The notes below the pieces were generated by a model, which had not been told where the DNA came from, did no database searches, and saw only the letters and a list, made by a program, of their open reading frames with translations. A stretch of 64,000 nt of DNA. Source: Desulfurobacterium thermolithotrophum DSM 11699. Lineage in GTDB: Bacteria; Aquificota; Aquificia; Desulfurobacteriales; Desulfurobacteriaceae. The DNA lies in NCBI RefSeq assembly GCF_000191045.1, contig NC_015185.1:626501-690500 (forward strand). The letters are read 5' to 3'. Below are positions 1 through 64,000 of the stretch, piece after piece. A program made the position numbers and the translations under genes. The first letter of the stretch is position 1. Every line of letters starts with the position of its first letter.

Positions 1-309
1 CAAAAAGACATAAAATATTCATGCGGAGGAGTTGTTGACCTTGAGTTTATCAGTTATATCTATCAGCTCTTTATAAAAAAGAGGATAGGCAATACTTTTG
101 AAGTTCTTTCTCTCCTTGGAGATACGGAAAAGAAATTCAAGAAAGCAATAAAGCTTTACAGGCAGATCAGATGGGCGGAAACAGAAAAAAGAATTTTTGG
201 AGAGTATATCTTTTACAGTGATAGAATTGAACTTCTCAAGAAGGAGATACGGAAGATGTATCAGGAGTTTTCTCAATGGATAAAGACAAGAGTCTCAGCG
301 AATACATAG
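1..309 (+). CDS. glnE: glutamine synthetase adenylyltransferase GlnE, C-terminal fragment
   Basis: This reading frame is open from the left edge and ends at TAG 307-309, so only about 102 C-terminal residues are present. It begins with a KYSCGGVVDLEFI stretch, which fits the D/K..GG..DIEFI motif of the C-terminal adenylyl transferase domain of GlnE, and it ends with the helical tail typical of that family (KMYQEFSQWI). GlnE adds and removes AMP on glutamine synthetase in response to nitrogen status. The stop overlaps the next gene by 34 bases, which suggests co-transcription. The assignment rests on a short motif, so another nucleotidyltransferase of the same fold is possible but less likely. 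Confidence 0.7.
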   Translation, partial: QKDIKYSCGGVVDLEFISYIYQLFIKKRIGNTFEVLSLLGDTEKKFKKAIKLYRQIRWAETEKRIFGEYIFYSDRIELLKKEIRKMYQEFSQWIKTRVSANT

Positions 310-899
310 ATGAAATTCAAATAGGACTTGAAGAAGCGTATCCAGGAAAGTTTTTCTTTTCAGGTTCTAACGATTTATCCGTAGTTAGAAGATGGTATTC
401 ATTAAATATACCTCTTGGATTTGTACTTTTAGCACTTAGTGATGAAGAACTTCCCAAGAGATTTTCTCTCAAAGATATTGATGAATTAGTTGTAAAAAAA
501 TTTAGAAAGTATGCTCAAGATGAAGCTAAATTTGCCCTAGGAGCGCTAAGAAAAGAAGTTATTCCCTATGCAAAGCTTGAAAAACTTTACAAAATTTTAC
601 AGTCTATACTGCTTGAGATAGGAGTAGAAGATTTTTCTCTTCTTGAAAAATTAAAAGAATTGAAAAAAATTGAAGATATTAAGGAATTGGAAGAGGAACT
701 TATAAATTTTGAAAAAACTTTTTATAGTTTTCTCTATAAAAATTCACCTTTTAGAAAAGAATGTAGAAAATATGCAGAAAAATTACTAGCTCCTTATAAT
801 ATTTATTGGCATAAAAAAGTACTTCAGCTTACGAAGAAAGCTTTAATAAAAAAATGTTTAAAGGAAAAGTATGGTATCCCAGACTTCACAATTTTATAG
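276..899 (+). CDS. uncharacterised protein of 207 residues
   Basis: I do not recognise this protein. It is a soluble, helix-rich, Lys/Glu-rich protein without a signal peptide or membrane segment. A feature near residues 37-56 is an RRWYSLNIPLGFVLLAL stretch; W..GIPL..VL patterns of this kind recur in small uncharacterised bacterial proteins. No catalytic motif or metal site is visible. The ATG at 276 lies inside the end of glnE, and the gene's own end overlaps the kinase-like gene by 29 bases, so the three genes probably form one transcript. Its job may relate to one of those neighbours, but nothing in the sequence says which. Confidence 0.75.
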   Translation: MDKDKSLSEYIDEIQIGLEEAYPGKFFFSGSNDLSVVRRWYSLNIPLGFVLLALSDEELPKRFSLKDIDELVVKKFRKYAQDEAKFALGALRKEVIPYAKLEKLYKILQSILLEIGVEDFSLLEKLKELKKIEDIKELEEELINFEKTFYSFLYKNSPFRKECRKYAEKLLAPYNIYWHKKVLQLTKKALIKKCLKEKYGIPDFTIL

Positions 900-1545
900 A
901 TACTTAGACTATCCTGCTGGAAGAGAAGAAAGGGTAAAAGAGCTTTTAAAACTTTTAAAGGAAAAGAACATAGAGCTTGTATCTTTTATATCTAAAGGGT
1001 ATAGAGGTGTTGTTTTCAAAGGTATTTACAAAGAAAAGACTGTTGCGGTGAAAGTTTCACGTTCTGATGTACAGAAAGAAAATTTTTTGAAAAGGGAATA
1101 TGAAATTCTTAAGTATCTTTCAGACAAATTAAAAGAGGAAAATCCTGCTCCTACTCCTTTTCTACACAATTCAGAATTTATAGTTATGGAGTTTATAGAA
1201 GGAAAAACTTTTAAATTTGCTATGAATAACTTTAATCCTTACTTTGTTATCAAGGAGACTTTAAAAAGTTGTTATCTTCTTGACGAAGTTTTTATTAAAC
1301 ACTCTGAAATTAAAGGAGAAAAACATCTCATTTTTGATGGAAAGAAGTGTAGAATTATTGACTTTGAAAGCGCTAAGTTTTCAAGATCACCAAGAAATCT
1401 TTTGCAGTTTATTGGATACCACTTGATTAAAAACGAAGAGTTCTTAAAAAAGCTTAAAGTTAGAAAAGAAGATCTTCAAAAGACTATAGAGCTCTACAAA
1501 AAAGATAGGAAGTTAGGATTCAAATTTATTTTATCTCTTTGTTGA
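871..1545 (+). CDS. small RIO/COG2112-like Ser/Thr protein kinase, C-terminus clipped by an IS
   Basis: A compact kinase-like protein of 224 residues. Visible motifs are a glycine loop (SKGYRGVVFKG), an ATP-anchoring lysine (VAVKVSR), a glutamate in KREYEIL, a hinge (VMEFIEG) and a metal-binding DFE in place of DFG (IIDFESAK). A canonical HRD loop is absent, as in the minimal kinases of the archaeal-type COG2112 group. The last two codons (TGT TGA) belong to the IS481-type element inserted after base 1539. Removing the element and one copy of its target duplication restores a 231-residue frame ending LTNPSSGL. The loss is eight tail residues, so the kinase may still work. Substrate unknown. 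Confidence 0.7.
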   Translation: MVSQTSQFYRYLDYPAGREERVKELLKLLKEKNIELVSFISKGYRGVVFKGIYKEKTVAVKVSRSDVQKENFLKREYEILKYLSDKLKEENPAPTPFLHNSEFIVMEFIEGKTFKFAMNNFNPYFVIKETLKSCYLLDEVFIKHSEIKGEKHLIFDGKKCRIIDFESAKFSRSPRNLLQFIGYHLIKNEEFLKKLKVRKEDLQKTIELYKKDRKLGFKFILSLC

Positions 1546-2664
1546 AGTTCAGATAGAAGGTGGACACCCTACAATAACCTTTGAATACCACAAGGAGGTG
1601 TCCACCGATGAAACAATTGAAAAGATTCAAAGGAACATCCCTCCATATATCAAGCACAAATACAGCATTCAAAGAAACCCTGAAAGAAGGAAGAAGAGTA
1701 AAAAAGAAGCTTGACCTAACAAAAGACAGAAATGTTAAAAGGAGACTCAAATGGATAGAGTATTACCACAAAACAGGCAACGCCAGAAAAACATGCAGAT
1801 ACTTTGGCATCAGTCCAACAACCTTCTACAAGTGGAAAAAAAGATACGACAAGTACGGGATAGAAGGACTCCAAGACAGAAACAAAAGACCTCATAAAGT
1901 AAGACAACCACAAACAGAACCTGAAATAGAACACATCATCGTCACAATAAGGGAAAAATTCCCAACCTGGAGCAAAGAAAAGATAGCAGCCTTCATGGAA
2001 AGATACCTAAATGTAAAAATATCATCCTCTACAGTTTACAGGGTTCTCAAAAGACACGGACTAATAGAAAGAACCTGGAAACTAAAAAGTACCTACAAGA
2101 GGAAGAAACAGAAAGGGAAAAAGAACCGCACCAGAAAAGGACTAAGAGCAGACAAACCAGGAACAATCCTCATGGACGTTAAATACCTCTACTGGTGCGG
2201 TAAAACCTTTTACCAGTTCACGGCAATAGACAAGTTCACCCGAATAGCATTTGCCAAGGTTTATTCTACAAAAAGCAGCAGGAGCGGAAGAAGGTTTTTT
2301 GAAGAACTTGAAAAATTTCTTCCCTTCAAGATAGAGAAAGTTCAAACGGATAACGGGAGCGAATTTTTAGGGGAGTTAGACGAATATCTTAAAAGAAAAG
2401 GGATAGAACACTACTTTAGTTATCCGAAATCTCCCAAGACTAATGCGCATGTAGAAAGGTTTATTCAAACGACAGAAAGTGAACTATGGATGATAGAAGG
2501 AACAGAACCGACTGTTGATGAGATGAATAAAAAACTTTTTGAGTATTTAAAGATTTACAACTTTCTTAGACCCCATCACTCTTTAAATTACAAGACTCCC
2601 GCTGAGAAGTTTGAGGACTATATTAGAAGTCATCAAGGTGTCCACCATGTATTGAACTCGAACA
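1540..2664 (+). mobile_element. IS481-type insertion sequence with terminal inverted repeats and 5-bp target duplication
   Basis: The element is bounded by imperfect inverted repeats. The left end runs TGTTGAAGTTCAGATAGAAG from 1540 and then GGTGGACACC (1559-1568). The right end (2637-2664) reads on the opposite strand TGTTCGAGTTCAATACAT and then GGTGGACACC. The flanking direct repeat CTCTT occurs at 1535-1539 and 2665-2669. TG...CA ends and a single DDE transposase fit the IS481 family. Insertion was at the very end of the kinase gene and 5 bp upstream of the rpmH promoter -35 box. Confidence 0.9.
1594..1606 (+). repeat. internal copy of the IS end motif overlapping the transposase ribosome-binding site
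   Basis: GGAGGTGTCCACC carries GGTGTCCACC (1597-1606), the reverse complement of GGTGGACACC at 1559-1568. The two can pair as a hairpin in a transcript entering from outside, which would sequester the AAGGAGG sequence before the ATG at 1608. Protection of transposase genes from external read-through in this way is known in other IS families; here it is inferred from the sequence alone. Confidence 0.55.
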
Positions 2665-2696
2665 CTCTTTTGACAAATCCTTCCTCTGGATTATAA
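1608..2696 (+). CDS. IS481-type DDE transposase
   Basis: The DDE transposase of the surrounding element. An N-terminal helix-turn-helix (NARKTCRYFGISPTTFYKWKK, about residues 45-65) and an HTH_29/32-like region are followed by an rve integrase core. The acidic triad is the D of LMDVKYLYW, the D of VQTDNGSEF and the E of TNAHVERFIQ. I chose the ATG at 1608, which follows AAGGAGG (1592-1598), over the upstream TTG at 1581. The right inverted repeat is inside the frame (GVHHVLN). The frame leaves the element and uses a host TAA at 2694-2696, so its last ten residues derive largely from the interrupted kinase gene. The gene appears intact. Confidence 0.9.
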   Translation: MKQLKRFKGTSLHISSTNTAFKETLKEGRRVKKKLDLTKDRNVKRRLKWIEYYHKTGNARKTCRYFGISPTTFYKWKKRYDKYGIEGLQDRNKRPHKVRQPQTEPEIEHIIVTIREKFPTWSKEKIAAFMERYLNVKISSSTVYRVLKRHGLIERTWKLKSTYKRKKQKGKKNRTRKGLRADKPGTILMDVKYLYWCGKTFYQFTAIDKFTRIAFAKVYSTKSSRSGRRFFEELEKFLPFKIEKVQTDNGSEFLGELDEYLKRKGIEHYFSYPKSPKTNAHVERFIQTTESELWMIEGTEPTVDEMNKKLFEYLKIYNFLRPHHSLNYKTPAEKFEDYIRSHQGVHHVLNSNTLLTNPSSGL

Positions 2697-2697
2697 T
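2670..2697 (+). promoter_or_regulatory. consensus sigma-70 promoter of the rpmH-rnpA-yidC operon
   Basis: A perfect TTGACA (2670-2675) is followed by a 16-base spacer and a perfect TATAAT (2692-2697). The leader to the rpmH start codon at 2737 is about 35 bases. The -10 box overlaps the TAA that ended the ancestral kinase gene. The IS target duplication ends at 2669, directly against the -35 box. Confidence 0.9.
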
Positions 2698-2736
2698 TCC
2701 ACGTATCAATTACGCTAAGATTAAAGGAGGTGTAAA

Positions 2737-2898
2737 TTGTCAACAAAAAGGACATATCAGCCAAGTAGGCTTCACGGTAAAAGAGTTCATGGATTTAGAG
2801 CAAGAATGAAAACAAAAAGCGGAAGAGAAATTCTCAGAAGAAGAAGAAAGAAGGGACGTAAGAAACTTACGGTAAGTGACGAGTGGAGAAGAAGATAA
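2737..2898 (+). CDS. rpmH: 50S ribosomal protein L34
   Basis: Translation from TTG 2737 gives a 53-residue, Arg/Lys-rich protein beginning [20 protein letters not shown] and containing [22 protein letters not shown], the L34 signature. L34 is a structural protein of the large ribosomal subunit. The core is normally about 44-46 residues; the extra tail (TVSDEWRRR) covers the overlap with rnpA. A strong Shine-Dalgarno sequence, AAGGAGGTG (2723-2732), fixes the TTG start. It is the first gene of the conserved rpmH-rnpA-yidD-yidC block. Confidence 0.95.
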
Positions 2899-3248
2899 AT
2901 TTCACGTTCAAAAAACACGAAAGGCTAAGAAAACAATCTGATTTTAAAAGAGTTTTCGATTCCGGAAAAAGCCTCGGTGGTGTCACCGTGGCTTTTTACT
3001 TTGTGTCAAATAATGTTGATTATCCAAGAGCTGGTTTTATAGCTTCAAAGAAAATTTCAAAAAGAGCAGTAGATAGAAACAGAGCCAAGAGATTAATGAG
3101 GGAAGTTTTCAGATTAAATAAGCACAAGCTTAAACCAGTTGATATTATCTTTATTGCAAGGAAAGGAATTTTGGGAAAAAAGTACCATGATGTTGAAAGT
3201 GATTTTTTAAAGCTTGCAAAGAAAGCAGATATTCTGAGGGAAGAGTGA
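2883..3248 (+). CDS. rnpA: ribonuclease P protein component
   Basis: The protein subunit of RNase P, which assists the catalytic RNA in cleaving 5' leaders from pre-tRNAs. At 121 residues it has the usual length. The family motif appears as [13 protein letters not shown] (about residues 60-72), and [13 protein letters not shown] near the N-terminus matches the substrate-leader groove region. Translation begins at GTG 2883, inside the end of rpmH (16-base overlap), so the two are translationally coupled. It overlaps yidD by four bases at its end. Confidence 0.95.
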
Positions 3249-3460
3249 GAAAGATAAACTCATTAGTAATCTTACTTATAAGAGGTTATCAGAAGTTTTT
3301 TTCACCTTTTTTACCTGCAAGTTGCAGGTACTATCCTACTTGCTCTAACTATGCAGTTATGGCAATTGAAAAGTATGGACTTTTAAAAGGTGGTATAAAA
3401 GCAATTTACAGAATTTTAAGGTGCAATCCTTTTTCAAAAGGTGGAATAGATTACCCATAG
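3245..3460 (+). CDS. yidD: membrane protein insertion efficiency factor YidD
   Basis: A 71-residue protein with the YidD signature: an amphipathic N-terminal helix ([18 protein letters not shown]), the cysteine-rich [12 protein letters not shown] motif, and the tail [16 protein letters not shown]. It acts at the inner face of the cytoplasmic membrane to help YidC insert proteins. The GTG start at 3245 overlaps the rnpA stop, and yidC follows after ten bases, the standard gene order. Confidence 0.95.
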
Positions 3461-3470
3461 GAGACGGAAG

Positions 3471-4943
3471 ATGGAAAAGAACAAGCTACTTTCAATAGTT
3501 CAAGCAGCTTTGCTAGCGTTTATTTTAGTTTTAGGGTTTCAATTTTTCTTTGGAAAGAATGAAGAAAGAAAAAATGTTAAGGAAGCTTTAAAACAAGAAC
3601 ATGTTGTGAAAGTAGATATACCTGAATCTAGAGAAATAGGAAAAGTTGTTAAAGTAAAAACTCCTCTTTATTCTGCTGAAATTTCGACTGTAAACGGTAA
3701 ACTTTTATCGCTAACGGTAAAAAAATATAATGCTCAGCTTGTTTCTGAATTTTCAAAAAAGATGGGAATATTTCCATTAATGACAATATCAACTGATGAA
3801 AAGCTATCAAAAGAACTTGCCAATATTTCTCTTACTCCATCTATGAAAAAGGTTCTAGTAAAAGATAAAGCAGTTATTCTAAAGTTAGAAGGAAGTCTCC
3901 AAGACGGTAGGAAGTTTGTTAAAGAGCTAACTTTCTATCCTGATTCTTACAGAATAGACGTTAAGACAGAGCTCAAAGGAGAAAAGTTAATAACTCTTAT
4001 TGGACCAGATATTAGGGTAAATGAAGCTCATACCTCAAGAATGGGACATATTGGTCCTGTTGTTGAAACAGAGAAAGGAATCGAAAGGCTGGAACCACAG
4101 GAAATAAAGACTCCCATTAGTTTTAAAAATGTAAAGTGGGCAGGGGAAGAGGATAAATACTTCCTGATGGCAATAAAAGATACAGATTTTCCTGTTTCTA
4201 TAGAAAATATTAACAGCCATACAGTTATAAAGGGATTCATAGGAAGTGGTATTTTCTACGGTGGTCCAAAAGAGTTAAATCAGCTCGAAAGTTTAGGAAT
4301 GGATAAAGCAATAGATTTTGGAATCTTTGGATTTCTTGCAAAGCCATTCCTTAAGTTCTTTCTATTTCTTCATCAATTTATTCCAAATTGGGGATTGGTT
4401 ATTATAGTTCTTACAATTTTAATAAAGATAATCCTTCATCCACTCACTCATAAAAGCTTTGAATCTATGAAAAAGATGCAGGAATTAGCTCCAAAGCTTG
4501 AAGAGATAAAAAACAAGTATAAAGACAATCCACAGAAACTCAATGAAGAAATGATGAAGCTATACAAAGAAGCTGGTGTAAATCCAATGGGTGGATGTCT
4601 TCCAATACTTCTTCAAATACCTATTTTCTTTGCTTTATATGAGATTTTTCTCAATGCAGTCGAACTAAAAGGAGCTTCTTTCCTTTGGGTTCCTGATCTT
4701 TCAATGCCTGATTCCACCTTCATTATGCCTATTTTAATGGGTGCTTCAATGATTCTTCAGCAGAAATTAACACCAACTACTAATCCTCAACAGGAAAAAA
4801 TATTCATGATAATGGCGGTTGTTTTTACTTTTATGTTTGCAAGTTTTCCAGCAGGTTTAGTTCTCTACTGGTTAACGAACAATATAATTACAGCTATTCA
4901 AAACTTTATTATAAATAGAATGCTCCACAGGGAAAGTAACTAA
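3471..4943 (+). CDS. yidC: membrane protein insertase YidC/Oxa1
   Basis: The YidC insertase folds and inserts inner-membrane proteins alone or with SecYEG. The 490-residue protein has an N-terminal membrane anchor (residues 8-26), a large periplasmic P1 domain (about 50-290) typical of diderms, and a C-terminal 60KD_IMP domain (about 310-485). Visible in the core are a KIILHPLTHKSFESMKKMQEL coiled region, NPMGGCLPILLQIPIFFALY, and a final YWLTNNIITAIQNFIINR helix. It starts at ATG 3471 behind GGAGACGGAAG and is followed after one base by the next gene. Confidence 0.95.
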   Translation: MEKNKLLSIVQAALLAFILVLGFQFFFGKNEERKNVKEALKQEHVVKVDIPESREIGKVVKVKTPLYSAEISTVNGKLLSLTVKKYNAQLVSEFSKKMGIFPLMTISTDEKLSKELANISLTPSMKKVLVKDKAVILKLEGSLQDGRKFVKELTFYPDSYRIDVKTELKGEKLITLIGPDIRVNEAHTSRMGHIGPVVETEKGIERLEPQEIKTPISFKNVKWAGEEDKYFLMAIKDTDFPVSIENINSHTVIKGFIGSGIFYGGPKELNQLESLGMDKAIDFGIFGFLAKPFLKFFLFLHQFIPNWGLVIIVLTILIKIILHPLTHKSFESMKKMQELAPKLEEIKNKYKDNPQKLNEEMMKLYKEAGVNPMGGCLPILLQIPIFFALYEIFLNAVELKGASFLWVPDLSMPDSTFIMPILMGASMILQQKLTPTTNPQQEKIFMIMAVVFTFMFASFPAGLVLYWLTNNIITAIQNFIINRMLHRESN

Positions 4944-4944
4944 A

Positions 4945-6210
4945 ATGGAATCAGATAATTTAACCATTTATTATATAGCTTTGCCCATTCTTGTTCTTCT
5001 TTCCGGTCTCTTTTCAGCTTCAGAGACCGCTTTCTTTTCTCTTAATACCTTAAGACTTGAACGACTTGCAAGGGAAGGAAACAGAAAAGCGGAAGAAATC
5101 TTAAAGTTTCTTCAAAATCCTGCAAATCTTATTGCTACAATTCTTGTTGGTAACGAAATGGTAAACATAGCAATAGCTGCTACATCTGCAACACTCTTTG
5201 TAAAACTCCTTGGCAAAGAGTTAGGAGCAACTTTATCCGTACCCATTACCGTCGTAATTTTACTTATTTTTGGTGAGGTAACTCCTAAAACTCTTGCAAT
5301 CAAGTATAGTGAAAGATATGCCTTTTTTATTTTAAGCTTTATAAAGCTAGTCAGTATACTAATAGCTCCTTTTAGGTTGATTTTTGTTAAATTTGCTTCT
5401 ATCTTGTTAAAACCTTTTGGGATAGAGCTCTTTAATAAACCTAAAGTTTTAACAGATGAAGAGTTCATGATCTTAGTTTCTGAAGGAGCAGAAGAGGGAA
5501 CTATAGCAACTGAAGAAAAAGAGCTAATAGATAGAACTCTTGACCTTGGAGAAACAGACGTAAAGGAAATAATGGTTCCTAAACATAAAATTTTTGCCAT
5601 TCAAAAAGATACACCTGTAAAAGAAGCAATTGAAAAGATAAAGAAAACAAAGTTTTCACGGATACCTATTTATGATAACTCTCTTGATGAAATCGTTGGA
5701 GTTTTATACACAAGGAAAATTTTGCCTTTGAGATTAAATCCTGAAGATCTTGAAAAACCAGTAAGTCATTTTATTGATAAACCTTACTTTGTAACAGAAT
5801 TTCTCACTCTTGATAGACTTCTTGAAGAAATGCAAAGATCAAAAAAACACATGGCTATAGTTATTGATGAGTATGGAAATACAGCTGGTTTGGTGACTCT
5901 TGATGATATTTTAACAGAGATTGTTGGAGAAATACCGGATGAGAAGAAAATAACAGAAGAGATAAAAAAGATTTCTGAAAATAAATATCTAATTTCAGGT
6001 GATACTTCCATCGAAGAAATAAAAGAGCTACTTAACTTAGAAGAAGATCCAGTATTGGAAGAGGTTGATACTGTAGCTGGACTTATCATGGCTCTTACAA
6101 AAAGAATCCCGATAAAAGGAGAATCTATTACCTATAAGGGTTACAAGTTTACAGTTGATGAAATGGAAGGAAATAGAATTACATCAGTTATTGTGGAGAA
6201 AGAAAAGTAA
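4945..6210 (+). CDS. CNNM/CorC-type hemolysin-family transporter, copy 1
   Basis: A membrane protein of 421 residues with an N-terminal DUF21/CNNM domain (about 1-190; FSASETAFFSLNTLRLERLA, with three to four hydrophobic segments), a CBS pair (about 210-330; DEYGNTAGLVTLDDILTEIVGEI) and a C-terminal CorC_HlyC domain (about 340-420). CNNM/CorC proteins are linked to magnesium or cobalt efflux in several bacteria; older annotation calls them hemolysin C, which is not supported here. The ATG at 4945 lies one base after the yidC stop, and the end overlaps the next, homologous gene by one base. Confidence 0.85.
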   Translation: MESDNLTIYYIALPILVLLSGLFSASETAFFSLNTLRLERLAREGNRKAEEILKFLQNPANLIATILVGNEMVNIAIAATSATLFVKLLGKELGATLSVPITVVILLIFGEVTPKTLAIKYSERYAFFILSFIKLVSILIAPFRLIFVKFASILLKPFGIELFNKPKVLTDEEFMILVSEGAEEGTIATEEKELIDRTLDLGETDVKEIMVPKHKIFAIQKDTPVKEAIEKIKKTKFSRIPIYDNSLDEIVGVLYTRKILPLRLNPEDLEKPVSHFIDKPYFVTEFLTLDRLLEEMQRSKKHMAIVIDEYGNTAGLVTLDDILTEIVGEIPDEKKITEEIKKISENKYLISGDTSIEEIKELLNLEEDPVLEEVDTVAGLIMALTKRIPIKGESITYKGYKFTVDEMEGNRITSVIVEKEK

Positions 6211-7457
6211 TGGAAGGTTGGGCTCTTTTTTTAATACTTTTATGTGTTCTTTCTGAAGGTTTCTTTTCAGGAAGCGAAATAGCAATAGTTTCTCTTCCAA
6301 AAGTAGAACTTAAAAAAAGATTGCAGAAGGGAGATAAGGCTGCAAAGCTTTTGAACAAGCTTCTTTCTGAACCTGAAAAACTACTTACAACAACCTTAAT
6401 AGGTACCAATCTTTCTACTGTTACAGGTTCAACAATTTATGCAACTTTGATACTTGGAGATATTATTAAAGTATTTCCCCAATTGTCTGCTTATCCAGAA
6501 ATTGTTACTGTTTTGACATTTACTCCGATAACTTTGACGTTTGGAGAACTAATTCCTAAAAGCCTGTTTCAAAAGTACTCCCACCAAATAGCCTTTAAGA
6601 TTGTCTATCCAATTTATCTCTTTTATTATCTTTTTAAACCTATCTCTTTTGTTGTTATAACTTTTGCAAAAACATTTGCAAAGTTAGTTGGAGCTGAATC
6701 CGAGCAAAATCCATTTGTAACAAAAGAGGAACTTCAGCTTCTTGTGGAGAGCTCCTCAAGATTTCCAGTAGAAAAAACGGAAAGAAATATTCTTAAAAAT
6801 ATCTTAAAGCTTAGAGAAAAAACAGTTGGAGATATTTACGTTCCTCTCTTAAATGTTGTTGCGGTAAATGAAAATGCACCTGTAAAAAGTGCCTTAAGTC
6901 TTTTAGAAAAGTCTGGTTTCTCAAAACTTCCTGTTTATAGAAAGAGATTTGATGATATAGTTGGTTACATTTCTATAGGAGATCTTCTTAATACAGAAAG
7001 TGGAGAAATATCTGTAAAGGAACTCATGAGACCAATTCTCGTATTTCCAGAATACATGAGTATATTTGATGCACTTAAAGAATTTAGGAAATCCAGCGAT
7101 CAAATGGCAATTGTTGTTGATGAGTATGGTTCAACTCTTGGAATTTTAACTCTTGAAGACATACTTGAAGAAATTGTTGGAAGAATAGAAGATGAATTTG
7201 ATAAGTCTAAACTTTCAATTACTAAGAAAGGAAATGAAATCCTAGCTGATGGTTCTGTGGAAATAGAGGAATTAAACAAACTACTTAAAAAACCTCTTCC
7301 TAAAAGTCCTGATTATGTTACAGTTGCTGGTCTTATACTCTCAAAACTTGGAAGATTTCCTAAAAAAAGGGAAAAAATAGACCTTGAAACGGCCGAAATA
7401 ATAGTTGAAGATGTAGAAAAAAAGAGAATAAAAAAAGTTAAAGTAAAAGAGAAATAA
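6210..7457 (+). CDS. CNNM/CorC-type hemolysin-family transporter, copy 2
   Basis: A 415-residue paralogue of the preceding gene with the same order: DUF21 domain (FFSGSEIAIVSLPKVELKKRL), two CBS motifs (DEYGSTLGILTLEDILEEIVGRI near residue 310) and a CorC_HlyC C-terminus (DYVTVAGLILSKLGRFP). Its ATG at 6210 uses the last base of the upstream TAA, so translation is coupled. A tandem pair suggests either a heteromeric transporter or two ion specificities; the sequence does not say. It converges on purT with four bases between the stops and no obvious hairpin. Confidence 0.85.
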   Translation: MEGWALFLILLCVLSEGFFSGSEIAIVSLPKVELKKRLQKGDKAAKLLNKLLSEPEKLLTTTLIGTNLSTVTGSTIYATLILGDIIKVFPQLSAYPEIVTVLTFTPITLTFGELIPKSLFQKYSHQIAFKIVYPIYLFYYLFKPISFVVITFAKTFAKLVGAESEQNPFVTKEELQLLVESSSRFPVEKTERNILKNILKLREKTVGDIYVPLLNVVAVNENAPVKSALSLLEKSGFSKLPVYRKRFDDIVGYISIGDLLNTESGEISVKELMRPILVFPEYMSIFDALKEFRKSSDQMAIVVDEYGSTLGILTLEDILEEIVGRIEDEFDKSKLSITKKGNEILADGSVEIEELNKLLKKPLPKSPDYVTVAGLILSKLGRFPKKREKIDLETAEIIVEDVEKKRIKKVKVKEK

Positions 7458-7461
7458 CTTT

Positions 7462-8643
7462 TTAACTTTCAATGACCTTTATTTTTAGTGCTGCTTCCTT
7501 AGCTTTCTTTCTTGCTTCATCAACAGTATCAGCAGTAGCCAAGGTTATTCCCATTCTCCTTCTTGGCCTTGTAGTAGGTTTACCAAAAATTTTTACCGTT
7601 GTATCTGGAATTGATAGAGCTTTTTCAATTCCTTCATATCTTGGAGCAACTCCAAAACCTTTGGCATGAAAACAGTGAGAAGCTCCTGGTGATATTAGTT
7701 TTATATCCATAGGAAGTCCTAAAATTGCTCTTAAGTGAATTTCAAATTCGCTCATGTTTTGAGTAATCATCGTTACCATTCCAGTATCATGAGGGCGAGG
7801 AGAAACCTCACTAAACCAAACTTCATCTTCCTTTACAAAAAATTCGCAGCCAAATATGCCGTAACCTCCAAGAGCGTCGGTAATGGCTTTTGCCATTTCT
7901 TTTGCTCTCTTAAGAGCTGTTTCTGTCATAGGTTGAGGTTGCCAACTTTCTTGATAATCTCCATCAACTTGGACATGACCAATTGGTTCACAGAAAAGAG
8001 TTCCCTGTTCCTTAGTTCTAACAGTTAAAAGCGTAATTTCAAAATCAAAATCTATAAACTCTTCAATAATAACAGCATTACCTTTACCTCTTGCATTTCT
8101 TTGAGCATAGAAAAATGCTTCATCTATTTCCTCTTCTTTTCTAACTATACTTTGTCCTTTTCCTGAAGAACTCATAACCGGTTTTACAACAACAGGAAGA
8201 CCTATTTCTTTAACAGCTTTCTTATAACTTTCCAAATCCGAGGCAAAGCGATATTTTGAAGTTTTTAGTCCAAGTTCCTCTGCTGCTAATCTTCTTATTC
8301 CTATTCTATCCATTGTGTACTTTACAGCCTTTGCACAAGGAACAACATTAAAGCCTTCCTCTTCAAGTTCTAAAAGAACATCAGTATCAATTGCCTCAAT
8401 TTCCGGAACTATAAAATCAGGTTTCTCTCTATAAACTATATTCTTTATTTGGCTGCCGTCTTTCATATCTATAACATAAAACCTCTGCGCTACTTGCTGT
8501 GCTGGAGCAAATTGATAATTATCAACAGCTATAACCTCTATTCCAAGTCTTAAAGCCTCTAGAGCAAATTCTTTTCCAAGTTCACCGCTTCCAAGAAGAA
8601 GTACTTGCGTAGAATTGTGAGAAAGGGGAGTTCCTATCTTCAT
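7462..8643 (-). CDS. purT: formate-dependent phosphoribosylglycinamide formyltransferase (GAR transformylase 2)
   Basis: PurT makes formyl-GAR from GAR, formate and ATP, replacing the folate-dependent PurN step of purine synthesis. The 393-residue length is standard. The ATP-grasp architecture is clear: a nucleotide-binding start ([21 protein letters not shown]), a glycine-rich loop ([16 protein letters not shown]), and the metal site region ECEFFV-like [27 protein letters not shown]. The ATG at 8643 follows GCGGAGGAGCC. It is the last gene of the minus-strand run, 65 bases after the AEC gene, and probably has its own translation signal within a shared transcript. Confidence 0.95.
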
Positions 8644-8708
8644 GGCTCCTCCGCAGAATAAAAATCTTGGTTTAAAAAGTGAATGTTAATTATAGTCAAC
8701 TTCAACAA

Positions 8709-9587
8709 TCAAACAAAGATTCCCAAAATTATTAACCATATAGGAAAAAGTAGTGTTGAAACAAAAATGATAGATGCAGCTACTTCTGGAGATTTGTTAA
8801 ATCTTTCACACAAAACGTAATTTAAAATTGCAGATGGCAAAGAAGATTGAACTATCAATACCTTTTTGATTAAGTCTGGACAGTTAAATAAAGCTGTAAA
8901 TAAAACAGCAGTAAAAAAACCACCTAAAAATCTTAAAACAGTTCCCCAAAAACTGAAAGCAATTTCTGAAGGTTTTATTCTTGATAGGCTTATACCTATT
9001 GAAACCAGCATAAGAGGAAGAGTAGCATCTCCAGCAAGCTTGATTACTTTTTCAATACCTTGAGGTATGAAAACGTCTTTTGTAAAGAATGCAAAGATGA
9101 CTGCATAAATAAGAGGAATTTTCAAAACAGATACTAAACCTTCCTTTAGGTTCTCTCTTTGGAGAATAAATATTCCTAATGTAAAGTGAAGAACTGCCAT
9201 GACAACCATAAAAGTTATTGCATAAGGAATTCCATTGTCTCCAAACATTAGATATATCAAAGGAATTCCTAAGTAACCAGCATTCATAACTGTAGAGGAA
9301 ATTTCAAAGGCTTCATTTTTTCTTTTTAGAAAGAAAGTCTCTACAATTAAGGATAAGAAGAAAACTCCGAGGAAAACCCCAAGTGCTGTAAAGGTAATAC
9401 AAGAAAGGTTATGTAGGGAAATTTCTATATTTCTAAAGGAAGTAAATATCAAGGCAGGAGCAAAAAGATAAAGAACTATAAATGATATCGTATCAGTTTT
9501 TAGCTTAGGATTAAGTTTTCCTATAAGAAATCCTGAAAATATGAGAAGATATAAAGGTAGGATAACGTTTAAAATAACATTTCCCAT
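8709..9587 (-). CDS. AEC-family (auxin efflux carrier-like) permease
   Basis: A very hydrophobic 292-residue protein with about ten membrane segments in two inverted halves. It has the AEC-type motifs FLIGKLNPKLKTDTISFIVLY near the N-terminus and DATLPLMLVSIGISLS in the second half, ending with a LCERFNKSPEVAASIIFVSTL segment. Bacterial AEC carriers move organic acids such as malate, malonate or amino-acid-derived anions; the substrate here cannot be deduced. Its start is adjacent to the selB stop (9588), so it is probably co-transcribed with selB, although no functional link is evident. Confidence 0.8.
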   Translation of the reverse strand: MGNVILNVILPLYLLIFSGFLIGKLNPKLKTDTISFIVLYLFAPALIFTSFRNIEISLHNLSCITFTALGVFLGVFFLSLIVETFFLKRKNEAFEISSTVMNAGYLGIPLIYLMFGDNGIPYAITFMVVMAVLHFTLGIFILQRENLKEGLVSVLKIPLIYAVIFAFFTKDVFIPQGIEKVIKLAGDATLPLMLVSIGISLSRIKPSEIAFSFWGTVLRFLGGFFTAVLFTALFNCPDLIKKVLIVQSSLPSAILNYVLCERFNKSPEVAASIIFVSTLLFPIWLIILGIFV

Positions 9588-11504
9588 CTACTTTAAATTC
9601 CCTTTAATCCTTTCGTTTCCTTTTCTTACAAGCTCACCAGTTCTATCAAAATACTCTAAGAGAGGAATAGCATACTTTCTTGAAATACCTAAATAATCTT
9701 TAAACTCTCCAACACTTAAACTTTCCTTCTTCATAAAGTGGTTTTTGAGTATTTCCCTTATTTTCTTCATGCTTTCTGGATGATAGAGGAAATCACCTAT
9801 CTTTTCATAATTTTTCCTGTTTACAAGGTAGTTTACTACGAGGTTTAAATCTTCCTCCTGTATAGATAAGTTTGAAAGCAATTCCTTTAAATCAGGTGGA
9901 GCAAAATTAAAGGATTTAAGTGTATTTTCTACCTTTTCTATGATTTTCTCAAAACGAGTTCCTTCTGCTTTAGGAACAAAACCTGAAATTTTTACAATTC
10001 CTTCAGCATCTTCAAATTTTTTCATTTCTACAAGTTCTTTGATAACCTGTGAAAGTAACTCAGTAGGAATTTTCAAGCTCGTTCTTAAGGACTCCTTATT
10101 CATTCCTTCTGAAATTGGATATTCTCTGTGGTATTTTTCGATAGTGGATGTAACTTTCTCTTTTAATTCCTCAACATACTTTGTTGAATAAAGCTTACCT
10201 CCGAAAGACAACAAGCTTTTCTTTGAAATCACATCCTCAATAAGTTTCTCAACTTCATCTGGAGAAAGGTTTATTAACTGAACAAAATCTTTTTTAGAAA
10301 ATTTACCTGGAAACTTTTCAACATAATAGCAAAGGATTTTCTCTTTTTCTTTTCCTTTGAAAATTTTTAGATCTTCAAGCCATTCTTTCTTAAATCTTTT
10401 TCTAAATTTTCTTTCAGGGAGAGGATTAAGAATTTCTCCTCCACCAATAACTCTTGCTGGAGAATAGTTTCTGATGACAAATCTATCCTCAAAAACAGGA
10501 ATGATTTCTTCTTTTAATCTTATCTGTGCAAAACATTTATCGCCTGGAAGAAGTTCTTCTTTATCTATTAAATAAACTTCTCCCTCTACGTCTTTTGTAA
10601 GATGATGAAAGTGAACTTTATGCCCTGACTGAATAATCACATCTGCATTTTTTGAAAGAATTAACTCTACATCCACTTTATCGGTTGGTCTTAAAAAAGA
10701 TGGAGTAGCTATTACATTTCCTCTTTCGACCTCTTCCTTTGAAACGTCAGAAAGATTAAGGGCTGTTCTCTGTCCTGCAAAAGCTTCACTTACGCTTTTA
10801 CCGTGAACTTGAACACCTCTAACTTTTACTTGTTTTTTTTGTGGAAGTATTTCAACGTTATCTCCAACAGAAACTTTTCCTGATATGAGAGTTCCAGTTA
10901 TAACAGTTCCAAAACCTTTTACAGTGAAAGATCTATCAACTGGAAGTCTTAAAATACCTTTTTTAATCTTAGGAGAAGTTTCCCTAGCTAATTTGTCAAT
11001 TTCTGAAATAAGTTTGTCTATTCCTTCTCCAGTTTTTGAAGAAACGGGGACAATAGGTGCATTTTCCAAAAAAGTTCCTTCAAAATATTCTTTAAGCTCT
11101 TCTTTTACAAGCTCCAACCATTCCTCATCAACCAAGTCCTTCTTTGTAAGGACAATAATTCCTTTCTTTGTTCCAAGCATTTGACATACAGTAAGATGTT
11201 CTTCTGTTTGCGGCATAATTCCTTCATCTGCCGCAATTACGAAGAGAACGAAATCTATACCGTGAGCTCCAGCAAGCATATTTTTTATGAACTTTTCATG
11301 TCCAGGAACATCAACAATCCCCACAAAAATTCCACTTGGAAGTTGAAGATTTGCAAATCCTAAATCTATAGTCATTCCTCTTTTTTTCTCTTCTTCCCAG
11401 CGATCAGTATCTATACCAGTAAGTGCCTTTATAAGAGAGGTTTTTCCGTGATCTATGTGCCCTGCTGTTCCTACGATTAGAAACTTTTTGTTATCTGTAG
11501 CCAT
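9588..11504 (-). CDS. selB: selenocysteine-specific translation elongation factor SelB
   Basis: SelB carries Sec-tRNA(Sec) to UGA codons and binds the SECIS hairpin in the mRNA. The 638-residue protein has an EF-Tu-like GTPase ([30 protein letters not shown]), two to three beta-barrel domains (about 175-350) and C-terminal winged-helix repeats for SECIS binding (about 380-635). The ATG at 11504 follows a weak AGGACAAG. Together with selA at 39258 this shows that the organism decodes Sec. selC and selD are not within the window. Confidence 0.95.
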
Positions 11505-11530
11505 CTTGTCCTTACCCTACATTACGCTGA

Positions 11531-13204
11531 TTATTTTGCATAATCGACAGCTCTCGTTTCTCTTATTACAGTAATTTTTATTTGTCCAGGATATTGAACT
11601 TCTTCCTCTATTTTCTTTGATATCTGATGAGCAAGAAAAGCAGCTTCTTCATCAGTAATTCTATCTGGCTCAACCATTATTCTTACTTCTCTACCAGCTT
11701 GGATAGCAAACGCCTTCATCACACCAGGGAAAGATTCTGCAATACTTTCAAGCTTTTCAATTCTTCTAATGTAAGCTTCTAAACTTTCTCTCCTTGCTCC
11801 AGGTCTTGCGGCACTTAAAGCATCTCCTACTGCAGCAAGAACTGATTCAACAGTTGTAAATTCTGCTTCTCCATGATGAGCAGCAGCAGCATTTATTACT
11901 GCTTCTGGTTCTCCATATTTCTTAAGAATATCTGCTCCTATAAGAGCATGAGAGCCTTCTACTTCGTGCGTTACTGCTTTCCCTATGTCATGGAAAAGTC
12001 CTGCACGTTTTGCAAGCTGAACATCAGCTCCTATTTCTGCAGCCATCATACCTGCAAGATAAGCAACTTCTTTCACATGTTGAAGGACATTTTGACCATA
12101 ACTTGTTCTGTATTTAAGTTTTCCAAGAAGTTTTTTGAGTTCTGGGTGGACATTATCAATTCCAAGTTCAAAGAGAACTTCGTCAGCAGCATTTAGTATT
12201 TCTTGATCTATTTCCTCTCTAACTTTTTCGACAACTTCCTCTATTCTTGCTGGATGAATTCTTCCATCTGCAACCAATCTTTCAAGAGCAATTCTCGCAA
12301 CCTCTCTTCTTATAGGATCAAAAGATGAAATCGTAACAGCTTCAGGAGTGTCATCAATTATGAGATCCACTCCTGTGGCAAGTTCAAAAGCTCTAATGTT
12401 TCTACCCTCTCTACCAATAATTCTTCCTTTCATCTCATTGTTTGGAAGATCAACAACAGCTATTGTTGTTTCAGCTACTTGGTCAGTAGCAAGTCTCTGT
12501 ATAGTAGTTGCAAGTATTCTCTTAGCCTTTTTTTCTACTGTTTGCTCGAACTCTTCTTCTATTTGTTTATAACGAATAGCAAGATCTTTTCTTATTTCTT
12601 CTTCCATACGCCTCATTAGCTCTTCTTGAGCTTCTTCTTGACTCATTCCAGCAATTTCTTCGAGTTTCCTAAGTTCTTCTTCTATGAGCTGCGTTATTTT
12701 CATATCTTTTTCAAGAAGTTCTGCTTCAAGCCTTTCAACTTCAGCCTTTTTTTCTTCTAACTCTTTTTCTAACTTATCAAGAAAGTCTGCTCTCCTATCA
12801 AGGTTATTTTCTCTTTTATCAAGAGTTGATTCTCTTTTATCTAAATATTCTTCCCTTCGAAGAAGTCTTTTTTCTAACTCAGAGAGCTCTCTTTTCTTCT
12901 CTTTTAGTTCTTCTTCTAATTTCTCTTTTTCTTTGAGAATCTCTTCCTTAGCACGAAGGAAAGCTTCCTTTTTCATCTCTTCAAACTTTTCCTTAGCTTC
13001 CCTTAAAAGGTTTTCTGCCTTTTCTTTTAACTCTGAAGCTTCTTCCTTTGCTTTTTCAAGAATTTTCTGTGCGTCTTCCTTAGCTTCTTCTTTTATCTTC
13101 TTTTCTATCTTTTCAGTTTCAATATGACTTTTCTTTGTTCCAACTATATAACCAACAGTAAGTCCTGTAAGAATTGCTAGTATCGCAACAAGTATTAGCT
13201 CCAT
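11531..13204 (-). CDS. rny: ribonuclease Y
   Basis: A membrane-anchored endoribonuclease that initiates mRNA decay. The 557-residue layout is diagnostic: one N-terminal membrane helix (residues 2-24), a long charged coiled coil (25-225), a KH RNA-binding domain ([15 protein letters not shown], about 240-300) and an HD hydrolase domain ([14 protein letters not shown], about 370-470) with a [12 protein letters not shown] tail. The ATG at 13204 overlaps the end of fthC by ten bases. RNase Y suggests a decay system different from the RNase E type of enteric bacteria. Confidence 0.95.
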
Positions 13205-13758
13205 TCATTCCTCCTTATCTCTCTTTTTTCTGAAACTACAACATCCATCGGGATGTCAAAAGGATCGTGAGGTACCCTTTCCACAATCTGAAAATCAAAG
13301 CAAATACCAATTTTAGTTCTTACCTTCTGTTTGGCAAGGAATCTATCGTAGAATCCTCCTCCATACCCTATCCGAAAACAGTGTAAATCAAAAACTATTC
13401 CTGGAACGAACACAACATCAATTTTCTTTATAACCCGAGAATACTCTAAGGGAGGCTCGAGAATTGATAGGTATCCAGGAGATAAATCCTTTAAAGAAAA
13501 AATTTCTAGAGGAATTATGTCTTTCTCAGAAACTCGCGGAAACACTACACGCTTCCCAATAGAAAGAAGCTTTCTTGCAAATGGTAAAAGATCTACTTCC
13601 TTTTTAAAAGGAGCATAAAACATGAAGATTTCTGCTTCCTTAGGAATAATTTCCCAGAGCTTTTTTACTATCTTGATACTTTTCGCTTTGACTTCATTTT
13701 CTGGTAACAAAAGACGTTTTTTCTTTATTTCTTCTCTTAGAAGACTTTTCAACTTCAA
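13195..13758 (-). CDS. fthC: 5-formyltetrahydrofolate cyclo-ligase
   Basis: Converts 5-formyl-THF to 5,10-methenyl-THF using ATP, returning a storage or inhibitory folate to one-carbon metabolism. The 187-residue length is usual. Family motifs are the N-terminal [14 protein letters not shown] basic helix, [13 protein letters not shown], and the glycine-rich [14 protein letters not shown] phosphate-binding loop near residue 130. Translation starts at TTG 13758. It follows zapA, the same neighbour as in many proteobacteria, but the 31-base gap is too short to hold the 6S RNA found between them in E. coli. Confidence 0.9.
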
Positions 13759-13789
13759 ACCCCTTTAATACAAGGGGCATAAGGGAAGA

Positions 13790-14074
13790 TCAGGGAGCTA
13801 ATTTCTTAAGTATTTTAGCTCCTTCCTCAAGTTTCTTATTTTCTGTACTGAGATCTTGAATCCGTTTTCTTAAAGACTCGTTTTCATCAAGTATGTAAAA
13901 AGAGGCAACAATCAAGGCTTTATCAAAAGTTACCTTGCTGTTGCCTGCTCTTATCTTCTCAACTATGGACTCCAATTTTTGAGCAAGGGACTTGACATAT
14001 TCGGGGTCTTTATCTGTTTTTATGTTAAATTTTCTACCACATATAACAACTTCTACAGTTTCAGGTAAGCTCAC
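13790..14074 (-). CDS. zapA: cell division protein ZapA
   Basis: ZapA cross-links FtsZ protofilaments at the division ring. I prefer the GTG at 14074, which has AGAGGA six bases upstream and gives MSLPETVEVVICGRKFNI, the usual short lead into the ZapA beta-strand. A longer frame from 14116 would overlap pheT by 32 bases. The rest shows the ZapA globular domain (residues 1-45) and a C-terminal coiled coil (ENESLRKRIQDLSTENKKLE). About 94 residues, a normal length. Confidence 0.8.
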   Translation of the reverse strand: MSLPETVEVVICGRKFNIKTDKDPEYVKSLAQKLESIVEKIRAGNSKVTFDKALIVASFYILDENESLRKRIQDLSTENKKLEEGAKILKKLAP

Positions 14075-14084
14075 AATCTTCCTC

Positions 14085-16469
14085 TTATGCCCTAAGTGTA
14101 GCTCCAAATTTTTCAAGTGCTTTTATTATACCATTCAATATCTTATTTACTTCCTCGTCTGACAAGGTTTTTTCTTTTGATCTAAAGACTAATGAAAATG
14201 CAACACTCTTTTTACCTTCAGGAATTCCCTTTCCTTTGTAAAGGTCAAAAAGTTTCAACTTTTCAAGATACTTAGCAGAACTTTTTATAACTTCTTCAAG
14301 TTTTCCAACAGGCATGTCAGCATCTACTAAAACTGCAATATCCCTTGTTACTGGAGGGAATTTTGGAATTTGTTTAAAGAAGATTTCTCTTTCCTTAGAA
14401 AATTCCAAAAGTCTATCCAAGGAAAGTTCTCCAACAAAAACATCTTGTTTTATATCCAATCTTTCAAGAACATCAGGATGAAGCTTTCCTATAAAACCAA
14501 TTTCTTTTTCATTTACAATGACTTTTGCACTCTGTCCGGGATGAAGATATTCTACATTGTCTAAAGATTCAAATTTTCCTTCAAGCTTTAGAAGTTCAAG
14601 TAAACCTTCTACTATTCCCTTTAAATCATAAAAATCTACTTCTCTTTCACTAAGTATACCTTCAGGAATCTTTCCTGTAAGAAGAATTCCAAGATGGAGA
14701 TGTTCTTCAGGAAGCTTTTCTCCTTTATTTTCAAAGATCTTTGCAATCTCAAAAAGGAAAACATCTTTTTCATTTCTATTAATGTTTAAAACAGCATTCT
14801 GAACAAGGCTTGGAAATATTTTATCTCTCATGTAAACCCACTCTTCAGAAAGTGGGTTAGAAATTTTAATAAGATTTTCAACTGAAAGTCCAAAGAATCT
14901 ATAGAGCTTTTCTCCTATAAAACTGTAGTTTATTGCTTCATTCAAAGAAAAAGCAGTTAGAAATTCTTTTACTTCATTTAACTTATCGTATTCAAGGTTC
15001 TTATTAACATCTGTATGCATTAAAGGATAAGTACTTATAACATTTTTCATTCCATAGATTCTTACAATTTCTTCAATCAGATCAATTTCTCTTGCTACGT
15101 CGTACTTTCTCCAAGAAGGAACTTTGACAACTATGTAATTTTGTTCTTTCTTTACAGTAAATCCAAGATTTGCAAGAATTTCAAAAGATTTCCTTGGAGG
15201 TATATTAACTCCAAGTATTTTAGTAGATTTTTCAGGATTAAAAACAATTACCTTTGGAGTATAAGGTTTTGGATAGAAAGAAAGTTTTCCTTTAGCCACT
15301 TTACCACCACAGAATTTTTGAATGAGATGAAGAGCTCTTCTTGCTGCAAATTCCGTAATTTCAATATCTGCTCCTCTTTCGAATCTATAAGAAGAGTCAG
15401 TAGAAAGAGATAATCTCTTAGAAGTTTTCCTTATTGTCATTGGCTCAAAGTGTGCAGATTCTAAGAAAATATTTTTAGTAGACAAAGAAGTACCGCTTTC
15501 CTCTCCTCCCATTACTCCAGCTACAGCAACTGCTTTTTCAGCATCTGCTATTACAAGATCATCTTGTGTAAGTTTTCTTTCAACTCCATCAAGTGTTACT
15601 ATAGTCTCTCCATCCTTAGCTCTTCTTACGATAATTTCTCTTCCGGAAAGTTTTTCAAGATCAAAAGCATGAAGAGGTTGTCCTAACTCGTACATTACAT
15701 AGTTAGTAACATCAACTACTGCATTTATTGGTCTTAAACCTACAAGATAAAGTCTTATTTGCATAAACAAAGGAGACGGCTTGTTCTCTATTCCTTTAAG
15801 AATAAATCCATCGTATCTTAGACATGCCCCACTATCAAGAACTGATAAAGATGCTTCTTCTTTTGCTTCAAAGTTTCCTTCTTTAAAATCATTTTGTGGT
15901 AATTTAACGGGTCTATTGAGAACTGCTTTTAGCTCTCTTGCAATTCCAAGAATAGAAAGAGCATCAGGTCTATTTGTAGTTATTTCATACTCAATTATCC
16001 AATCATCTAGACTCAAGACTTCTTTAACATCTTTTCCAATTTCAACATTATCAGGAAGAATCATTATTCCAGAAGAAGAAGAATCTGTTAACCCTAATTC
16101 TTCCTCTGAACATAACATTCCATTTGAAACAACACCTCTGAGTTTACTTCTCTTTATTCTCACTCCAATTGGAAGTTTTGAGCCATGGAGAGCAACGGGA
16201 ACAACAGCTCCTTCAAAAACGTTGTCAGCTCCAGTAACTATTTGAAGAACTTCGTTTCCGACATCAACTTGACAGATTTTGAGTTTATCTGCATTAGGAT
16301 GTTTGGTTATCTCAACAATCTTTCCTGTAACAACCTTTTCAAGATTTTCTGCAGCATATCTAACAGAATCAACTTCGATTCCAACATCTGTGAGAATATT
16401 TGCTATTTCCTGCGCAGATAAATCTTCTATATTTATAAATTCTTTTAACCAGTTATAAGTTATCCTCAT
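14085..16469 (-). CDS. pheT: phenylalanyl-tRNA synthetase beta subunit
   Basis: The editing and tRNA-binding subunit of the (alpha-beta)2 PheRS. The 794-residue protein has the full bacterial layout: an N-terminal tRNA-bind OB fold (about 40-150; ITKHPNADKLKICQVDVG), B3/B4 editing domain (about 200-390; RPINAVVDVTNYVMYELGQPLHAFD), B5 domain (about 400-470), a class II-like core and a C-terminal anticodon-binding FDX domain (about 700-794; FPPVTRDIAVLV, FDLYKGKGIPEGKKSVAF). It starts one base after the pheS stop. Confidence 0.95.
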   Translation of the reverse strand: MRITYNWLKEFINIEDLSAQEIANILTDVGIEVDSVRYAAENLEKVVTGKIVEITKHPNADKLKICQVDVGNEVLQIVTGADNVFEGAVVPVALHGSKLPIGVRIKRSKLRGVVSNGMLCSEEELGLTDSSSSGIMILPDNVEIGKDVKEVLSLDDWIIEYEITTNRPDALSILGIARELKAVLNRPVKLPQNDFKEGNFEAKEEASLSVLDSGACLRYDGFILKGIENKPSPLFMQIRLYLVGLRPINAVVDVTNYVMYELGQPLHAFDLEKLSGREIIVRRAKDGETIVTLDGVERKLTQDDLVIADAEKAVAVAGVMGGEESGTSLSTKNIFLESAHFEPMTIRKTSKRLSLSTDSSYRFERGADIEITEFAARRALHLIQKFCGGKVAKGKLSFYPKPYTPKVIVFNPEKSTKILGVNIPPRKSFEILANLGFTVKKEQNYIVVKVPSWRKYDVAREIDLIEEIVRIYGMKNVISTYPLMHTDVNKNLEYDKLNEVKEFLTAFSLNEAINYSFIGEKLYRFFGLSVENLIKISNPLSEEWVYMRDKIFPSLVQNAVLNINRNEKDVFLFEIAKIFENKGEKLPEEHLHLGILLTGKIPEGILSEREVDFYDLKGIVEGLLELLKLEGKFESLDNVEYLHPGQSAKVIVNEKEIGFIGKLHPDVLERLDIKQDVFVGELSLDRLLEFSKEREIFFKQIPKFPPVTRDIAVLVDADMPVGKLEEVIKSSAKYLEKLKLFDLYKGKGIPEGKKSVAFSLVFRSKEKTLSDEEVNKILNGIIKALEKFGATLRA

Positions 16470-16470
16470 T

Positions 16471-17499
16471 TTACATACCTCTAAACTGTCTTAAGAATCT
16501 AAGATCATTTTCGAAAAAGAGTCTTAAGTCATCAATTCCATACTTGAGCATTGCTATTCTCTCTACTCCCATACCAAAGGCAAACCCCTGATAAATATCA
16601 GGATTTATGTCAACTGCTTTAAAAACTGCTGGATCAACCATTCCGCATCCTAAGATTTCAAGCCATCCTGTTCCCTTACAAACTTTGCACCCGCTGCCAC
16701 CACATATTACGCAGCCAATATCAACTTCAGCACTTGGCTCTGTAAATGGAAAGTATGACGGTCTAAATCGAACTTTAGTGCTCGAACCAAAAATTTCTTT
16801 TAAGAAAAGCTCTAAAACTCCTTTTAGGTCAGCAAAAGTTACCTTTTGGTCAACCATTAAACCTTCAACTTGGTGAAACATTGGTGTGTGAGTAACATCG
16901 GCATCTTTCCTATAAACCTTACCAGGAGCAATTATTTGAATTGGAGGTTGGTGTTTTTCCATTACTCTTATTTGAACAGGAGAGGTATGAGTTCTAAGAA
17001 CAACGTCTTCTGAAATGTAAAACGTATCCTGCATCTCTCTTGCGGGATGTCCCTTTGGAATATTTAAAGCTTCAAAGTTGTAAAAATCTGTTTCTATTTC
17101 AGGACCCTCTGCAACCGAAAATCCCATTTTAGTGAAAATACTAACTATTTCTTTCAATGTCTTTGTTACTACATGTAAAGAGCCAAGAGGCTTTCTTCTT
17201 CCTGGTAAGGTAACGTCAATCTTTTCTTTTTCTAACTTTTTCTTTTTTTCAATCTCCTTGAAATAGCTTTGCTTTTCTTTTATAAGAGATTCTATTTCTC
17301 CTTTTAGGATGTTACACGCTTTTCCAAATTCCTTTCTTTCCTCAGGTGGAAGTGTAGGTATAGATTTTAAAAGTTCTGTTACCTTTCCCTTTCTACCTAT
17401 AAACTCTACTCTCAACTTCTCAAGTTCTTCTAAAGAAGAAACTTCTTCAATTTTCTTTAAAATTTCCTTTTTCACATCATTAATCTTTGAGATTGCCAT
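16471..17499 (-). CDS. pheS: phenylalanyl-tRNA synthetase alpha subunit
   Basis: The catalytic subunit of PheRS, which charges tRNA(Phe). The 342-residue length is typical. An N-terminal coiled-coil arm (residues 1-85) leads into the class II core with motif 1 ([20 protein letters not shown]), motif 2 ([34 protein letters not shown]) and motif 3 ([22 protein letters not shown]). Cysteines in [17 protein letters not shown] form the zinc-like insert seen in many bacterial PheS proteins. A -10-like TATAAT lies upstream at 17539-17534. Confidence 0.95.
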
Positions 17500-17533
17500 T
17501 TTCTTACCTCAAACCTAAAACTTTGCAGAATGG

Positions 17534-17539
17534 ATTATA
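17534..17539 (-). promoter_or_regulatory. probable -10 element of the pheS operon
   Basis: On the minus strand the sequence reads TATAAT about 35 bases before the pheS start codon. The matching -35 region (near 17557-17562) reads TTTCAG-like and is weak. The right end of the IS200/IS605 element lies only about 13 bases further upstream, so the insertion may have replaced upstream promoter sequence. Confidence 0.5.
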
Positions 17540-17582
17540 TAACAAAGTTTAAGTTCTGAAAGAATTTAACGTAGGTGAACTA

Positions 17583-17602
17583 CTCCTCATTGAAATGAGG
17601 AG
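17583..17602 (-). repeat. right-end hairpin of the IS605 element
   Basis: A 9-base perfect inverted repeat (arms 17583-17591 and 17594-17602) that contains the tnpB stop codon. TnpB proteins use an omega RNA made from the 3' end of tnpB and the right end; its guide would be the roughly 16-20 bases of flank beyond 17575 on the minus strand. This role is inferred from the family. Confidence 0.7.
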
Positions 17603-18768
17603 CTTCCCGCTTCAACGAGTGCACTCGCACTCTCCACGGGCATAAGTTCGGGGCGTTCCACCCCTACCGCTCGTAAGGTGAGCGACCCCTTGAGTAATTT
17701 GAGTCCTTCTCTTAGCAGGTTTAGAGCAGCATTGTAATCTCTATCGTGTTCAGTTCCACAGTTAGGACATACCCATCTTCTATCAGACAGCTTGAGATTC
17801 TCATTTTTATATCCACACACAGAACAAAGTTTTGACGACGGATAGAATGGATTTACCTTGATGAGTTTCCTACCGTAGAGCTTCGCCTTATACTCCAGAT
17901 AGGTGATGAACTTCCTCCAGCTTGCGTCAGCTATGTGCTTTGAAAGGTTGCCGTTTTGAAGTAGCCCTTTGACGTTTAAATCTTCCACTATCACGACTTG
18001 GTTATCGCCGACTATCCTTTTGCTTAGCTTATGGAGAAAGTCGTTCCTCTGGTTCGTTATCTTTTCGTGGAGTTTTGCTATCTTCTTTTGCAGTTTTAGG
18101 TATTTGTTGCTTCCCTTTATCTTCCCTGATAGCTTCCTCTGGAGCTTTTTAAGTCTTTTTTCCGTCTTTAACAGGTGTCTTAGATTTTCTATCTTCTCTC
18201 CCGTTGAGAGGGTGCAAAAAGACTTGAGTCCTACGTCTATTGCTACTACTTTGTCTGTTTCTGGAAGTGGTTCTATTTCCCTGTCAACAAGGACGTTAAG
18301 GTAGAACTTTCCAGAAGGTAACTTGGTTATTGAGATGCTCTTTATTTTTCCTTCTATCTCCCTGTGCTTTTTGAACTTTATCGGTGTTTTGAGTTTTGGT
18401 ATTTTGATTTTGTCTCCCTCTATACGGAAATGCTGAGGAATTGATACGCTGTTTACTCTCTTTTTACTCTTGAATCTGGGAGATTTCGCAAGTCCTTTAA
18501 AGAAGTTCTTGAACGCTCTATCAAGCCACTTTACGGCTTCTTGAAGCGATTGACTGTTAGCTTCTTTAAGAAACGGAAATTCCTCTTTAAGTTTTGGCAG
18601 TAGTCTCTTGTATTCATAGTAGTTCCACTTTTTTCCTTCTTTTTCATAAGACTCTTTAGCTATTTCAAGAAGCTTGTTGTAAACAAACCTGCAATGACCT
18701 ATTTGACGGTTTAAAAACTCTACTTGTCCTTTCTTAGGGTAAAGTCTGAACCTGTAAACGTAGAGCAT
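17587..18768 (-). CDS. tnpB: TnpB, RNA-guided endonuclease of the IS605 element
   Basis: A 393-residue TnpB (OrfB). The N-terminal domain YRFRLYPKKGQVEFLNRQIGHCRFVYNKLL matches the HTH_OrfB_IS605 start. The split RuvC triad is intact: D in VVAIDVGLKSFCTL, E in VVIVEDLNVKGLL and D in HDRDYNAALNLL. The zinc ribbon is CSVCG...CPNCG (about residues 320-345). It is therefore probably an active nuclease guided by an omega RNA, promoting element retention. Its ATG is adjacent to the tnpA stop, indicating one transcript. Codon use and AT content resemble the host. Confidence 0.9.
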   Translation of the reverse strand: MLYVYRFRLYPKKGQVEFLNRQIGHCRFVYNKLLEIAKESYEKEGKKWNYYEYKRLLPKLKEEFPFLKEANSQSLQEAVKWLDRAFKNFFKGLAKSPRFKSKKRVNSVSIPQHFRIEGDKIKIPKLKTPIKFKKHREIEGKIKSISITKLPSGKFYLNVLVDREIEPLPETDKVVAIDVGLKSFCTLSTGEKIENLRHLLKTEKRLKKLQRKLSGKIKGSNKYLKLQKKIAKLHEKITNQRNDFLHKLSKRIVGDNQVVIVEDLNVKGLLQNGNLSKHIADASWRKFITYLEYKAKLYGRKLIKVNPFYPSSKLCSVCGYKNENLKLSDRRWVCPNCGTEHDRDYNAALNLLREGLKLLKGSLTLRAVGVERPELMPVESASALVEAGSSSFQ

Positions 18769-19191
18769 CTACTTCCTCTTTTGGTTCTCTATGTATTTGC
18801 GTATCACATCTTCAGAAATTGAGCCTATGGTTTCTATGTAGTAAGAGGGATTCCACAAGTGTCCTTTCCACAACCTCTTTTTAAGCTCGGGGAATTTCAA
18901 AAACAACTTTCTCGCACTTATTCCCTTTATCATCTTCACTATGTAGGAAGGTGCTATTTTGGGATGTGCAGATACAAATATGTGAACGTGATCTTGTTCT
19001 CCAACTTCTATCATAGCTACTTCAAAGCCTTTCTCTATCCCTGTTTTTATAATCACCTTTTTCAGATATTCCTCTACCTTTGGAGTTAATACCTTTCTCC
19101 TGTATTTGGTTGAAAAAACTATGTGGTAGTTGCAGTTATATACGCAGGTTCTACCTCTCTTTACGTTGGATTTCAGATTTGTTTTGCTCAT
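18769..19191 (-). CDS. tnpA: TnpA, IS200-type Y1 (HUH) transposase
   Basis: A single-strand transposase of about 140 residues. The HUH motif reads DHVHIFVSA (about residues 65-73) and the nucleophilic tyrosine lies in the C-terminal helix (PSYYIETIGSISEDVIRKYIENQ). I chose the ATG at 19191 (MSKTNLKSNVKRGRTCVYN), because the extension to 19224 adds only unconserved hydrophobic residues inside the left end. The protein acts on the hairpins at both ends of the element and appears full length. Confidence 0.9.
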   Translation of the reverse strand: MSKTNLKSNVKRGRTCVYNCNYHIVFSTKYRRKVLTPKVEEYLKKVIIKTGIEKGFEVAMIEVGEQDHVHIFVSAHPKIAPSYIVKMIKGISARKLFLKFPELKKRLWKGHLWNPSYYIETIGSISEDVIRKYIENQKRK

Positions 19192-19264
19192 ACATATAGT
19201 ATAACAAATTACGGAGTAAACCAAAGTAAAAACGCTTATTCTTCACACACGCATAGTCAAAAAA

Positions 19265-19306
19265 CGGCTTACGCCGTGCGCTGTATCTCCCCTTTGAAAA
19301 GGAGAG
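19265..19306 (-). repeat. left-end double hairpin of the IS605 element
   Basis: Two short inverted repeats lie upstream of tnpA: CGGC/GCCG with a four-base loop (19265-19276), and CTCCCCTTT/AAAGGAGAG (19287-19306, one mismatch). They are separated by GTGCGCTGTAT. The arrangement hairpin, GCTGTATC, hairpin, TTAGC also occurs at 31384-31438. Confidence 0.7.
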
Positions 19307-19402
19307 GATTAGCGCAAAATTTTTCCTAAAATCTTCTACAAATTCTTAAACTTCAAATAAAAACCTTTTAATTCCAAAAAGAGAAAAATTTCTATAAATT
19401 CC

Positions 19403-19408
19403 TATAAT
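19403..19408 (+). promoter_or_regulatory. probable -10 element for the TrkA-like/antiporter operon
   Basis: TATAAT lies 36 bases before the ATG at 19444 in a strongly AT-rich stretch. No good -35 hexamer is visible at 16-18 bases upstream, so this call rests on the -10 match and position only. Confidence 0.4.
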
Positions 19409-19443
19409 AATAAATTGAGATAATGTCACTATAAGGAGAACTA

Positions 19444-20853
19444 ATGAAACTAGTTATCGTTGGTGCAGGAGAGGTTGGAAGAGAACTTATAAAAAGATTA
19501 AAAAGAGACTGGTTTATAACTGTAATAGATGAAGATGCTGAAAAGCTACAGAAAATAGTGGATTTACTTGATACAGAATCAATGAATAAGGTTGTTCTTT
19601 TACAAGGGGACGGTACCAGTAAACTCATGCTTAAAAGAGCAGGAATAGAGGATGCAAAAGTATTTGCAGCTTGTACAGGAGACGATGAAGTTAACATAGA
19701 GGCGTGTAAATTAGCAAAAGAATTCGATGTACCTTCTGTTTTTGCCGTATCTAATAGCACAGAAAACGATGAATTGTACGAAAGGGAAGATATAAACTAC
19801 GTTGATAAGGCTGTTGCAACTGCTTCACTTCTTGAAAGACAGATCAAATCAGGAATAGTAACTCCCACAAATATCGGGCTTGGCCAAGGAGAGATAGTTG
19901 AAGTAACCGTAATGCCTACATCTATAATAGCTGGATATCCAGTAGGAAAATTTTCATCTAGAAGATGGAAAATAGTTGCAATCTTTCGAGGAAGCAAGCT
20001 TATAATTCCTCAGCGAAATACTATAGTAAAACCCGGAGATAAGGTTCTTATAGTAGGAGATCCAAAAGTTCTTAAGTATATAGCAGGGCTTATAAGATCA
20101 GGAGAACCTCAATTTCCTTTACAGTTTGGAACAGAAGAACTAATTTTTCTTCCAGAAAGAGATCAAAATGTTTTAAAAGATGCAAGATTCTTCTTTGAAA
20201 ATACAAAACTTCTTAAAGTATCAATATATACCTGTTTTAAAGCAACCTCTGATTTGAAAAATATGTTTTCATCAAATGAAAAGAAGGTAGTAGATCTAAA
20301 AGAATTGAAGCTCTGCGAAAAAGAATTTTTAGAAGAAGTAGTTAAAGATGAAAATTTTGGTTTAATTGTTATGTCTAATAAGTACAAGGAATTTCCCCTC
20401 TATTTTGGAATAAAGACTTTTCCCATTTTAGTAGCCGAAGAAACTCTTTCACCTGTTATGATTGCAAAAGGTACAACCCCTGTTAATAAAATTTTAGTTC
20501 CTGTTTCAGGTTCTTTTAGCAGTTTTAGAGCTCTTGAAGTTGGAATAGAACTTTCCATTTTGTTAGATGCAAAATTAACAGCTCTTTATGTTCGATTAAA
20601 TAATAGTGATGAAAAAGTAAATTATCTTAAAGACAAAATTGTGAAGTTTTCAAGTATGTACAAAATTTCTATTGACTTCTTAGTACGTACTGGGAATCCG
20701 GTTAACGAATTTGCAAAGATTTCTAAAAATTATGACTTATCCATAGTTGGAGCAAGGAAGGGAAGGAAAACTAACTGGTTTAATCCTTATCCTCCTTATC
20801 ATATGATTCATAGATCTAACTGTTCATCAATCTTAGTATGCGTGGGTGAGTAA
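19444..20853 (+). CDS. TrkA-type NAD-binding K+/ion transport regulator fused to a universal stress domain
   Basis: A 469-residue cytoplasmic protein. It begins with a TrkA_N/RCK Rossmann domain (MKLVIVGAGEVGRELIKRL, DGTS, CTGDDEVNIEACKLAKEF; residues 1-125), then a TrkA_C domain (about 140-215; VEVTVMPTSIIAGYPVGKF). The C-terminal half resembles universal stress proteins: a full copy from about 350 (ILVPVSGSFSSFRALEVGIELS and the SIVGARKGRK loop) and perhaps a degenerate copy before it. It abuts a Kef-type antiporter gene with no gap, so it probably gates that transporter in response to NAD(H) and, by inference, to a nucleotide bound by the USP part. TrkA proper works with TrkH, which is absent here. 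Confidence 0.8.
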   Translation: MKLVIVGAGEVGRELIKRLKRDWFITVIDEDAEKLQKIVDLLDTESMNKVVLLQGDGTSKLMLKRAGIEDAKVFAACTGDDEVNIEACKLAKEFDVPSVFAVSNSTENDELYEREDINYVDKAVATASLLERQIKSGIVTPTNIGLGQGEIVEVTVMPTSIIAGYPVGKFSSRRWKIVAIFRGSKLIIPQRNTIVKPGDKVLIVGDPKVLKYIAGLIRSGEPQFPLQFGTEELIFLPERDQNVLKDARFFFENTKLLKVSIYTCFKATSDLKNMFSSNEKKVVDLKELKLCEKEFLEEVVKDENFGLIVMSNKYKEFPLYFGIKTFPILVAEETLSPVMIAKGTTPVNKILVPVSGSFSSFRALEVGIELSILLDAKLTALYVRLNNSDEKVNYLKDKIVKFSSMYKISIDFLVRTGNPVNEFAKISKNYDLSIVGARKGRKTNWFNPYPPYHMIHRSNCSSILVCVGE

Positions 20854-22023
20854 ATGGAGAGTTCTCTTATTTCAATAATTTTAATTTCCTTGGGAATTTT
20901 ATTTGTACCTTTTCTTAGCAAAATTTTGAAAATTCCTGTAGCAGTAGGAGAAATACTTTACGGAATAATTCTTGGGAAATCTGTTCTTAACTTAGTAGAA
21001 CCTTCTCAATGGTTAGACTTTTTAGCATCCTTTGGTTTTCTTCTTCTTATGTTTGTAGCCGGTCTTGAAGTAAAGCTTAAGGAAATTAGTACCTTGAGTC
21101 TTAAAACAAAGATAGTTTTGACTTCCATTCCTCTTTTTGTTTTCTTTTTAGCATTTCTTATAGGTTCTAAATTTTCTTTCCCTGCTATAGTTTCAATAGC
21201 TATTGGCGTTGTTTCAGTAGGTATTGTTGTTTCTGTTCTAAGAGAAAAAGCTCTTTTGAATACTCCTTTTGGAAAAGCTTTATTTTTAACAGGAATTGTT
21301 GGAGAAGTTGTAAGTATTGCGGTTCTTACTCTCTTTTCTCTCTACATTGAATTTCACTTTGGAATAGAGTTTTGGATAGGTATCTTGAAACTAATTATGT
21401 ATTTAATTACTGCTAGATTAGTCTTACTTTTTTTAAAAAGCTTTGTTTGGTGGTACCCTAATCGCTTCAAATTCTTCTTTGAAAAAAGTCCGTCAGAAAT
21501 AGGTATAAGAATAAGTCTAGCAGTGATGTTTATGCTTTCAGTAGCAGCCTCTATAATTCACATAGAGCCAATAATAGGCGCTTTTATAGCAGGAATGATC
21601 TTTGCTACTGTTTTTGAAGATACAGAAAGCATAGAAGAAAAACTTTCAGGTATAAGTTTTGGTTTTCTAGTTCCTATATTTTTTATTTATGTAGGCATAA
21701 ACTTTAAAATGCCAGAACTTAACATTCATACACTTTCACTTCTTGGAACTCTTGTTCTTGCGAGTTTTAGTGTAAAAATAATTCCTTCACTACTCCTGAT
21801 TTTTGAAGGTCTTGGACTTAGAAAAGCAATAGCGGGAGGTTTTCTTTTATCGGCTCCTTTAACTCTTGTGATAGTTACAGCAGAGCTAGGTAAAAAGTTA
21901 GGAGTAATTGACGAACACTTTGAAAATATCTTAATTCTTCTTTCAATTGTTACCGGAGTACTTGCACCAACTCTTTTCAATCTTCTTAATAGAGAGGAAG
22001 AAATTGAGGATATTAATTCTTGA
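20854..22023 (+). CDS. CPA2/Kef-type cation:proton antiporter
   Basis: A 389-residue membrane protein with about 12 hydrophobic segments and the Na_H_Exchanger fold. Characteristic stretches include LKIPVAVGEILYGIILGKSVLN, FGFLLLMFVAGLEVKL, IIHIEPIIGAFIAGMIFA and VPIFFIYVGINF. Kef and CPA2 proteins exchange K+ or Na+ for protons. The usual C-terminal RCK domain of KefB/KefC is missing; the separate TrkA-USP protein encoded directly upstream probably supplies it. The stop overlaps the TTG start of the next gene by 20 bases. Confidence 0.85.
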   Translation: MESSLISIILISLGILFVPFLSKILKIPVAVGEILYGIILGKSVLNLVEPSQWLDFLASFGFLLLMFVAGLEVKLKEISTLSLKTKIVLTSIPLFVFFLAFLIGSKFSFPAIVSIAIGVVSVGIVVSVLREKALLNTPFGKALFLTGIVGEVVSIAVLTLFSLYIEFHFGIEFWIGILKLIMYLITARLVLLFLKSFVWWYPNRFKFFFEKSPSEIGIRISLAVMFMLSVAASIIHIEPIIGAFIAGMIFATVFEDTESIEEKLSGISFGFLVPIFFIYVGINFKMPELNIHTLSLLGTLVLASFSVKIIPSLLLIFEGLGLRKAIAGGFLLSAPLTLVIVTAELGKKLGVIDEHFENILILLSIVTGVLAPTLFNLLNREEEIEDINS

Positions 22024-23692
22024 CGGTTATGTAGATGAACCTACATGTCTTGGAGTTCCTCCTTACATTTCTACTTATGTTAGGTATGTTGCTGGAGCTC
22101 TCGTTCTTGCAGGAATTCCTGAAGAAAGTATTAGCTATTTAACCATAGACGAATATAGAAAATCAGAAGAAAAAAGAAGTCTTTTAAATGACTCGGACGC
22201 TATATTCCTTATAGCTGGTATGACAGTACCAGGAAGGTATTTAGGAGGAAAACCAATAACAGAAAGAGAAATTGAAGAAATAGGAAAACTTCCAATTTAC
22301 AAAGTAGTTGGAGGACCTGTAAAGTTTGGATTTGCCTTAAAAGGAGGGGTGAAAGCAAAACCTCTTCTTTTTGAAAATTACGACTTGGTTGTAAAGGGAG
22401 ATATTGAACTTGCAGCTTATAAGATTGGAAAGACTTTGACAAGTTGTACGCAATTACCTGAAGGTGTTTTCTTAGAAAGAAGAACTGCAAGCTACATCGA
22501 TAAAATTGCTCCACTTGGAGCCTTTATAGTTAAAGAACATCCATACTTTCCCTATGTAATCTGTGAAGTAGAAACTTTTAGGGGTTGCGAAAGGAAACAC
22601 CATTGCTCTTACTGTACGGAAGCCTTTTATGGCCATCCGGATGAAAGAGAACCAGAAAAGATAATTGAAGAAATAAAAGCTCTTTATAGCACAGGAGTTA
22701 AGTATTTTAGAATAGGAAGACAACCAAATATACTTGGCTACAAAGCAATTTCCACTTTTGGCGAATTCTCCATTCCAAATGTTGAAGTAATATGTAACCT
22801 TTTTCGTTCCATAAGAAACATAGGAGATATAAAGACGCTTCACATAGATAACGTAAATGCAGGAACAATAGATGCTTATCCTGAAGAATCAAAAAGAGCT
22901 CTTTACTGCATTGCAAACCACGATACAGAAGGTGACGTTGCTCCTTTTGGACTTGAAACTGCAGATGAGGAAGTAATAAAGAAAAACTACCTCAAGGTAA
23001 ACCCAGAAGGAATAAAAAAAGCTATTCGAATAGTTAATGAAGTTGGTGCTTTTAAAGAAAGGAAGGATGGCCTTTACAAACTCCTTCCGGGAATAAACTT
23101 TTTAGTGGGTTTACCTGGCGAAACTAAAAAGACTTTTGAAAAGAACAAAGATTTTTTAAAGTCAATTCTTGATGAAGGATTACTTCTTAGAAGGATAAAT
23201 ATAAGGCAGGTTATGATTTTTGAAGGAACACAGATTTCTGAAATGGTGAAAAAGGCAAGAACCAAGTACAGAAAAGAGTTTGAGAAATTTAAACAGTTTG
23301 TAAGAGAAGAGATAGACTTTCCGATGATGAAAAAAGTATTTCCTGTTGGTACAGTAATTAAAGAAGTACTTCTTGAAGCCTACGACGGAGGACATACCCT
23401 TGGAAGGCAAATAGGCAGTTATCCAGTTTTGGTAAGAATTCCAGAAAAGCTTGAGCTTTTTAAAGTAAAGAATGTAATTGTTGTAGGGCATAGAGAACGT
23501 TCTGTAATTGGAATTCCTATACCAATTAATATAAACAATATTTCCCACAAACTTCTTTCTTATATTCCTGGTATTTCTAAAAAACTTGCTACTGAAATAG
23601 TTTTAAAAAGACCTTTTAAAGATAAAACTGAACTTTTAACTCTTTTTCCTCAACTTTCTAAGTTTTCAAAGTATATAATTACTTCTCATTAA
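22004..23692 (+). CDS. radical SAM protein with N-terminal B12-like domain and C-terminal helix-hairpin-helix (COG1031-type)
   Basis: About 562 residues. I chose TTG 22004, preceded by GAGAGGAAG, giving RILILDGYVDEPTCLGVPPY; the frame is open further upstream but only inside the antiporter gene. The N-terminal part resembles a cobalamin-binding-like Rossmann domain without the DxHxxG motif. The cluster motif reads CERKHHCSYC (CX5CX2C rather than CX3CX2C), and a second radical SAM element PFGLETADEEVIKKNYLK follows. The C-terminus (YIPGISKKLATEIVLKRPFKDKTELLTLF) is a helix-hairpin-helix DNA-binding motif. This combination defines an uncharacterised family best known in archaea; the reaction is unknown. 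Confidence 0.8.
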   Translation: MRILILDGYVDEPTCLGVPPYISTYVRYVAGALVLAGIPEESISYLTIDEYRKSEEKRSLLNDSDAIFLIAGMTVPGRYLGGKPITEREIEEIGKLPIYKVVGGPVKFGFALKGGVKAKPLLFENYDLVVKGDIELAAYKIGKTLTSCTQLPEGVFLERRTASYIDKIAPLGAFIVKEHPYFPYVICEVETFRGCERKHHCSYCTEAFYGHPDEREPEKIIEEIKALYSTGVKYFRIGRQPNILGYKAISTFGEFSIPNVEVICNLFRSIRNIGDIKTLHIDNVNAGTIDAYPEESKRALYCIANHDTEGDVAPFGLETADEEVIKKNYLKVNPEGIKKAIRIVNEVGAFKERKDGLYKLLPGINFLVGLPGETKKTFEKNKDFLKSILDEGLLLRRINIRQVMIFEGTQISEMVKKARTKYRKEFEKFKQFVREEIDFPMMKKVFPVGTVIKEVLLEAYDGGHTLGRQIGSYPVLVRIPEKLELFKVKNVIVVGHRERSVIGIPIPININNISHKLLSYIPGISKKLATEIVLKRPFKDKTELLTLFPQLSKFSKYIITSH

Positions 23693-23713
23693 GCCTCAAG
23701 TTGGAGGAGATAA

Positions 23714-26509
23714 ATGGAGAAAAAGGATTATAAAGATACTCTTAATCTTCCGAAGACATCATTCCCTATGAGGGGAAATCTTCCCAAGAAGGAAAAGGAA
23801 ATTTTAAAGTATTGGAACGAAATAGATCTCTATAATAAGCTTTTAGAATCTCATAAATATGACAGAAAGTTTGTCCTTCACGATGGACCTCCTTATGCCA
23901 ATGGTCATATCCATATCGGGCATGCTCTAAACAAAATTCTTAAGGATATAGTTGTAAAGTCAAAGTCCATGCAAGGCTATCAAACTCCTTTTGTTCCCGG
24001 TTGGGATTGTCATGGTCTTCCAATAGAGAGAGCTGTCTTTCAGAAGTTAAAAAAGAGAAAGGACGAAGTAGATCCTATTGATGTCAGAAAGAAGTGTAGA
24101 GAATATGCTACTAACTGGGTAAATATTCAAAGAGAAGAGTTCATTAGACTTGGAGTTATTGGAGATTGGAAAAATCCATACATAACAATGGATCCAAAGT
24201 ATCAGGCAGACATTGTAAGAGAGCTTGGAAAATTTTATGAAAGAGGTTTAGTTCACAGAGCAAAGAAACCTGTTTATTGGTGTCCTAACTGTGTAACTGC
24301 TCTTGCAGAAGCTGAAATAGAATATGCAGATGAAGTATCACCATCTATTTATGTTGCTTTTAAGATAATTAATGACAAGGGAATAAACTTACCCGAAAAC
24401 ACCTATCTTGTTATTTGGACAACAACCCCATGGACTCTTCCTGCAAACGTTGCCGTTGCTGTCAATCCAGAACTTGAGTATGTTGTTTTAAACTCTGGCG
24501 AAAAACACTTTATTATTGCTAAATCTCTTCTTGAAGACTTTAGAGAGAAAACAGACCTTTTAGGAGAAACTGTTAAAACATTTAAAGGTATAGAACTTGA
24601 AGGCATTAAATATGAACATCCGTTTATCGATAGAGAAGGACAAGTTACACTTGCTGATTATGTAGCAGCAGATACAGGTACAGGGCTTGTTCATATTGCT
24701 CCAGGCCATGGGGAAGAAGACTATCAGGTAGGTTTAAAGTATAACCTTCCAGTTCTTGTTCCAGTTGATGATTACGGAAAGTTTACCGACGAAGCTCCTT
24801 CGTGGCTTAAAGGATTAAAGATATGGGAGGCTAATCCTGTAATTATTAAAAGGCTTAAAGAAATAGGAGCTCTCCTCTTTGCTGGAGAAATTAATCACTC
24901 TTATCCTCACTGTTGGAGATGTAAAGGTAAGGTGATTTTTAGAGCCACTCCTCAATGGTTTATTGTTATGGATAAAGGAAATCCTACTTTAAGAGAAGTT
25001 GCTTTAAAGGAAATAGACAAAGTTCAGTGGATTCCTGAGTGGGGAAAAACAAGAATCAAAAATATGGTGGAAGGAAGGCCGGACTGGTGTATTTCCAGGC
25101 AAAGAATTTGGGGAGTACCAATTGTTGCTTTCTACTGTGAAGAATGTGGAGAAACTATTTATTCAAAAGAAATTGCAGATTATGTTGCAAATATCTTTGA
25201 AAAAGAGTCTGCTGATGCTTGGTATAAGAGAGAGGCTAAGGAATTACTTCCTGAAGGCTTTAAGTGTCCAAAGTGCGGTGGAGAAAAGTTTAAGAAGGAA
25301 ATGGATATTCTTGATGTCTGGTTTGATTCAGGTTCTTCTCATGCAGCAGTACTTGAAAGAAGACCAGAACTTTCCTGGCCAGCTGACATGTATCTTGAAG
25401 GCTCTGACCAGCATAGAGGTTGGTTCCAAGCAAGTCTTTTAGAATCTTGTGGAACAAGGAAAGAAGCTCCTTACAAATCTGTTTTAACTCATGGATTTAC
25501 CTTAGATGAAAAAGGCCATAAAATGAGTAAATCCTTAGGAAATGTTGTTGCTCCAGAGGATGTAGTAAAGAAATTTGGAGCTGATATCCTAAGACTTTGG
25601 GTAGCCAGTGAAAACTTTACAGAAGACGTAAAAATTTCAGAAAACATTTTAAAACAGGTTGCTGAAGTATATAAAAAGATAAGAAATACCTTTAGATTTA
25701 TGCTTGGAAATTTAAGTGATTTTACACCTGAAGAGTCTCTTGTATACGATGAATTAGAAGAAATTGATAAATGGGCTATTAATAGATTTTCTATCCTTGC
25801 TAAGGAAATTATAGATGCATATAACAGTTATAAATTTAACAAAATCTATAGACTAATTTACGATTACTGTGCTACAGAGCTAAGTTCTATTTATCTTGAT
25901 ATTCTCAAGGATACTCTTTACTGTGAAGCTCCTAACTCCAAGAAAAGAAAAAGTGCTCAAACAGCAATTTACAAAATTTTATATGGCCTTACGACTTTAA
26001 TCGCTCCTATACTTTCTTTTACTGCGGAGGAAATCTATTCCTATATTCCGGGAAGAGAGAAAGAATCTGTATTCTTAGAGGAGTTTCCTCTCTTTTGTGA
26101 AAGTCCAGATGGAGAATTACTTGAAAGATGGGAAAAGTTGATGAAAGTTAAGTCTCTTGTAAATAAAGCGCTAGAAAAAGCAAGAGCTCACAAAATGATA
26201 GGTCACTCATTAGAAGCTTCCATCACAGTTTATGTAGATGGAGAACTAAGAGAATTTTTAGAACGATATAAAGAACTGTTACCTTATATCTTCATAACTT
26301 CAGGAGCAGAAGTTAAACAGTTTGCTGCAGCTCCAAGTTGTTCTGTTGGAGATGATGAAATCTTAAAGGGTGTTAGAGTAAAAGTTAAAAAAGCTGAAGG
26401 TCAAAAGTGCGAAAGGTGTTGGATGTATAGTACTACCGTTGGACAGGATAGTGAATTTCCAGATGTTTGTGAAAGATGTGCAAGAGTTTTAAGGGAAATC
26501 TCTGAATAA
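23714..26509 (+). CDS. ileS: isoleucyl-tRNA synthetase
   Basis: A class I synthetase of 931 residues, the usual bacterial length. Visible features are the HIGH motif (YANGHIHIGHALNKIL), the CP1 editing domain (LVIWTTTPWTLPANVAVAVNPE; TGTGLVHIAPGHGEEDY), the WFDSGSSHAAVL segment, KMSKS (GHKMSKSLGNVV) and a C-terminal zinc ribbon (CERCWMY...CERCARVL). The presence of that C-terminal zinc site and a long editing domain identifies the bacterial-type enzyme. It has its own Shine-Dalgarno (GGAGGAG) and ends at a rho-independent terminator. Confidence 0.97.
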   Translation: MEKKDYKDTLNLPKTSFPMRGNLPKKEKEILKYWNEIDLYNKLLESHKYDRKFVLHDGPPYANGHIHIGHALNKILKDIVVKSKSMQGYQTPFVPGWDCHGLPIERAVFQKLKKRKDEVDPIDVRKKCREYATNWVNIQREEFIRLGVIGDWKNPYITMDPKYQADIVRELGKFYERGLVHRAKKPVYWCPNCVTALAEAEIEYADEVSPSIYVAFKIINDKGINLPENTYLVIWTTTPWTLPANVAVAVNPELEYVVLNSGEKHFIIAKSLLEDFREKTDLLGETVKTFKGIELEGIKYEHPFIDREGQVTLADYVAADTGTGLVHIAPGHGEEDYQVGLKYNLPVLVPVDDYGKFTDEAPSWLKGLKIWEANPVIIKRLKEIGALLFAGEINHSYPHCWRCKGKVIFRATPQWFIVMDKGNPTLREVALKEIDKVQWIPEWGKTRIKNMVEGRPDWCISRQRIWGVPIVAFYCEECGETIYSKEIADYVANIFEKESADAWYKREAKELLPEGFKCPKCGGEKFKKEMDILDVWFDSGSSHAAVLERRPELSWPADMYLEGSDQHRGWFQASLLESCGTRKEAPYKSVLTHGFTLDEKGHKMSKSLGNVVAPEDVVKKFGADILRLWVASENFTEDVKISENILKQVAEVYKKIRNTFRFMLGNLSDFTPEESLVYDELEEIDKWAINRFSILAKEIIDAYNSYKFNKIYRLIYDYCATELSSIYLDILKDTLYCEAPNSKKRKSAQTAIYKILYGLTTLIAPILSFTAEEIYSYIPGREKESVFLEEFPLFCESPDGELLERWEKLMKVKSLVNKALEKARAHKMIGHSLEASITVYVDGELREFLERYKELLPYIFITSGAEVKQFAAAPSCSVGDDEILKGVRVKVKKAEGQKCERCWMYSTTVGQDSEFPDVCERCARVLREISE

Positions 26510-26517
26510 TAGATTAT

Positions 26518-26553
26518 GATTCCCCTTTTTGAGGGGAATCATCTTTAATTTTT
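26518..26553 (+). terminator. rho-independent terminator after ileS
   Basis: The stem GATTCCCCT (26518-26526) pairs with AGGGGAATC (26532-26540) around a TTTTG loop and is followed by a T-rich run (ATCTTTAATTTTT). It lies nine bases after the ileS stop and upstream of radC. Confidence 0.85.
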
Positions 26554-26572
26554 ATAACAGTAGGAATCAAGA

Positions 26573-27253
26573 ATGTCCTTTTACACCATAAAAGATCTTC
26601 CTGAATCGGATAGACCAAGAGAAAAGCTTTTAAAGTTCGGAGTTGAGAATCTAACAGACTCAGAGCTCCTTGCTATTATTTTAAGAACAGGACTAAAAGG
26701 AAAAAATGTTTTGGATTTATCAAGGGAGATTCTTGAATACTTTGGTGGAATTCCTGGAATTTCGCGAGCACACATAAAAGAGCTAGTCTCATTCAAAGGT
26801 CTTGGGAAAACAAAAGCAGTAACACTTTTAGCTTCTTTTGAAATTGGAAGAAGAGCTCTGCTAGGTAATGGTAATTCTCCCAAAATTACATCTCCTGAGG
26901 ATGTAGTCAATCTCATTTGGCCAAAAGTAAATAACCTACCAGTGGAGATTTTTGGAATAGTCACTCTTAACACTAAAGGAAAATTAATTTCTATTCACGA
27001 AATAACAAAAGGAGGTATGAACTTTACTTCTATCTCTCCAAAAGAAGTCTTTCATCCAGCAGTAAAAGATATGGCAGCAGCAGTTATTCTCTTTCACAAT
27101 CATCCTTCTGGCGATCCAACTCCAAGTAAAGAAGACATAGAAGTTACCAAAAGAATACTTGAGGGAGCATACTTACTTGAAATAGAAGTTCTCGATCATA
27201 TAGTTTTGAGTAGTAATTCCTACTTTAGCTTCAAAAAGGAAGGGTTGCTCTAA
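26573..27253 (+). CDS. radC: RadC/JAB-domain DNA repair-associated protein
   Basis: A 226-residue protein with the RadC layout: an N-terminal helix-hairpin-helix region (ENLTDSELLAIILRTG; LVSFKGLGKTKAVTLLASFEIGRR) and a C-terminal JAMM/MPN-like domain with the metal-binding motif LFHNHPSGDPTPSKEDI. RadC proteins are associated with DNA repair or competence, but their biochemical activity is not established. The stop overlaps the next ATG by one base (27253), so it is co-transcribed with the heptose kinase gene. Confidence 0.9.
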   Translation: MSFYTIKDLPESDRPREKLLKFGVENLTDSELLAIILRTGLKGKNVLDLSREILEYFGGIPGISRAHIKELVSFKGLGKTKAVTLLASFEIGRRALLGNGNSPKITSPEDVVNLIWPKVNNLPVEIFGIVTLNTKGKLISIHEITKGGMNFTSISPKEVFHPAVKDMAAAVILFHNHPSGDPTPSKEDIEVTKRILEGAYLLEIEVLDHIVLSSNSYFSFKKEGLL

Positions 27254-28221
27254 TGTTTAGGGAAGAAATCCTTAAAAATTTCAAAGGGAAAAAGGTATTG
27301 GTCATTGGCGATTTTATGATAGATGAATATATATTTGGAAAAGTAGAGAGAATCTCTCCTGAAGCTCCTGTTCCCGTGGTTGAGGCAAAAGAAGTAACAA
27401 TAAAGCCTGGTGGTGCAGCAAATGTTGCAGCTAACCTTTCTTCTCTTGGAGCTATTCCTTATCTTGTTGGTGTTATAGGTAAGGATGAAAAAGGAAAAAA
27501 ATTAAAGGATCTCCTCCAAAAACTTAAAGCTAAAACACAGTGGCTTATAGAAGATAAAGATAGACCAACTACTGTTAAGACACGGATAGTTGCAGGAGCA
27601 CAACAGCTTTTAAGAGTTGATTGGGAAAATAGTGATTATGTTTCAAAAGATGTCTCAAAGGAAATAATAAAAGTACTTTCTGATAACTACAAAGAATTTG
27701 ACGCTGTCATTATTTCCGATTACGGTAAGGGAGTAGTTACTCCAGAGCTCTTTGAAATTACGGGTAAAATAAAAATAGAAAGACCTATTATTCTTGACCC
27801 GAAGGAAAAAAACTTTCCTTTTTATAAAAATATTACAACTATGACACCTAATATTAAAGAAACTTTTCAAGCAGTCGGAATCAAACCAGAAACTAATGAA
27901 GATACAGAAAAAGCAGGAAATAGGCTAATAGAACGGTTTAATCTTGATTATGCCGTTATTACAAGAAGCGAACAAGGACTTTCAATTATTGGAAGGAAGT
28001 TTAAGAAGCACATTCCGACAAGAGCAAAACAGGTATTTGATGTTACAGGAGCAGGAGATACCGTTATAAGTGTTTTTACCTTAGCTATTTCTTCAGGAGC
28101 AACTCCTGAAGAAGCTGGAGAAATTGCAAATCTTGCAGCTGGAATTGTTGTTGGAAAACTTGGAACGGCAACAACTACAGTTTCAGAAATTCTTGAAACT
28201 TTAAAAAATTTAAGGAGGTAG
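27253..28221 (+). CDS. D-glycero-beta-D-manno-heptose-7-phosphate kinase (HldE N-domain type)
   Basis: A PfkB-family sugar kinase of 322 residues that phosphorylates heptose 7-phosphate at C1 for LPS core synthesis. Features are the N-terminal VLVIGDFMIDEYIFGKVERISPEAPVPVVE signature, KPGGAANVAANLSSLGA, and the C-terminal catalytic DVTGAGDTVISVFTLA motif. The length matches a stand-alone HldA/RfaE domain I; the nucleotidyltransferase domain II of bifunctional HldE is absent and is expected elsewhere. It supports a diderm envelope with LPS. Confidence 0.9.
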   Translation: MFREEILKNFKGKKVLVIGDFMIDEYIFGKVERISPEAPVPVVEAKEVTIKPGGAANVAANLSSLGAIPYLVGVIGKDEKGKKLKDLLQKLKAKTQWLIEDKDRPTTVKTRIVAGAQQLLRVDWENSDYVSKDVSKEIIKVLSDNYKEFDAVIISDYGKGVVTPELFEITGKIKIERPIILDPKEKNFPFYKNITTMTPNIKETFQAVGIKPETNEDTEKAGNRLIERFNLDYAVITRSEQGLSIIGRKFKKHIPTRAKQVFDVTGAGDTVISVFTLAISSGATPEEAGEIANLAAGIVVGKLGTATTTVSEILETLKNLRR

Positions 28222-28222
28222 T

Positions 28223-29161
28223 GTGCTCTGTAGAATTTGTAAGTCCAAAGGAAAGAGAACAAAAGCTTCTATTTACATAAGACACCATAGGTTAGCTCTT
28301 TGTAAAGAGCATTTTATCGAATGGTTTGAGAAACAGACGGCAAAAACTATAAAAGAATTTAATATGTTCAGTAAAGATGAAAAAGTTCTTATAGCAGTTT
28401 CCGGCGGAAAGGATAGTCTTTCTCTTTGGTATGCTCTTCATAGACTTGGTTATAAAACTTACGGTTTTCACATAAGCTTAGGTATAGAAGGTTGGGAATA
28501 TTCAAAAAAATCTCTTGATATTTGTAAAAAATTTTCTGAAAGAATAGAAAGACCTCTCATTATTTTTGATATCAAAGATGAGTTCGGTTATTCCATAGAA
28601 GAAATAGCCAAAGGAAGCGGTCGAAAAGATGTTTGTTCTGTGTGTGGAACTTTTAAAAGATACTTAATGAACAAAATTTGTAAGGAACAAGGTTTTAAAG
28701 TTGTTGCTACTGGTCACAATTTAGACGATGAATCTGCACTTCTTCTTTCAAATACAATTAGGTGGGAAATTGGATATCTTGGAAGACAACATCCAGTTTT
28801 ACCAGAAAAAAATGGCTTTGCGAGAAAAGTAAAGCCTTTTGTTTTCTTTACTGAAAAAGAAATTGTTAGTTATGCTATCTTAAACAAAATAGAGTACTTA
28901 GAGACTGGATGTCCAAACGCTAAGGAAGCAACTTCTATTCTTTATAAGCGTTCTCTTGCAATGTTAGAACATGAAATGCCAGGAACAAAACTTAGATTTT
29001 ACAAAGAGTTTCTTAAAAAAGCACGGCCAATATTTGAAAAGGAATTAAAAGAACACCTTGAACTTAATGAATGTAAAATCTGCAAAATGCCGACAACTGC
29101 TTCTATTTGCTCAGTTTGTAGAACTTTGGAGAGGTTAAAAATTAATGTTAAGAGTCGGTAA
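28223..29161 (+). CDS. ttuA: TtuA-type tRNA 2-thiouridine/2-thioribothymidine synthase
   Basis: A 312-residue thiolase of the TtcA/TtuA group. TtuA forms 2-thioribothymidine at tRNA position 54, which stabilises tRNAs at high temperature. The protein has an N-terminal zinc site (CRICKSKG...H), a PP-loop (VLIAVSGGKDSLSLWYAL), Fe-S cluster cysteines CSVCGTFKR and GCPNAK, and two C-terminal CXXC motifs (ECKICKMP; CSVCRTL). The terminal zinc fingers separate TtuA from bacterial TtcA. GTG 28223 follows TAAGGAGG. Its presence is consistent with a thermophile. Confidence 0.88.
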   Translation: MLCRICKSKGKRTKASIYIRHHRLALCKEHFIEWFEKQTAKTIKEFNMFSKDEKVLIAVSGGKDSLSLWYALHRLGYKTYGFHISLGIEGWEYSKKSLDICKKFSERIERPLIIFDIKDEFGYSIEEIAKGSGRKDVCSVCGTFKRYLMNKICKEQGFKVVATGHNLDDESALLLSNTIRWEIGYLGRQHPVLPEKNGFARKVKPFVFFTEKEIVSYAILNKIEYLETGCPNAKEATSILYKRSLAMLEHEMPGTKLRFYKEFLKKARPIFEKELKEHLELNECKICKMPTTASICSVCRTLERLKINVKSR

Positions 29162-29972
29162 GATAGAGTATCTTAATACAATTCCAGTTTATTATGGTTT
29201 TCTTAGCGGTAAAGTTGATTCTTCAGGAGTTGTTTTTGTAGAAGAAGTTCCATCAGAGCTTAATAAAATGTTAAGAGAAGGGAAATTAGATATTTCTGTG
29301 ATTTCCTCTTACGAATACTTGAAAAACAGTCAAAATTATTTGCTTTTACCTAATCTTTCTATTTCTGCAAAGAAAAAAGTTATTAGCGTCCTTTTTCTTT
29401 CAACTGTTCCAATTCATCAGCTTCACAGAAAGGATGTTTGGTTGACACGGAGCTCCATGACTTCTAGGGAACTTCTGAAGTATCTTTTGAGAGAAGTTTA
29501 TGGAATAGAGCCGAATTACCGTTTTTACTCTTTAAAAGAAGGAAATCTTCCAAAAAATCCAACGGCGCTTTTAACGATAGGAGATGATGCATTAAAAATG
29601 ATTAAAACCCAAAAGTTTCCTTTCGTATACGATCTAGCAGAAGAGTGGTTTAACCTATTTAGTTTACCATTTGTTTTTGCAGTTTGGGCCGTAAGAAAGG
29701 ACTCTTTTAAAGAAAAGAGGGAGGAAGTAATAACGTTTTATGAAAAACTTATAAAATCAAAGAAAATAGGATTAGATTCTTATAAAGAGATATGTAAGAA
29801 CTTCTCTTCAAAGATCTCTATTTGTGAAGATTTATGTAAAAATTATTTAAAGCAGCTTATATATGATTTAAATATAGAGGAACTTAACAGTATGGAAAAA
29901 TTTTCAAAGGTCATAAATGTTGTTTCTTCCTTTCAATTTATTCCAGTGAACTACCTACGACTAAAGTCGTAG
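29145..29972 (+). CDS. mqnA: chorismate dehydratase MqnA (menaquinone via futalosine), 3' end altered by a mobile element
   Basis: A periplasmic-binding-like fold enzyme of 275 residues that turns chorismate into 3-[(1-carboxyvinyl)oxy]benzoate, the first committed futalosine-pathway step. The start LRVGKIEYLNTIPVYYGFLSG and VPSELNKMLREGKLDISVISSYEYLKN are typical. The ATG at 29145 overlaps the end of ttuA by 17 bases. The final residues (YLRLKS and stop) are encoded by the right end of the downstream tnpB element, so the natural tail was replaced. The length is close to normal, so function is probably kept. Confidence 0.9.
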   Translation: MLRVGKIEYLNTIPVYYGFLSGKVDSSGVVFVEEVPSELNKMLREGKLDISVISSYEYLKNSQNYLLLPNLSISAKKKVISVLFLSTVPIHQLHRKDVWLTRSSMTSRELLKYLLREVYGIEPNYRFYSLKEGNLPKNPTALLTIGDDALKMIKTQKFPFVYDLAEEWFNLFSLPFVFAVWAVRKDSFKEKREEVITFYEKLIKSKKIGLDSYKEICKNFSSKISICEDLCKNYLKQLIYDLNIEELNSMEKFSKVINVVSSFQFIPVNYLRLKS

Positions 29973-29973
29973 G
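29954..29973 (-). repeat. right-end hairpin of the stand-alone tnpB element
   Basis: Nine-base inverted repeat CCTACGACT/AGTCGTAGG. The TAG inside it (29970-29972 on the plus strand) ends the mqnA frame. On the minus strand it lies just after the tnpB stop, where the omega RNA scaffold of a TnpB would end. Confidence 0.75.
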
Positions 29974-29994
29974 CTTCTGAGGGAGTTTGACAGG

Positions 29995-31345
29995 CTACCC
30001 TGCCCTTATCCCTCGTGGCGGGTTCACTCCACCACATACTCCTATCCCTGCAAAAAGCAGAGATTCGGAGATACTTTCATTGAACTTGTAGATCCTTACT
30101 CTCACTACCTTCCCAAGTCCTGTTACAAGGTCAAACCATCCTTTCTTGAACTTCCTTAAGATATTCCTCGCTCCATTTACATCCGCATTGATGACTCCTT
30201 TAGCAGGTGACAGAAAAAGTCCTCTCTTTATCCTCCTTCCCTGACCTTTCCCTTTTTTTGAAACAGTTGTGCTTTCATCACAACTGTCGGTCTGGGAAGT
30301 ATAGCTCTCATTTATCGGTGGGTGAACTTCTATCCCATACGGTTCAAGCTTATACTTAAGGTATCTATACACAAGTCCGTGAGGCATTAGTCTGAACATC
30401 TGATTCACTATCGCTGGTAGGTTACTTTCTTTGTTCTTTGATTCCTGTATGTTCCCTATTACTACCGTTTTGACTCCATTCCTAATCGCAAGTTCTTTTA
30501 TCACGTTACTCACTTTATGAGCATAGTCCCTTAACAGGTTCTTTATGCTTTTCCACAACTTGTGGAGTTTCTTCTCTAACGCTATTGTCGGTAGTCCCTT
30601 GTTTTTTAAATTGTCCAATCTACTCTGGAGTCTCGCTATTTTCTTGAGCTTCTTCCAGAGCAAGCTCTTGAGCCCCTTTCCATCTATTATGTACGAAATA
30701 GGATTCCCTTCTATTACACAGGTCGCAAAGTTTGTTTTTCCATAGTCTATTGCTAATACCTTGCTTCCTTTAGGTTTAACTTCGGGAAATTCCTCTTCAT
30801 ACACAACTACAAGTTTAAAGCTTACGTATCCATAGGACTTATACGGAACTATTTGAACGTTAAGTGCTTTAAGTTTCTCTAACTCCTTGTATCTTGTCTC
30901 TATCCACAAAAATTCTGGTGAGAATCCAAACTTTTCCAATAGGTGTTTCCTTAAACCCCTTGAAATCGACAATCTAACTCTACTTCTATTTATCCTGAAT
31001 CCTGTTTTATCCCACGTTACCACTCTATGAGGTGTTTCAGGATTCACAAATTTCGGTGGTCTAACTACTTTTATCCCTTTCTTCTTAAACTTTTTAGGGT
31101 TTTCCAAAAATCTAAGGAAGTTATCCCATCCTCTCGACAGTTCTTCAAGGACTATTTGAGCTGAGCGGGATTGCAGGGAACGTAGGTGTATGGAAGTACA
31201 TTTGAGCTTATTGTATAGGTCAAATTTATGGGGTTTGGCTAATTTATTCTTCACAAGGTAGTTAGGTTAAACATCCGAGTATTATCTCCTGCTCTTCAGT
31301 TAAACGAGAAAGTTCAAAAACAACTGCTCTTTTCACTTTCATCAT
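29995..31345 (-). pseudogene. tnpB: tnpB with an N-terminal frameshift
   Basis: The main open frame (29995-31254) lacks the usual OrfB start. Upstream on the minus strand, ATG 31345 opens MKVKRAVVFELSRLTEEQEIILGCLT and then meets TAA at 31264-31262; removing one A there joins it to VKNKLAKPHKFDLYNKL in the main frame. The RuvC region has D in LAIDYGKTNFA and D in INADVNGARNIL. The middle glutamate position of ordinary TnpB reads VVIGNIQ, and the zinc-ribbon cysteines are missing (SYTSQTDSCDES), a subtype seen in some IS1341/IS891-like proteins. Most likely a decayed gene unless recoding occurs. Confidence 0.75.
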
Positions 31346-31383
31346 TACAACCCAAGGTAAGCCATTACTGGTTCAAAGTCAAC

Positions 31384-31429
31384 ACCCCTTCGGGGTGCCT
31401 TTGCTGTATCCCCGCTTTTTAAAGCGGGG
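31384..31429 (-). repeat. left-end double hairpin of the stand-alone tnpB element
   Basis: ACCCC/GGGGT with a short loop (31384-31396), then GCTGTATC, then CCCCGCTTT/AAAGCGGGG (31410-31429). The same order is found at 19265-19306. Confidence 0.7.
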
Positions 31430-31454
31430 TTTTAGCCCGTCGTTTTTCTATAAA

Positions 31455-31691
31455 TTAATTTTTATAGATACTTCTAATTCGTTTTACAATAATCTCATGA
31501 AAATTTCTTGTTTGTTCTTCTATATTTTCTTCGGTATCAATTTCCTTTTCAAGTCTTTTAATAATCATACCACCTTTAAAAATGTTTGTAACAATTTTTT
31601 TTGATACTCTATAATATTCTGTTTGTACATGATAAACATTGCTTCCTAACTTTATGTTCTGATTTACTGATATTCGCAAGTTTCCCTCCAT
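31455..31691 (-). CDS. small uncharacterised protein of 78 residues
   Basis: A short soluble protein. The core NVYHVQTEYYRVSKKIVTNI plus FKGGMIIKRLEKE resembles a small bacterial family in which a G..YHVQTE strand is followed by a lf.gG.ii segment; I know no function for it. The ATG at 31691 gives 78 residues; a TTG at 31679 preceded by GGAGGGAAAC is an alternative start. It is transcribed divergently from the DUF4388 gene with about 70 bases between them, which suggests shared regulation. The C-terminus ends only 18 bases from the mobile element. Confidence 0.65.
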   Translation of the reverse strand: MEGNLRISVNQNIKLGSNVYHVQTEYYRVSKKIVTNIFKGGMIIKRLEKEIDTEENIEEQTRNFHEIIVKRIRSIYKN

Positions 31692-31695
31692 TAAA

Positions 31696-31725
31696 TTTAC
31701 AAATTTCTGAATATGATATTATTAT
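31696..31725 (+). promoter_or_regulatory. possible promoter of the DUF4388 gene
   Basis: TTTACA (31696-31701), an 18-base spacer and TATTAT (31720-31725) lie 36 bases before the ATG at 31762. The region is AT-rich, so chance matches are likely. Confidence 0.4.
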
Positions 31726-31761
31726 ACACTACGTATTTTCACTTTGAGCAAGGGGAATAGA

Positions 31762-32634
31762 ATGGAACTTAAAGGAGAGTTTAAATCAATCTTGGAAATT
31801 ATAGATTTATTTCAGATTATAAGTTTAGGAGAGAAAAACGAAAAATTTCTTCTATTAGGAAAAGAGGGAAAAGTCTTCTTTTATTTTAAAGAAGGGAAGA
31901 TTGTTAATTTTGATACAGATATTCCTATCCTTCAAAAACTAAAAGAAAAAGTCTTTATTAAGGAAATTCTATTTAAAGAAGCAATAAAGTCTGTAATGCA
32001 TTACATTTTTTTATGGGAAGGAGGAAAATTTCATTCGTTTGAAGAAGAAATAAATGTTGAAGAAGTAGGAAATGAAAATGTTTTAGATTTAATAATGGAA
32101 TTTACAAAAGAGATAGATGAGTTGCCATCTAGTTTAACCGATTTGCTAAGAAAAAATTCCTCTTTTTCTTTTTCTGAAGAGCTTGTTGTTGATAAAGTAA
32201 CTCTTGATAAGAAAGATTGGAAGATTTTAGTAAGACTTATCAAAGGAGAACCTATAAAAGAGGTGATATTTTCATTTATGCCTTTAAATGAGAGCTTAAG
32301 TAAAATTTCCAAATTTATAAATGCAGGACTCATTAAAATTGACATAGATATAATAGAAAAAGAAACAACAACTTCTAAATTACCTTTTACTTCTGTTATA
32401 CCTCAGGATAAATTAGAGAGTTTAAAGGAAATTTTAATTGAAACTATGGGACCTATGGGTGAATTTTTAATTGATGAAGCATTAGAGGAACTCAAAATAT
32501 TCGAAATTCCAATTGAAATGTCTGAAAAATTTGTAGAAACACTTATTGAAAAAATTCCTGAATCGTGTATAACAGACGAAGAAATTTTTAAAGAGAGATT
32601 AAAGAAAAAACTTTTAGAAATTCTTGAAACTTGA
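31762..32634 (+). CDS. DUF4388 (PATAN) domain protein
   Basis: A soluble protein of 290 residues. Starting at ATG 31762 behind AAGGGGAAT, the first ~95 residues (MELKGEFKSILEIIDLFQIISLGEKN; GKVFFYFKEGKIVNFDT; AIKSVMHYIFLWEGGKFHF-like) match the DUF4388/PATAN domain, found in two-component and gliding-type signalling proteins where it is thought to mediate protein contacts. The C-terminal two thirds are helical, acidic and not recognised; no receiver, kinase or DNA-binding motif is visible. It ends just before the aldolase gene (13-base gap), so the two may be co-transcribed. Confidence 0.75.
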   Translation: MELKGEFKSILEIIDLFQIISLGEKNEKFLLLGKEGKVFFYFKEGKIVNFDTDIPILQKLKEKVFIKEILFKEAIKSVMHYIFLWEGGKFHSFEEEINVEEVGNENVLDLIMEFTKEIDELPSSLTDLLRKNSSFSFSEELVVDKVTLDKKDWKILVRLIKGEPIKEVIFSFMPLNESLSKISKFINAGLIKIDIDIIEKETTTSKLPFTSVIPQDKLESLKEILIETMGPMGEFLIDEALEELKIFEIPIEMSEKFVETLIEKIPESCITDEEIFKERLKKKLLEILET

Positions 32635-32647
32635 AGGAGAATTTCAA

Positions 32648-33220
32648 ATGTATGAGTTTTTAAAAGAAAAGAAGGAGCTTGTAAAGGTCGGCAAGATTAT
32701 TTTTGAGTCAGGATTAACTGATACTCATGGTGGTAACATTAGTATGCGGATAGACGACTATATCTTAATTAAGAAGTCAGGTAAAATGCTTGGTTACCTT
32801 GAGCCTATTGATATAGTGGTAACAACAGTAGATGAAAATCCTATGCTTGACAAGAATGCTTCAATAGAGCTAAAAGTTCACAGAGCAATTTATCAAGCTT
32901 TTCCAGAAGTAAAAGGTATAGTTCATGCTCATTCTCCTTACACGGTGGCATGTTCTCTTGTTTACGATGAAATTGTTCCTGTTGATTCAGAAGGAAAACT
33001 TTTGCTTGGAAAAATTCCAGTTCTTTCAGCAAAACAAGTTGTTTCTTCAGATGAAGTTGCGCAAGAACTACCTAAACTTTTAAAAAGTTCACCAGTTGCT
33101 GTTGTAAAATCACATGGTCCATTTGCAGTAGGAAAAACTCTTGAAGAGGCACTTAAGTACCTTTCTGCACTTGAAAATTCTTGTAAAATAATTTCAATCT
33201 TAAAAGCAATGGAGATGTAA
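32648..33220 (+). CDS. class II aldolase/adducin-family protein (fuculose-phosphate aldolase-like)
   Basis: A 190-residue zinc-dependent aldolase-fold protein. Visible are the phosphate-binding stretch GLTDTHGGNISMRI, the catalytic glutamate region (NASIELKVHRAIYQAFP) and the zinc histidines in VHAHSPYTVA and KSHGPFAVG. Family members cleave fuculose-, rhamnulose- or ribulose-phosphates, or act as methylthioribulose-phosphate dehydratase (MtnB); the sequence does not separate these. I chose ATG 32648 behind GGAG (32635) over an upstream in-frame TTG. It is followed at once by tyrA. Confidence 0.82.
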   Translation: MYEFLKEKKELVKVGKIIFESGLTDTHGGNISMRIDDYILIKKSGKMLGYLEPIDIVVTTVDENPMLDKNASIELKVHRAIYQAFPEVKGIVHAHSPYTVACSLVYDEIVPVDSEGKLLLGKIPVLSAKQVVSSDEVAQELPKLLKSSPVAVVKSHGPFAVGKTLEEALKYLSALENSCKIISILKAMEM

Positions 33221-33221
33221 A

Positions 33222-34085
33222 TTGAGTTGGAACTTTAAAGAAATATGTATAGTAGGTCTTGGATTAATTGGAGGTTCATTTGCCCTTAATCTTAAACACA
33301 AAGGATATTCAGGAAAAATAACAGCAGTAGACATAAATCCAAAAGCAGTAGAAGAAGGTTTAAAGTTAGGAGTTATTGATTCAGGAAGTACTAATTACTC
33401 CATAGCCAAGAGTGCAGATCTAATTGTTTTAGCTGTTCCTGTAGGGGTTTACAGGCAAGTTTTAGATCAGTTAAAACCTTACATATCTAAGGGTACCGTA
33501 GTTAGTGACCTCGGAAGTGTAAAGGGACATCTTGTTTATATGTGCGAGGAATTCCTTAAAGGTCTTGCACCTTTTGTAGGAGGACATCCCATTGCCGGAA
33601 CTGAAAAATCAGGAGTTGAGAATGCAGTAAAAAATCTTTTTGATGGTGCAAAGTTTATTGTTACACCTACAGAAAATACAGATAAAAAGGCTTTAGAAAA
33701 GATAGTTTCTCTTTGGAAGAGCTTAGGTTCGCAGGTTGTTGAAATGGATCCTTTTTATCACGATCAAGTTTTTGCTGCTGTAAGCCATCTTCCTCATTTA
33801 GTTGCTTATTCTATTGTTGATGCAATAGCTAAACTTTCAGAAGACCTAAAAACTAATCTATTTCAGTTTACAGGAGGAGGTTTCAAAGATTTTACTCGAA
33901 TTGCAATGAGTGATCCTGTAATGTGGAGAGATATCTGCATAGAAAACAAAGAAAATCTTCTTAAGGTTTTGAAGGCTTTTAAAGACTCTATAGAGAAGGC
34001 AGAAAATTTGATAAGGAACTCTAATAAAGAAGAGCTTAAGGTTTTCTTTGAAAATTCAAAAGAAAAAAGGAGTTCTGTGAAATAA
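33222..34085 (+). CDS. tyrA: prephenate dehydrogenase
   Basis: A 287-residue NAD(P)-dependent dehydrogenase for tyrosine synthesis. The Rossmann motif GLGLIGGSFALNLK begins at residue 11, the substrate-site GGHPIAGTEKSGVENA lies near 125, and HHLPHLVAYS-like SHLPHLVAYSIVD and GGGFKDFTRIAMSDPVMWRDI follow. There is no chorismate mutase or ACT domain, so it is the monofunctional form. Translation starts at TTG 33222, two bases after the aldolase stop. Confidence 0.92.
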   Translation: MSWNFKEICIVGLGLIGGSFALNLKHKGYSGKITAVDINPKAVEEGLKLGVIDSGSTNYSIAKSADLIVLAVPVGVYRQVLDQLKPYISKGTVVSDLGSVKGHLVYMCEEFLKGLAPFVGGHPIAGTEKSGVENAVKNLFDGAKFIVTPTENTDKKALEKIVSLWKSLGSQVVEMDPFYHDQVFAAVSHLPHLVAYSIVDAIAKLSEDLKTNLFQFTGGGFKDFTRIAMSDPVMWRDICIENKENLLKVLKAFKDSIEKAENLIRNSNKEELKVFFENSKEKRSSVK

Positions 34086-34109
34086 AAAGATACTTTTCAT
34101 AAGAGAACA

Positions 34110-34985
34110 ATGGCAAAATTAGATAAGACTTTTTTGATTTCTTTTTTTGTTTCTCTATTACTTCATATCCCCTTTCTCTATTTTGATTTTCATGTTCCAT
34201 CACAAAAAGTTAAAAAAGAAAATATTGTAACTCTTGATTTTTCTATATCTTCTACTGAATCTATGAAAAATAAAAGTGAAAACAAGCAGAAAAAAGAAAG
34301 AAAACAAGCTAGAAAAAATTATCCTAAAAAAGTAAAGTCTGTAAAAAAGAAAATAAGAAAAAAGGTAGAGAAAAAGATAGTTAAAAAGATAAAGCAACCA
34401 ACAAGAAAAGAAAAGAAGATATCTAAGGAGATAATTGAGAAAAAAAATGAAATAGCAAAGGTAAAGAAAACAGAAAAAACACAAGTTCCAAAGACTTTGG
34501 AATCTATGAAACAAAATCACATCCAAAAAACAGAAAAAAGTCAGAAAAAAGAACAGGTAGATAGCTTTTCAAGAAAAGATTTTTTTGTGTCTAAAAAAAC
34601 AGAAAATAAACAAACCTTTTACAAAGAGCATGTTTTTACAAAATCTTTCACATTATCTTCTGTAAATAAATCGTTATCCTTAAGTAGAAAGAAAGAGTTT
34701 GATAAATGTAAGTACATAGGACTAATTATTGAGGAGATAGAAAAAAAGAAATTCTATCCTCGTTTAGCAAAAAGATTTGGTATAGAAGGAAAGGTTATTC
34801 TGAAGATTGTGATTGACAGAAAGGGCAACTTAGAAAGTGTTAGTATAGTTAAAACAAGTGGAAGCAAAGTTCTTGACAAAGCGGCTTTAAAACTTATAAA
34901 AAAGTGTAAATTTCCTCCTCTTCCACCCGAATACAAAAAGGATGATTTTGAAGTTGAAATTCCAATAAGGTATGAGCTTCGATAA
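34110..34985 (+). CDS. tonB: TonB energy-transducing protein
   Basis: TonB couples inner-membrane proton-motive force to outer-membrane receptors. The 291-residue protein has an N-terminal anchor (residues 8-26), a long highly basic linker rich in Lys and Glu (about 40-165) where many TonB proteins are Pro-rich, and a clear TonB_C domain at the end (FYPRLAKRFGIEGKVILKI; LDKAALKLIKKCKFPPLPPE; VEIPIRYEL). ExbB and ExbD are not adjacent. It may serve the receptor encoded at 40682. Its stop overlaps a possible upstream extension of aspS, which I do not use. Confidence 0.88.
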   Translation: MAKLDKTFLISFFVSLLLHIPFLYFDFHVPSQKVKKENIVTLDFSISSTESMKNKSENKQKKERKQARKNYPKKVKSVKKKIRKKVEKKIVKKIKQPTRKEKKISKEIIEKKNEIAKVKKTEKTQVPKTLESMKQNHIQKTEKSQKKEQVDSFSRKDFFVSKKTENKQTFYKEHVFTKSFTLSSVNKSLSLSRKKEFDKCKYIGLIIEEIEKKKFYPRLAKRFGIEGKVILKIVIDRKGNLESVSIVKTSGSKVLDKAALKLIKKCKFPPLPPEYKKDDFEVEIPIRYELR

Positions 34986-35032
34986 TGACATATAATTCAC
35001 AAGCAAAATCTTTGAAAGGAGAGGTAATAAAA

Positions 35033-36820
35033 ATGCTAGAACATCTTGGAGAATTTGAAAGAACTTCTTACTGTGGAGAGGTTTCAGCTTCAGATATTGG
35101 AAAGAAAGTAAAGCTTGCTGGATGGGTTGATACAACAAGAGATCACGGAGGAGTTGTTTTTACAGACTTAAGAGATAGAACTGGAAAAATTCAGATAGTT
35201 TTTTCCCCTGAGATTAGTGAAGAATTGGTTGAGAAGGCAAAAAAACTAAAAGATGAGTATGTTGTAGCTATTGAAGGTGAAGTCAGAAGAAGACCTTCAG
35301 GAACTGAAAACCCAAAGCTAAAGACAGGAGAAGTAGAAGTTTACGCTGAAAAACTAAAGATACTAAACAAATCCTTGCCTCTTCCTTTTCCAGTTGATGA
35401 TGATGTAAAGGTTGGAGAAGACATTAGACTCAAATACCGTTTTCTTGACCTTAGAAGAAAGAAAATGATGGATAATATCATCTTTAGACACAAGCTTTAT
35501 CAAATAACAAGAAATGTCTTTAATGAAGAAGGATTTATAGAAATAGAAACACCTTTCTTAACAAAGAGTACTCCAGAAGGAGCAAGAGATTTTCTTGTTC
35601 CGAGTAGAATTTATCCAGGAAAATTTTATGCTCTTCCTCAGTCTCCACAGCTCTTTAAACAAATTCTGATGGTAGCTGGGTTTGATAGGTATTATCAGAT
35701 TGCAAGGTGTTTTAGAGATGAGGATTTAAGGGCTGATAGACAACCTGAGTTTACACAAGTTGATTTTGAGATGTCCTTTGTTCGTGAGAAGGATGTTATG
35801 AATATTGCCGAAAAAGTTTTAAGGAGGCTCTACAAAGAGCTCCTTGGCATCGAAATTGGTGAAATTCCAGTTATGTCTTACGATGAGGCAATGAGCCGTT
35901 TTGGAACAGATAGACCAGATACAAGATTTGGACTTGAGCTAAAGGAAATTACAGATATTGCTGAAAAATGCAGCTTTAAAGTTTTTAGAATGGTTACTGA
36001 AAATGGTGGAATTGTAAAAGCTATCAACTTTAAAGGTGGAGCAACTCTTTCAAGGAAAGAGATAGACGATCTTACAAAGTTTGTTGGAATTTACGGTGCC
36101 AAAGGTCTTGCATGGATAAAGGTTACAGACAAAGGGCTTCAGTCTCCAATTGTTAAGTTCTTTACAGAGGGAGAAATAAATGAAATTTTAAAGAGGCTTG
36201 AAGCAGAAGTTGGAGATATTCTCTTCTTTGTTGCCGATAAGCCAGATGTTGTAAATGCTGCACTTTCAAATCTCAGATTGAAACTTGGAAAGATGGCTGA
36301 TCTAATCGATGATAGTAAGATAAATGTTCTATGGATTGTTGACTTTCCAATGTTTGAGTGGAACGAGGATGAAAACAGGTGGGAAGCTCTCCACCATCCG
36401 TTTACAAGTCCAAAGGAGGAAGATGTCGAAAAGCTTCTTGAAGATCCTGGTAAAGTTAGAGCAAGAGCTTACGATATGGTCTTAAACGGTGTTGAAGTTG
36501 GTGGAGGAAGCATTCGTATTTACAGAGAAGACATTCAAGAAAAGGTATTTAAAGTTATAGGACTTTCAGATGAAGAAGCTAAGGAAAGATTTGGATTTTT
36601 GCTTGAAGCCTTAAAGTATGGCGCTCCTCCTCACGGTGGAATGGCCTTTGGACTTGACAGACTTTGTGCAATCATGAGAGGAGAGGAATCAATTAGAGAT
36701 GTTATAGCATTTCCAAAGACTCAGAGAGGACAGTGCCTTCTTACCGGAGCTCCAGATACAGTAAGACCTGAGCAGCTTGAAGAGCTCCATATTGAAATTA
36801 CTAAGGAAGAAGAAGAGTAA
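35033..36820 (+). CDS. aspS: aspartyl-tRNA synthetase
   Basis: A class II synthetase of 595 residues, the bacterial length. I chose ATG 35033, preceded by AAAGGAGAGG, because MLEHLGEFERTSYCGEVS matches the family start. Features are the OB-fold anticodon domain (LAGWVDTTRDHGGVVFTDLRDRTG), motif 1 (FIEIETPFLTKSTPEGARDFLVPSR), motif 2 (YQIARCFRDEDLRADRQPEFTQVDFEMSF, in pieces), the bacterial GAD insertion (about 290-415) and motif 3 (GGMAFGLDRLCAIMRG). It may also charge tRNA(Asn), which cannot be decided from sequence alone here. Confidence 0.95.
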   Translation: MLEHLGEFERTSYCGEVSASDIGKKVKLAGWVDTTRDHGGVVFTDLRDRTGKIQIVFSPEISEELVEKAKKLKDEYVVAIEGEVRRRPSGTENPKLKTGEVEVYAEKLKILNKSLPLPFPVDDDVKVGEDIRLKYRFLDLRRKKMMDNIIFRHKLYQITRNVFNEEGFIEIETPFLTKSTPEGARDFLVPSRIYPGKFYALPQSPQLFKQILMVAGFDRYYQIARCFRDEDLRADRQPEFTQVDFEMSFVREKDVMNIAEKVLRRLYKELLGIEIGEIPVMSYDEAMSRFGTDRPDTRFGLELKEITDIAEKCSFKVFRMVTENGGIVKAINFKGGATLSRKEIDDLTKFVGIYGAKGLAWIKVTDKGLQSPIVKFFTEGEINEILKRLEAEVGDILFFVADKPDVVNAALSNLRLKLGKMADLIDDSKINVLWIVDFPMFEWNEDENRWEALHHPFTSPKEEDVEKLLEDPGKVRARAYDMVLNGVEVGGGSIRIYREDIQEKVFKVIGLSDEEAKERFGFLLEALKYGAPPHGGMAFGLDRLCAIMRGEESIRDVIAFPKTQRGQCLLTGAPDTVRPEQLEELHIEITKEEEE

Positions 36821-36857
36821 TTAGGCAGGGGGCAGGGGAATTCCCTGCCTCTAATTA
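36818..36857. terminator. bidirectional terminator between aspS and the thioferritin gene
   Basis: GGCAGGG (36824-36830) pairs with CCCTGCC (36843-36849), extended outward by TAATTA/TAATTA with a small bulge. The hairpin spans both stop codons of the convergent genes, and A/T-rich flanks on both sides allow termination in each direction. Confidence 0.75.
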
Positions 36858-37352
36858 CTTTAAAAATTTCAGATTTTCTAAATCTTCAAGAAAAGATTGT
36901 AAATCTTCTTCGTGTTCAACTTCATCTGTGAGAATTTGAAGAGCAATGTTGTAAGTTATGGGATCAATATCTTTTGTGATTTTCAATATTTCACTATAAG
37001 TATCTATTGCGCACTGCTCTCCTTTTATGTTTTGTTCTAAAACAATTTTTACAAATGGATCCACAGGAGCATCGTAGCCACAGTTTGTCAGTTCAAACCA
37101 CTGTTTTGGTGATAGAACGGGAGTTCCTCCAAGTTCTAAAATCCTTGTAACAAGCATATCTGCGTGTCTTAGCTCGTCATTTGCATGCTGGATAAGTTCA
37201 GCAATTACTGCATCTTTCATAGGCCCTTTAACGACTTTTGAACCTATCCAGTATTGGTAGTATGCAAGCCATTCGTCGCATAGAGCTTTGTTAAGAAGTT
37301 CAATGATTTTATCAGCATGTTCTCCTACAAGTTCTCTTCCTTTTGTTCCCAT
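36855..37352 (-). CDS. Dps-like ferritin of the DPSL/thioferritin type
   Basis: A 165-residue four-helix ferritin-like protein. Metal ligands are visible in CDEWLAYYQYW (Glu), HANDELRHADML (Glu/His), EQNIKGEQCAIDTYSEI (Glu) and DEVEHEEDLQSF (Glu/His). The paired cysteines in NCGYDAP and GEQCAID match the cysteine pair near the diiron site that marks DPSL proteins, which use peroxide to oxidise iron and protect anaerobes and thermophiles from oxidative stress. A strong GGGAGGGAT lies before the ATG at 37352. Alternative: an ordinary bacterioferritin, less likely because of the cysteines. Confidence 0.75.
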   Translation of the reverse strand: MGTKGRELVGEHADKIIELLNKALCDEWLAYYQYWIGSKVVKGPMKDAVIAELIQHANDELRHADMLVTRILELGGTPVLSPKQWFELTNCGYDAPVDPFVKIVLEQNIKGEQCAIDTYSEILKITKDIDPITYNIALQILTDEVEHEEDLQSFLEDLENLKFLK

Positions 37353-37417
37353 AAATCCCTCCCTTAAACTTTCTTTTGAATTTATGGCAAAAAAAAAGAA
37401 AATGTTACTTTAGATTG

Positions 37418-37449
37418 TAAAAAAATAAAGGGGCAAACTGCCCCCTATT
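37418..37449 (-). terminator. hairpin and U-tract after the FmdB-like gene
   Basis: On the minus strand GGGGCA (37444-37439) pairs with TGCCCC (37435-37430) around a GTT loop, followed by TTTATTTTTTTA. It is a good rho-independent terminator. The same hairpin starts close enough to the upstream UGA (18 bases from UGA to the loop, loop beginning with G) to be considered as a bacterial SECIS. Confidence 0.75.
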
Positions 37450-37450
37450 T

Positions 37451-37612
37451 TTAGCCTCAGCCAAAAGGTGAACAGGTATTAACAATTTCAACTACTTCAA
37501 CATCTTCGGAACCACAAGAAGGACACTTTACTTCCATGAGTTGAAGAGGAGTGTAAATAACCTCTTCAAATTCAGTGCCACAGTTGTGACATTCAAAGAT
37601 GTAGATTTGCAT
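37451..37612 (-). CDS. FmdB-family zinc ribbon protein, possible selenoprotein with in-frame UGA
   Basis: A 51-residue protein from ATG 37612 (behind TGGAGGAAAG) with two CXXC knuckles, ECHNCGTEFEE and KCPSCGSEDVE, the FmdB zinc-ribbon pattern. The frame reaches UGA at 37459-37457 and, if read through, adds one Gly codon and stops at UAA 37453-37451. Read as selenocysteine, the tail is NTCSPFG-U-G; many FmdB-like proteins end in a Cys/Gly-rich tail. The coordinates include that extension; the conservative end is 37457. The function of FmdB-type proteins is poorly known (metal-linked regulation is suggested). Confidence 0.7.
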
Positions 37613-37721
37613 ACTTTCCTCCAAAGTACAAAATTTCTCTTATTATTAATTTAGGAAAATTTTACAAAATGGAAATGATTTGAATTTTAGAATTAAATTG
37701 GAGCTAGAAGCAAATTTGTAG

Positions 37722-38567
37722 TTACTTTTTATTAGAAGTATTAAAAAAACACTTATCATAATAAGTAAGATAGTTTTTCTTAATAATATTTCTTATTAAG
37801 TCTACATAGTTGTTTCTTTTTGTGGAATAGTATACCAAAGTTTTAACAAGTAAACTTAGACTTGCTCCTTTCTCTCTTGCTCTTCTAAATTCTTTGTAGG
37901 CCCATCCGACGTTGAGATTGTATATGTAATCTTCTACAGATTGAAGAATATCATCGTAAACTTTTAAATAAACATTTCCATTCCTTGCTTTTAGTTTTTT
38001 ATTTGTTGTGTAAAATGCGTACATTCCAAATACATTGTTTCCTTCTATGAAAAATCTTGAAGTTCCCCAGCCACTTTCAATTGCACCTTGTGCAAGAACT
38101 AGACTGACTGGAACACTGTTAACTCTTCTAAGAAGTTCATCAATATTATCTGTTCTATATTTCTTTTTTAATTTTTTAAGTTCCAGTCTTTCTTTTTTTG
38201 ATAGTTTTTTCTTTCTTAAAGTTCTTAGCAGAAAACTTCTTTCCTTTAAAACTTTTTCATTTGCTATCAGAACTTCAGGAAGAAGTACATCTATGAACTT
38301 CTTTTTTCTTTGCTCGATTGATAGATTTCTTAGACATGTAACATGAGAGTAAACAATAGGAACTACTTTACTGCAATTTATCGGTACGATTTCTTCAACT
38401 GTTGGATTTTCAATATAAAAGATGGATGGAATAGTCTCTTTTCTTTTTTCTCCTGTTTTTTTTCTTAGAGGAAATTCTTCCTTTGGTAATTGTTGTTCTT
38501 CCATAAAAAACAAAGGAATAATGAAAGCAACAACAATACTTATAGCAACGAGAAAAAACTTTCTCAT
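37722..38567 (-). CDS. Bax-like glucosaminidase-domain protein
   Basis: A 281-residue exported protein. An N-terminal hydrophobic segment (FFLVAISIVVAFIIPLFF) anchors or exports it. The C-terminal domain carries the glucosaminidase catalytic region VPVSLVLAQGAIESGWGTSRFFIEGNNVFGMYAF, with the catalytic Glu in AIESGWG, and a downstream YLKVYDDILQSVEDYIYNLN repeat-like helix, as in E. coli Bax. It is expected to cut beta-N-acetylglucosaminyl bonds in peptidoglycan. It reads divergently from the fumarase gene (80-base gap). Confidence 0.82.
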   Translation of the reverse strand: MRKFFLVAISIVVAFIIPLFFMEEQQLPKEEFPLRKKTGEKRKETIPSIFYIENPTVEEIVPINCSKVVPIVYSHVTCLRNLSIEQRKKKFIDVLLPEVLIANEKVLKERSFLLRTLRKKKLSKKERLELKKLKKKYRTDNIDELLRRVNSVPVSLVLAQGAIESGWGTSRFFIEGNNVFGMYAFYTTNKKLKARNGNVYLKVYDDILQSVEDYIYNLNVGWAYKEFRRAREKGASLSLLVKTLVYYSTKRNNYVDLIRNIIKKNYLTYYDKCFFNTSNKK

Positions 38568-38647
38568 TGTTCTCCTTTAAAAAAATTTCGGTAAAATCTA
38601 ATACCTTTTGTTATACTATGGTATCTACAAAGGAAGGAGGTTTTGGC

Positions 38648-39229
38648 ATGTCTGCAATTAAAATTACTACTCCTATATTAGACGATGCTGTAATAGAGAA
38701 CCTTAAAGCAGGAGATTTTGTCCTAATTTCCGGAGTTATATACACAGCAAGGGATGCAGCTCATAAGAGGATAGTTGAAGCTCTTGAAAAAGGTGAAGAA
38801 TTACCTTTTGACTTAAAGGGACAGATTATCTACTATGCTGGACCAGCTCCAGCAAAGCCTGGAAGACCGATAGGTTCTGTAGGTCCTACAACCAGCTATA
38901 GGATGGATCCATACGCACCAAAGCTTCTTGAAGTAGGACTAAAGGGTATGATAGGTAAAGGTTCAAGAAACAAAGAGGTAAAGGAAGCTATTAAGAAGTA
39001 TAAGGGTGTTTATTTTGGAGCTGTTGGAGGTGCAGCGGCATATTTAGCAAGATGTGTAAAATCTGCAGAAATAATAGCTTATGAAGATCTTGGTCCTGAA
39101 GCCATAAGAAAGCTTATTGTTGAAGATTTTCCAGCTTTTGTGGTAAACGATATTTATGGAAATGATCTCTATGAAATGGGTAGATGTAAGTATATGGAGA
39201 TAGAAGATCCTTCTCTTTTTAAGTGTTAA
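38648..39229 (+). CDS. fumarate hydratase class I, beta subunit
   Basis: The C-terminal (beta) subunit of two-subunit, 4Fe-4S class I fumarase, which interconverts fumarate and malate. I chose ATG 38648 behind AAGGAGG (38633-38639); this gives MSAIKITTPILDDAVIENLKAGDFVLISG. Features are YTARDAAHKRIVEAL, YYAGPAPAKPGRPIGSVGPTTS, MIGKGSRN and the tail EDFPAFVVNDIYGNDLY, all standard for this subunit at 193 residues. The alpha subunit is not adjacent. The enzyme fits a reductive TCA cycle in Aquificota, an inference from the likely host. Confidence 0.93.
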   Translation: MSAIKITTPILDDAVIENLKAGDFVLISGVIYTARDAAHKRIVEALEKGEELPFDLKGQIIYYAGPAPAKPGRPIGSVGPTTSYRMDPYAPKLLEVGLKGMIGKGSRNKEVKEAIKKYKGVYFGAVGGAAAYLARCVKSAEIIAYEDLGPEAIRKLIVEDFPAFVVNDIYGNDLYEMGRCKYMEIEDPSLFKC

Positions 39230-39257
39230 GAATTATTGTTCTTTTGAGAGGGATAGT

Positions 39258-40643
39258 TTGAGAAAGGAACTTCTTAAAAGAATTCCTAAAGTTGACGTTT
39301 TTGTTGAGGATAAGGAACTCTTAGAACTTTTGGGAAATAATCCAAGGACTTTGCTTGTTGAATCTATAAGAAACGTTCTTGATAGATTAAGGAAAGATAT
39401 AGTTAACGGAAAGGTTTTAGAATTAGATAAAGAAAAGATAAAAGGGCAAATTAAAAATGAATTAAGGAAATTAGTTTCTCCTAAGCTTAAAAGAGTTATT
39501 AATGCTACAGGAGTTGTTCTTCATACGAACTTAGGTAGAGCTCCTATCTCAGAAAAGATAGCAGAGCACTTAAAGTGGATAATAACAGGTTATTCAAATC
39601 TTGAATATGATCTTGAAAAAGGCAAAAGAGGACTGCGATATAAGAACTTAGAATGGATACTGAAAAAGCTAACAGGTGCTGAAGATGTCTGTGTAGTTAA
39701 TAATAACGCTGGTGCAGTTCTTTTAGTTCTTTCGGCTCTTGCTAAAGGAAAAGAGGTGGTAGTATCAAGAGGAGAACTCATTGAAATAGGCGGTTCTTTT
39801 AGAATTCCTGATGTTATGGTTCAAAGCGGAGCAATTTTAAAAGAAGTAGGAACAACAAACAAAACTCATCTTTGGGACTATGAAAATGCAATAAACGAAA
39901 ATACTGGATTAATCTTAAAAGTTCATACAAGCAATTATAGAGTTTTGGGATTTACAGAATCTGTTTCAACGAAGGAGCTTGTAGAACTTGGAAAAAAGTA
40001 CAACATTCCAGTTTATGAAGACTTAGGTAGCGGAAGTTTTATTGATGTTAGGAAGTTGGGACTTTCGTACGAACCGACTGTTCAGGACGTCTTAAAAGCT
40101 GGAGCTGATGTTGTCTCTTTTAGTGGAGATAAACTCCTTGGAGGAGCCCAAGCAGGAATAATAGTTGGAAAGAAAGAATTTATAGAGAAGATAAAAAAGC
40201 ATCCTCTTAATAGAGCTCTAAGAATAGACAAAATGACTCTTTCTGTTCTTGAGGCAACTCTTGTTTATTATCTTGATGAAGAGAAAGCTTTGAAAGAAAT
40301 ACCAACGTGGAATCTTCTTTCTCAACCGTTAGAAAATATAAAAAGAAAAGCTGAAAAGCTTTATTCACTTTTAGACAGAGAAAAAATTAAGGCAGAAATA
40401 AAAATAGTTAAAGATGAATCGGAAGTTGGCGGTGGAGCTTTGCCTATTCAAAAACTTCCGACCTATGCAGTAGCAATAAAGCCTTCAAAAATTTCAGTAA
40501 AACGACTTGAAAGTTTGATGAGAGAAATGGAAGTTCCAGTTGTAGGAAGAATAAAGGAAAATGTATATTTGCTTGATATGAGGACGGTATTTGATAATGA
40601 AATAAAACAGTTAGCCTTTAATTTGAAAAAAGTGCTAATATAA
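39258..40643 (+). CDS. selA: L-seryl-tRNA(Sec) selenium transferase
   Basis: SelA converts Ser-tRNA(Sec) to Sec-tRNA(Sec) using selenophosphate. The 461-residue PLP enzyme shows RVINATGVVLHTNLGRAPIS, NNNAGAVLLVLSALAKGKEVVVSRGELIEIGGSFRIPDVM (in part), EDLGSGS and the PLP-lysine region FSGDKLLGGAQAGIIVG. Translation starts at TTG 39258 behind GAGAGGGAT. With selB at 9588 it shows selenocysteine use; the two genes are about 28 kb apart here rather than adjacent as in many bacteria. Confidence 0.95.
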   Translation: MRKELLKRIPKVDVFVEDKELLELLGNNPRTLLVESIRNVLDRLRKDIVNGKVLELDKEKIKGQIKNELRKLVSPKLKRVINATGVVLHTNLGRAPISEKIAEHLKWIITGYSNLEYDLEKGKRGLRYKNLEWILKKLTGAEDVCVVNNNAGAVLLVLSALAKGKEVVVSRGELIEIGGSFRIPDVMVQSGAILKEVGTTNKTHLWDYENAINENTGLILKVHTSNYRVLGFTESVSTKELVELGKKYNIPVYEDLGSGSFIDVRKLGLSYEPTVQDVLKAGADVVSFSGDKLLGGAQAGIIVGKKEFIEKIKKHPLNRALRIDKMTLSVLEATLVYYLDEEKALKEIPTWNLLSQPLENIKRKAEKLYSLLDREKIKAEIKIVKDESEVGGGALPIQKLPTYAVAIKPSKISVKRLESLMREMEVPVVGRIKENVYLLDMRTVFDNEIKQLAFNLKKVLI

Positions 40644-40651
40644 ACTATAAT
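40623..40651 (+). promoter_or_regulatory. probable sigma-70 promoter of the receptor/c-di-GMP operon
   Basis: TTGAAA (40623-40628), a 17-base spacer and TATAAT (40646-40651) lie 30 bases before the ATG at 40682. The -35 box is inside the end of selA. No Fur-box-like palindrome was evident around it. Confidence 0.65.
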
Positions 40652-40681
40652 TTTAAGTAATAAGTTTAAACTGGGAATACA

Positions 40682-42688
40682 ATGAAGAAATTTGTAATTA
40701 TATTTCTGTTATTAATATATCCGATACTTTTAGCTCATTCGCAGACAACCTCTTACTATCTTGTAATGAAAGAACTACAAGTTATTTCTGCAACAAAAGA
40801 GCCTGTATCGTATGATTCTATACCGCGCTTTGTAAAAATAATAACGAGAGAAGAAATAGATAAATGGCAAGCTCAAAATCTCTTTGAACTATTAAAGCAT
40901 CTTCCCGAATTTTATGTTTATAGAAGTCAAATTTTCCTAAAAGCCATAGGAGCTTTTGGTGTTAAACAAAGCTATTTTTCTGAAAAAGTACAAGTTTTTA
41001 TAGACGGAGTACCTCTTACAGATCCTTCTAACGGTTCCTCTTTTAGCACAAATCAAAATATATCTCTCAATAACGTTAAACGAGTTGAAATAGTTTATGG
41101 ACCTATGACTTCTCTTTATGGAGTAAATTCTTGTTTAGCAGTAATAAATTTAATTACTTATAATGCTGAAGATGTTAAAAACTTAAAAGTAGGAACGGTA
41201 GTAAATACAGACTTTTCTAATGATAGCTATTTCATAAAGTCTTTTAAAAAGGGAAAACTATCGGGAATTTTTTCTCTTAACTATAGAGAAGATAGAGGTC
41301 CCCATGAATTCTACGTGGACTGGACAGGAAGAAGCTCTAATTTGTCAGCTTACTTTAAACATCTTACCTACTATCTACGATTAAAACATGATAGCGGTTT
41401 TTATCTTAATTTCTATGGAGTTGATAGAGACAATAATTTTCCTTTGAATATTGTAGGTATTATAGTTAATGATAAGTCTTATACAAGGAGAAAGGCTTTT
41501 ATAAATCGTTTTGGATACAAAAGAGATATTGGTAAATTACATTTTGATGTTTATACGTATTTTAATTGGTTTTACATAAAAAGAGGATACAATATTTGTC
41601 TTGTAGATATATGTTCTCAGTTTTTCCTTGATAGTCTTTATGCCGTAGAAGAAAGAGCTATAAGGAATCCAGGAATCGGTACTTTTATCACTTATAATAC
41701 TAGCTTTGGAAAGATTTCAGGAGGAACAGACTTAAATGTTGTTCAACTTTACAAAACAAATCTTTCTGCAAACTTTATTCCTTCTTCTTTAAGTTTTGAT
41801 ATTAGCAAGATAAAGGTTATTCCTTTTCAAAAACTTCCTTCTTCAGATATCTTAATGGATAGAGTGAGTAGAACAATAATATCTCCTTATTTACAGTACC
41901 AGTTTATTAAGAAAACTTATAGTTTTCTTTTAAATTTTAGGTTAGATAAACTCAACGATGTAGGAAATGCAAAAACGGCTTCTTTTTCTTTTCGTTACAA
42001 ACTATCTGATATTTGGACATTTAAACTAAATACTGGTCGTGCTGTTAGAGCTCCCTCATTTGAAGAAATGTACATAAAAAATAATCCAATTCTTCAGGGA
42101 AATCGTAATTTAGATTTTGAAAAAGTTGATTCTTTTATGCCTTCTGTTGAATATCGTGGAGAAACTTTATCTGGAAGTTTATTAATCTACTTAAATCGAT
42201 TTAAAGATATGATCTACAAGCAAACATTAGTAGCTGGAACTCAACAATGGAAAAATTATGAACATCCTGTACTTGTAAAAGGTATTATTTTTTCTTTACG
42301 TAAAAGGCTGAGTAATTTTGAAATTTACGGAGGATTTAACAAAGTATTTTCTATTACTGATATAGAAGATACAATTTTTCTTTCGTATCCTGATTGGAAA
42401 TTAAACGGTGGAATTAGTTATGAAGAAGAGAAGTTTTCTTGGGATATAAATTTTGAAGGATACTCAAGAATAAAGAAAGGAAATATAAAAGAAGTTCCAG
42501 GTTACGGACTTGTCAACTTTAGTTTCCTCTTAAAACCAAAAAGTTCTTTGAAATTGGCTTTTAAAGTTAATAATCTACTTGATAAAAAAGTTATATATCC
42601 TTTTTACAAAACTTTAGCTCCAAGCAATTTAGAAGGAATGATAGGAGAAGGACGAAACCTATGGGTAGGATTAGAAGTTTCCTTCTAG
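40682..42688 (+). CDS. TonB-dependent outer-membrane receptor
   Basis: A 668-residue receptor. A signal peptide (KKFVIIFLLLIYPILLAHS) is followed by a TonB-box-like ELQVISATK, a plug domain (about 45-165; ELLKHLPEFYVY, VFIDGVPLTDP, VKRVEIVYGPMTSLYGVNSCLAVINLIT) and a beta-barrel with a C-terminal aromatic strand (RNLWVGLEVSF). Barrel motifs GRAVRAPSFEEMYI and NNLLDKKVIYPFY are typical. It is small for the family and has no N-terminal signalling (STN) domain. The end overlaps the following periplasmic-protein gene by 28 bases, so translation is coupled. The ligand is unknown. Confidence 0.88.
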   Translation: MKKFVIIFLLLIYPILLAHSQTTSYYLVMKELQVISATKEPVSYDSIPRFVKIITREEIDKWQAQNLFELLKHLPEFYVYRSQIFLKAIGAFGVKQSYFSEKVQVFIDGVPLTDPSNGSSFSTNQNISLNNVKRVEIVYGPMTSLYGVNSCLAVINLITYNAEDVKNLKVGTVVNTDFSNDSYFIKSFKKGKLSGIFSLNYREDRGPHEFYVDWTGRSSNLSAYFKHLTYYLRLKHDSGFYLNFYGVDRDNNFPLNIVGIIVNDKSYTRRKAFINRFGYKRDIGKLHFDVYTYFNWFYIKRGYNICLVDICSQFFLDSLYAVEERAIRNPGIGTFITYNTSFGKISGGTDLNVVQLYKTNLSANFIPSSLSFDISKIKVIPFQKLPSSDILMDRVSRTIISPYLQYQFIKKTYSFLLNFRLDKLNDVGNAKTASFSFRYKLSDIWTFKLNTGRAVRAPSFEEMYIKNNPILQGNRNLDFEKVDSFMPSVEYRGETLSGSLLIYLNRFKDMIYKQTLVAGTQQWKNYEHPVLVKGIIFSLRKRLSNFEIYGGFNKVFSITDIEDTIFLSYPDWKLNGGISYEEEKFSWDINFEGYSRIKKGNIKEVPGYGLVNFSFLLKPKSSLKLAFKVNNLLDKKVIYPFYKTLAPSNLEGMIGEGRNLWVGLEVSF

Positions 42689-43437
42689 TTCTTTTTTTTA
42701 TTGTATTTTCTCAGCAAGGAATGAGTCAAACAGTTTGTATTGTAGATAGTTATCAGATAAAAGAAACAAGACAAGTTGTTTCTTTTATAGAAAAAAAGTT
42801 AGAAAACTTTGTGGAAATTCCCTTTTCGGAATTTAAAAAGAGAAAACTAAAGGAATGTAGTTCTTTAATTCTTCTTGGAACTCCAGCAGTAGCAAAAGCT
42901 TTGAAAGAAAATATAAAAAAAAGGATAGTTTATAGTTTTGTTTTATTTCCTGAAGCTTTAAATCTTGAAAAGAAACAAAACTTTTTTGGTATTAGAATTA
43001 TACCTTTACCTCAAAAAACAGTAGAGTTTTTTTTTAACTACACAAAGCTAAAAAAGGAGAAGGTAGCTCTTCTTGTTAGTGATAAAACTTATGAAATTGC
43101 CAAAAATTATATTAAAAGGGATTCAATACTTAAACTCGTAAGACTAAAAAAGGATTATTTTAGTTTGGAGTATAAACTCTTAAAGTATAGATATATTTTT
43201 ATTTTTCCTGATCCTTATATTTTGAAAGTTTTAACACTTTTAAAACTACTGAACTTTGCAAAAGAAAATAAAAAAGTACTCATCACAAATCTTCCAGATT
43301 TAGGAAATTATGGAATAAACTTTATTTATGCTGTAGATCTTAAGGAGTTGTCAAAAAAAATTTTAGATTTGCTAGAAAGCAATTCTTCTGAAAGAATACT
43401 ACCATGTCCAGCGAAGGTTAAAAGATGGAGTCCATAA
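42661..43437 (+). CDS. exported periplasmic binding-like protein
   Basis: A 258-residue protein with a signal peptide (FLLVLFFIVFSQQGMSQ). The mature part (CIVDSYQIKETRQVVSFIEKKL; SLILLGTPAVAKALKENIKKRIVYSFVLFP; KKEKVALLVSDKTYEIAKNYI) resembles the ABC-type substrate-binding fold of the COG2984 group, but no ABC permease or ATPase gene is near. It starts inside the receptor gene and overlaps the diguanylate cyclase gene by 13 bases. Its likely role, by inference from position, is to pass ligand information from the outer-membrane receptor to the sensor domain of the cyclase. Confidence 0.7.
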   Translation: MGRIRSFLLVLFFIVFSQQGMSQTVCIVDSYQIKETRQVVSFIEKKLENFVEIPFSEFKKRKLKECSSLILLGTPAVAKALKENIKKRIVYSFVLFPEALNLEKKQNFFGIRIIPLPQKTVEFFFNYTKLKKEKVALLVSDKTYEIAKNYIKRDSILKLVRLKKDYFSLEYKLLKYRYIFIFPDPYILKVLTLLKLLNFAKENKKVLITNLPDLGNYGINFIYAVDLKELSKKILDLLESNSSERILPCPAKVKRWSP

Positions 43438-44681
43438 AACGCTTTTTGATAAAGCGTGCTATATTTGCTTTTATTTTATCAGGAGCAACTATATTTTTTC
43501 TTTCTACTGTTTTGATTAATAATTTCAGTTGTCTGTATGAAAAACATTTAAGATATATAACTGCTCTTGCTGGAAAAAATCTTTACGATACAACTCAAAT
43601 TTACTTTAACGATTTACTCATTAAACAAGAGCTAAAAAATATTAAATCAGAGATAAGCTCCTCTAAGGCAGTTTATTTTAGAATAAATGCTAAAAATTAT
43701 TTTTCTTCTGAAGAAGAAAATTATAAACAGTCATTTAATCTTTGTAAAAATATAACTTCAGAAAAAATCTTTTATACAACTGATGGAATCCTTGTCTGTT
43801 ATCCCATATATGAAAAATTTGCTTCTCAACTTATAACAGAAAGAAAAAGAGTAGGTATATTTGCTCTTCTATTTGATGAAAATGTTCTTAATGATATTCT
43901 TTTCCAGTGGATTCTTCAAAATATTGCACTGTTTCTAATCTTTTTAGTGTTTAGTGGTTTCCTTTTCTTTGAAATGAGTATTCGTATTCATAAAAACTTT
44001 ACCATTCTTAATAAAACAATAGTTTTTGTGGAAAATCTATTAAAGGAAGTGGAAGTTCTTTCTAATTATAAAGAAAAACTAAGAAACTATCTTAAGCAAG
44101 TTTACTTTCAGGAATTTAAACAAGTGGGGGTCCTAATAGTAGAGCTTATAGATAGGGTAATTACTTTAACAGAAAATTTGCGCCTTCAAGCAATTAGAGA
44201 TTCTCTTACTGGACTCTATAATAGAAACTATTTTAATCAATTTGCAGAAAAAGTTTTAGGATTGATTCAAAGACACAAATTCCCTTTATCTGTGGCTATG
44301 ATAGATATTGACGATTTTAAGTTCATAAATGACAACTTTGGTCATCAAAAAGGAGATGAAGTTTTGAAAACTTTAGGAACTATTGTTCTTAAATCTATAA
44401 GAAAGTCTGATCTTGCTGTAAGATTTGGAGGAGAAGAGATTCTATTAATCTTTCCCAATACTGATAAAAGAACAGCTTCTCATGTTGTTGATAGAATAAA
44501 AAAAGAATTCTACAAATTCGATTTTGGGATAGGAAAAAGTGTAACTTTTAGTGCAGGTGTAGCTAATTTTCCTGAAGATGTTAAAGAACTTCAATCCTTA
44601 GATGAATTGATTAAAATAGCTGATAGAAGACTTTATATAGCAAAAAGAACAGGAAAAAATAAGATAGTTATAGAGGGATAG
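43425..44681 (+). CDS. membrane-bound diguanylate cyclase (GGDEF protein, GGEEI variant)
   Basis: A 418-residue sensor. Membrane helix 1 (about 12-32), a periplasmic sensor region (33-155), membrane helix 2 (about 163-185), a coiled linker, then a GGDEF domain (about 250-418): DSLTGLYNRNYF, DIDDFKFINDNFGHQKGDEVL, and VRFGGEEILLIFP. The signature is GGEEI rather than GGEEF; the acidic residues needed for catalysis remain. An RKSD (RxxD) inhibitory site sits five residues before it. It should make c-di-GMP under control of the periplasmic domain, probably through the protein encoded just upstream. Confidence 0.85.
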   Translation: MESIKRFLIKRAIFAFILSGATIFFLSTVLINNFSCLYEKHLRYITALAGKNLYDTTQIYFNDLLIKQELKNIKSEISSSKAVYFRINAKNYFSSEEENYKQSFNLCKNITSEKIFYTTDGILVCYPIYEKFASQLITERKRVGIFALLFDENVLNDILFQWILQNIALFLIFLVFSGFLFFEMSIRIHKNFTILNKTIVFVENLLKEVEVLSNYKEKLRNYLKQVYFQEFKQVGVLIVELIDRVITLTENLRLQAIRDSLTGLYNRNYFNQFAEKVLGLIQRHKFPLSVAMIDIDDFKFINDNFGHQKGDEVLKTLGTIVLKSIRKSDLAVRFGGEEILLIFPNTDKRTASHVVDRIKKEFYKFDFGIGKSVTFSAGVANFPEDVKELQSLDELIKIADRRLYIAKRTGKNKIVIEG

Positions 44682-44699
44682 AGCAATATAGCAAAAAAA

Positions 44700-44729
44700 G
44701 AAAGAAGGGGAGATTCTATCCCCTCTTTA
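44700..44729. terminator. bidirectional terminator between the diguanylate cyclase and LysM genes
   Basis: AGGGGA and TCCCCT arms within AAAGAAGGGGAGATTC/TATCCCCTCTTT form a hairpin flanked by A-rich and T-rich runs on either side, between two convergent genes. Confidence 0.7.
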
Positions 44730-45455
44730 TCTACACTTTTTACACATTGTATGTTCTTTGCACAAGAAATAATCTGTAGCAGTTTGTGGTACTTCTTCAG
44801 CTTTAACAGGACCTACTTTCTTTGGTTTTACTCCAGGAGGTGGAGGTGTTTTCAAAGCTTCTCTTCTTGCTTCTATAATATCCTGACAGTTAATATCTCT
44901 TGGTATTTCAAGCTCTTGCTTAGGAAATATAAGATGTGGATTCTTAATTTTATCTCTATTTGCTTTAAAAATAAGAGGCCATTGCCACGGATCGCCATAG
45001 ATAAAGTCCTTTGCAGCAATTCCCCAAAGAGTGTCACCTTTTTTGACTATGTAACTCTTAGGTAGTGATTCCCACTTTCTAATAAGTTCTTCACATTTAT
45101 TAACCTTTTTACGGCTTAGCTTCTCAAGTCGTTGAAGTTCTGCTATAAGGGATTCTCTTTCTGCAATTTCTCTTTTAAGTTTCTCAATTTCAGTATTTAA
45201 AGTGCTATAGCGTTCCTCAAGTTCTGCTTTTTTAGCTTTAAGGAGTTCCAATTCTTTTTTGCACTTTTCAAGCTTTGAAAGGAGTTCCTTATGCTCTGCT
45301 TTTGCTTCTTTATAAGCTTTAAAGAGGGATTCAGGATAAAAAGCAAAGTCCGGAGGGTAGAGGATGTATTCTTCCACTGGTTTGGGACAACCTGCTTGAA
45401 CATTGGAAATTCCCGCAATAAGAGTTATAGATAAAACTGCGATTAATTTCTTCAT
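44727..45455 (-). CDS. exported coiled-coil protein with LysM domain
   Basis: A 242-residue protein with a signal peptide ([20 protein letters not shown]), a long coiled coil (about 50-125; [21 protein letters not shown] in part) and a LysM domain ([34 protein letters not shown], about 145-195) ending in LEIPRD. LysM binds peptidoglycan glycan chains. The C-terminus has [10 protein letters not shown] cysteines. [13 protein letters not shown] with QWP is common in envelope proteins of Aquificota and delta-type bacteria. Its start overlaps the stop of the next upstream gene by one base, so the two are one unit. Confidence 0.8.
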
Positions 45456-45799
45456 TATTTCCTCCCCAATTCTTCCTTAAGTTGCTGAATTTTATAAAGT
45501 AAGTTTTCCTTTGATGGATAAGTAGATAACTTACTTTCAAGTTCTGTTTTTGTTGTTTCAAGTTCATCTATGTTAGATTCAAGAGAAGAAATTTCAGATT
45601 TAATAGCCTCTTTTTCATCGGAGCACTTTTTAAGTTCTTCTTTTAATTTCTCATTTTCTGCTTTAAGTTTCTTATACTTCATAGGAAGTGTTTCTTTTTT
45701 AGACTCTGCTTCCGGTTTTGTATTATCACAGATACCTGCAAAAGCTAAAGAAGATATGGAAATGTTCAAAATTATTGTAGCAATTAGTAGTTTTCTCAT
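45455..45799 (-). CDS. small exported coiled-coil protein
   Basis: A 114-residue protein with a signal peptide ([20 protein letters not shown]) followed by almost continuous heptad-rich coiled coil ([40 protein letters not shown]). It lacks the LysM domain of its partner but has the same signal-plus-coil plan and the same [13 protein letters not shown]-type end, so it may pair with the LysM protein through its coil. No function is known. Confidence 0.7.
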
Positions 45800-45841
45800 A
45801 GTTCCTCCAATTTTGTTCTTTAAAATAAAATTATAACAAAT

Positions 45842-48800
45842 TTAAGTCTTTTCCCAGTTTTTCTTTTCCAGCATATAGTAAATAACTGGAATTACAATAA
45901 GTGTTAAAGTAGTAGAAGCAAAGACACCAAAAAGAAGAGATACTGCCAATCCTTGGAATATAGGATCAAGAAGAATAACCGCTGCACCGACTATAGCAGC
46001 GGCTGCTGTAAGTACAATAGGTCTAAATCTTACAGCTCCTGCTTCAATAATTGAATCTTTCAAAGGAGCTCCTTCTCTTTTCTTCATCAAAATAAAATCC
46101 ATAAGAATAATAGAGTTCCTAACAACAATACCAGCGAGAGCAATAAAACCTATCATAGAAGTAGCTGTAAAGTAGGTAGTTTTTCCAAGAAGTTTTGTCA
46201 TTAACCAGTGTCCAGGAATAATACCTATCATCGTTAGAGGAATAGGAATCATAATAATTATTGGAATAATAAAAGATTGAAATTGCCCGACTATTAGAAG
46301 ATAGATAAAAATTAAGGCTACTATAAAAGCTGCTCCCATATCTCTAAATGTTTCATATGTAATTTGCCACTCTCCATCCCACTTCATCATAGGTTTAAAG
46401 TCATCTTTTGGCATAGATGGTGGGATAAAGGTATATTTAAGCTTGTAGCCTTCGGGTAATGGATGTTCAGAAAGATATTTATTAATTGCAAGTATTGGAT
46501 ATATAGGAGCTTCGTACTTTCCAGCTACATCTCCAATTACATAAGAAACAGGGTGAAGATTTTTATGGTAAATGGTTTTCTCGGCAGGAACTTTTACTAT
46601 AGTAGCTATCTCTCTTAGTGGTATCAAATTACCTTCTTTATTAAGTACAGAAAGGTTAAGAATGTCATCTATTCCTTCTCTTTGCTTTCTTGGAAGTCTG
46701 ATGAATATAGAAACTGCTTCAGAATCGTAATCTGTATGGGCTACACTTATAGAAGCTCCCTTCAAGGCTATATTAACCGTTTGTACTACTTGTTCTTCTG
46801 TTATTCCAGATTTTCTTGCCTTCTCTCTGTCTATTTTGACTTCGTATTTATAGTGATCTGCATCTACAAGCGTATCTACATCAACAACTCCAGGAGTTTT
46901 TCTAAATATTTCTGCAACTTGCTTGGCAATCTTACGTCTTACGTCGTCGTCTTTTCCATAAATCTCAGCAACTAAAGTTGAAAGAACAGGTGGTCCCGGA
47001 GGAACTTCTACTATTTTAACGTTAGCTTTTGGATTAACTGAACGTGCAACGGCTTGAATCTTAGGTCTTTCTTCTCTTGCAATATCGTGAGACTGTCGTT
47101 TTCTTTCTCCTTTATCAATAAGATTAACTCTGATATCGGCTACGTTACCTCCTTTTCTCAAGTAATAGTGTCTAACAAGGCCGTTGAAATCAAAAGGAGA
47201 AGAAGTTCCTATATAAAGCTCATAATCCGTAACTTCTGGGATTTTGGATAGGTAATCTGCAATAGCTTTTGTAACCCGTGCTGTTTCTTCTGACGAAGTT
47301 CCTTCAGGCATATCAACTACTACCTGAAATTCACTTTTATTATCAAATGGCAACAACTTAACTACTACAGCCTTTGTGTAGAACATCATTACAGATCCAA
47401 TCATTAAAAGGAAAACCCCAAAAAGAAAAGCCCATCTTTTTAATGATGAATCTAAAAGAGGTCTAACCAGCTTATTGTAAACTCTGTAGGTTATAGTTTT
47501 TTCAAGTTCAAATTTTTTCTTCTCTTTTTCTGTTTCTTTCCTGAGAAGATAATATGCTGCCCATGGAGATATAACGAATGCAACAATTAAAGAGAAGAAC
47601 ATTGCAATTGAAGCGTTAACAGGAATAGGCCTCATGTAAGGACCCATAAGACCACTAACAAATGCCATAGGGAGAAGAGCTGCAATAACAGTAAACGTTG
47701 CAAGAATTGTAGGGTTTCCAACTTCCGCTACAGCATAAATAGCAGCTTGTAATGGCGGTAATTTTTTAAGTTTTAGATGTCTATGAATGTTTTCAACTAC
47801 TACAATAGCATCATCAACTAAAAGACCAAGGGTAAAAATTAAAGCAAAAAGAGTAACTCTGTTAAGGGTATACCCCGTCAAGAGATCAACAAAAAGTGTT
47901 AGTGCAAGAGTTGTTGGAATGGCTATTGATACGACAAAAGCTTCTTTTATACCAAGGGTAAGTCCGATAAAGATAACAACTGCGAAAATAGCAACTCCAA
48001 GGTGGAACATAAGCTCATCAAACTTGTCCTGAGCAGTTTTTCCGTAATTTCTTGTGATAGTAACATGGACATCTGAAGGTAATATCTTCTTTTTTACATC
48101 TTCGAATTTATTAAGAATCTCTTTTGCTACAGTAACAGCATTTGTTCCTCTTTTTTTAGCAATGGCAATAGTAACAGCAGGAAAGAGGTTCCCGTTTTCT
48201 TTAATAAAGTTTTTTCCTACACCTTTTTTCTCGGAATTAGGTCCAAAACCAATAAAAACATAGTTTTCTGGATCTATCGGAGCATTAACAACTTTGGCAA
48301 CATCTTTAAGATAAACGGGTTTTCCATCATAAACGGTAACAACGAGATTCTTTAGATCATCTATAGTTTTTATAAATTCTCCTGCTTCAACGGGGAACTC
48401 AGTGTTATTTTCTATAATTTTACCTGCTGAAAGTTTTACATTTGCAGATTTTATAGATTGAACTATTTGGAGAAGAGAGAGATTGTAGTTTTTTAACTTA
48501 TCTTGATCTACTAAGATCTTATATCTTTTTGAATCTCCTCCAATTATCCAGGTCTTTGAAACATTTTCTACTTGTTTAAGTTGAAGACATAGCTCCTTTG
48601 TCAATTCTCTTAGCTCATAAGGACTTCTTTTGTTGCTCCATAGAGTAAGAGAAACTATAGGAACGTCATTAATATCCATAGGCTTGACTAAAGGTTTTAG
48701 AGCTCCTGGTGGAAGTTTGTCAAGATTTGACATTAACTGGTTATAAAGTCTTACAAGAGAATCTTCCATGTTTTCGCCAACTTTAAATCTGGCGATAATT

Positions 48801-49087
48801 AAAGACATTCCTGGTTTTGATATAGAATAGACGTAGTCTATACCTTTTATTTCCCATATAAGTCTTTCAAACTCTGTTGATACTTTTCTTTCAACTTCTT
48901 TAGCTGAAGCACCTGGATAAGGAATGAAAACGTCAACCATAGGCACAACAATTTGTGGTTCTTCTTCTTTTGGAGTAAGAACAATGGAGGCTAATCCTAT
49001 AAGCATAGAAGCTAACAGGAAAAGAGGTGTTAATTTTGATGTAATAAACCTTTTGGCAATATTTCCTGCTATTCCAAGATTTTTCAT
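45842..49087 (-). CDS. RND-family efflux permease (AcrB/HME-like)
   Basis: A 1081-residue inner-membrane RND pump with 12 expected membrane helices and two large periplasmic loops. Visible are the N-terminal helix (TPLFLLASMLIGLASIVL), PYPGASAKEVERKVSTEFE, the proton-relay segment GLLVDDAIVVVENIHRHLK in TM4, and the second-half GIVVRNSIILMDF and PIFQGLAVSLLFGVFASTTLTLIVIPVIYYML. The substrate class cannot be fixed; heavy-metal or organic export are both possible. It follows the adaptor gene by two bases. No outer-membrane channel gene is adjacent. Confidence 0.88.
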   Translation of the reverse strand: MKNLGIAGNIAKRFITSKLTPLFLLASMLIGLASIVLTPKEEEPQIVVPMVDVFIPYPGASAKEVERKVSTEFERLIWEIKGIDYVYSISKPGMSLIIARFKVGENMEDSLVRLYNQLMSNLDKLPPGALKPLVKPMDINDVPIVSLTLWSNKRSPYELRELTKELCLQLKQVENVSKTWIIGGDSKRYKILVDQDKLKNYNLSLLQIVQSIKSANVKLSAGKIIENNTEFPVEAGEFIKTIDDLKNLVVTVYDGKPVYLKDVAKVVNAPIDPENYVFIGFGPNSEKKGVGKNFIKENGNLFPAVTIAIAKKRGTNAVTVAKEILNKFEDVKKKILPSDVHVTITRNYGKTAQDKFDELMFHLGVAIFAVVIFIGLTLGIKEAFVVSIAIPTTLALTLFVDLLTGYTLNRVTLFALIFTLGLLVDDAIVVVENIHRHLKLKKLPPLQAAIYAVAEVGNPTILATFTVIAALLPMAFVSGLMGPYMRPIPVNASIAMFFSLIVAFVISPWAAYYLLRKETEKEKKKFELEKTITYRVYNKLVRPLLDSSLKRWAFLFGVFLLMIGSVMMFYTKAVVVKLLPFDNKSEFQVVVDMPEGTSSEETARVTKAIADYLSKIPEVTDYELYIGTSSPFDFNGLVRHYYLRKGGNVADIRVNLIDKGERKRQSHDIAREERPKIQAVARSVNPKANVKIVEVPPGPPVLSTLVAEIYGKDDDVRRKIAKQVAEIFRKTPGVVDVDTLVDADHYKYEVKIDREKARKSGITEEQVVQTVNIALKGASISVAHTDYDSEAVSIFIRLPRKQREGIDDILNLSVLNKEGNLIPLREIATIVKVPAEKTIYHKNLHPVSYVIGDVAGKYEAPIYPILAINKYLSEHPLPEGYKLKYTFIPPSMPKDDFKPMMKWDGEWQITYETFRDMGAAFIVALIFIYLLIVGQFQSFIIPIIIMIPIPLTMIGIIPGHWLMTKLLGKTTYFTATSMIGFIALAGIVVRNSIILMDFILMKKREGAPLKDSIIEAGAVRFRPIVLTAAAAIVGAAVILLDPIFQGLAVSLLFGVFASTTLTLIVIPVIYYMLEKKNWEKT

Positions 49088-49089
49088 TT

Positions 49090-50262
49090 TTACCCCTCTA
49101 CTCTTGCTCCATCACATAAGTTTTCAACACCTGAAACAGCTATTTTTTCTCCTTCATGAAGTCCTGAAAGAACAATAACCTTGTTTCCAATTCTCTTTCC
49201 TGTTTTAATAACTCTAAGGTTTGCAATTCCATCTTTTATCACAAAAACGTATTCAATAGCCCCGATTCTATAAACTGCGGAAATAGGTATGACTATCTCA
49301 GAAACTTTGATAGTAGGAATTTCCACAACTGCGTAATCACCAGGAATTACTCCCTTAGGATTGCCTATATCCACCTTTATGCCGAATTTGTGAGATGCAG
49401 GATCTGCACTTTTATCAACTTCTGTTACTTTTCCCATAATAACCTTATTTTTTAGCTTTACAGGAAGAGTTTCTCCAACTTTGACTTTGCCAGCATAAGA
49501 ACTATCGATGAACGCATGGACTCTAAGAGGATATGAACCTAACTGAAATACGGAAGTTTGGGGAAAGATTAGATTACCGTTATCAACAAGTTTTTTAAGA
49601 ACGATTCCATCAATGGGAGATTTAAGATAAGTATAAGATAGAAAAGCTGAAGCTTTAGATAGCTCTGCTTTTACCTGTTCCTTTTTAGCTAACAATCCTT
49701 TTTTCTTTTCAAGAAGTTGAGCTTCTTTTGCTTCAATAGCTTTAAGTTTTGATTTAGCTTCTTCAAGTTTAGTTTTTATCTCGTCAAATTTTTGTTTTGA
49801 TACAGCTTCAGATTCATAAAGTCTTTTAAACCTTTGGTATGTTCTTTGAGTAAAATTGTAGTTTGCTTTTGCTGCAGATTTTAAAGCCTTAACTTCTTCC
49901 ACTGCTTTATCTATTTCTCTTAAAGCAGCTTCTACTTCTTTTAAAGCAGCTTTTGCTTTTTTTACGTCGGGTTTAATTTCGGAGCTATCTATTACAGCAA
50001 GGACTTCTCCCTTTCTTACTCTATCACCGACTTTTACTTTAATTTCCTTTAAATAACCTACAACTTTTGGAGAAACCATTATCTGTTTGTCAGGAATGAC
50101 TGTTCCAGAAAAAGAATCTTTCTTTTCGATTTTAATTGTTTCAACATTAGAAACCTTTACACCATGAACCGTTTTGATTTCTACATGCTGAACATTTTCT
50201 TCCCTGTCACAGGAGGTTATTAAGACAAGTAGTGCTATAGTAAGAAATAACTTCTTTATCAT
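49090..50262 (-). CDS. RND efflux periplasmic adaptor (membrane fusion lipoprotein)
   Basis: About 390 residues. I chose ATG 50262 (IKKLFLTIALLVLITSC), which yields a lipoprotein signal with lipobox LITSC; an upstream ATG at 50277 adds five residues. The mature protein has a barrel-sandwich hybrid start (IMVSPKVVGYLKEIKVKVGDRVRKGEVLAVID), a long alpha-hairpin (about 75-205), the second lipoyl half (FLSYTYLKSPIDGIVLKKLVDNGNLI) and C-terminal barrel domains. It links the inner-membrane permease encoded next to an outer-membrane channel. Expression is probably repressed through the palindromes at 50301-50342. Confidence 0.87.
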   Translation of the reverse strand: MIKKLFLTIALLVLITSCDREENVQHVEIKTVHGVKVSNVETIKIEKKDSFSGTVIPDKQIMVSPKVVGYLKEIKVKVGDRVRKGEVLAVIDSSEIKPDVKKAKAALKEVEAALREIDKAVEEVKALKSAAKANYNFTQRTYQRFKRLYESEAVSKQKFDEIKTKLEEAKSKLKAIEAKEAQLLEKKKGLLAKKEQVKAELSKASAFLSYTYLKSPIDGIVLKKLVDNGNLIFPQTSVFQLGSYPLRVHAFIDSSYAGKVKVGETLPVKLKNKVIMGKVTEVDKSADPASHKFGIKVDIGNPKGVIPGDYAVVEIPTIKVSEIVIPISAVYRIGAIEYVFVIKDGIANLRVIKTGKRIGNKVIVLSGLHEGEKIAVSGVENLCDGARVEG

Positions 50263-50294
50263 ATCCCTACCTCTCATTTCTATTATTGATAATT

Positions 50295-50342
50295 AACTTA
50301 TTAGAATTTAGCATTATGTCAAGTATTAAATACTAATTCTAA
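50295..50342 (-). promoter_or_regulatory. RND operon promoter with overlapping operator-like palindromes
   Basis: On the minus strand a TTGACA -35 box (50322-50317) is followed 16 bases later by TAAGTT (50300-50295), a weak -10. The region is framed by an inverted repeat, TTAGAATT at 50301-50308 with AATTCTAA at 50335-50342, and contains the perfect palindrome AGTATTAAATACT (50322-50334). Such placement fits binding of a dimeric repressor such as TetR or MarR type; no regulator gene is adjacent. Confidence 0.55.
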
Positions 50343-50391
50343 AAGGAAAAAAATAAAGAGAAAAAAGAAGTTAAAAAAAAGGAAGATCAAG

Positions 50392-51063
50392 TTATAGATT
50401 TAGAAAATATTCAACAAAAACATCAGAGTAGAGTCTTAGTCTTTTCCATTTTTCGTCATTTGCTATTAGTTCTTCTGGAGATATACCAGCTGATTTAAGC
50501 TCATCTTTATAAGATTCTATCCACTTTTTTATATCTTCAGGTGTTAATTCTAAGTGGAACTGAAGTCCAACAACTTGATTACCTATTCTAAAGGCTTGAT
50601 TTTTGTACATGACAGAAGAAGCCATTCTAACGGCACCTTCGGGAAGATCAAAAGTATCTCCATGCCAATGGAAAACATCTATTGCATCTTTGTAAATTAT
50701 CTCTAAGTGATCTTGTGGATATATAGGATACCAGCCTATTTCCTTTCCAAACTTCCCTTTGTAAACTTTTGCACCAAAGGAACTTGCTATCAATTGTGCT
50801 CCTAAGCAGATTCCTAATATTTTCTTGCCCGAATTGTAAAAGCTCCTTATTAGTTCTTTTTCATATTTAAGAAAAGGATACTGTTCCTCTTCATAAGCTC
50901 CCATAGGACCACCAAGAAGAACAAGGATGTCAAAATCTTTATGTTTAATATCCTCTAACTCAGAAGCTTCTATTTCCTGAATTTCTATACCTCTTCTTTC
51001 AAAACTTTCTTTAAAACTTCCTAAACCTTCAATTTCTATGTTCTTTACTGCTAAAAGTTTCAC
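50392..51063 (-). CDS. class I glutamine amidotransferase-like protein (GuaA-N type)
   Basis: A 223-residue GATase domain protein. The nucleophile elbow is GICLGAQLIASSFGA (catalytic Cys) and the His-Glu pair is in GLQFHLELTPEDI. DFDILVLLGGPMGAYEEEQYPFLKYEKELI is the oxyanion region typical of stand-alone YfeJ/GuaA-like GATases (COG0518). There is no synthetase domain. The substrate is unknown; related proteins hydrolyse gamma-glutamyl compounds. Its start overlaps the tldD stop by four bases, so it is the last gene of that transcript. Confidence 0.85.
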   Translation of the reverse strand: MKLLAVKNIEIEGLGSFKESFERRGIEIQEIEASELEDIKHKDFDILVLLGGPMGAYEEEQYPFLKYEKELIRSFYNSGKKILGICLGAQLIASSFGAKVYKGKFGKEIGWYPIYPQDHLEIIYKDAIDVFHWHGDTFDLPEGAVRMASSVMYKNQAFRIGNQVVGLQFHLELTPEDIKKWIESYKDELKSAGISPEELIANDEKWKRLRLYSDVFVEYFLNL

Positions 51064-52445
51064 TTTGTTCCCCCCACAGTTATTTCTGGAATTCTAATCG
51101 TAGGAAGTCCATCTGAAACCGGTACTCCCTGGCCATCTTTTCCACACGTTCCAATAGCAAACCCAAGGTCATTCCCTACAGCATCTATTTCCTTTAGAAC
51201 TTTTGGACCATTGCCAATGAGTGAAACTCCCCTTATTGGTTCTGTAACTTCACCATTTTCAATCAGATAACCTTCAGATACCTCAAATATAAAATCACCA
51301 TTTACAGTGTTAACTTGACCTCCTCCCATTTTAACTACGAAAATTCCTTTTTTAGTATCTTTTATTATTTCTTCAGGATCTGTTTCCCCTGGAGCTATAT
51401 AGGTATTAGTCATTCTTGGAATTGGAACGTGCATGTAAGATTGCCTTCTACCGTTACCTGTAGGAAACTTTCCTGATTTCATAGCTTCTGTTAAGTCGTA
51501 CATAAAACATTTAAGAATTCCATTTTCTATAAGCACGTTCTTTTGAGTAGCTACTCCTTCATCATCATATCCAGAAGAACCATACTTTCCTGGCATCGAA
51601 CCGTTGTCAATCACAGTTATAAGTTCAGAAGCTACTTGTTCGCCGACTTTTCCAGAATAAACAGAAAGTTTTTGATCAGCAAGATCAGCTTCAAGACCAT
51701 GTCCTACAGCTTCATGTATCATTGTTCCACCGGCTTTTGAAGAAATTACAACTGTAAACTTACCAGCCGGTGCAGGTTTTGCTTTGAGCATTTTAAGAGC
51801 TCTTTCTGCAGCTAACTTAGCTACCTTTTCAGGTGGATACTCTTCAAAAAGAGAAGAGTCTCCTAAGTGTCCTACTGGCTCGTAGCCTGTTTGTAAAACT
51901 CTTCCATCAGAAGCAACCACAAGAGTATAGAAGACTACTCTTGGTCTTACGTCTTCAACTATATCTCCATTGGTGTTTACTATTGTAATTTCTTGTAAAG
52001 AATCTCTTAAAACAACCGTAACCTGTTTAACTCTGTCTCCGTAAGATCTTGCTACCTCATTCGCTCTTAAAAGCAACTCTATTTTCTTTTCCACAGGAAC
52101 ATCAAAATCTGTGCCGTTTACAAACTGACAGTAGCGTTGCTCTCTTACATTAAAATCTAGAACAACTTCTTTTTCTGAAAGGGAAGCAGCAGCAAGATTT
52201 TCTATTACTTCTTTTATGGATTCTTCAGTTAGTTTATTTGTAAAACCGTAGTAAGTTTTAAAATTTTTTATATACCTTATTCCCACTCCTATTTCTATTC
52301 CACAAGAAACATTTTCTATTCTATTATCTTCACATTTGGCTGAAAATGTAAATCTCTTTTCGAAAAAGAGATCTCCGTAATCTGCACCTCTTTTTTTTAA
52401 TTCTCTTGCTCCACAAATTCCTAGTTCCTTGAAGTCTAAAATCAT
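51060..52445 (-). CDS. tldD: TldD-type metalloprotease
   Basis: A 461-residue peptidase of the TldD/PmbA family. The zinc motif reads MIHEAVGHGLEADLAD (HEXXXH, about residue 245), and the family start (GADYGDLFFEKRFTFSAKCEDNRIE) and end (VSLIGNGPKVLKEIDAVGND) are present. TldD normally works with a partner, PmbA/TldE, which lacks the zinc site; it is not in this window. The start is directly after the nadE stop. Confidence 0.9.
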   Translation of the reverse strand: MILDFKELGICGARELKKRGADYGDLFFEKRFTFSAKCEDNRIENVSCGIEIGVGIRYIKNFKTYYGFTNKLTEESIKEVIENLAAASLSEKEVVLDFNVREQRYCQFVNGTDFDVPVEKKIELLLRANEVARSYGDRVKQVTVVLRDSLQEITIVNTNGDIVEDVRPRVVFYTLVVASDGRVLQTGYEPVGHLGDSSLFEEYPPEKVAKLAAERALKMLKAKPAPAGKFTVVISSKAGGTMIHEAVGHGLEADLADQKLSVYSGKVGEQVASELITVIDNGSMPGKYGSSGYDDEGVATQKNVLIENGILKCFMYDLTEAMKSGKFPTGNGRRQSYMHVPIPRMTNTYIAPGETDPEEIIKDTKKGIFVVKMGGGQVNTVNGDFIFEVSEGYLIENGEVTEPIRGVSLIGNGPKVLKEIDAVGNDLGFAIGTCGKDGQGVPVSDGLPTIRIPEITVGGTK

Positions 52446-53285
52446 CTACAGCCCCCAATCTCTAAGATAGAGGAAATCTTTATCAACTGTTCTTTGAGAA
52501 ATTTTACAGATTATAGGTAATCTTCTCTTATACTGAGAATTTTGAACCAATTTTAGCACTCTCTTTACTACTTTCTTCTCATATCCAGCTTCAATGAGTT
52601 CTTTCTCTCCCAATCTTAGGTCAACATAGCCAGCTAAAATTTGATCTAAGAGATGATAAGAAAGACCTATTTCTCCCTCGTCAGTTTGTCCAGGCCAAAG
52701 ATCTGCAGAAGGTTTCTTTTTTACTATCCTTTCAGGAACTCCAACAAATTCAGCCAATTCCCAAACTTGAGTTTTGTAAAGATCTCCAAGGGGATTAATA
52801 TCGTGAACTCCATCACCCCATCGAGTAGAATAACCTATTAAAAGTTCACTTTTGTTACTAGTTCCAAGGACGAGAGCTCCCTTCCAATGTGCAAAATCAT
52901 AGAGAATACTCATTCTTTCTCTTGCCATCTTATTACCGCGCCTTACGTTATCAGCATCGGGAAACATCTCATAATAAGAATCTACTTGAGGAGTTATATC
53001 TATTTCGTGAAATTCTATTCCTAAAGTATTTGCTACAAGTCTTGCATCTTCTATTGAAGAGTTGGAACTTGTTCTATATGGCATAGAGATTCCAATAATG
53101 TTCTCCTTTCCAAGAGCCATAACTCCAAGAAATGCAGAAAGAGCAGAATCAACACCACCGGATATACCTACGACTGCTTTTTTGAAACCGACCTTATGAA
53201 ATTCTTCTCTTATAAAGAAAGTCAAAACATCTCTTATAAAAGTTTTGTCTTTTATTTTTAAAAATTCTTTTAGTTTATCCTTCAT
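52446..53285 (-). CDS. nadE: NAD synthase (ammonia-dependent catalytic part)
   Basis: A 279-residue N-type ATP pyrophosphatase that amidates nicotinic acid adenine dinucleotide. Features are the P-loop GISGGVDSALSAFL, PYRTSSNSSIEDARLVANTLGI, GTSNKSELLIGYSTRWGDGVHDINPLGDLYKTQVWELA (in part) and a KKPSADLWPGQTDEGEIGLSY substrate loop. It overlaps the upstream nitrilase-type gene by 11 bases. That protein probably supplies ammonia from glutamine, replacing the N-terminal domain fused in larger NadE enzymes. Confidence 0.94.
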   Translation of the reverse strand: MKDKLKEFLKIKDKTFIRDVLTFFIREEFHKVGFKKAVVGISGGVDSALSAFLGVMALGKENIIGISMPYRTSSNSSIEDARLVANTLGIEFHEIDITPQVDSYYEMFPDADNVRRGNKMARERMSILYDFAHWKGALVLGTSNKSELLIGYSTRWGDGVHDINPLGDLYKTQVWELAEFVGVPERIVKKKPSADLWPGQTDEGEIGLSYHLLDQILAGYVDLRLGEKELIEAGYEKKVVKRVLKLVQNSQYKRRLPIICKISQRTVDKDFLYLRDWGL

Positions 53286-54114
53286 TGAGGATTCTCCGTA
53301 AGTTTTCTAACACAATTTCAGGTCTTTCGTCTCTTAAGAGAGGAAGATTAATGCGAGCAGATTTTATAAGTGAATAATTGATTTCAACTGTCAAGATTTC
53401 TTCTTCAAAGCTTGAAGCTTCTGCAATTATGTTGCCATAAGGGTCAGCAACAAATGATTTTCCTGAAAAGACAAATCCATCTTCAACACCAACTCTATTT
53501 GAGTAAAAGAAATAACTTCCCATCATTCTCGAATAGAATTCTCCCATGTTCTTCCATACTTCTGCATTTCCAAACATGTTTTCTTCTCTGTATCCTCTTC
53601 CAGGACTTGAAGACTGAGCAAAGATGAACTTTGTCCCTTGGAGGAATGCAAGATAAAGATTTGAAAAGTGCCATAGATCCTCGCAGATTAAAATGCTTCC
53701 CTTTCCAAATCCAGTTTCAAATGAACTAACTCTTTTTCCATATCCAACAAATCTTCCTTCATCAAACATTCCATAAGTAGGAAGATATACTTTTCTGTGA
53801 ATATGTTTAATTTCTCCATCCTTTAAGTAGAAAGCAGAATTGTAAAAAACATGATTCTCGTCTTCTTCTATTAGACCCACAATAATTCCTATTTTTCTGC
53901 TGAGTTCTAAAAGAGGCAATAACCTTTTATCGTCTATAGTAAAGGCTACTTCAAAGGTTAAATCTTGAAGATAGTAACCTGTTAGGGATAATTCAGGAAA
54001 GAGACATAAATTTGCTCCTTCTTTTAAAGCAGCTTTTACAAAATTTATTGTTTTCTCAATGTTTAGCTCTACATTCCCCAGTGTAGGTTTAAACTGAACT
54101 ACAGAAACTCTCAT
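53275..54114 (-). CDS. nitrilase-superfamily amidohydrolase, probable glutaminase subunit of NAD synthase
   Basis: About 279 residues from ATG 54114 behind AGGTGG. The catalytic triad of the carbon-nitrogen hydrolases is visible: Glu in LFPELSLTGYY, Lys in HRKVYLPTYGMFDEG and Cys in ILICEDLWHF. ILICEDLWH and GRFVGYGK match the glutaminase domain of NadE2-type NAD synthases more than other nitrilases. The 11-base overlap with nadE supports a two-subunit glutamine-dependent enzyme. It could instead be an independent amidase. Confidence 0.85.
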   Translation of the reverse strand: MRVSVVQFKPTLGNVELNIEKTINFVKAALKEGANLCLFPELSLTGYYLQDLTFEVAFTIDDKRLLPLLELSRKIGIIVGLIEEDENHVFYNSAFYLKDGEIKHIHRKVYLPTYGMFDEGRFVGYGKRVSSFETGFGKGSILICEDLWHFSNLYLAFLQGTKFIFAQSSSPGRGYREENMFGNAEVWKNMGEFYSRMMGSYFFYSNRVGVEDGFVFSGKSFVADPYGNIIAEASSFEEEILTVEINYSLIKSARINLPLLRDERPEIVLENLRRILNEG

Positions 54115-54115
54115 A

Positions 54116-55318
54116 TTACCACCTAAAGCCAAGTTTTAAAGAAGTTTGAACATCACTTCCACTACCAATACCCTTAAAAATTTTAAACCTAATGATACCA
54201 TCTACAAGTCTTGCCCAGAAAGCTTCCACTTCAAATCCCGGACTTATGAGAAAGTTATCAGGAATATTACTAAAAGCGTCTCCTCCAGCAATTGTAGGTT
54301 TTATGAAAACAGTCTTGTTAATAAGTGCTAATCTATAGAAAATCTTAAAATTAAAAAATCTCTTTCCTTTAACTTTATCTGAAACATATCCCGGAATACC
54401 TGAATCTAAAAGAAATCCATTTCCAGAGTATCCTATTTTCGTTCCTACTGATCCTCCAAAGGAAAGAGTGTTGATATTTCCTCTTTTTAGAGAATTGCTA
54501 TATGTGCCAATCAAACTACCTGTAAAAACTGTTGACAGGTTAGGTTCTGCAAAATCAATATAGAAAGAGTAAAAACTACCTTCTGTGTAATAAACCATAT
54601 CTGTAGTTTTATCTACAGTAAAACCCAAACTTAAATAGTATTGATTTGTACTTTCTATCCAGTTAGAGTACTTGTTTATTTCTGGTCTAAAACTGAGCAT
54701 CAGTCTACGAATTTTTTCTAAATCTAAATATTCAATCATATAAACATTGGCCTTAAAACTTTTTAAGTCGTAGTTTCCAAGAACCTTGTTGTCTTTTGTA
54801 AATACATTGTTATAACTGTTAAAGAAGTTTAAAGTAATACCAACATCTATTCTATCTTTTATTATTCTGTAAAACATACTATTTATATAAAAATTTCTTT
54901 CACTATGTTCATTTTTAAACCACTTTGTTAGACCAAGAAAGATATGATTTCCCATCCCTCTGAAGTTATAGTCTCTAATTTCAATACCTGTTTTAAAAGC
55001 TCTATTAGTCTTTGCCCGAAATTTGGGAATTGGAACAATGGGAAATCTCTCTTTTGTTTTCAGCACTACTGTAACTTTCCCATCTTTTTCTTTAACTTCT
55101 GGAGTAATTTTGTAAAAAAGATGAGTATTTAAAAGGTTTCTTATAGAGTTTTTTAATTTTTCCTTAGAAAAATTATCTCCTTCCTTAAAGAGAAGTTCTC
55201 TTCTTACAAATTTTTCTTTAGTCCATTTCAAACCGATAATTTCTATTTTTTCTATTACTGCTGAATAGGTTTTTATCGGAAGAAGTAAAAGAAAAAGTAG
55301 TAATAACAAAGTTTTCAT
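54116..55318 (-). CDS. outer-membrane protein with one POTRA domain and a surface-antigen (BamA-like) barrel
   Basis: A 400-residue exported protein. A signal peptide (KTLLLLLFLLLLPIKTYS) precedes a single POTRA-like domain (about 20-95; IEKIEIIGLKWTKEKFVRRELLFKEGD, LNTHLFYKITPEV) and a beta-rich barrel (about 115-400; EIRDYNFRGMGNHIFLGL resembles the first strands of Omp85 barrels). It is far shorter than BamA, which has five POTRA domains. It probably forms a small Omp85-type pore or assembly factor. It overlaps the start of the amidase gene region by one base of lead sequence. Confidence 0.78.
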   Translation of the reverse strand: MKTLLLLLFLLLLPIKTYSAVIEKIEIIGLKWTKEKFVRRELLFKEGDNFSKEKLKNSIRNLLNTHLFYKITPEVKEKDGKVTVVLKTKERFPIVPIPKFRAKTNRAFKTGIEIRDYNFRGMGNHIFLGLTKWFKNEHSERNFYINSMFYRIIKDRIDVGITLNFFNSYNNVFTKDNKVLGNYDLKSFKANVYMIEYLDLEKIRRLMLSFRPEINKYSNWIESTNQYYLSLGFTVDKTTDMVYYTEGSFYSFYIDFAEPNLSTVFTGSLIGTYSNSLKRGNINTLSFGGSVGTKIGYSGNGFLLDSGIPGYVSDKVKGKRFFNFKIFYRLALINKTVFIKPTIAGGDAFSNIPDNFLISPGFEVEAFWARLVDGIIRFKIFKGIGSGSDVQTSLKLGFRW

Positions 55319-55556
55319 AACTTATTTCCTCATTAATAGAAATAGAACAAAAGTAAGAAAAGAAAAAAATCAAACTAATAAGAATGCTTGTTCCAAGGGG
55401 AAAATAGAAGACAAAGTTTTCCCTCTTTATGTATATATCACCAGGAAGTTTTCCAATAGGTATGGAGCTCCCCAATTTTGATATACCGATTACAAAAACT
55501 CCTACAATTGCTAAAAATACGCCTGCGTATATTAATAATTTTCCTACCTCCTCCAC
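55218..55556 (-). CDS. DUF2905 small membrane protein with unusual C-terminal extension
   Basis: The first ~70 residues (GKLLIYAGVFLAIVGVFVIGISKLGSSIPIGKLPGDIYIKRENFVFYFPLGTSILIS in pieces) match DUF2905: two hydrophobic segments around a GKLPGDI loop. The family is normally about 70 residues. Here the frame continues to 112 residues and overlaps the signal peptide of the next gene by 101 bases, so the extension is probably a result of stop-codon loss rather than function. The GTG at 55556 follows dgkA by 13 bases. Function unknown. Confidence 0.65.
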   Translation of the reverse strand: MEEVGKLLIYAGVFLAIVGVFVIGISKLGSSIPIGKLPGDIYIKRENFVFYFPLGTSILISLIFFFSYFCSISINEEISYENFVITTFSFTSSDKNLFSSNRKNRNYRFEMD

Positions 55557-55569
55557 ATTTACTCCTAAA

Positions 55570-55935
55570 TTAAATTTTTTTTAGAATTACCGGTAATAAA
55601 AACATTATATCAACAATAAGAGCGAAAATGCCAATAGATAATACAGCAGATGCAGATACATCTTTTGCAGCTTTAGCTAAAAGATGATAGTCGCTTGTTG
55701 CTGTATCAACTGCTCTTTCTATTGCTGTGTTTATAAGTTCTACAACAAAAACTAAATAGTTTATCAGTGCAATTAACAAAGCTTTGCAATCTGAAAGAAA
55801 AATAAGGGATAGAATAACTCCGCTAAAACTTAAAATCGAATTTATTCTAAAATGCTCATCGTTTCTAAAAGCAAAAGACCAACCTTCTAAAGCAAACTTA
55901 ATTCCTTTTATTATTCCTCTTATCGCTTTTATCAT
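55570..55935 (-). CDS. dgkA: diacylglycerol/undecaprenol kinase
   Basis: A 121-residue membrane kinase of the prokaryotic DAGK family, which phosphorylates diacylglycerol or undecaprenol. The signature ELINTAIERAVDTATSDYHLLAKAAKDVSASAVLLSI-like stretch contains the catalytic Glu and the KD..A pattern, with three membrane helices and the N-terminal AFRNDEHFRIN amphipathic segment. It overlaps the end of pgpH by 38 bases. Members from Gram-positive-like lineages use undecaprenol; which lipid is used here cannot be told. Confidence 0.92.
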   Translation of the reverse strand: MIKAIRGIIKGIKFALEGWSFAFRNDEHFRINSILSFSGVILSLIFLSDCKALLIALINYLVFVVELINTAIERAVDTATSDYHLLAKAAKDVSASAVLSIGIFALIVDIMFLLPVILKKI

Positions 55936-57955
55936 CAGGATACTCTATTCGATTATGATATACGCCTGATAGTACTTTTTTAAATACTTTCTCTATTAAA
56001 CTAATATCTTTTAAAGAAAGTCCACTTTGATTAAGCTGCCCATCCTCAACGGTTTCCATTATCAACTTATGAATAAATTCATCAAGGTTAATATTTTTAT
56101 CTTTCATTGATCTTACAGCGGCTTCTACTGTATCTGCAAGCATAACAATTCCAGCTTCTTTAAATTGAGGTTTAGGCCCTGGATATCTAAATTTTTTTTC
56201 GTCGACCTTTTCCTCTCCATACATTTCTTTTGCTTTATGGTAAAAATACTTCATTAACTTTGTACCATGATGTTGCTTTATTATGTCAATTATTTTCACA
56301 GGAAGACCGTATTTTTTTCCAAGTTCTTCTCCACACTCTACATGAGCTCTTAGTATAGTAGCACTTTTTTCAGGAGAAAGTTTGTCGTGTATATTAATGC
56401 CGTTTGTTTGATTTTCTATAAAGGCCTGCGGATTTTTTAGTTTTCCTATGTCGTGGAATAATCCTCCTGTTTTTGCCAATAGTGCGTTTGCTCCTATGGT
56501 TTCTGCAGCTGCTTCTGCTAAAGTCGCAACCATTACAGAGTGACTATAGGTTCCTGGTGCTTTTAGTACTAGCTTTCTAAGTAATGGATGATTGAGGTTT
56601 ATGAGTTCCCAGAAAACCATATCAGTTGTAAACTTGAAGATGTTGATGAAAATTGGACTTAAACCATTAACAGTTATTGCAGTTATTAGTGCTCCAAATA
56701 AAGTTAATAAAGGATAAATGATAAAAGCAGCATCAAAGTCAAAACTGAAGTAGTATAAAAGAATGATCAATTGAATTGCGGTTATGGCTACACCTGCAGT
56801 AAAAGCACTTTTATAAATTGCTTCTCTATTTTTATATCTTCTTGAGTCAAAACAAGAAAAGATAATACCAATTGATACTGGAACTATGAAAAACTCTGGC
56901 TTTGAAAGCATAAAAGAAGGAATTATTGAGATTGGAAGTATATGAAGCGTTGCTACTTTTTTAGTTATAAACATCGAAGCAAATATAGTTGAGGTAAATA
57001 CAGGAATGTAAAGTAAACCTTCATGTATAGGAATATTGAGATTTTCAAAGAGAAGTTTAAAGAAAAAGGTAAAAATTCTAATAAGAAATATGTCTAAGAT
57101 TACAACTGAAAAGGAAAAGATTATATTCTTTGTTACAGCTGCAGATGGGCTAATTATTGAGTAAAGTTTTGTCATCACATAAAAGAGAGTTAGAGAGAGA
57201 AGGAAAATAGATAGATATTTATTTAAACTTTTTCCTTTACCCTTTTCTTTTCTAATTATTTCTATTTTTTCAACTTCAGAAGGAGTAACCTTTTCTCCTT
57301 TCTTTACTATTACTTCTCCTTTCCGAAGTTCAATATAAATGGGCTTTACCTTTAATTCAGCTTCTTTTTTAAGAGCTTCTGTCCTTTCTTTACTGTAGAT
57401 AAAGTTCGGTTTAATATCAGAAAAAATTTGATTGGTAATGATTTCTACTTTCTGCTTGTCTTTTAATGATAAAGATAAGTCTTTCTGTAATTGTTCTTTT
57501 AGTCTTTTCTTAGTAAGAAATTCCGAGACTTTTCTTTTTTTCTTTCCTTTAGGTGTGATAACCACTATTTGCTTGTAACCTTGAGGAACTTCTGAAAGAA
57601 TTCCTTTTTTGTAATAGGATAGCAAAAGCCTTTTAATAAGCTCTTTTTCTTCAGGAGAAATTTCTTTCAATTCTTTTACTGTTTTTTCTGTTTCTTTTTC
57701 AGCATCCTTGTTGTAAATGAAAATAGGTTCTACTTTTCTTCTTGCCTTTTCTTTTGCTTTTTCAGTGGCTTCTCTATTTTCTACTTTTATACTAATTGGA
57801 GAACGGATATCAACAGGACTTATATCTCCAGGTTTTAAAACTGGAATATTAACAAAACTTATAGGTAACATTACAAATGTAATGAAAAAAGCACTTAAGA
57901 ATATAAGTCCATAGAGGTATAACTTACTTATCGTTTCTGTTTTCATACTCTTCAT
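55898..57955 (-). CDS. pgpH: 7TM-HD phosphohydrolase (PgpH/YqfF-type)
   Basis: A 685-residue membrane enzyme. A first membrane helix, an extracytoplasmic 7TMR-HDED region (about 40-240; DISPVDIRSPISIKVENREATEKAKEKARRKVEPIF in part), seven closely spaced helices (about 255-440) and a cytoplasmic HD domain (about 460-640; [39 protein letters not shown]). In Listeria and relatives PgpH degrades c-di-AMP; no diadenylate cyclase lies in this window. It overlaps phoH by 32 bases. The gene ybeY, usually next, is missing. Confidence 0.92.
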   Translation of the reverse strand: MKSMKTETISKLYLYGLIFLSAFFITFVMLPISFVNIPVLKPGDISPVDIRSPISIKVENREATEKAKEKARRKVEPIFIYNKDAEKETEKTVKELKEISPEEKELIKRLLLSYYKKGILSEVPQGYKQIVVITPKGKKKRKVSEFLTKKRLKEQLQKDLSLSLKDKQKVEIITNQIFSDIKPNFIYSKERTEALKKEAELKVKPIYIELRKGEVIVKKGEKVTPSEVEKIEIIRKEKGKGKSLNKYLSIFLLSLTLFYVMTKLYSIISPSAAVTKNIIFSFSVVILDIFLIRIFTFFFKLLFENLNIPIHEGLLYIPVFTSTIFASMFITKKVATLHILPISIIPSFMLSKPEFFIVPVSIGIIFSCFDSRRYKNREAIYKSAFTAGVAITAIQLIILLYYFSFDFDAAFIIYPLLTLFGALITAITVNGLSPIFINIFKFTTDMVFWELINLNHPLLRKLVLKAPGTYSHSVMVATLAEAAAETIGANALLAKTGGLFHDIGKLKNPQAFIENQTNGINIHDKLSPEKSATILRAHVECGEELGKKYGLPVKIIDIIKQHHGTKLMKYFYHKAKEMYGEEKVDEKKFRYPGPKPQFKEAGIVMLADTVEAAVRSMKDKNINLDEFIHKLIMETVEDGQLNQSGLSLKDISLIEKVFKKVLSGVYHNRIEYPDDKSDKRNNKRN

Positions 57956-58880
57956 AGGCCTTAATTATCTCCTGAACAAGTCTATGTCTTACAACATCTT
58001 CTCTTGAAAATTTAATTATCTCTATACCTTTTATTCCTTTTAGAATCTTAAGAGCTTCTACAAGACCAGACCTTTCTTTCGAAGGAAGATCGATTTGCGT
58101 TATGTCACCTGTAATTACAACTTTAGAACCAAAACCTAATCTCGTTAAGAACATTTTCATCTGTTCTCTCGTAGTATTTTGAGCTTCGTCTAAAATGATA
58201 AATGCATCGTTTAAGGTTCTTCCTCTCATATAAGCAAGAGGAGCTATTTCAAAAATATTCCTTTCCAAGAAGGAATTCACTTTTTCTGGTTCTATCATTT
58301 CAAAAAGAGCATCATAAAGTGGTTTAAGGTATGGATCTATTTTTTCCTGTAGAGTTCCAGGAAGAAAACCAAGTTTTTCTCCAGCTTCAACAGCAGGCCT
58401 TGTAAGGATTAATCTATTCACAGTACCTTTTTTAAAGTGAGCAACAGCTGCAGCAACAGCCAAGTATGTTTTTCCCGTTCCTGCAGGTCCAACTCCAAAT
58501 ACAATGTCATTTTCTCTTATTGCCTGAATATACTTTTTCTGAGTTAATGTTTTTGCAACTATCTTTTTTCCTCTATAGGTAGTAACTATTTCTTCTACAC
58601 TTTCTTTTATCTTAGAATCTCTTCCGGTTGAAAGCTGAGTCATGTACATATCAACATCGGCTTTTGTAAGCTTGTGTCCAGATTTCACTAAATCTTCGAG
58701 ATCTTTGAAAAATTGTTCTGCTCTTTTTTCGTTTTCCATACTACCACTTATCATTATTTCGTTGCCGCGAGAACCAAGCTTTACATTGAGAATTTCTGCA
58801 AGTTTTCTTAAGTTTTCCTCGTGATGGCCAACTATTGTGTAAAAGTCTTCAGGACTAAGCTCTAAAGTTACTTTTATCAA
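57924..58880 (-). CDS. PhoH-family ATPase (YbeZ-type)
   Basis: A 318-residue P-loop ATPase. An N-terminal KH-like region (residues 1-100) precedes Walker A (GVGPAGTGKTYLAVAAAVAHF) and Walker B (AFIILDEAQNTTREQMKMFL), with LPSKERSGLVEAL near the end. PhoH/YbeZ proteins are linked to RNA processing and ribosome maturation together with YbeY. It stands directly before pgpH, the standard neighbour, and 23 bases after the SbcC-like gene. Confidence 0.93.
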   Translation of the reverse strand: MIKVTLELSPEDFYTIVGHHEENLRKLAEILNVKLGSRGNEIMISGSMENEKRAEQFFKDLEDLVKSGHKLTKADVDMYMTQLSTGRDSKIKESVEEIVTTYRGKKIVAKTLTQKKYIQAIRENDIVFGVGPAGTGKTYLAVAAAVAHFKKGTVNRLILTRPAVEAGEKLGFLPGTLQEKIDPYLKPLYDALFEMIEPEKVNSFLERNIFEIAPLAYMRGRTLNDAFIILDEAQNTTREQMKMFLTRLGFGSKVVITGDITQIDLPSKERSGLVEALKILKGIKGIEIIKFSREDVVRHRLVQEIIKAYEEYENRNDK

Positions 58881-58903
58881 TCAAACCTCCTTTTTAAGAC
58901 TTT

Positions 58904-61621
58904 CTACATAACAGAGACTTCGGAGTTTCCATCTATGTTTTTGACTCTTATAACTCTATCTCCTACAACTTCTAATTCTGGATCATGAGTAACAATTATC
59001 ATTTGTGGTATTTTGTTCTTTAACTTAATAAGAAGATCTGTAAGACTTTGGCGTCTTTGCTGATCAAGATGAATGGTTGGTTCATCAAGAATTAGAAGTT
59101 CAAAGTTTTGAGAAAAGTATCTTGCCATTGCAAACCTTAAAGATAAAGCAAATGCTATCTGCTGTCCTCCAGAGAATTCTTCAACTTGCATAGTTCCTCT
59201 TCCAGGAATACCAAAAGTAACAGTTAAGTCTTCGGATATATCTATATCCCCAAATTCAAAGTCGAATTCTTCAAAGAAATCCTTACAATATAGTGCTATT
59301 TGCGGAAGAAGAGATTTCCTTACTTTCTGAAGGAAGCCCTTTTCAGGATGAACTCCCTCAGCAACGGCGTTAACTACTCTAACTACATTTTCTACCCTTT
59401 CAAGAAGTTTAATATCGCTTTCTTTCTGTTTTAACTTTTTAATATTTACTTTTAATTGCTTTTCTAAGGTTTCAAGTTTTCCTAATTCTCTTGAGAGCTC
59501 TTTTTCTAAGCTTTCTACTCTCTCTTTCTGCTTTTCATAAGTTTCCTCTAAGGTTAGATATTCTTCTTCACTGTAGTTAAGTTTTTCTATTTCTTCTTGA
59601 ACAGATAGTACTTCTTTTTCTAAACTTTTTATTAAGTCTTCTTTCTTCTTCTTTTCTCCATAGTAAAAATTGAGGTTTCTCGCTTCTCCTTGAATTTTAT
59701 TCAGCTTTTCCTTTGTAGTTTCTAACTCTTTTAATTTTATGTCTACTTCTTTTGCTGAAGAAACGCAAAGATTATGTTCTTCTTTTATTTTCTTGATTTT
59801 GTTTAGAAAAAAGAATTCTTTTGTTTTTAAAGATTTGAGTCTATTTTGCAGTTCTTCTTTAAGTTTAGTATCGTAGTTTTTTGACAGATTAGCTTTTTTA
59901 GTTTCTAACTCTTTAGCTTCCCTTTCTAAATTTTTCTTCTTTTCCTCTAATGCTGCAACTTGCTCTTTCAAAGAGGTAAAGAGTTCTTCGGTTTTTCTCA
60001 ATCTATCGTAATTGAAAGAAAGTTTATTCAATTTATTTTTCAATTCCTTAACTTCTTCTAAAAATCTTTCACGATCTCTTATTAACTGATTTTTTCGTTC
60101 TTCTAATTGAAGGAATTTTTCTACCTTTTTTTCTAAAGAATCCATAAGTTCTTTAAGCTTTTCTTTCTTTTTTTTGAGCTGTTTTAAGACCTTAATACTA
60201 TTATCTATTTCTTTTTTACTATCTAAAAGGAATTTTTCTTTCTCTACTTTATCCATCGGAGAACCGCAGACTGGACAGCTAAGACTTTCCGAACTTTCAA
60301 GAATTTTTATCCTTTTTTCTACCTCTTCTAGTTTGGCTTCTATGGTAGCTATTTCTTTATCCGTATTCTCTAATTCTTTTAGTGTATCCTTCTTTTTCTT
60401 ACTTAATTCTTTTGCTTTTTCTATTCTAGGTAATTCTCTAATCCTTTCATCTAAACTTTTCAGATCTTTTTGCTTATCAGATAATCTAATCGTAATCTCT
60501 CTAAAGGACTTTTCCAAAGTCTTAAGCTCTTTAAAGACTTTTTCTGTTTCTCTTAACTCTTTCTTTTTATGTTCTAAAAGCAGTTCAGTTTCACGAAAAG
60601 TTTCTTTAAGTTTAGGTACTTTTTTACTGAGCTCCAAAAGTTCTTTTTCTATGTTTTCCAGCTCTTTTAATTTTGATTCTATTTCCTTTTCTTCCAGTCT
60701 AAGTTGACTAATTTCGTCAAGAATAGCTCTTATCATTTTTAACGGATCTAAAATTTTTAATTCCTTTTCTATTTGAGGAATAAGAGCTTGTTGCTTTTCA
60801 ATCTCAACTATCTTTTGATTTAGCCTTTTTACTTCTTCAGTCGTTCCTTCTAATAGATTTTTTAAATTTCGAAGACTTTCTCTTAGTTTGTTATATTCAT
60901 TTCTTTTTTCTCTATAGTTTTTACACAGTTTTTCCTGATTATCTAAAAGTGCTTTTTCCTGTGCAAGCTCTGCCCTTAACTTTGCTATACTCTTTTTAGT
61001 CTTTTCTACTTCTTTTTGTAGCTTTCTTATTTCAACTTCCAATTCCTCAAAACTTTTTTTCTTTTCTAAAAGAGCATCTCTTAAAACTTTTATCCTATTT
61101 ATAAAAACTTTTACCTTTTCGTGCTTCCGATTAATTTCCTCTAATCCTAAAAGTCTATTTAGAACTTGTCTTTTCTCTTTCCTTGCAATTTCAAATAAGG
61201 TAAGGATTTCTCCTTGAGGAATGTAGACCGTATTCCTAAAGATGTTTGGATCAAGTCCTAATTCTTTCTCTATTACGTGGTTAACGTTTTTTACACCTAT
61301 AGCTATAGGTTTCCCATTCTTTTCTAGTTCTGCTTCACTTTTTTTTCTTACAAGAGAAAACTTTCTTTTTACTGTATAAAGATTTCCTCTATGTAAAAAG
61401 GATAGAAAAACTGAAAGTTTGTTTGTTTGTTTATTAACTATTCTTTCCAGCTTATCAGAAGAAAAATCTTTTCCAAAGAGAGCAAAGAAAATTCCTCTTA
61501 AAATAGATGTCTTTCCTGAAGCATTTTCTCCAAGAATTACGTATGATTCATCGTCAAACTCTAATTCTGTTAGCCTGTGAGACAAAAATCCTTCCAATTT
61601 CAGACTTCTGAGTCTAATCAT
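58904..61621 (-). CDS. SbcC/Rad50-like SMC-family ATPase
   Basis: A 905-residue DNA repair ATPase. An N-terminal Walker A (ILGENASGKTSILRGIFFAL) and Q-loop (IFRNTVYIPQGEIL), a very long bipartite coiled coil (about 170-760) broken by a zinc hook (SLSCPVCGSPMDK, about 450), and C-terminal signature (EEFSGGQQIAFALSLRFA) and Walker B (LLILDEPTIHLD) are visible. Rad50/SbcC pairs with an Mre11/SbcD nuclease, which is absent nearby. It starts one base before the stop of the small MetS-like gene, inside the transporter transcript. Confidence 0.9.
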   Translation of the reverse strand: MIRLRSLKLEGFLSHRLTELEFDDESYVILGENASGKTSILRGIFFALFGKDFSSDKLERIVNKQTNKLSVFLSFLHRGNLYTVKRKFSLVRKKSEAELEKNGKPIAIGVKNVNHVIEKELGLDPNIFRNTVYIPQGEILTLFEIARKEKRQVLNRLLGLEEINRKHEKVKVFINRIKVLRDALLEKKKSFEELEVEIRKLQKEVEKTKKSIAKLRAELAQEKALLDNQEKLCKNYREKRNEYNKLRESLRNLKNLLEGTTEEVKRLNQKIVEIEKQQALIPQIEKELKILDPLKMIRAILDEISQLRLEEKEIESKLKELENIEKELLELSKKVPKLKETFRETELLLEHKKKELRETEKVFKELKTLEKSFREITIRLSDKQKDLKSLDERIRELPRIEKAKELSKKKKDTLKELENTDKEIATIEAKLEEVEKRIKILESSESLSCPVCGSPMDKVEKEKFLLDSKKEIDNSIKVLKQLKKKKEKLKELMDSLEKKVEKFLQLEERKNQLIRDRERFLEEVKELKNKLNKLSFNYDRLRKTEELFTSLKEQVAALEEKKKNLEREAKELETKKANLSKNYDTKLKEELQNRLKSLKTKEFFFLNKIKKIKEEHNLCVSSAKEVDIKLKELETTKEKLNKIQGEARNLNFYYGEKKKKEDLIKSLEKEVLSVQEEIEKLNYSEEEYLTLEETYEKQKERVESLEKELSRELGKLETLEKQLKVNIKKLKQKESDIKLLERVENVVRVVNAVAEGVHPEKGFLQKVRKSLLPQIALYCKDFFEEFDFEFGDIDISEDLTVTFGIPGRGTMQVEEFSGGQQIAFALSLRFAMARYFSQNFELLILDEPTIHLDQQRRQSLTDLLIKLKNKIPQMIIVTHDPELEVVGDRVIRVKNIDGNSEVSVM

Positions 61622-61774
61622 TTAAGTAATTTCCTCTCTTTCAAACTCAAAGTTTCTTTCACTTTTCTTTACTTTCTTTTCTCCTTCTCTCAATATAACC
61701 GTAAAGCAGAATACGACAAATCCGACAACAAGCATCCAAGAAAATATCATAAAAAGAAGAGAGCTCCCTTTCAT
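61622..61774 (-). CDS. MetS-like small subunit of an NSS transporter
   Basis: A 50-residue single-helix membrane protein ([20 protein letters not shown] then [14 protein letters not shown]). ATG 61774 overlaps the transporter stop (ATGA, 61774-61771), so translation is coupled. Small subunits named MetS accompany the MetP-type NSS transporters for methionine and alanine in actinobacteria, and similar micro-proteins occur after NSS genes elsewhere. Identity is based on size, membrane topology and position. Confidence 0.75.
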
Positions 61775-63282
61775 GCTGACTCCCCATTTCTTTTATTAGC
61801 TATGTAAACAAGAAAGAATAGAAGAAGTAAAATAAATATCATTACAAATCTTGCTATCCAAACTTCCATTGTTGTTTCAGATAAAACTTTTGGAAGTATC
61901 TCAATACTCCACGCAGTAAGTATAACGAAAAGAGAAAAAGGAGTTACATACTTTAGAATATAGTAGTAAATTCGTGGAACCTTAAATAGTCCTCCCCTAT
62001 TTATCTCTTCCCATGCCTTTTTATCTCCAAAGAACCAGAAAAAGATTAAAACTTCAAGAAGTGCAAAAAGAACTACAAAGAAAGTTCCTGCCCAAAAATC
62101 CATTTCATCAAGAGCTTTTGGAAGGAAAATAGGTATTTGTGCCACTAAGAAAGTAAAAATAACAGTCGCAGTAACAGCAACTTTTCTATTTAGTTTAAAT
62201 TCATCCTGAAGAAAGGCAACAATAGGCATACTGATTGCAACTGACGAAGTTGCACCGGCAAAAAATAATAAGAAAAACCAAAGAAAACCTAAGATATTTC
62301 CTCCTGTAAGGTTTGAGAAAATTGCTGGTAAACTTACAAAGGCAAGATTAAAAGCACCGCTTTCTGCAACGCTTTGAGCATTCATTACTCCAAAAAAGGC
62401 AACAGCAGCAGGAATAGCTATTGAACCTCCTAAAATAACTTCTGCAAATTCGTTTAAGGAAGCAGCCGAAAGTCCAGATGCCACAATATCATCATCTTTC
62501 TTAATGTAAGAAGCATAGGTAATGATTGCGCCAAAACCAAGACTCAATGTAAAGAAAACCTGTCCCGCAGCAGAAAGCCATACTTGAGGGTTTAGTAGCT
62601 GTGAAAAATCTGGATGCCACAGGAAGTTAAGCCCCTCTACTGCTGTTCCATTTGGTGTTTCTATCAAAATTACTCTTATCATTAAAATAGTTGCGAGAAT
62701 AAATAAAGTTGGCATTGCAAGTTTTGCAAATTTTTCAATGCCACCACTTACTCCTTTATAGAGAATATAAGCATTAAAGGCTATGGTTACGAGAAAAAAG
62801 AAGTAAGCAATAAGAGATGGCTTGGTATACCAACTTAAGAATTCAGAAAAAGGTTTCAAATATTGATCTTGAGGAAGTGAAGAATCAGGATGGGGAAGCA
62901 TTCCAAACAGAGAAAAGAACGAATAACCTAAAGTCCACGATTCAATATAAATGTAATAACAGAGAACAACAAAAGGAATGAAAAGTCCTAGAGCTCCTAT
63001 ATACTTTGCTATAGGATTTTTCCACAGAAGTCGGAAAATAGCAGGAGTTGTTCCGTGTCCTTTTGCTCCACCGTATCTACCGATTGCCCACTCTGTCCAC
63101 ATAAGTGGTATAGCAATTACAAGCATTGCAATCATATATGGAATCATAAAGGCACCACCATTTTCTGCTGCCTGTGTAGGAAATCTCAGGAAGTTTCCAA
63201 GTCCTACTGCATTTCCGGCCATTGCAAGGATAAGTCCAAGCTTTGTACTCCACTGTTCCCTGTACTTTAAGGTTTCGGCCAT
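61771..63282 (-). CDS. sodium-dependent neurotransmitter-symporter (NSS) family transporter
   Basis: About 503 residues and 12 hydrophobic segments. The NSS start is clear: [35 protein letters not shown]-like [13 protein letters not shown], and the unwound TM6 region [25 protein letters not shown]. Bacterial NSS proteins bring in amino acids such as methionine, alanine, tryptophan or leucine with Na+. I chose ATG 63282 preceded by GGGGAAGGAA over GTG 63294. A near-perfect palindrome lies just upstream (63292-63321). The next gene is its putative small subunit. Confidence 0.92.
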
Positions 63283-63291
63283 TTCCTTCCC

Positions 63292-63321
63292 CACTCTAAA
63301 TTTTGTATAAATTTCAGAGTG
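63292..63321. promoter_or_regulatory. 30-base inverted repeat between divergent transporter and radical SAM genes
   Basis: Arms CACTCTAAATTT and AAATTTCAGAGTG flank TTGTAT-like central bases, with one extra base in the right arm. It lies ten bases upstream of the NSS start codon and 30 upstream of the radical SAM ATG. It may be an operator or a leader hairpin; a TATACA (minus strand) -10 candidate lies inside it. Confidence 0.5.
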
Positions 63322-63350
63322 TTTATTTTATCACTCGGTTGGGGGTTTTT

Positions 63351-64000
63351 ATGAATTATATCTTTGGTCCTGTATTTTCAAGACGCTTAGGGTTATCCCT
63401 TGGAATTGATTTGGTTCCTCATAAAGTCTGTAGTATGGATTGTCTTTACTGTGAAGTAGGAAAAACTACAAAGAAAACCTTAGAAAGAGCTGAATACGTG
63501 CCTTTTGACACAGTAAAGGATGAACTAAGGGAATTCTTAAGTTATAAGCCGGAAATAGATTACATAACTTTTTCGGGATATGGAGAACCCACTCTTTTTT
63601 CAAGGCTTGGAGAACTTGTAAGATGGATAAAAGAAAACTATTCTTATAAGCTTGCTCTCCTTACGAATGCCTCTCTTTTTCATCGGGAAGATGTTCTTCA
63701 GGATATAAATGGAATAGATATAATTTTACCCTCTCTTGACGCTGCAACACAAAAAACCTTTAAGAAAATAAATAGACCTTCTCAAGGATTAAATATTGAA
63801 ATGATAGTTGAGGGAATAGAAAAACTCATTAAAAAAGGTGGGTCTGAAGTTTGGATAGAAACTCTTTTTGTTAAAGGAATAAATGATAGCGAAGAAGAAA
63901 TTGAAAGAATAGGTGAGATTATTCACAGGCTTAAGCCTCAAAAATGGCAGATTAATACAGTCGCAAGACCACCGGCTTATAATGTTGTAGGTTTAAGTTT
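63351..64000 (+). CDS. radical SAM protein (COG0731/wyosine-synthetase-like), 5' part
   Basis: The gene runs off the right edge after about 216 residues. From ATG 63351 it begins NYIFGPVFSRRLGLSLGIDL, followed by the cluster motif CSMDCLYC (CX3CX2C), SGYGEPTLFSRLGEL (glycine-rich SAM motif) and LPSLDAATQKTFKKINRP. This is the COG0731 group of small radical SAM proteins related to archaeal TYW1. In bacteria the group is uncharacterised, so tRNA wyosine synthesis should not be assumed. It is divergent from the NSS transporter. Confidence 0.88.
   Translation, partial: MNYIFGPVFSRRLGLSLGIDLVPHKVCSMDCLYCEVGKTTKKTLERAEYVPFDTVKDELREFLSYKPEIDYITFSGYGEPTLFSRLGELVRWIKENYSYKLALLTNASLFHREDVLQDINGIDIILPSLDAATQKTFKKINRPSQGLNIEMIVEGIEKLIKKGGSEVWIETLFVKGINDSEEEIERIGEIIHRLKPQKWQINTVARPPAYNVVGLS

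Follow-up and report, generated by a model that had tools for sequence, protein, structure and literature searches.

The window analysed here is a stretch of 64,000 nucleotides at positions 626501-690500 of the 1,541,968-bp contig of Desulfurobacterium thermolithotrophum. Strain BSA-T of this species is a cultured, motile, flagellated, sulfur-reducing vent bacterium with a complete genome (PMC3368423). The genes of a TonB-dependent receptor, an exported periplasmic binding-fold protein, and a membrane diguanylate cyclase, hereafter the triad, follow each other behind selA (Table 1). Their order on the plus strand and their overlaps of 28 bp (receptor/binding protein) and 13 bp (binding protein/cyclase), as described in an earlier note on this DNA, were confirmed by the ORF coordinates. 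The same note had remarked on the lack of a nearby ABC transporter, and the ORFs from 34 to 50 kb of the window included no such gene.

Table 1. Features of the triad and its surroundings, in window coordinates.
Feature	Position	Strand	Remarks
TonB-family protein gene (TonB_C)	34110-34985	+	ends at the aspS start, some 6 kb before the triad
selA	39258-40643	+	directly upstream of the triad
Sigma-70-like TTGAAA-17-TATAAT match	40623-40651	+	overlaps the end of selA
TonB-dependent receptor gene	40682-42688	+	668 aa
Ribosome-binding-like GGAGAAGG and ATG of the binding-protein gene	42644-42663	+	inside the last codons of the receptor
Exported periplasmic binding-fold protein gene	42661-43437	+	258 aa
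Membrane diguanylate cyclase gene	43425-44681	+	418 aa
Periplasmic sensor part of the cyclase	43530-43904	+	residues about 36-160; single Cache/PAS-like model
GGDEF domain	44190-44663	+	residues 256-413; GGEEI signature, RKSD inhibitory site
RxxD (RKSD) inhibitory site	44400-44411	+	five residues upstream of the signature
GC-rich inverted repeat, terminator-like on both strands	44705-44725		separates the cyclase gene from the convergent LysM gene

The ATG of the binding-protein gene lies within the terminal Leu-Trp codons of the receptor, with a GGAG-like element upstream. The overlap between these two genes amounted to 28 bp in 16 out of 16 measurable loci, and it stayed constant despite protein identities to the window's as low as 35-43%. 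The overlap between the binding-protein and cyclase genes was variable with 13, 16, 29, 4, or 1 bp (16 bp in the relative L024), and the sole exception was locus L033 with a 1-bp gap. A terminator-like hairpin of 11 pairs with a T-run behind it was also observed at 42667-42692, in the receptor/binding-protein overlap of the window. An attenuator role for this hairpin was rejected, as the T-run is absent in relatives.

According to the earlier note, the three genes stand behind one promoter. While a TTGAAA-17-TATAAT match is present at the end of selA, it has no counterpart in the loci of relatives, and promoter-like sites were no commoner than in shuffled sequence (21 vs 25.4), so that the claim of one promoter was not borne out. 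The receptor genes of many relatives directly adjoin or overlap selA and have no site of the TTGAAA-TATAAT type; their starts lie 0-40 bp from the selA stop or overlap it. Since the match is absent and the receptor start is this close to selA, the transcript of the triad probably starts further upstream in many species. selA, a neighbour that the earlier note passed over, stands immediately before the triad wherever the triad occurs, though the genes flanking the block vary between genera, and it is probably co-transcribed with the three genes. It does not belong to the unit that is inherited as all or none and was kept in 5 out of 5 family genomes without the triad. A selenium-related function of the triad, hinted at by selA, is unsupported because selA survives where the triad is absent.

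Both domains of the receptor, PF07715 (Plug) and PF00593 (TonB_dep_Rec_b-barrel), scored above the Pfam cut-off, in agreement with the earlier assignment of the first gene to the TonB-dependent receptors. The plug begins at residue 46, and no Pfam match to an STN signalling domain was found in the receptor. The cysteine pair C306 and C311 is invariant among relatives and probably located in an extracellular loop. Conserved cysteines occurred in all three extracytoplasmic parts of the triad, namely this receptor pair, the nearly invariant C26/C66/C249 of the binding protein, and C107/C125 of the cyclase sensor; disulfides or a thiophilic ligand are possible reasons. The TonB-family protein encoded upstream is a possible energiser of the receptor. 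In one draft genome (G122, L021 1866-2148), the receptor gene is broken by one TAG into two ORFs, through either an assembly error or decay.

The second protein had been described as exported and of binding fold, which was supported by a signal peptide and a two-lobed type-I model. The AlphaFold model (pLDDT 88.9) consists of two alpha/beta lobes, and its best PDB matches were 3lft, which has L-Trp, 3lkv, and 6hni/6hnj, the substrate-binding protein CD0873, with E values of 5e-8 to 1e-6 and TM scores of up to 0.65. These three we take to be members of the PF04392 (ABC_sub_bind) family, and the predicted fold of the binding protein resembles that of PF04392 substrate-binding proteins. The sequence itself had no significant Pfam match, with no match to SBP_bac (PotD-type) and none to PF04392 even at E 10, and PF04392 was not matched anywhere in the D. 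thermolithotrophum genome. In the type-I binding fold, ligands sit just after the C-terminal ends of strands. Within six residues after these strand ends, 19 of the 31 invariant residues were found, compared with 73 of 234 positions (p = 2e-4), which places the invariant residues of the model at the expected positions of a predicted ligand cleft. The signal peptides of many relatives end in AxA-like sites and lack a lipobox; judged from these peptides, the binding protein should therefore be soluble in the periplasm.

A PDB sequence search with the profile of the binding protein returned chance matches only, and a further match in its own genome (C1:218477, E 0.04, one stop) was likewise taken as chance. 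Across 84,980 genomes, no match was obtained with the single binding-protein sequence and only Desulfurobacteriaceae were recovered with the alignment, both scans using two strict peptide patterns that are blind to distant relatives. Profile comparison with the PF04392 proteins of Aquificaceae was not significant. Plasmid records held no true relative of either binding protein studied, and the TonB receptors retrieved from them were only of B12 type or unrelated.

The cyclase contains two hydrophobic helices around about 125 periplasmic residues, close to the roughly 120-residue sensor noted earlier. Its catalytic set is intact in all 16 relatives aligned, comprising GGEE(I/V/F), metal-binding aspartates of the DIDDF type, and the RxxD site. 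By these residues, the protein is predicted to be an active GGDEF enzyme with an inhibitory site. No EAL domain was found in the cyclase by Pfam, GGDEF being its only output domain. The model of the sensor shows one Cache/PAS-like domain between two long helices, and its structural matches to WalK, chemoreceptor domains, and LuxQ were weak. The sensor evolves fast, with a pairwise identity of 0.32 vs 0.59 for the GGDEF domain. The whole genome encodes 11 GGDEF domains and 4 PilZ matches.

Searches over 136 Aquificota genomes, 22 of them Desulfurobacteriaceae, returned the binding protein, the sensor region of the cyclase, and the orthologous full-length receptor in an identical set of 17 genomes, all belonging to this family. 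A failure of the three families to co-occur had been named in the earlier note as a refuting result; with all three genes in 17 of the 22 family genomes and none of them in the other 5, the proposal was not refuted. Gene order behind selA was constant in the neighbourhoods examined, save where draft contigs break. The genes before selA differed between genera (a nuoN-like gene, a fumarase subunit, or a 157-aa protein), as did those after the cyclase (LysM/RND genes, a Der-like GTPase, or others). In the genome G134, exactly the three triad genes are missing from an otherwise collinear locus, with selA joined to the downstream genes, and G134 is nested among triad carriers on the selA tree (99/94 support). 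The remaining four genomes without the triad form a single clade on that tree. Only two independent changes on the tree underlie this pattern; strong as it is, it is not replicated many times over.

Because the three genes have been retained or lost as a set, it is probable that they make up a single relay, by which the capture of a molecule is turned into an internal signal. Alternatively, three unrelated genes may merely travel in a compact operon behind selA, as compact genomes retain neighbours by drift, the carriers have selA directly in front of the block, and many gene starts abut or overlap it. Such a passenger arrangement is unlikely, and we give it very little weight. The block remained constant while both of its flanks changed, exactly three genes were lost in G134 with selA kept, and the same three roles recur together in an operon of G072 (see below).

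Whether partners evolve together was assessed by the partial correlation of pairwise distances among 11 taxa, with selA distances removed and p obtained by permutation. Distances of the binding protein and the receptor co-varied (partial r = 0.46, p = 0.0025), and the two halves of the cyclase, used as positive control, gave r = 0.34 (p = 0.016). No co-variation was found between the binding protein and the cyclase sensor (r = 0.01, p = 0.47), a weak negative result given the 11 taxa and the nearly saturated sensor. Sequence distances thus support a common ligand of receptor and binding protein, and docking of the binding protein on the cyclase, which would be the last step of the relay, is what we infer.

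The main rival to the relay builds on this difference. Here, receptor and binding protein would be an uptake pair feeding a permease encoded elsewhere, and the cyclase would sense the same or a related ligand by its own Cache domain, with only expression being shared. Co-variation indeed joins the binding protein to the receptor and not to the sensor, domains of the Cache-like type usually bind their ligand directly, the model of the sensor is similar to chemoreceptor domains that bind ligands, and the family name of PF04392 marks its members elsewhere as transport proteins. However, no ABC transporter gene lies near the operon in the window, no uptake pair was left behind when the three genes were lost together in G134, and the relative of the binding protein in G072 adjoins a membrane sensor rather than a permease. 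We regard this rival as rather doubtful.

Outside the family, the only clear match of the binding-protein profile among the 136 Aquificota genomes was located on contig C159 of G072 (E 1.7e-5). The overlapping genes of this operon (L151 4613-10112) encode a PF04392-like protein, a membrane histidine kinase, an NtrC-type sigma-54 regulator, and a TonB receptor, and the binding-protein gene overlaps that of the membrane histidine kinase. The G072 protein scored 25.9 bits with the binding-protein profile and 38.4 bits with PF04392, a curated match, and by matching both it provides a sequence link between the binding protein of the window and PF04392. As the search was made with the binding protein alone, the adjacent TonB receptor and membrane sensor are independent support for the three-part logic, and the module seems to recur in G072 with a swapped output. 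The G072 assembly is 9% contaminated, which leaves the host lineage of this contig uncertain.

In the sister family, a PF04392 protein is encoded beside a large GGDEF protein, which itself follows a FIST protein. This order of FIST protein, 600-aa GGDEF protein, and PF04392 protein was found at L152 3156-9363 and L154 435-4361, and only L152 encodes an HD-domain protein (HD-GYP-like, HD/GGDEF) next after the PF04392 protein. This cluster again ties a PF04392-type binding protein to c-di-GMP. We tentatively propose, at somewhat less than even chances, a hitherto undescribed class of envelope signalling module in which a TonB receptor supplies a small binding protein of PF04392-like type, and this protein in turn gates a membrane sensor. 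Its output would be exchangeable, a cyclase in Desulfurobacteriaceae and a histidine kinase with a sigma-54 regulator on the G072 contig, and outer-membrane import would be wired to signalling rather than to an ABC importer.

We consider it rather likely that the triad is a single solute-sensing unit, in which a signal passes from the receptor through the binding protein to the cyclase. The receptor would import a scarce ligand across the outer membrane, energised by TonB, and the binding protein would capture it in the periplasm. As a partner permease is missing from the vicinity, the main client of the binding protein would be the adjoining cyclase, on whose Cache-like periplasmic domain it would dock and thereby alter the c-di-GMP output. 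RxxD would give product inhibition, and the PilZ proteins would read the c-di-GMP. The case is a computational one, made up of the structure of the genes, their predicted protein folds, a cyclase with its key residues intact, inheritance as all or none, the invariant overlap, and a second operon of like logic; from it we infer that a ligand is imported and bound, that the binding protein docks on the cyclase, and in which direction control acts. The relay of the earlier note was partly supported by the co-occurrence, the clean loss in G134, and the second operon, while its link from binding protein to cyclase sensor found no counterpart in co-variation.

Few inputs of diguanylate cyclases are known. 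If true, the relay would couple c-di-GMP, and probably the motile/sessile decision, directly to the energy-driven uptake of a scarce solute in deep-sea vent autotrophs. The Desulfurobacteriaceae supply a natural deletion of the whole unit.

A receptor/binding-protein/cyclase operon was not found described in the mostly open-access literature searched, the earlier note having known of none either, and a 2022 census of c-di-GMP sensing makes no mention of TonB receptors, nor of NspS by name (PMC8846402). Similar clusters may have gone without comment in other phyla. Among known systems, YfiBNR of Pseudomonas aeruginosa likewise has a single cluster that encodes one part for the outer membrane, one for the periplasm, and a cyclase in the inner membrane. 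Its YfiB resembles Pal and its YfiR is a small repressor, whereas neither family matches in the triad, with no Pfam match to DUF4154 (YfiR), OmpA/Pal, or HAMP; the likeness therefore holds in logic and not in sequence, as had been suggested. The control could also be reversed as in YfiR-YfiN, in which repression by YfiR is lifted by the outer-membrane partner (PMC2837407), so that the apo binding protein would repress the cyclase until ligand delivered by the receptor releases it. The three compartments are the same, and a DgcN/YfiN model gave a sub-threshold match over the length of the cyclase, but the YfiBNR families are lacking, and the conserved cleft, while speaking for a state that depends on ligand, gives no sign. 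This reversal appears improbable to us.

The proposed relay of the triad also shares features with other signalling and binding proteins. TonB-dependent transducers of the FecA-FecIR type tie a TonB receptor to a signalling output, whereas the triad has no STN domain and no adjoining sigma/anti-sigma gene, and its output is a cyclase. LuxP-LuxQ pairs a type-I binding protein with a Cache/PAS-type membrane receptor, and the two models had LuxP (binding protein) and LuxQ (sensor) among their weaker structural matches; LuxQ, however, is a histidine kinase without a TonB receptor, while the triad has a cyclase with one. The PF04392 proteins 3lft, 3lkv, and CD0873 share the fold, with the sequence link running through the L151 protein, but the window protein has no Pfam match, is shorter, and has no ABC permease nearby.

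The closest precedent, closer than YfiBNR, is NspS-MbaA of Vibrio cholerae and Sinorhizobium meliloti. In both systems, the gene of a periplasmic binding protein stands just before, and overlaps, that of a membrane c-di-GMP enzyme, and gene overlaps of the NspS-MbaA type measure 13 bp in Pseudomonas and 16 bp in Vibrio (PMC9993111), compared with 13 bp in the window and 16 bp in L024. The binding protein of NspS-MbaA signals and does not transport, which is the role proposed in the triad. NspS is PotD/PotF-like and binds polyamines, whereas the triad protein has a PF04392-like type-I fold, and MbaA carries GGDEF and EAL, whereas the triad cyclase carries GGDEF alone. A TonB receptor was not described for NspS-MbaA in the literature searched, while the triad has one. 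Cyclases activated by binding proteins are known (PMC9602780, PMC8967002; reviewed in PMC9602780), and the novelty of the triad lies not in this gating but in the added TonB receptor and the different family of the binding protein.
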